A stretch of 13,794 nucleotides of DNA, taken from Lachnospiraceae bacterium UBA6403. Its GTDB lineage: Bacteria; Bacillota; Clostridia; Lachnospirales; Lachnospiraceae. The stretch's first letter is position 1. Each line of letters starts with the position of its first letter. Of this stretch, positions 1 through 13,794 are shown piece after piece. A program made the position numbers and the translations under genes. The notes beneath the pieces are model-generated. The model saw only the letters and a list, made by a program, of their open reading frames with translations. It searched no databases and had not been told where the DNA came from. The stretch is taken from contig DJPV01000015.1 of assembly GCA_002437435.1 (NCBI GenBank), positions 1-13,794 of the forward strand. Direction: 5' to 3'.

Positions 1-4
1 CTCC
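1..4 (-). promoter_or_regulatory. Possible ribosome binding site of a gene beyond the left edge
   Basis: Read on the minus strand, the last bases of the window are TTTTGGAG, about 30 bases after the rbsD stop codon. This matches the GGAG cores used by the other genes of the operon and would place a start codon just outside the window. No terminator-like hairpin lies between rbsD and this site, so the operon probably continues, for example into a sugar kinase or another catabolic gene. Four bases are weak evidence on their own. Confidence 0.4.
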
Positions 5-32
5 AAAATCTTTATTTTTCTGCTGTTATTAC

Positions 33-434
33 TTATGCAGGAAATGCGACTCCTGCTGTCAGGATAATATTTGGATATGGTGTAAATTCACCTGTCCGGA
101 TTGCAAATTTCACGTTCTTTGACATTTCCTTTAATGCCACATGAGAGATCATGGATTCTTCTGCCTCCGAAAGACTCTCTCTTATATATGTAAGGAGCTC
201 CTGATTCTTCTCAACGATCTCCTCTGCAAGTACATAGCTTTCAATCTGTGTCTCATCAAGGACTGCATCCATTACCTGCTTAAATGTCGGTACACCTCCA
301 CAAAGTGCCAGATCTACGATCTCTACTCCCTTTGGAATCGGCATTCCGCCATCACCGATCATGAATGTATCCTTATGTCCAAGTCCTGCGATCAGACCCG
401 CAAGCTGTGCATTAATGATACCTCTTTTTTTCAT
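33..434 (-). CDS. rbsD: D-ribose pyranase / FucU-type sugar mutarotase (RbsD)
   Basis: A 133-residue cytosolic protein of the RbsD/FucU family, which interconverts ring forms and anomers of sugars such as ribose or fucose after uptake. The whole length matches RbsD (usual size 130-140). The expected functional residues are visible: His20 (LGHKD, the catalytic His of the family), Asp28 (GDGG), His98, Arg113, and Tyr120/Asn122 in TPYPNIIL. The ATG follows GGAGG at 9 bases. It is the last complete gene of the operon, 122 bases after the permease gene and preceded by a stem-loop. A pyranase implies that the imported sugar can form a pyranose ring, which is a clue to the substrate. The family assignment is firm; that ribose is the true substrate is inferred. 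Confidence 0.9.
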   Translation of the reverse strand: MKKRGIINAQLAGLIAGLGHKDTFMIGDGGMPIPKGVEIVDLALCGGVPTFKQVMDAVLDETQIESYVLAEEIVEKNQELLTYIRESLSEAEESMISHVALKEMSKNVKFAIRTGEFTPYPNIILTAGVAFPA

Positions 435-485
435 ATTATCTGTCCTCCATACCTGTCTGACATATGTTTATCTGTTTTTAAGATC

Positions 486-514
486 GTAGACATGAAGCAG
501 TTCTCCATGTCCAC
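486..514 (-). other. Intercistronic mRNA hairpin between permease gene and rbsD
   Basis: In the minus-strand transcript, 12-base arms at 503-514 and 486-497 can pair completely, with two G-U wobbles, around the 5-base loop at 498-502. The bases after the stem contain UAAAAACAG and no U-run, so it does not look like an intrinsic terminator. It lies in the 122-base gap between the permease stop and the rbsD ribosome binding site. It may act as an RNA processing or stability element, or as a mild attenuator of rbsD. A smaller hairpin (ATACC, TTT, GGTAT; 545-557) overlaps the permease stop codon. Confidence 0.5.
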
Positions 515-556
515 GTTTCTATATATTCTTTCTGTCTTTACCTGATACCTTTGGTA

Positions 557-1597
557 TTATTTGCTCTCATTTCTTGCCTGTAATGCCATCTTTGCCTGCA
601 TCTTTCTCTGGAACTGGTCGATGATAACCGCTACGATGATAACCAGACCTTTGATAACCATCTGCCAGAATTCAGATACTCCACACATTACCATACCATC
701 ATTGATAACACCGATTACGAAAGCACCAACGATTGTTCCGCCGATCGTACCAACACCACCAGCCATGGATGTTCCACCAAGTACGGCTGCTGCGATCGCA
801 TTCATTTCCCATGACTCACCAGTTGCCGGATGGGAAGCTGCAAGCTGTGAAGAAGCGATGATACCAACGATTGCTGCACAGATACCTGAGATCATGTATA
901 CAAGGATCTTTACTTTGTTTACCTTTACACCGGAAAGCTTAGCAGCTTTCTCGTTACCACCGATTGCAAATACATGCCATCCAAATGATGTTCTCTTTAA
1001 CAGGATTGCAAATATAACTGCAAGGATTACTAAGAGCCAGAGGCCTACAGGAATTCCAAGGATGCTTGAACGGAAGAAGCTCCATCCTTCATTTCCAAGG
1101 CCTTCATAACCATTTAAGTCTGAGTATGTAGCACCCTTTGAGATCAGGTTTGCAAAACCTCTTGCAATGTACATCATACCAAGAGTCGCTATGAATGGGG
1201 CTACATTGAATTTCGTTATGATCAGACCGTTTATTACACCAACTAACGCTCCAAGGATGATCGCTACAAGAACAACCAATGGAATGCTTAAGTAAATTGT
1301 CTTACCGCCGATCGTGATACCGTTCTGGATCATGTATCCAGCTAACATACCTGAGATACCAACTACCGCACCAACGGAAAGGTCGATACCGCCTGTGATG
1401 ATGACATATGTCATACCAATTGCAAGAATACCATATAAGGCAACGTGCTTACCTATTAAAAGTGCTGTGTTCAGACTTAAGAAGTTATCTGCAGCAAAGC
1501 TAAAAAATACTAAAAGAATAATTAACACGATGAATGTACGACCTTTTAAGAGCGTCATCATCAGAGTATTATTTGATTTTTTCTTTTCATTACTCAT
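557..1597 (-). CDS. rbsC: Sugar ABC transporter permease (RbsC family, BPD_transp_2)
   Basis: A 346-residue membrane permease of the ribose/xylose/galactose ABC importer class. It forms the channel for the sugar delivered by the lipoprotein binding protein. Many hydrophobic segments run from about residue 20 to 328. Family signatures are visible: GGIDLSVG (69-76), the FNVAPFIATLGMMYIARG stretch (130-147), GGNEKAAKLSGV (213-224), and AAAVLGGTSMAGGVGTIGG (269-287). The frame is open 33 codons further upstream, but that would overlap the ATPase gene. The ATG at 1597 follows AAAGGAG at normal spacing and gives a normal N-terminus, so it was chosen. The gene starts 28 bases after the ATPase stop. 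Family certain; substrate unproven. Confidence 0.93.
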   Translation of the reverse strand: MSNEKKKSNNTLMMTLLKGRTFIVLIILLVFFSFAADNFLSLNTALLIGKHVALYGILAIGMTYVIITGGIDLSVGAVVGISGMLAGYMIQNGITIGGKTIYLSIPLVVLVAIILGALVGVINGLIITKFNVAPFIATLGMMYIARGFANLISKGATYSDLNGYEGLGNEGWSFFRSSILGIPVGLWLLVILAVIFAILLKRTSFGWHVFAIGGNEKAAKLSGVKVNKVKILVYMISGICAAIVGIIASSQLAASHPATGESWEMNAIAAAVLGGTSMAGGVGTIGGTIVGAFVIGVINDGMVMCGVSEFWQMVIKGLVIIVAVIIDQFQRKMQAKMALQARNESK

Positions 1598-1625
1598 TTT
1601 CTCAATCTCCTTTACATGTAAATCT

Positions 1626-3167
1626 CTAAGCCTCTCCTGTGTGATGTCCCTTGTAAGATGCCAGAACCAGTGACTCCTCTTTGATCTCGTCACCAACGAA
1701 TTCTCCTGTTACCTTACCATTTGAAAGAACAACTACACGGTCAGCAATTGAAATAATCTCCTTCAGCTCTGAAGATATAACGATAATCGATAGCCCTTCA
1801 TCTGCGTACTTATTAATAATATCAAATACTTCTGTCTTTGCTCCGATGTCGATACCACGGCTTGGCTCATCAAGAAGCAGGATCTTCGGATTCGTCAGAA
1901 TACCTTTTCCGATAACGATCTTCTGCTGATTACCACCGGATAATGACAGGATCGGAAGTCTCTTATCTGCAACCTTGATATGGATGTCCTTGATCTCCTT
2001 CTCCACCATTTCATTCTCTTTCTTGAAATTGATGAAGCCCATCTTTGCATAAGATGCAAGAGCGGATAAGGAGCAGTTTCTGCCGATATCCATGGACTGT
2101 ACCAGACCTTCTCTCTGTCTGTCCTCAGGTACAAGTGCGAAGCCTTTCTCGATCTGTTCGGATATGGATCGGATGTTCATCTTCTCACCTTCCAGTGAGA
2201 TATCACCGGTATGCTCCGGACGAAGTCCCATGATGGATTCGAAGATCTCTGTTCTTCCGGCTCCCATCAGGCCGTAGATTCCAAGGATTTCTCCTTTTTT
2301 CAATTCAAAATTTACATGATCCAACAGATAGCCACCGCCTGACTTTGGAAGGCACAGATCCTTAACCTCAAGAACGGATTCTCTCTTTGCCCAGTCCACA
2401 TTACGGTCACGCTTTGGATATGATTTTCCTTCACCTGTCATCTGCTTTACGATCCAAGGTACATCAATATCCTTTACATCTGCATCTGCTACATATTTTC
2501 CATCTCGAAGAATGGTTACATGGTCACCGATCTGCATGATCTCTTCCAGTCTGTGTGAGATATATACGATCGAGATACCCTGTGCAGTCAGTTCCCGCAT
2601 GATCTTGAACAGTACCTGTACTTCCTGTTCAGAAAGGGAGGATGTAGGCTCATCCATGATCAGAACCTTCAGATCATCTTCTACAAGATTTCTTGCGATC
2701 TCGATCATCTGCTGCTGTCCAACACGGAGATCTCCAACCAGTGTATCTACCGGGATTGGATGCTCCAGTCTCTCCAGAACCTTCTTTGACTGTTCTCTAT
2801 GATATTCATTGTCAAGCTTTCCTGCCTTATGCTTCTCTCTTGACATAAATATATTCTGATAAACCGGAAGATTTGGAAACAGGTTCAATTCCTGATGGAT
2901 AATCCCGATACCATGCTTTCTTGCATCATTGGTATCTCTGAAGTATACTTCCTCATCTCCCATATATAATTTGCCTTCACTTGGCTGTTCGATACCTGCT
3001 ATCATCTTCATAAGAGTTGATTTGCCGGCACCGTTTTCGCCGATCAGTACATTTACCTTTCCTGTCAACAGGTCAAAATTAACATTGTCCAATGCTTTTG
3101 TACCAGGATAGATCTTACTGATTCCTTCTGCATGAAAGCAAACACCTTCTTTGCACATTCCTGCCAT
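1626..3167 (-). CDS. rbsA: Sugar ABC transporter ATP-binding protein, tandem ATPase domains (RbsA family)
   Basis: A 513-residue cytosolic ATPase with two ABC domains that drives the permease. Domain 1 has Walker A GENGAGKST (43-51), signature LRVGQQQ (147-153) and Walker B VLIMDEPT (168-175). Domain 2 has the degenerate P-loop GLMGAGRTE (299-307), with Arg in place of the usual Lys as is typical for RbsA/MglA/XylG proteins, signature LSGGNQQK (409-416) and Walker B ILLLDEPSRGID (429-440). An upstream GTG at 3179 is in frame, but the near-complete Shine-Dalgarno GGAGGTGA overlaps it. The ATG at 3167, 8 bases after that site, is therefore the start. The gap to the preceding lipoprotein gene is 23 bases. 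Confidence 0.94.
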   Translation of the reverse strand: MAGMCKEGVCFHAEGISKIYPGTKALDNVNFDLLTGKVNVLIGENGAGKSTLMKMIAGIEQPSEGKLYMGDEEVYFRDTNDARKHGIGIIHQELNLFPNLPVYQNIFMSREKHKAGKLDNEYHREQSKKVLERLEHPIPVDTLVGDLRVGQQQMIEIARNLVEDDLKVLIMDEPTSSLSEQEVQVLFKIMRELTAQGISIVYISHRLEEIMQIGDHVTILRDGKYVADADVKDIDVPWIVKQMTGEGKSYPKRDRNVDWAKRESVLEVKDLCLPKSGGGYLLDHVNFELKKGEILGIYGLMGAGRTEIFESIMGLRPEHTGDISLEGEKMNIRSISEQIEKGFALVPEDRQREGLVQSMDIGRNCSLSALASYAKMGFINFKKENEMVEKEIKDIHIKVADKRLPILSLSGGNQQKIVIGKGILTNPKILLLDEPSRGIDIGAKTEVFDIINKYADEGLSIIVISSELKEIISIADRVVVLSNGKVTGEFVGDEIKEESLVLASYKGHHTGEA

Positions 3168-3175
3168 ATTGCTGT

Positions 3176-3183
3176 TCACCTCC
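3176..3183 (-). promoter_or_regulatory. Strong ribosome binding site that fixes the ATPase start
   Basis: GGAGGTGA on the minus strand matches eight consecutive bases of the anti-Shine-Dalgarno complement. It lies 8 bases before ATG 3167. Because it overlaps the GTG at 3177-3179, that codon cannot be the start, and the protein begins MAGMCKEG. Confidence 0.8.
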
Positions 3184-3190
3184 GGAATTA

Positions 3191-3826
3191 TTACTGTACT
3201 GTTAATACGACTGGAGTAATAAGCAGTTCATCGTTTCCGTCAACTGTAAATGTTCCAACGAAATCTACTGTCTTTCCCTGAATAGATGTCAGGTCTACAC
3301 CGCCTATAACCTCTGAATCGATCTTTTCATGTAGGGTCTTGGATACATCGCCCCATTCCTCCTGATTTGTATAGTCACCATAATTGATGATCGTCAATGA
3401 ATCTCTTGTGGATGATCCCTTATAGATCGATCCAACCTGCATCTTGATCACCTCAGTTCCATCATATCCGTTTAACTTTACTGTGATATATCCGGCTTTC
3501 TTTGAAGTCTCAACTTCTTCTACAACGCCGGTACCCTTTACAGGATAACTAATGGAACCGCTTGTTCCCATGGAGTATTTTCCATATTTATCTACTAATG
3601 ATGAAAGGTCACCATTTGCTTCTGTTAAGAAGGTTGGAAGATCAACTGCACGGTCTGAAATATCCTGTACTGCTTCTTCCCACATTTCTTCTACATTATC
3701 GGAAGCATTGAACTCTACCTTTCCTGTATACTGTCCTTCTGTTCCCTTATCTATAATCTTTACACACCCTGTTGACAGCATTGCAACAGAAAGTGCAGCC
3801 ATAACAACTAATATTCTTTTTCTCAT
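3191..3826 (-). CDS. DUF2291 family lipoprotein of the sugar-uptake operon
   Basis: A 211-residue predicted lipoprotein. The signal peptide has a basic start (MRKR), a hydrophobic core and a lipobox ending at Cys21 (LSTGC, with Ser at -3, slightly atypical), followed by VKIID. The rest is a small soluble beta-rich domain with no visible catalytic motif. Its length, the CVKIID start and its position between a sugar-binding protein and an RbsA-type ATPase fit DUF2291, a family of unknown function known mainly from sugar ABC operons. A role as an accessory to uptake on the outer face of the membrane is inferred only from context. The ATG follows AAGGAG at 6 bases. An 88-base gap holding a strong hairpin separates it from the upstream binding-protein gene. 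Confidence 0.75.
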   Translation of the reverse strand: MRKRILVVMAALSVAMLSTGCVKIIDKGTEGQYTGKVEFNASDNVEEMWEEAVQDISDRAVDLPTFLTEANGDLSSLVDKYGKYSMGTSGSISYPVKGTGVVEEVETSKKAGYITVKLNGYDGTEVIKMQVGSIYKGSSTRDSLTIINYGDYTNQEEWGDVSKTLHEKIDSEVIGGVDLTSIQGKTVDFVGTFTVDGNDELLITPVVLTVQ

Positions 3827-3850
3827 ACCTAGCTCCTTCTTTATATTTCA

Positions 3851-3885
3851 CGGGAGGATCAACCCGGTTTCGGATCATCCTCCCG
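3851..3885 (-). other. Strong intercistronic mRNA hairpin after the binding-protein gene
   Basis: Arms CGGGAGGAT (transcript side 3877-3885) and ATCCTCCCG (3851-3859) pair perfectly over nine mostly G-C pairs. The loop pairs further (CCG with CGG, plus A-U and G-U pairs), giving a stem of about 15 pairs with one bulge and an AAAC tip. The following bases (TGAAATATAAAG) are not a U-run, so this is probably not a full terminator. Hairpins in this position commonly protect the upstream binding-protein message and lower expression of downstream transporter genes. That role is inferred here. Confidence 0.7.
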
Positions 3886-3914
3886 GCATATATACTTGTA
3901 ACTACTGTAACAAA

Positions 3915-4934
3915 TTACTCTGTGTAAACAAATGTCTTAAGCTTATCTACGTTGTCTGCCGTGATTGCGATACAGTCTACTAACTGCTTCTCATCCAGAC
4001 CGGTTGTACCGTTCTTTAAGTAATCATCAGCCTGTGTTACTGCCATCTCAGCCATTAAAGCGAACTGCTGAAGTGCTGTACCTGTCATCTTACCAGCCTT
4101 GATCTGTGCTGCTGCCTCATCAGAACCATCTACACCGATGATCTTGATATCAGATCTGCCTGCTGCTGCACAAGCTTCTGCTGCACCAACTGCCATTGTA
4201 TCATTACCACAAACGATACCTGTGATGTCTGGATTTGACTGTAAGATAGACTCTGTCTTCTCATAACCTTCTGTCTGATCCCAGTTAGCTGTCTGTGTTG
4301 ATACACACTCTAATGTATCGTACTGATCGATTACTTCATGGAATGCTGATGAACGAACACCTGCGTTTGTATCTGACTCTTTACCAAGAAGCTCTGCGTA
4401 CTTTCCTTCTTCACCCATAGCTTCTACCCATTTCTCAGCGATTGCCTTTGCACCCTGATAGTTATTAGCTACGATCTGTGAGATTGCTACACCTGACTCG
4501 TTGATCTCACGGTCGATCAGGAATGTAGGGATACCAGCTGCTGCTGCCTTCTTAACTGCTTCAACAGTTGCATCTGCACCTGCATTGTCACAGATGATAG
4601 CTGCTGCCTTATCAGCGATCGCTGCATCGAATAACTCGCTCTGCTTTGTAGCATCATCATCATGCGAGCTTACCTTTACTTCATATCCAAGCTCCTTTGC
4701 CTTAGCTTCTGCTGTATCAGCCTCTGTCTTGAATGCCGGATTTGAATGGGATGGTGTGATAACGTAGATTACGTTTGATCCGCCTCCCTTTAATACTGCT
4801 CTTTCTGAACTTGCTTCTGATGACTTCTGTGTATTGTCTGTTGTGTCATTCTTCTTGTCTCCACATCCTACAAGTGATGCTGCTCCTAATACTGCGCACA
4901 TTGAAAATGCAATTACCTTCTTAAATTTTCTCAT
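3915..4934 (-). CDS. rbsB: Sugar ABC transporter substrate-binding lipoprotein (RbsB family)
   Basis: A 339-residue lipoprotein with signal peptide and lipobox LVGC (Cys24), a Ser/Thr/Asn-rich linker to about residue 50, then a two-lobed type 1 periplasmic-binding fold. Aligned by eye to E. coli RbsB, many ribose contacts are kept: Asn65 (N13), Phe68 (F16), Asp141-Arg142 (D89-R90), Arg194 (R141), Asn244 (N190), Asp269 (D215) and Gln289 (Q235). Two stacking positions differ: Ala67 for F15 and Trp218 for F164. This fits a monosaccharide of pentose or hexose size but not necessarily ribose. The ATG follows AGGAGG. The gene starts 22 bases after the kinase stop and is followed by a stable hairpin, consistent with higher expression than the rest of the transporter. 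Confidence 0.9.
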   Translation of the reverse strand: MRKFKKVIAFSMCAVLGAASLVGCGDKKNDTTDNTQKSSEASSERAVLKGGGSNVIYVITPSHSNPAFKTEADTAEAKAKELGYEVKVSSHDDDATKQSELFDAAIADKAAAIICDNAGADATVEAVKKAAAAGIPTFLIDREINESGVAISQIVANNYQGAKAIAEKWVEAMGEEGKYAELLGKESDTNAGVRSSAFHEVIDQYDTLECVSTQTANWDQTEGYEKTESILQSNPDITGIVCGNDTMAVGAAEACAAAGRSDIKIIGVDGSDEAAAQIKAGKMTGTALQQFALMAEMAVTQADDYLKNGTTGLDEKQLVDCIAITADNVDKLKTFVYTE

Positions 4935-4956
4935 ATTGTTTTTCCTCCTAATACAA

Positions 4957-6438
4957 TTAACCTTTTAGTACACTCTGTACTGCTTTTTTCCATCCTGTAA
5001 GTTTTCTCTGCCTGATGTCTTCCTCCATCTTCGGCTGATACTGACTGCGTTTCATTCTCTGAAATACCGTTTCATCCCATACCTTCATGGTAAGTCCTGC
5101 CATATATGCAGCTCCTATACCTGAGAGTTCCTCTGCTTCAGGGATCAGTACGGCAGCTTCCAGAATATCACTCTGAAACTGCATCAGATAGCTGTTCTTT
5201 GTCGGTCCGCCATCTACACGAAGCTCTGAAATCTTTACCCTGGAATCTTCTTCCATCGCTTTTACAATGTCTGATATCTGATAAGCGATACATTCCACTG
5301 CGGCACGGACAATCTCGTTTCTCGTTGTCGTTCTGTCCATTCCTGTAAATGATGCTCTGGCACTGCTGTCCCAATACGGTGCTCCCAGTCCGGTAAATGC
5401 CGGAACCAGATAGAGGTTATCCGTCTTCGCTGCTCTCTCTGCCAGTTCTCCGGTCTCTCCCGGATTTGTTATCAGTTTCAGATCATCCTTAAGCCATGTT
5501 ATAACGGCCCCTGTGTAATTCAGGTTTCCTTCTAACACATAGTCCACATGACCGTCTCTGCCCCACGCAAGACTTGTTACCACACCATGATCACTTAACA
5601 CAGGCTTATCTCCTACGTTCATCATGATCGACGAACCGGTTCCGTATGTTGTCTTGATCATGCCCGGTTCCAGACATCCCTGTCCGAACAATGCTGCATG
5701 AGAATCACCCATCACGCCGTGAATCATAACCAGGTGATTAAAATATCCTTCAAAAGTGGTTGTTCCAAATTCTGCATTGGAATCCACTACTTCCGGCAAG
5801 TTTGTTACTTCAATACCAAACAGCTTACAGATGTCTTCATCCCATTGTAACTTAAAAATATTAAAAAGCTGTGTTCTTGAAGCATTGGAAAAATCTGTCT
5901 TATAAGATTTTCCTTCTGTCAGTTTATATACCAGCCAGGAATCGATCGTTCCGTGGCATACCATATGTTCCTTTGCTTTTTCTGCTGCCCCCTCTGTATT
6001 TTCAAGAAGCCATGCGATCTTGGCAGCCGGGAAATATGGTGAAAGTCTGAGTCCCGTTTTAGACCGGATCTCATCTGCTGCCTCTTTGATCTCTGTTCTC
6101 TCACAGATCTCAGAAGCTCTTGCACACTGCCAGACAATCGCATTTGCAAGTGCCTTGCCTGTCTTTCGATCCCAGATTACAGATGTCTCTCTCTGGTTAC
6201 TGATTCCGATACCTGCAACTGCATCTTTGTCGATGCCTGCCTGATCGACCAGATTCTTTACAACCTGAACGGTATTTCTGTATATCTCTTCCGGATCATG
6301 GGATACCCAGCCCTTTTCATTTATGATCTGCTTATGCGGGAGATCGGATCTTTTTAATAAAGCTCCATTCTCATCAAACAGAAGTGCTTTGGTTCCCTGT
6401 GTGCTCTGATCTATGCTTATAATGTATCGATCTGCCAT
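4957..6438 (-). CDS. FGGY-family carbohydrate kinase, GlpK-like but with altered substrate pocket
   Basis: A 493-residue kinase with the two FGGY domains. Sequence and numbering follow glycerol kinase closely: SIDQSTQGTKA (8-18), NQRE (81-84), IVWQ (101-104), Tyr135, GDSHAALFGQG (244-254), TYGTG (264-268, with phosphate-loop Thr267), and VDGGPTKNSYLMQFQ (408-422). The catalytic base Asp245 and Arg83/Glu84/Trp103/Tyr135 are present. Glycerol contacts Gln246 and Phe270 of E. coli GlpK are both Ser here, and the helix after IVWQ reads CARAS instead of DRRT. This argues against glycerol and for a bulkier ketose or polyol. The start ATG directly abuts the TAG of the transketolase C gene, suggesting translational coupling. 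In this operon it probably phosphorylates the ketose made by the isomerase. Confidence 0.88.
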   Translation of the reverse strand: MADRYIISIDQSTQGTKALLFDENGALLKRSDLPHKQIINEKGWVSHDPEEIYRNTVQVVKNLVDQAGIDKDAVAGIGISNQRETSVIWDRKTGKALANAIVWQCARASEICERTEIKEAADEIRSKTGLRLSPYFPAAKIAWLLENTEGAAEKAKEHMVCHGTIDSWLVYKLTEGKSYKTDFSNASRTQLFNIFKLQWDEDICKLFGIEVTNLPEVVDSNAEFGTTTFEGYFNHLVMIHGVMGDSHAALFGQGCLEPGMIKTTYGTGSSIMMNVGDKPVLSDHGVVTSLAWGRDGHVDYVLEGNLNYTGAVITWLKDDLKLITNPGETGELAERAAKTDNLYLVPAFTGLGAPYWDSSARASFTGMDRTTTRNEIVRAAVECIAYQISDIVKAMEEDSRVKISELRVDGGPTKNSYLMQFQSDILEAAVLIPEAEELSGIGAAYMAGLTMKVWDETVFQRMKRSQYQPKMEEDIRQRKLTGWKKAVQSVLKG

Positions 6439-7368
6439 CTATAAAATCTCCATTGCCTTCTCTACAATGCCTTCTGCATTTAATTTATAGTAATCAAATA
6501 CCTGTTTTGACTTTCCTGTAATAACCGGAGCATCCGGAAGTGCCATGTTAACAACCTTCTTTGGACAATTTGCTCCAACTACCTGGCTGACCATAGAACC
6601 AAGTCCGCCAAATGGTGCATGTTCTTCGATCGTGATAACTGCTTTGGACTTAGATGCTGCTTTGATGATCGCTTCTGAATCCAGAGGCTTTACACAGTAC
6701 ATATCAAGAACCGTTGTCTTAACACCCTTTTCCTCAAGGATCTTTGCTGCATCTACAGCAGGCTTAACCATCTCGCCGCAGGCAACGATCGTCAGATCTT
6801 CTCCGTCTCCAATCATGGTCGCCTTATCCATTTCAAATGGACAGTTATCTTCAGAGTAGATATCTTCTACTGCATTTCTTCCAACTCTTACATATGCAGG
6901 CTTGTTATCCTTTAACAGTGCTTCGATCAGTTTTGTTGTCTGGAATCTGTCACTTGGAAGATACACTCTCATATTTGGAATTGCTGACATTGCTGCAATA
7001 TCCTGTGCGGAATGATGACTCATACCAAGCTCTCCGTAGCTGATACCACCGCTGATACCGATCAGTTTTACATTTGTGTTTGAGTAAGCTACATCAACCT
7101 TTGCCTGCTCATAGCTTCTTGTGGAAATGAAGCATGCCGGTGAAAATGCAAATGGCTTCTTGCCACACTTTGCAAGACCTGCGGATACGCTTACCAGATT
7201 CTGTTCTGCAATACCCATTTCAACAGTCTGTTCCGGATACTTCTCAAAAAAAGGAGTCATCGATGCGGAACCTCTTGAATCACTGCATAGTACAATGATA
7301 TCTTTATCTGTTTCTGCTTCCTTTAATAATACATCGCATATTGCTTTTCTGTTTGGTACATTATTCAT
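6439..7368 (-). CDS. Transketolase, C-terminal subunit
   Basis: A 309-residue subunit carrying the pyrimidine-binding (Pyr) and C-terminal domains of a split transketolase. It supplies the catalytic Glu of the cofactor site (GIAEQN, Glu55) and the aromatic/basic pocket ISTRSYEQAKVDVAY (81-95). SHHSAQD (117-123) matches the active-site His loop, and YVRVGRN (159-165) matches the phosphate-binding Arg segment. The C-terminal domain shows EEHAPFGGLGS (248-258). Its ATG overlaps the end of the N subunit gene by 8 bases, with an AAGGAGG site inside that gene, so the two are probably made in equal amounts. The enzyme would transfer a two-carbon unit from the ketose phosphate made in this pathway; the exact donor is unknown. 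Confidence 0.92.
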   Translation of the reverse strand: MNNVPNRKAICDVLLKEAETDKDIIVLCSDSRGSASMTPFFEKYPEQTVEMGIAEQNLVSVSAGLAKCGKKPFAFSPACFISTRSYEQAKVDVAYSNTNVKLIGISGGISYGELGMSHHSAQDIAAMSAIPNMRVYLPSDRFQTTKLIEALLKDNKPAYVRVGRNAVEDIYSEDNCPFEMDKATMIGDGEDLTIVACGEMVKPAVDAAKILEEKGVKTTVLDMYCVKPLDSEAIIKAASKSKAVITIEEHAPFGGLGSMVSQVVGANCPKKVVNMALPDAPVITGKSKQVFDYYKLNAEGIVEKAMEIL

Positions 7369-8203
7369 TTAAAGCAGCCTCCTTTCTTCTCTCAAGCTCT
7401 GCCATAATTGACTGATACTCTTCATCTGTTGGAACTTTGTGATGCCATGGAGCTTTGTTCTCCATTACATCACCGCCGCCAAAGCCCTTGATCGTATTTG
7501 CAATGATGCAGGTAGGCATTCCCTTTGTCTGTTTTGCCTGTTCAAATGCTGCATCCAACTCGTCCAGATCATTTCCATTTACCTGAATGACATTCCAGTT
7601 AAATGCTTTCACTCTTGCTTCCAGATTCTCATGGCTCATAACATCTTCGGTTGTACCTGAGATCTGAAGGTGGTTTCTGTCGATAACCGCACACAGGTTA
7701 TCTAATTTGTAATGACCGCCTGCCATGAATGCTTCCCATACAGAACCTTCTGCCAGTTCTCCATCACCCATTACGGTGTATACTCTGGATGGACGCTTAT
7801 CCATCTTTGCTGCTATCGCCATTCCGATACAAACCGGAAGTCCATGTCCGAGAGATCCTGAGTTCATCTCGATTCCCGGAAGCTTGTTGTTCGGATGTCC
7901 GATGAACATAGAACCAAATGTTGAAAATTCACGGATAACCTGTTCACGATCAATAAATCCTTTTTCTGCAAGTACTGCATAATAAGCTTCTACGGAATGT
8001 CCTTTACTCATTACAAAATAGTCTCTGTTTGGATCATCCATATTCTCGGTGCTGATATTCATCTGTCTCATATAGAGATCAACCAGAATGTCCATTACAC
8101 TGAAATCTCCACCTATATGACCTGCTTTTGCATTTCGAATCATTTCAACTACATCCTTACGAAGTTCAAATGATTTTGCTTTCAACGCTTTTAAATCACT
8201 CAT
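7361..8203 (-). CDS. Transketolase, N-terminal (thiamine-diphosphate-binding) subunit
   Basis: A 280-residue subunit holding the diphosphate-binding domain. The TPP motif starts GDGELAEGS (146-154) and ends at Asn177 in DRNHLQ. Active-site His motifs are AGH (27-29), SKGHS (66-70), GHP (102-104), SLGHGLP (117-123) and PWHHKVP (252-258). Together with the C subunit it equals a full transketolase. The ATG follows AAGGAG at 5 bases, 17 bases after the stop of the isomerase-like gene. Split transketolases are frequent in Clostridia and Thermotogae and often sit in sugar operons apart from the housekeeping copy, which suggests a dedicated substrate here. Confidence 0.92.
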   Translation of the reverse strand: MSDLKALKAKSFELRKDVVEMIRNAKAGHIGGDFSVMDILVDLYMRQMNISTENMDDPNRDYFVMSKGHSVEAYYAVLAEKGFIDREQVIREFSTFGSMFIGHPNNKLPGIEMNSGSLGHGLPVCIGMAIAAKMDKRPSRVYTVMGDGELAEGSVWEAFMAGGHYKLDNLCAVIDRNHLQISGTTEDVMSHENLEARVKAFNWNVIQVNGNDLDELDAAFEQAKQTKGMPTCIIANTIKGFGGGDVMENKAPWHHKVPTDEEYQSIMAELERRKEAALNE

Positions 8204-8220
8204 CTTGTCTCCTTTCCGGC

Positions 8221-9627
8221 TTAATTCTCGCCTCTAAGATATGCTTTAACCTCTTCTTCAATCGGATCATAAAGATCTGGCTTTATGCCGATGTATTTAC
8301 ATGCTTCATATAATACAGGAACTACATCCTTGTGGATTCCTACACAGTGATGGATGTATGGTCCCTCAACGATCTTTGCTTCCAGTCTCTTAATATTCTC
8401 AACTTCTACCCAAAGGTAAGTTCCCATTCCTTTTGGTCCGTCGATTCCTTTTGCATTTCCAAGTAAGAGTGAATACTCTCCATTATCTCCATCGAATCGA
8501 ACCAGTGATACATCACCATGCTTTGCTTCTGCTGTGATACTTCCCGGATGGTTAAATGCAAGTGGGTAGGTAAGCTTTGCTTTTTCCTTTGCAATTGAGA
8601 TCGGCCATGGTCCACAATGCTGAAGCAGCTCACCATTTGGATTGTCAGGATGACGGATCGTCCAGTCTGCGAAGAAGCTTCTTGTCTCTCCCATGCCTGC
8701 TGCCTCAACCATCAGTGAGGTGATCGCTCCGTGGATATCAGTCTCACATACAACCGGGATGCCTTCATCATTTAACAGTGCGTTTGCTGCACATGGCATA
8801 ATTCCGATCTCACTCTGTAACTGATTCCAGCACTGGATCGCGATTGCCTTACATCCATATTTGTTTAACAGATTCTTCATTGCGATCTTTAACGCTGCTA
8901 CATTCTCAAGCTCGTTGTCCTTGATGCAGATCTCCATGTTGTCTCTGCAATACTGAACAACATCCTTTACTCCTGCTTCATCCTCTGCCTTTACCTTCTT
9001 CATCTCATCGGTAAGCTCCGGCATTGGGATTGGTGTCAACTGAATGTTGAACTTCTCAAGCAATTCTCCTTCATTGCACATTGTGCTCCAGAACTCATAT
9101 GGTCTGGTTGAGATCTGAAGGATTCTGATATTCTTAAATGTCTTTACTACATTACATACTGCAAGAAAATCACGGATACCTCTTTCAAATACCGGATCGT
9201 TCAGTCTGCAGTTTGTCGTATATGTAAATGGGATTTCAAATCTGCGGAGAACCTTTCCTGTTGCAAACAGTCCACACTGTGTATCACGAAGTCTTGTTCC
9301 GTCCGGCTCCGGTCTTTCATCTAACGGTCCCCATAACAGAACCGGTACATTTAAGTCCTTTGCAAGTCTGGCACATTCAAACTCTGTACCGAAGTTACAA
9401 TGTGGAAGGAACAGTCCGTCGATCTTCTCTGCTTTGAACTTCTCTGCGATCTTAATTCTGTCCTCATCGTTATAAAGAAGACCTTCTGAATTAATATCAG
9501 TGATATCTACAAAATCAATTCCCAGCTCTGTAAGTCTCTCTGCTGTCAGTCCTCTGTACTTTACAGCATCCGGTGCTGAGAAAATACTTCTTCGTGTCGG
9601 TGCATAACCAATCTTAATCTTATCCAT
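8221..9627 (-). CDS. L-fucose/L-arabinose isomerase-like protein
   Basis: A 468-residue protein of the FucI/AraA-like fold (COG2407-type): Rossmann-like N-terminal domains, then a C-terminal barrel. Visible landmarks are RPYEFW (175-180), IAIQCWNQLQSE (262-273), PVVCETDIHGAITSLM (291-306), HCGPWP (337-342) and GPYIHHCVGIH (422-432). By analogy Glu295, Asp297 and a His of 426/427 are candidate metal ligands. Family members interconvert aldoses and ketoses using Mn2+, but many COG2407 proteins have no proven substrate. It is the first gene of the operon; the ATG at 9627 follows AAGGAGG at 7 bases. Placed before the kinase and transketolase, it is the likely aldose-to-ketose step. Fold confident; reaction inferred. 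Confidence 0.82.
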   Translation of the reverse strand: MDKIKIGYAPTRRSIFSAPDAVKYRGLTAERLTELGIDFVDITDINSEGLLYNDEDRIKIAEKFKAEKIDGLFLPHCNFGTEFECARLAKDLNVPVLLWGPLDERPEPDGTRLRDTQCGLFATGKVLRRFEIPFTYTTNCRLNDPVFERGIRDFLAVCNVVKTFKNIRILQISTRPYEFWSTMCNEGELLEKFNIQLTPIPMPELTDEMKKVKAEDEAGVKDVVQYCRDNMEICIKDNELENVAALKIAMKNLLNKYGCKAIAIQCWNQLQSEIGIMPCAANALLNDEGIPVVCETDIHGAITSLMVEAAGMGETRSFFADWTIRHPDNPNGELLQHCGPWPISIAKEKAKLTYPLAFNHPGSITAEAKHGDVSLVRFDGDNGEYSLLLGNAKGIDGPKGMGTYLWVEVENIKRLEAKIVEGPYIHHCVGIHKDVVPVLYEACKYIGIKPDLYDPIEEEVKAYLRGEN

Positions 9628-9697
9628 GTTATATCCTCCTTGTCCTTTTCTTATATTTCATTTTGTCGTTTTTTGTCTGTTCGTTTGTTATGAGCTG

Positions 9698-9726
9698 ATT
9701 ATATGCCTCCGAAAACTTAATTGATA
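9698..9726 (-). promoter_or_regulatory. Candidate promoter of the nine-gene operon
   Basis: On the minus strand, a perfect TATAAT (-10) lies at 9698-9703. Seventeen bases upstream is TATCAA (9721-9726), a poor -35 box that abuts and overlaps an AACTTAATT box (9714-9722). Transcription would start near 9691, giving a leader of about 64 bases. The weak -35 and the overlapping box are consistent with regulated expression. AT-richness makes chance -10 matches possible. Confidence 0.5.
9714..9722 (+). promoter_or_regulatory. AACTTAATT box 1
   Basis: A perfect AACTTAATT copy inside the operon promoter, between the -10 and the weak -35. With the inverted copy at 9732-9740 it also forms a second inverted repeat with a 9-base spacer. 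It is a candidate operator half-site for the adjacent LacI-type regulator. Confidence 0.45.
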
Positions 9727-9731
9727 GTACA

Positions 9732-9754
9732 AATTAAGTTTAATTAACTTAATT
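9732..9754. promoter_or_regulatory. Perfect palindromic operator candidate built from two AACTTAATT boxes
   Basis: Arms AATTAAGTT (9732-9740) and AACTTAATT (9746-9754) are exact inverted copies around the spacer TAATT. This is the longest perfect palindrome in the control region and lies between the two divergent promoters. It is the best candidate for dimer binding. Unlike most LacI-family operators it has no central CG. Confidence 0.5.
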
Positions 9755-9781
9755 ATTAGCTTAATTTATAACTTAATATTG
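9746..9781 (+). repeat. Three tandem 12-base repeats of the AACTTAATT box
   Basis: Units start at 9746 (AACTTAATT), 9758 (AGCTTAATT) and 9770 (AACTTAATA), exactly 12 bases apart, so the boxes fall on roughly the same face of the helix. The last unit runs into the -35 of the regulator promoter, so a protein bound here could control both promoters. The tract is AT-rich, but the preserved C and the even spacing argue against simple low complexity. Confidence 0.5.
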
Positions 9782-9806
9782 ATTTTAATTTCATTTCATG
9801 TATAAT
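9779..9806 (+). promoter_or_regulatory. Candidate promoter of the LacI-type regulator gene
   Basis: TTGATT (9779-9784), a 16-base spacer and a perfect TATAAT (9801-9806). Transcription would begin near 9813 and leave a leader of about 175 bases. A second TATAAT at 9868-9873 lacks a recognisable -35 at proper spacing. The -35 adjoins the box at 9770-9778, which would allow autoregulation. Confidence 0.5.
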
Positions 9807-9955
9807 AAAAACATACCAAAAAGAACCGCGTATTTTTTGAATTTTCGCTTAAATCTTGTGCAGTTTTTATAATAAAGTCAGATTGTACTATTACTTTCTT
9901 CTGAATACGAGGCTTAACGACTCTAATACAGCTTTTGATAATTCAATTAATCGGG

Positions 9956-9964
9956 AACTTAATT
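9956..9964 (+). promoter_or_regulatory. Isolated AACTTAATT box in the regulator leader
   Basis: A perfect copy 23 bases before the regulator start codon and 210 bases (about 20 helical turns) from the copy at 9746. AATTAA at 9945-9950 forms a short inverted repeat with its TTAATT half. It could be a secondary operator acting as a roadblock or loop partner. Confidence 0.4.
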
Positions 9965-9987
9965 CATATATGAAGGGAGTGTATTTC

Positions 9988-10998
9988 ATGTCAATTACAG
10001 CTAAAGAACTTGCTAAAATACTTAATCTGTCCGAAGCCGCCGTATCTATGGCACTGAATGATAAGCCGGGCGTAAGCACAGAGACAAGAAAGCGCGTATT
10101 GGAAACTGCACACAACTATTCTTATGATTTTACAAAGATCAAGAAGCCATCGAAATCATCAGGAGTGATCTATCTTCTTATATATAGAAAGCATGGTGCT
10201 GTTATCTCAAACAACTCCTTCTTTGATGTTCTGATCGAGAGTATCAATGAGAATTGCAGTGCAAATGGTTACCGCCTGTATTCACACCATGTTTATGAAT
10301 ATGCTGCTGAAAGTGTTACCAACCAATTAAACCATATCATCAAATCTGAATGTGATGGTGTTCTTTTACTTGGTACAGAAATGTACAAAGAGGACTTCTT
10401 CCCATTTGTATATCTGACGCTTCCGATCGTAGTAGTCGATACTTATTTCAACAGCGTAAAGATGGACTGTGTCAATATTAATAATGTACAGGGCGCACAG
10501 CAGGCAACTCATTTCCTGATCCAACGCCGCCAGAAGATTCCGGGCTACCTGCACTCTTCTTACAGTATCCATAACTTTGAAGAACGTGCCGATGGATATT
10601 ATCAGGCACTCCGTATGGCAGGCTTCGCTGCATCTAAGGCTATCGTACATCAGCTTCCACCTTATATGGACGGCGCACACGCAGAGATGCTTGCTATATT
10701 AGATAATAATGAACCGATTGCTGATTCTTATTTTGCCGATAATGATCTGATTGCCGCCGGAGCTATGAAAGCTTTTAAAGAACGCGGTTACCGTATTCCG
10801 GAAGATGTCGCCATCGTGGGATTTGATAATGTACCGATGTGTACTTATCTGGAACCAAATCTGACAACCATAAACGTTCCGGTTAAATATATGGGAAAAA
10901 TGGCAGTAGAACGACTGATTTCTGTTATTAACAGCAAGCAGTACATGCCGATCAAAATCGAAGTTAACACTAATCTTATAAAGAGACGAAGTGTATAA
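9988..10998 (+). CDS. LacI-family transcriptional regulator, likely controller of the divergent sugar operon
   Basis: A 336-residue regulator. Residues 2-47 form the LacI helix-turn-helix (ITAKELAKILNLSEAAVSMAL, then NDKPGVSTETRKRVLETA). Residues from about 58 form the sugar-binding core, with FADND (249-253), VGFDN (277-281) and EPNLTTINVP (289-298), all typical of the family. The hinge between them (YDFTKIKKPSKSSG) lacks the usual PNxxARSL pattern. The frame is open 44 codons upstream, but AAGGGAG 8 bases before ATG 9988 and the normal MSITAKELAK start decide the N-terminus. It is divergent from the sugar operon with shared box-like repeats, so local control with the imported sugar or a derivative as inducer is likely. 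Whether it represses or activates is not visible. Confidence 0.9.
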   Translation: MSITAKELAKILNLSEAAVSMALNDKPGVSTETRKRVLETAHNYSYDFTKIKKPSKSSGVIYLLIYRKHGAVISNNSFFDVLIESINENCSANGYRLYSHHVYEYAAESVTNQLNHIIKSECDGVLLLGTEMYKEDFFPFVYLTLPIVVVDTYFNSVKMDCVNINNVQGAQQATHFLIQRRQKIPGYLHSSYSIHNFEERADGYYQALRMAGFAASKAIVHQLPPYMDGAHAEMLAILDNNEPIADSYFADNDLIAAGAMKAFKERGYRIPEDVAIVGFDNVPMCTYLEPNLTTINVPVKYMGKMAVERLISVINSKQYMPIKIEVNTNLIKRRSV

Positions 10999-11054
10999 GT
11001 CCTTCCCCCTCCTTTCCGGGCTGTGCACTTCGCCTCAGGCAGAACAAATAAACA

Positions 11055-11264
11055 AAGGCTATTCATGCAGTCTTATATATACAACAAAAATAGAAGATAT
11101 CATACTTATTATTCCACAAGACGCTTTCGCTCTACCTTCGACGTAGCGGTACTAAGCTCCCGCTTTCGCGGATCGCTAAGAACCGACGCTCAGGCAGGCT
11201 TGTTTCATAATAATATGATATCTTCTATTTTTTATTTACTAATTATTTCCGCATGAATAGCCTT
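11055..11264. repeat. MITE-like nested inverted-repeat element between convergent genes
   Basis: Perfect 14-base outer inverted repeats lie at 11055-11068 and 11251-11264. Perfect 18-base inner repeats lie at 11086-11103 and 11215-11232 and extend imperfectly to about 35 bases (up to ACAAG 11116-11120 with CTTGT 11199-11203). The GC-richer centre (11121-11198) contains smaller hairpins: CCGC/GCGG at 11160-11171, nested in 11147-11157 with 11175-11185, and GTAGCG 11143-11148 with the segment at 11128-11135. The element has no open gene and no clear target-site duplication. It occupies most of the 337-base gap between the regulator and hydrolase genes. It looks like a non-coding mobile repeat or a structured RNA; the copy number in the genome cannot be seen from here. 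Confidence 0.65.
11086..11232. terminator. Possible bidirectional terminator formed by the inner inverted repeat
   Basis: The inner stem begins with a run of five A and ends with a run of six T, so on either strand the transcript makes a long stem ending in a U-rich stretch. It lies downstream of both the regulator gene (plus) and the hydrolase gene (minus), where a shared terminator is expected, and no simpler terminator hairpin was seen after either stop. The loop is far larger than in normal terminators, so efficiency is uncertain. Confidence 0.4.
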
Positions 11265-11335
11265 CTTCTAATTCAACAGTATAAAAGTGTTCTGCAGAAT
11301 AAAGGTATATCTTTCTCGCCTGTATATGACATTTT

Positions 11336-12427
11336 CTAATCTTCTGATCTGTTTGATACATTCTTTCTTGTGATCTTTAACAGCGACAGGATCGTCTGGC
11401 CGACGACTTTTCGGCTGGTTTCGTCCATCTTCTTGATCAAGGTCAGGATTCTGCCGATATCCTTATACCAGTTATTTTGCAGATCATCCGTGGTCTTCGC
11501 ATCACATTCATCCAACAGATCGAACAGGGCATTTACAAACTGTCTGCGCTGGTCATAATCCATATGGTCGATCCATTCTTTTAATGAAGCATTTAATACC
11601 CGGCATTCATCGGTGATTCCATCCTCATGAATGAGCGACGGCCCAAGCACCTCCCAGCTATAGACATCATGCTGCATGAAGCCCTCCTGCATACTGCGGA
11701 TCACGACATATTCCTCTCTGTGTTCAAGTAACATTCCCACTACGGAATTCTGTGGTATGTATGTAATCATCCGTGAAAGCATCCGGTTATAACCGGCAAG
11801 TTCCAGCACATTGGGTTCAAATCCCGGCCCATCCATGCTGTATACCTTTAAGATACGATCCTGCAACGTATGTTCACAGGTTGCCGCCGCATAGATCGCA
11901 AGATTGCCACCTTTGGAATGTCCGCACAGCAGGAAGGTTCCTGATATCTGTTCTGCTGCCTGCCGCAGATACTCGACTGCTGTCTGCTGGGACGGAACCG
12001 GTGAAAGAAATGCCATATTACAGTCCTCCCGCCATCCGACAAAGGTCTTATCGGTTCCACGATATACCACACAGCTTACATCATCAAACAGTTTTACCGT
12101 AACTGCTGAAAACTGCTTCTGTATTTCTTCATCCAACTGACTCACATAACCACATAAGAGCAGATCACCAAATCTTCTGCTTGCACCCATTGCGGCAAGC
12201 AGGTTCAGATCATCCTCATAGATTACCTGTGTCCTGCGTTCTTCATCCCCTAAGAACTGCTCTGCCGCCTCTGCTACCGTGACCGTATGCCCAAAATCAT
12301 CCGGCACGATTCCATCAAATGGTATATAGGAAAATCTCGAAAGTACAACTGCATCCACCTCATTAAAAGCCGATGCCTCAAATGGCAGATCTCCCCGCCA
12401 TTCCAGATAGTCTAATATATTTGCCAT
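11336..12427 (-). CDS. DUF2974 (Mbeg1-like) alpha/beta hydrolase
   Basis: A 363-residue protein matching the DUF2974/Mbeg1-like family of lipase-like hydrolases common in Firmicutes. The lipase-type segment VYRGTDKTFVGWRED (121-135) precedes the nucleophile motif GHSKGGN (169-175, Ser171). Asp199 in SMDGPGF and His253 in MQHDVYSW are plausible acid and base of the triad. The N-terminus starts MANILDYLEWRGDLPF, typical of the family, and there is no signal peptide, so it is cytosolic. An in-frame GTG at 12433 lies directly against the GGGGG site; ATG 12427 is better spaced and was chosen. It starts 19 bases after the thioesterase stop and is probably co-transcribed. The natural substrate is unknown; lipid or acyl ester hydrolysis is inferred from the fold. 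Confidence 0.82.
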   Translation of the reverse strand: MANILDYLEWRGDLPFEASAFNEVDAVVLSRFSYIPFDGIVPDDFGHTVTVAEAAEQFLGDEERRTQVIYEDDLNLLAAMGASRRFGDLLLCGYVSQLDEEIQKQFSAVTVKLFDDVSCVVYRGTDKTFVGWREDCNMAFLSPVPSQQTAVEYLRQAAEQISGTFLLCGHSKGGNLAIYAAATCEHTLQDRILKVYSMDGPGFEPNVLELAGYNRMLSRMITYIPQNSVVGMLLEHREEYVVIRSMQEGFMQHDVYSWEVLGPSLIHEDGITDECRVLNASLKEWIDHMDYDQRRQFVNALFDLLDECDAKTTDDLQNNWYKDIGRILTLIKKMDETSRKVVGQTILSLLKITRKNVSNRSED

Positions 12428-12446
12428 ATTCACACCCCCGGTTCAT

Positions 12447-12923
12447 CTAAAAACCTTCTTTGCGTCTCTGTCCTCTGAGCTCTCTCCTTTTCTCTCCTGC
12501 CAGCCATTCTGCCCGTTCACTTTCATTCTCAAGTTCAAGTCCCGAGACCGGTCTTGGTCTGTCATTTTCATTGACAGCCACCAGAGTCAGATATGCCCGG
12601 TTGATCGATCGCCGGATTCCTCTGTGATCCTCAATATAGGTATCCACCCGTACCTCCATCGATGTGTGACCGACATAAGTGATACGTCCTACTAATACGA
12701 TCAGATCCTTCAGATAAGCTCCACGCATGAATTTCAGGTTATCAACCGAAGCTGTGATCACATCACCATTGGAATGACGAATCCCAACAAGACCTGCAAC
12801 TTCATCGATCCATGCCATTAACTGTCCGCCAAATAATCGTCCGGCACCATTTAAATGCTCCGGTCGTACCTGATAGACCTGCTCTACCATTGAATCACTG
12901 ACTTTTTTCGTATTACGCTCCAT
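12447..12923 (-). CDS. Hotdog-fold acyl-CoA thioesterase (YciA/YkhA-like)
   Basis: A 158-residue cytosolic single-hotdog enzyme expected to hydrolyse acyl-CoA to free acid and CoA. The family signature HLNGAGRLFGGQLMAWIDE (23-41) contains Asn25 and the catalytic Asp40. TASVDNLKF (57-65) and VGHTSMEVRVDTYIE (84-98) complete the fold. The tail after about residue 130 is charged (Glu/Arg-rich) and poorly conserved. The frame allows a start at 12977, 18 residues earlier, but that start has no good ribosome binding site. ATG 12923 follows AAAGGGA and gives the usual length. The gene has its own candidate promoter upstream. The acyl chain preference cannot be read from the sequence. Confidence 0.85.
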   Translation of the reverse strand: MERNTKKVSDSMVEQVYQVRPEHLNGAGRLFGGQLMAWIDEVAGLVGIRHSNGDVITASVDNLKFMRGAYLKDLIVLVGRITYVGHTSMEVRVDTYIEDHRGIRRSINRAYLTLVAVNENDRPRPVSGLELENESERAEWLAGEKRRELRGQRRKEGF

Positions 12924-13075
12924 ATACACCGTTCCCTTTCTGTATATTTTCATCCTGTTTATCGTTTGAGTATTCATCCGTTACTATTCCTGTTCCGCTC
13001 ATTTTACCATAACAGACGCAAATACACAATCAGCAGCCGGTCTGTCGGATGATACTATTTATTCTGCCTATCCTG
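12924..13075 (-). promoter_or_regulatory. Intergenic region with a candidate promoter for the thioesterase-hydrolase pair
   Basis: On the minus strand, TTGTGT (13024-13029), a 17-base spacer and TAAAAT (13001-13006) form a promoter-like pair, with TGG directly before the -10 (extended -10). Transcription would start near 12994. No convincing terminator for the upstream membrane-protein gene was found in these 152 bases, so read-through from it is possible. Confidence 0.45.
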
Positions 13076-13794
13076 CTATCTTCTTTCATCCGTTTTGTTT
13101 CGCAACTCGTTTTTCCTGTTACATTTGTCCATACATAAACAAAGCATAAAACATATAAATCCTGACATTGTTATAATAATTCCCGGTATAAACATAGGAT
13201 ATACGAAAGTAATTTCCGTATGTTTCTCATGAACAACTAAAAGATTCATCTGCTCGGAAATCTGCTGATCGGATGTAAATATATCCTGTGCTGCGATCGT
13301 TGTATTTAGTCCTGTCTCCTGATCAAAATCCGCGTCAACATCAATCGACAGTCCATCTTCTTTATAAGATATTGTGATTGGAACAAGTTCTCTGTCCGGG
13401 AGCTGTTCATTTGAAATTCCAAGCACATCATTTAAGATATCAACCAATGCAGCATCCTTCCGATTGACAGCTTCATACATCAGATTCAGTCCTAGGAAAT
13501 ATACATTTGGCAGATCATTCTTTGTCCCTAAAAACGTCAGCTTCTGATCGCCCATCTGAAAAGTTCCGATATCCGTATCCGTTCCGGTTATATAAGCTGT
13601 ACTGAAATCACTATCCTCCACTGCAAAGTCTTCACTTCTGATTTCCATATTCTGATAAGAAAGTACCGGATAACGCTCATCAAAATGAATCTGCTGCGCA
13701 AATACGCCAAGGAAAATTTTCTGCTTGTTGTTTTTATTCGTCGGAACATGGGTACTGTCGATCACAACTCTTGTGCCTGCTGCCGCCACATCCG
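13076..13794 (-). CDS. C-terminal part of an unrecognised membrane-anchored protein (cut by the right edge)
   Basis: The frame is open to the window edge and the first codons read through without a credible start (the GTG at 13789 has no ribosome binding site), so the gene is partial; about 239 codons are visible. Most of the visible part looks extracytoplasmic and soluble, rich in Asp, Asn, Thr and beta-prone stretches. It is followed by one hydrophobic segment near the end (FVYPMFIPGIIITMSGF and on) and a short basic tail (CNRKNELRNKTDERR). This topology, a large outer domain anchored by a C-terminal helix, suggests a cell-surface or envelope protein. I do not recognise the family, and no enzyme motif is visible. 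TAG stop at 13076. Confidence 0.6.
   Translation of the reverse strand, partial: DVAAAGTRVVIDSTHVPTNKNNKQKIFLGVFAQQIHFDERYPVLSYQNMEIRSEDFAVEDSDFSTAYITGTDTDIGTFQMGDQKLTFLGTKNDLPNVYFLGLNLMYEAVNRKDAALVDILNDVLGISNEQLPDRELVPITISYKEDGLSIDVDADFDQETGLNTTIAAQDIFTSDQQISEQMNLLVVHEKHTEITFVYPMFIPGIIITMSGFICFMLCLCMDKCNRKNELRNKTDERR

Follow-up and report, generated by a model that had tools for sequence, protein, structure and literature searches.

Which sugar does the gene cluster at the start of contig DJPV01000015.1 of Lachnospiraceae bacterium UBA6403 serve? Within the window, that is, the whole stretch of 13,794 nucleotides analyzed, nine co-directional genes occupy the minus strand between positions 33 and 9627. 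Neighboring genes are −8 to +122 bp apart, and most are preceded by a Shine-Dalgarno-like sequence. These nine genes form a real operon: coordinates, spacing, and family matches bear out the single, tightly spaced unit proposed in a preliminary description of the sequence. A divergent gene at 9976–10998 (plus strand), outside the span of that description, encodes a LacI-family regulator (PF13377 and PF00532 above cut-off, PF00356 just below) and belongs to the operon unit. A LacI gene is likewise found next to, and divergent from, the isomerase gene in L007, L008, L010, L012, L042, and other related loci. The AT-rich region in between (9628–9975) is presumed to hold the divergent promoter and the operator of the regulator; its imperfect inverted repeats at 9742–9766 and 9935–9974 are weak and AT-rich and by themselves no evidence of an operator. 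At the other end, the window stops 32 bp beyond rbsD, a stretch without any called terminator-like site on the minus strand. Thus, the operon may continue past this gene.

We consider it very likely that the operon serves the uptake of D-apiose and its breakdown by the known non-oxidative route (MetaCyc PWY-8089), whose reaction scheme was reportedly set out by Carter et al in 2018. The kinase (4957–6438), an FGGY/GlpK-like member of the glycerol-kinase family, scores 601.1 against the NCBIfam subfamily model PRK00047 (cut-off 498) and 589.9 against TIGR01311, just below its cut-off of 590.35. In a tree that covers 23 of the 80 core loci together with L002 and L003, it clades with the enterobacterial AplK proteins (support 98/99). 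Moreover, Ser246 and Ser270 occur in all 26 operon kinases and all four enterobacterial AplK, while all 19 kinases on the glycerol-kinase side carry Gln246 and Phe270. The 19 are the generic kinases left over outside the AplK clade, taken without individual annotation; both counts exclude L143, which sits beside the AplK clade but has Gln/Phe, and the distant FGGY kinases L146–L149. By clade and by substrate site, the protein falls outside GlpK and is an AplK orthologue, a predicted apulose kinase.

The two transketolase genes overlap by 8 bp and encode a C-half (6439–7368; PF02779, PF02780) and an N-half (7361–8203; PF00456). In rooted trees with 12 operon rows including the window, the AptA-type N-halves form one clade (100/100; these 12 rows, four enterobacterial rows, and two others), although with a long-branch warning, and the AptB-type C-halves form another (100/98, a rough bootstrap). 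Both halves are set apart from generic split transketolases and group with AptA and AptB of enterobacterial apiose clusters; they are, as far as tree placement indicates, AptA and AptB orthologues. The earlier suggestion that a dedicated transketolase points to a branched pentose is borne out. Plain identity favors generic Firmicute split transketolases for the N-half (up to 49% to some of them versus 41% to E. coli AptA), and the separation from them comes from the trees only. The assignment of the N-half to these generic enzymes, which identity suggested, was reversed by the rooted trees.

A genome neighborhood comparison, which the preliminary description had named as a check, reveals how firmly these genes travel together. 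Isomerase, both transketolase halves, and kinase occur jointly in 69 of 80 related loci, a grouping far from chance. Seven of the 11 exceptions (L011, L020, L031, L034, L058, L067, and L086) have the missing core genes at a contig end, while L017, L033, L045, and L065 lack one or more on longer contigs; among the latter, L017 and L033 (two of 80 loci) keep the isomerase and lack both transketolase halves. The same core is kept in surveyed loci without ABC importer, RbsD, or ribokinase. Further, ABC-type loci, to which the window belongs, and other loci are interleaved in the kinase and transketolase trees drawn from the 23 loci with L002 and L003, indicating that one chemistry is likely across both. 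In the survey and tree scripts, matches had to span at least 85% of the query, which removed, among others, the kinase rows L134 and L145; the cut-off was 60–75% in the later transketolase trees and 70% in the binding-protein comparison, which also dropped matches below 150 bits.

The new element of the operon is the isomerase (8221–9627), which by its sequence comes from a different branch of its family. It has no Pfam match and no phmmer match in the PDB. Comparison of its predicted structure returned the fold of L-arabinose/L-fucose isomerase, in agreement with the isomerase-like character first assigned to this gene. All its NCBIfam matches are sub-threshold; the best, sulfoquinovose isomerase SftI (NF048012), reaches 108.7 bits. 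Since sulfoglycolysis-like routes with a split transketolase exist, this match could hint at a sulfosugar, a reading that we regard as barely conceivable: the score is far below the equivalog cut-off of 700 and leaves the protein outside SftI, the operon includes an AplK-clade sugar kinase and an importer of the ribose/apiose type, and among the ten proteins of operon and regulator, family scans named no sulfosugar exporter, reductase, or sulfoquinovosidase. The protein shares 27% identity with the ApsI-type isomerase in a Klebsiella apiose cluster and lies outside the ApsI clade, in a separate clade with support 99/96 (tree of 12 of the 80 loci, L002, L003, L153, and the window). The preliminary description had held that orthology of isomerase and kinase to characterized enzymes would speak against a novel route; such orthology to apiose enzymes is present in the kinase and absent in the isomerase. 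Isomerases 45–48% identical to that of the window reside in loci without a transketolase pair (L191 and L192), which means that the family at large is also put to other uses. Within the operon, we infer that the enzyme acts on D-apiose; it would then be a D-apiose isomerase from a subfamily other than that of ApsI.

The binding protein agrees with the kinase and the transketolase halves on D-apiose, the sugar named as a candidate from the outset. The RbsB-type periplasmic binding lipoprotein (3915–4934) has its best PDB matches in 5ibq and 4ry0 (E about 1e-106). We take 5ibq, by its title, to be an apiose complex; it was not among the 50 matches listed in either fold search, and 4ry0 was used instead. 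The latter, Rhizobium etli RHE_PF00037, is 59% identical and, as the nearest solved binding protein among the matches listed, is titled a ribose transporter protein; its ligand is presumably D-ribose. Two operons of the oxidative apiose (OiaX) type, on two of the 647 plasmid records with a match to the binding protein, encode proteins 59–61% identical to it, while the T. maritima ribose-binding protein is 40% identical. Additionally, Asp116 is shared with the apiose-operon proteins, in contrast to Asn in the two ribose-binding proteins compared, of which that of T. maritima is one. The protein is thus closer to apiose-operon than to ribose-binding proteins. Next to it are a DUF2291 predicted lipoprotein (3191–3826; PF10054, E 6.8e-49), a conserved partner of this importer class found in the same position in the apiose operons L001, L004, L005, L006, L117, and L118; an RbsA/XylG-type ATPase (1626–3179), scoring below the equivalog cut-offs of the NCBIfam sugar ABC ATPase models; and an RbsC-type permease (557–1597; PF02653). 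The mechanical reading frame of the permease extends to 1696 (TTG), and the ATG at 1597, chosen from the sequence, is the likely start.

The last gene, rbsD (33–434; Pfam RbsD_FucU), encodes a ring-form/anomer changer of the D-ribose pyranase family, with 153.4 bits against the NF008761 cut-off of 93. Residues H20, D28, H98, Y120, and N122, which we assume to be catalytic, are present in the translation. Its occurrence follows the importer: rbsD is found in 20 of 23 ABC-type loci versus 2 of 57 others, and 13 of the 23 also carry a ribokinase-like PfkB gene. This gene follows rbsD in L022, while none lies inside the window; of two checked against the NCBIfam cut-off of 299.65, that of L024 scores above (357.5) and that of L048 below (222.4). 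Because RbsD co-occurs with the ABC importer, often together with a ribokinase-like gene, it does not contradict apiose, and the early objection that RbsD left neither a ribose nor an apiose assignment fitting falls away. The importer probably serves D-ribose too, and the substrate of RbsD in the operon is one that we infer.

These ribose traits raise the question of whether the whole operon is of the Thermotoga type, with ribose import, isomerase and kinase acting on D-arabinose via D-ribulose, and a transketolase that only raises pentose-phosphate flux. In T. maritima, according to excerpts of one study, the operon labeled "ribose" belongs to the RbsR regulon, holds genes for an ABC importer, a ribokinase, a transketolase, and two enzymes predicted for D-arabinose, and is induced by ribose and xylose (PMC3750489). 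Together with the D-ribose pyranase and the ribokinase-like genes, this precedent lends the reading some weight, yet we judge it unlikely, as kinase and both transketolase halves lie within apiose clades, the core is unchanged in loci without ABC importer, RbsD, or ribokinase, and the binding protein carries Asp116.

Apiosidase-like genes add a further link to D-apiose. By tblastn, such a gene lies near 12 of the 80 related loci, and near none of the 23 ABC-type loci, the type of the window. In L153, a gene for an apiosidase-related protein is located between tktC and the kinase gene, and in L154 one adjoins the isomerase gene. As a control for chance association, L-arabinose isomerase loci were taken from the 50 genomes examined: an apiosidase-domain gene lies within 10 kb in 12 of 50 genomes, a non-random list that included 11 of the 12 loci already positive by tblastn, versus 0 of 33 control loci, two of which have such a domain about 16 kb off, just beyond the largest distance counted. 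Its absence from the ABC-type loci, like the separate isomerase clade, would suit enzymes derived from the apiose set which now act on another branched or unusual pentose or tetrose. We rate this as very unlikely, given the interleaving of ABC-type and other loci and the close match of the binding protein to those of the two OiaX operons.

Known apiose clusters share most of these parts with the window. What the operon has in common with the non-oxidative D-apiose pathway, by orthology or close relation, is an ABC importer of the apiose class together with its DUF2291 partner, the kinase AplK, and the split transketolase AptAB; it differs in the other-clade isomerase and the additional RbsD. 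It is one continuous operon with a gene order unlike that of the enterobacterial apiose clusters, which carry a "sugar-binding transcriptional regulator" instead of LacI. Identities to the E. coli SE15 cluster (ECSF_RS02670–02715) are 53.7% for the permease, 48.2% for the ATPase, 41.3% for the binding protein, 38.0% for the kinase, 41.0% for AptA, 34.8% for AptB, and 20.9% for DUF2291; unlike the window, that cluster has two SDR oxidoreductases and no isomerase. The plasmid clusters of Klebsiella (L004), Sodalis (L117), and Rahnella (L118) have the same functional gene set and an isomerase of the same superfamily, which is 26–28% identical (tblastn), belongs to the other clade, and by gene position would be ApsI. 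Excerpts of one report state that D-apiose supports growth as the only carbon source in E. coli and E. fergusonii strains with an aplK-aptA-aptB cluster but not in K-12, give the gene tags for SE15, a strain outside that growth test, and describe ApsI as making apulose in Pectobacterium and as absent, and presumably replaced, in Escherichia (PMC13001218).

Closer in its isomerase is the Listeria operon L003, which by its gene order would be of the lmo1031–1036 type. It shares with the window the isomerase (70.9% identity), both transketolase halves, a kinase with the AplK signature, and the divergent LacI gene, but has a beta-glucoside PTS and an Apiosidase-domain protein (PF13204, E 3.6e-93) where the window has ABC importer and RbsD. 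Excerpts of an earlier study list its genes as hypothetical, transketolase-like, PTS, and glycerol kinase-like (PMC2996996). Among titles and abstract beginnings, we found no description of this operon in Lachnospiraceae or Listeria; Carter et al (2018) may cover Firmicute clusters.

Gene content, fold, the orthology of kinase and transketolases to enterobacterial apiose clusters, and the binding-protein class were computed here, and the following scheme would connect them. Binding protein, ABC importer, and DUF2291 lipoprotein would take up free apiose, and probably D-ribose, and RbsD would interchange ring forms. The isomerase would convert D-apiose to D-apulose, which the AplK-type kinase would phosphorylate to D-apulose 4-phosphate. 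AptAB would then transfer the two-carbon unit of apulose 4-phosphate to glyceraldehyde 3-phosphate, yielding xylulose 5-phosphate and dihydroxyacetone phosphate. The preliminary description had seen here the best candidate for an undescribed pathway. With kinase and transketolases orthologous to apiose-pathway enzymes and the binding protein in agreement, the route is most probably the known non-oxidative D-apiose pathway in a Lachnospiraceae-like bacterium.

A broader scenario, to which we give slightly less than even chances, concerns its origin. A second family of D-apiose isomerases, in Bacillota and a few Spirochaetota, Chloroflexota, and Actinomycetota, may have entered the pathway independently of ApsI, from within the L-arabinose/L-fucose isomerase superfamily. 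The ABC-type operons may have merged a ribose-type importer and RbsD into one regulated unit that handles the two furanose-capable pentoses; RbsD might then open the apiofuranose ring as well.

Public records annotate these genes as L-fucose/L-arabinose isomerase, transketolase, and glycerol kinase, an annotation that the apiose-operon reading would correct in genomes of Lachnospiraceae, Selenomonadaceae, and Listeria. Excerpts of one source describe apiose as part of the rhamnogalacturonan II of plant cell walls (PMC6302742). The same reading would tie this branched plant cell-wall sugar to defined gut bacteria, and the operon would offer a direct test case for independent isomerase recruitment into one pathway.

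Nine co-directional genes occupy the minus strand between positions 33 and 9627, as the preliminary description had correctly observed, and are transcribed in the order isomerase, transketolase N-half, transketolase C-half, FGGY kinase, sugar-binding lipoprotein, DUF2291 lipoprotein, ABC ATPase, ABC permease, and RbsD, with 32 bp between rbsD and the window end. A divergent LacI-family regulator (9976-10998) points in the opposite direction, and ordinary neighbours follow on the minus strand at 11336-13792, namely an Mbeg1-like protein, a 4HBT thioesterase, and a membrane protein (PF10131) cut by the window edge. Scanning genome contigs with an isomerase alignment yielded 585 confirmed loci, of which the best 80, all with at least 75% identity, were taken. 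Isomerase, both transketolase halves, and kinase occur together in 69 of these best 80. In seven of the remaining 11, the missing genes fall at a contig end; the other four (L017, L033, L045, and L065) are short of at least one core gene on longer contigs. Over the whole operon, the closest named genome locus among these 80 belongs to an uncultured Merdimonas (Lachnospiraceae; L008; isomerase 88%, N-half 83%, C-half 84%, kinase 73% identity). The isomerase alone is 89% identical in Blautia luti, and two further proteins match it at 99%. A Lachnospiraceae-like bacterium is accordingly the probable source of the operon.

The apiose genes aplK, aptA, and aptB are named for E. coli SE15 in PMC13001218. 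This paper also reports that D-apiose as sole carbon source supports the tested cluster-bearing E. coli and E. fergusonii strains, SE15 not being among them, but not K-12, and that the apsI isomerase gene of Pectobacterium is absent from Escherichia clusters; it credits Carter et al. 2018 with apiose degradation in Bacteroides and Clostridia. The clusters of Klebsiella, Sodalis, and Rahnella combine the same gene kinds as SE15 with an L-fucose/L-arabinose family isomerase, which we infer from its position to be ApsI, the D-apiose isomerase. Isomerases 45-48% identical to that of the window lie at L191:8101-9546 and L192:8490-9929, where neither AptAB nor an AplK-type kinase was recognised nearby; to judge from these two loci, the wider isomerase family has other substrates.

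Since all 60 genomes of the class that were examined have transketolase matches, often to split enzymes, a split transketolase by itself says little. Rooting on full-length enzymes places the operon N-halves in one clade with enterobacterial AptA (100/100, with a long-branch warning) and the operon C-halves in one with AptB (100/98, rough bootstrap), and a larger, unrooted tree is consistent with both. At L197 and L198, one stretch holds an ApsI-type isomerase and, after it, two distinct split transketolase pairs, of which the AptAB clade takes in the second only.

By family models, the kinase resembles glycerol kinase. When placed in a tree with further kinases from the class and the four from enterobacterial apiose clusters, it joins a clade with the latter (98/99), from which the glycerol-kinase side stands apart. 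Positions 246 and 270, numbered identically in the window kinase and E. coli GlpK and presumably part of the GlpK glycerol site, are both Ser in 26/26 operon kinases of the tree and 4/4 enterobacterial ones, in contrast to Gln and Phe in all 19 kinases of the glycerol-kinase side. Both Ser also occur in the kinases of Listeria, L153, L154, and L193. At L193:6528-9445, this AplK-type kinase adjoins an ApsI-type isomerase; a transketolase pair was not recognised in the 18 kb read.

The nearest solved relatives of the binding protein are 5ibq and 4ry0, which we take to be the apiose and ribose complexes, respectively, of one protein; the window protein shares 59% identity with 4ry0, which is RHE_PF00037 of Rhizobium etli. 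Relatives occur in 647 plasmid records, and in both records examined (58.8% and 61.4% identity) the gene shares an operon with OiaX, the 3-oxo-isoapionate-4-phosphate decarboxylase of the oxidative apiose route. Position 116 is Asp in 32/32 apiose-type rows (window, relatives, R. etli) versus Asn in the two ribose-binding proteins compared; since the relatives were picked by similarity, Asp116 is a class mark and no proof of ligand.

The importer travels with ribose functions. Among the best 80 of 585 loci, 23 carry at least two ABC importer parts. Of this group, 20 also have RbsD, as against 2 of the 57 loci outside it; one of those two (L011) has a permease at the contig edge. Likewise, a PfkB-type kinase accompanies 13/23 ABC loci versus 0/57 others; of two examined with NCBIfam, that of L024 scores above the ribokinase cut-off and that of L048 below. 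In L022, whose importer is close to that of the window (ATPase 86%, permease 80% identical), the PfkB gene lies immediately downstream of rbsD. By analogy, the window operon may well continue with a PfkB gene beyond the window edge.

By tblastn, apiosidase-like genes occur in 12 of the best 80 of 585 loci and in none of the 23 ABC loci among them; L062 and L072, detected by Pfam only, raise the count to 14/80. In a set of 50 of these genomes, PF13204 lies no more than 10 kb from the isomerase in 12, versus 0/33 L-arabinose isomerase control loci (0.26 expected from density), but the 50-genome list included 11 of the 12 tblastn-positive loci, so that 12/80 is the fairer figure (Fisher p 0.017 against 0/33). 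The model is broad, exceeding its cut-off in 28/50 genomes with many weak matches, and two control loci carry PF13204 about 16 kb away. The Listeria operon L003 comprises a divergent LacI, an isomerase (70.9%), both transketolase halves, a kinase, and a beta-glucoside PTS, and its last protein matches Pfam Apiosidase (E 3.6e-93). A putative unannotated apioside-utilisation operon can be read in the stretch L003:5296-13086 (isomerase, split transketolase, 'glycerol kinase', PTS, DUF4038). PMC2996996 gives lmo1031-1036, its presumed counterpart, a single operon number and describes the genes as hypothetical or 'similar to' others. In L153, a DUF5060-type protein of Apiosidase-like class is inserted between C-half and kinase. 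The L010 and L013 genomes carry Listeria-like two-gene pairs of PTS and Apiosidase-domain protein, apart from the isomerase operon, at L159:7674-10361 (44-45% identity) and L160:7895-11128 (42-44%). Thermotoga maritima, among the control genomes, has a match for the Apiosidase domain, and the transketolase-containing 'ribose' operon of this species might be open to reinterpretation as an apiose operon.

In the proposed route, whose non-oxidative scheme reportedly stems from Carter et al. 2018, the importer would take up free apiose and probably also ribose. RbsD would speed ring-form conversion, of ribose by family membership and, as a guess, of apiose, which forms furanose rings only. The isomerase would convert apiose to apulose, AplK would phosphorylate it, and AptAB would cleave phosphorylated apulose to xylulose 5-phosphate and dihydroxyacetone phosphate. 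Importer-less relatives apparently bring in apiosides and free the apiose intracellularly, or rely on other transporters. The preliminary description guessed a branched pentose, probably rightly; its view of the pathway as undescribed is not upheld. Judged from sequence, two features appear to lie outside the described enzymes, the subfamily of the isomerase and the fusion of the route with ribose functions.
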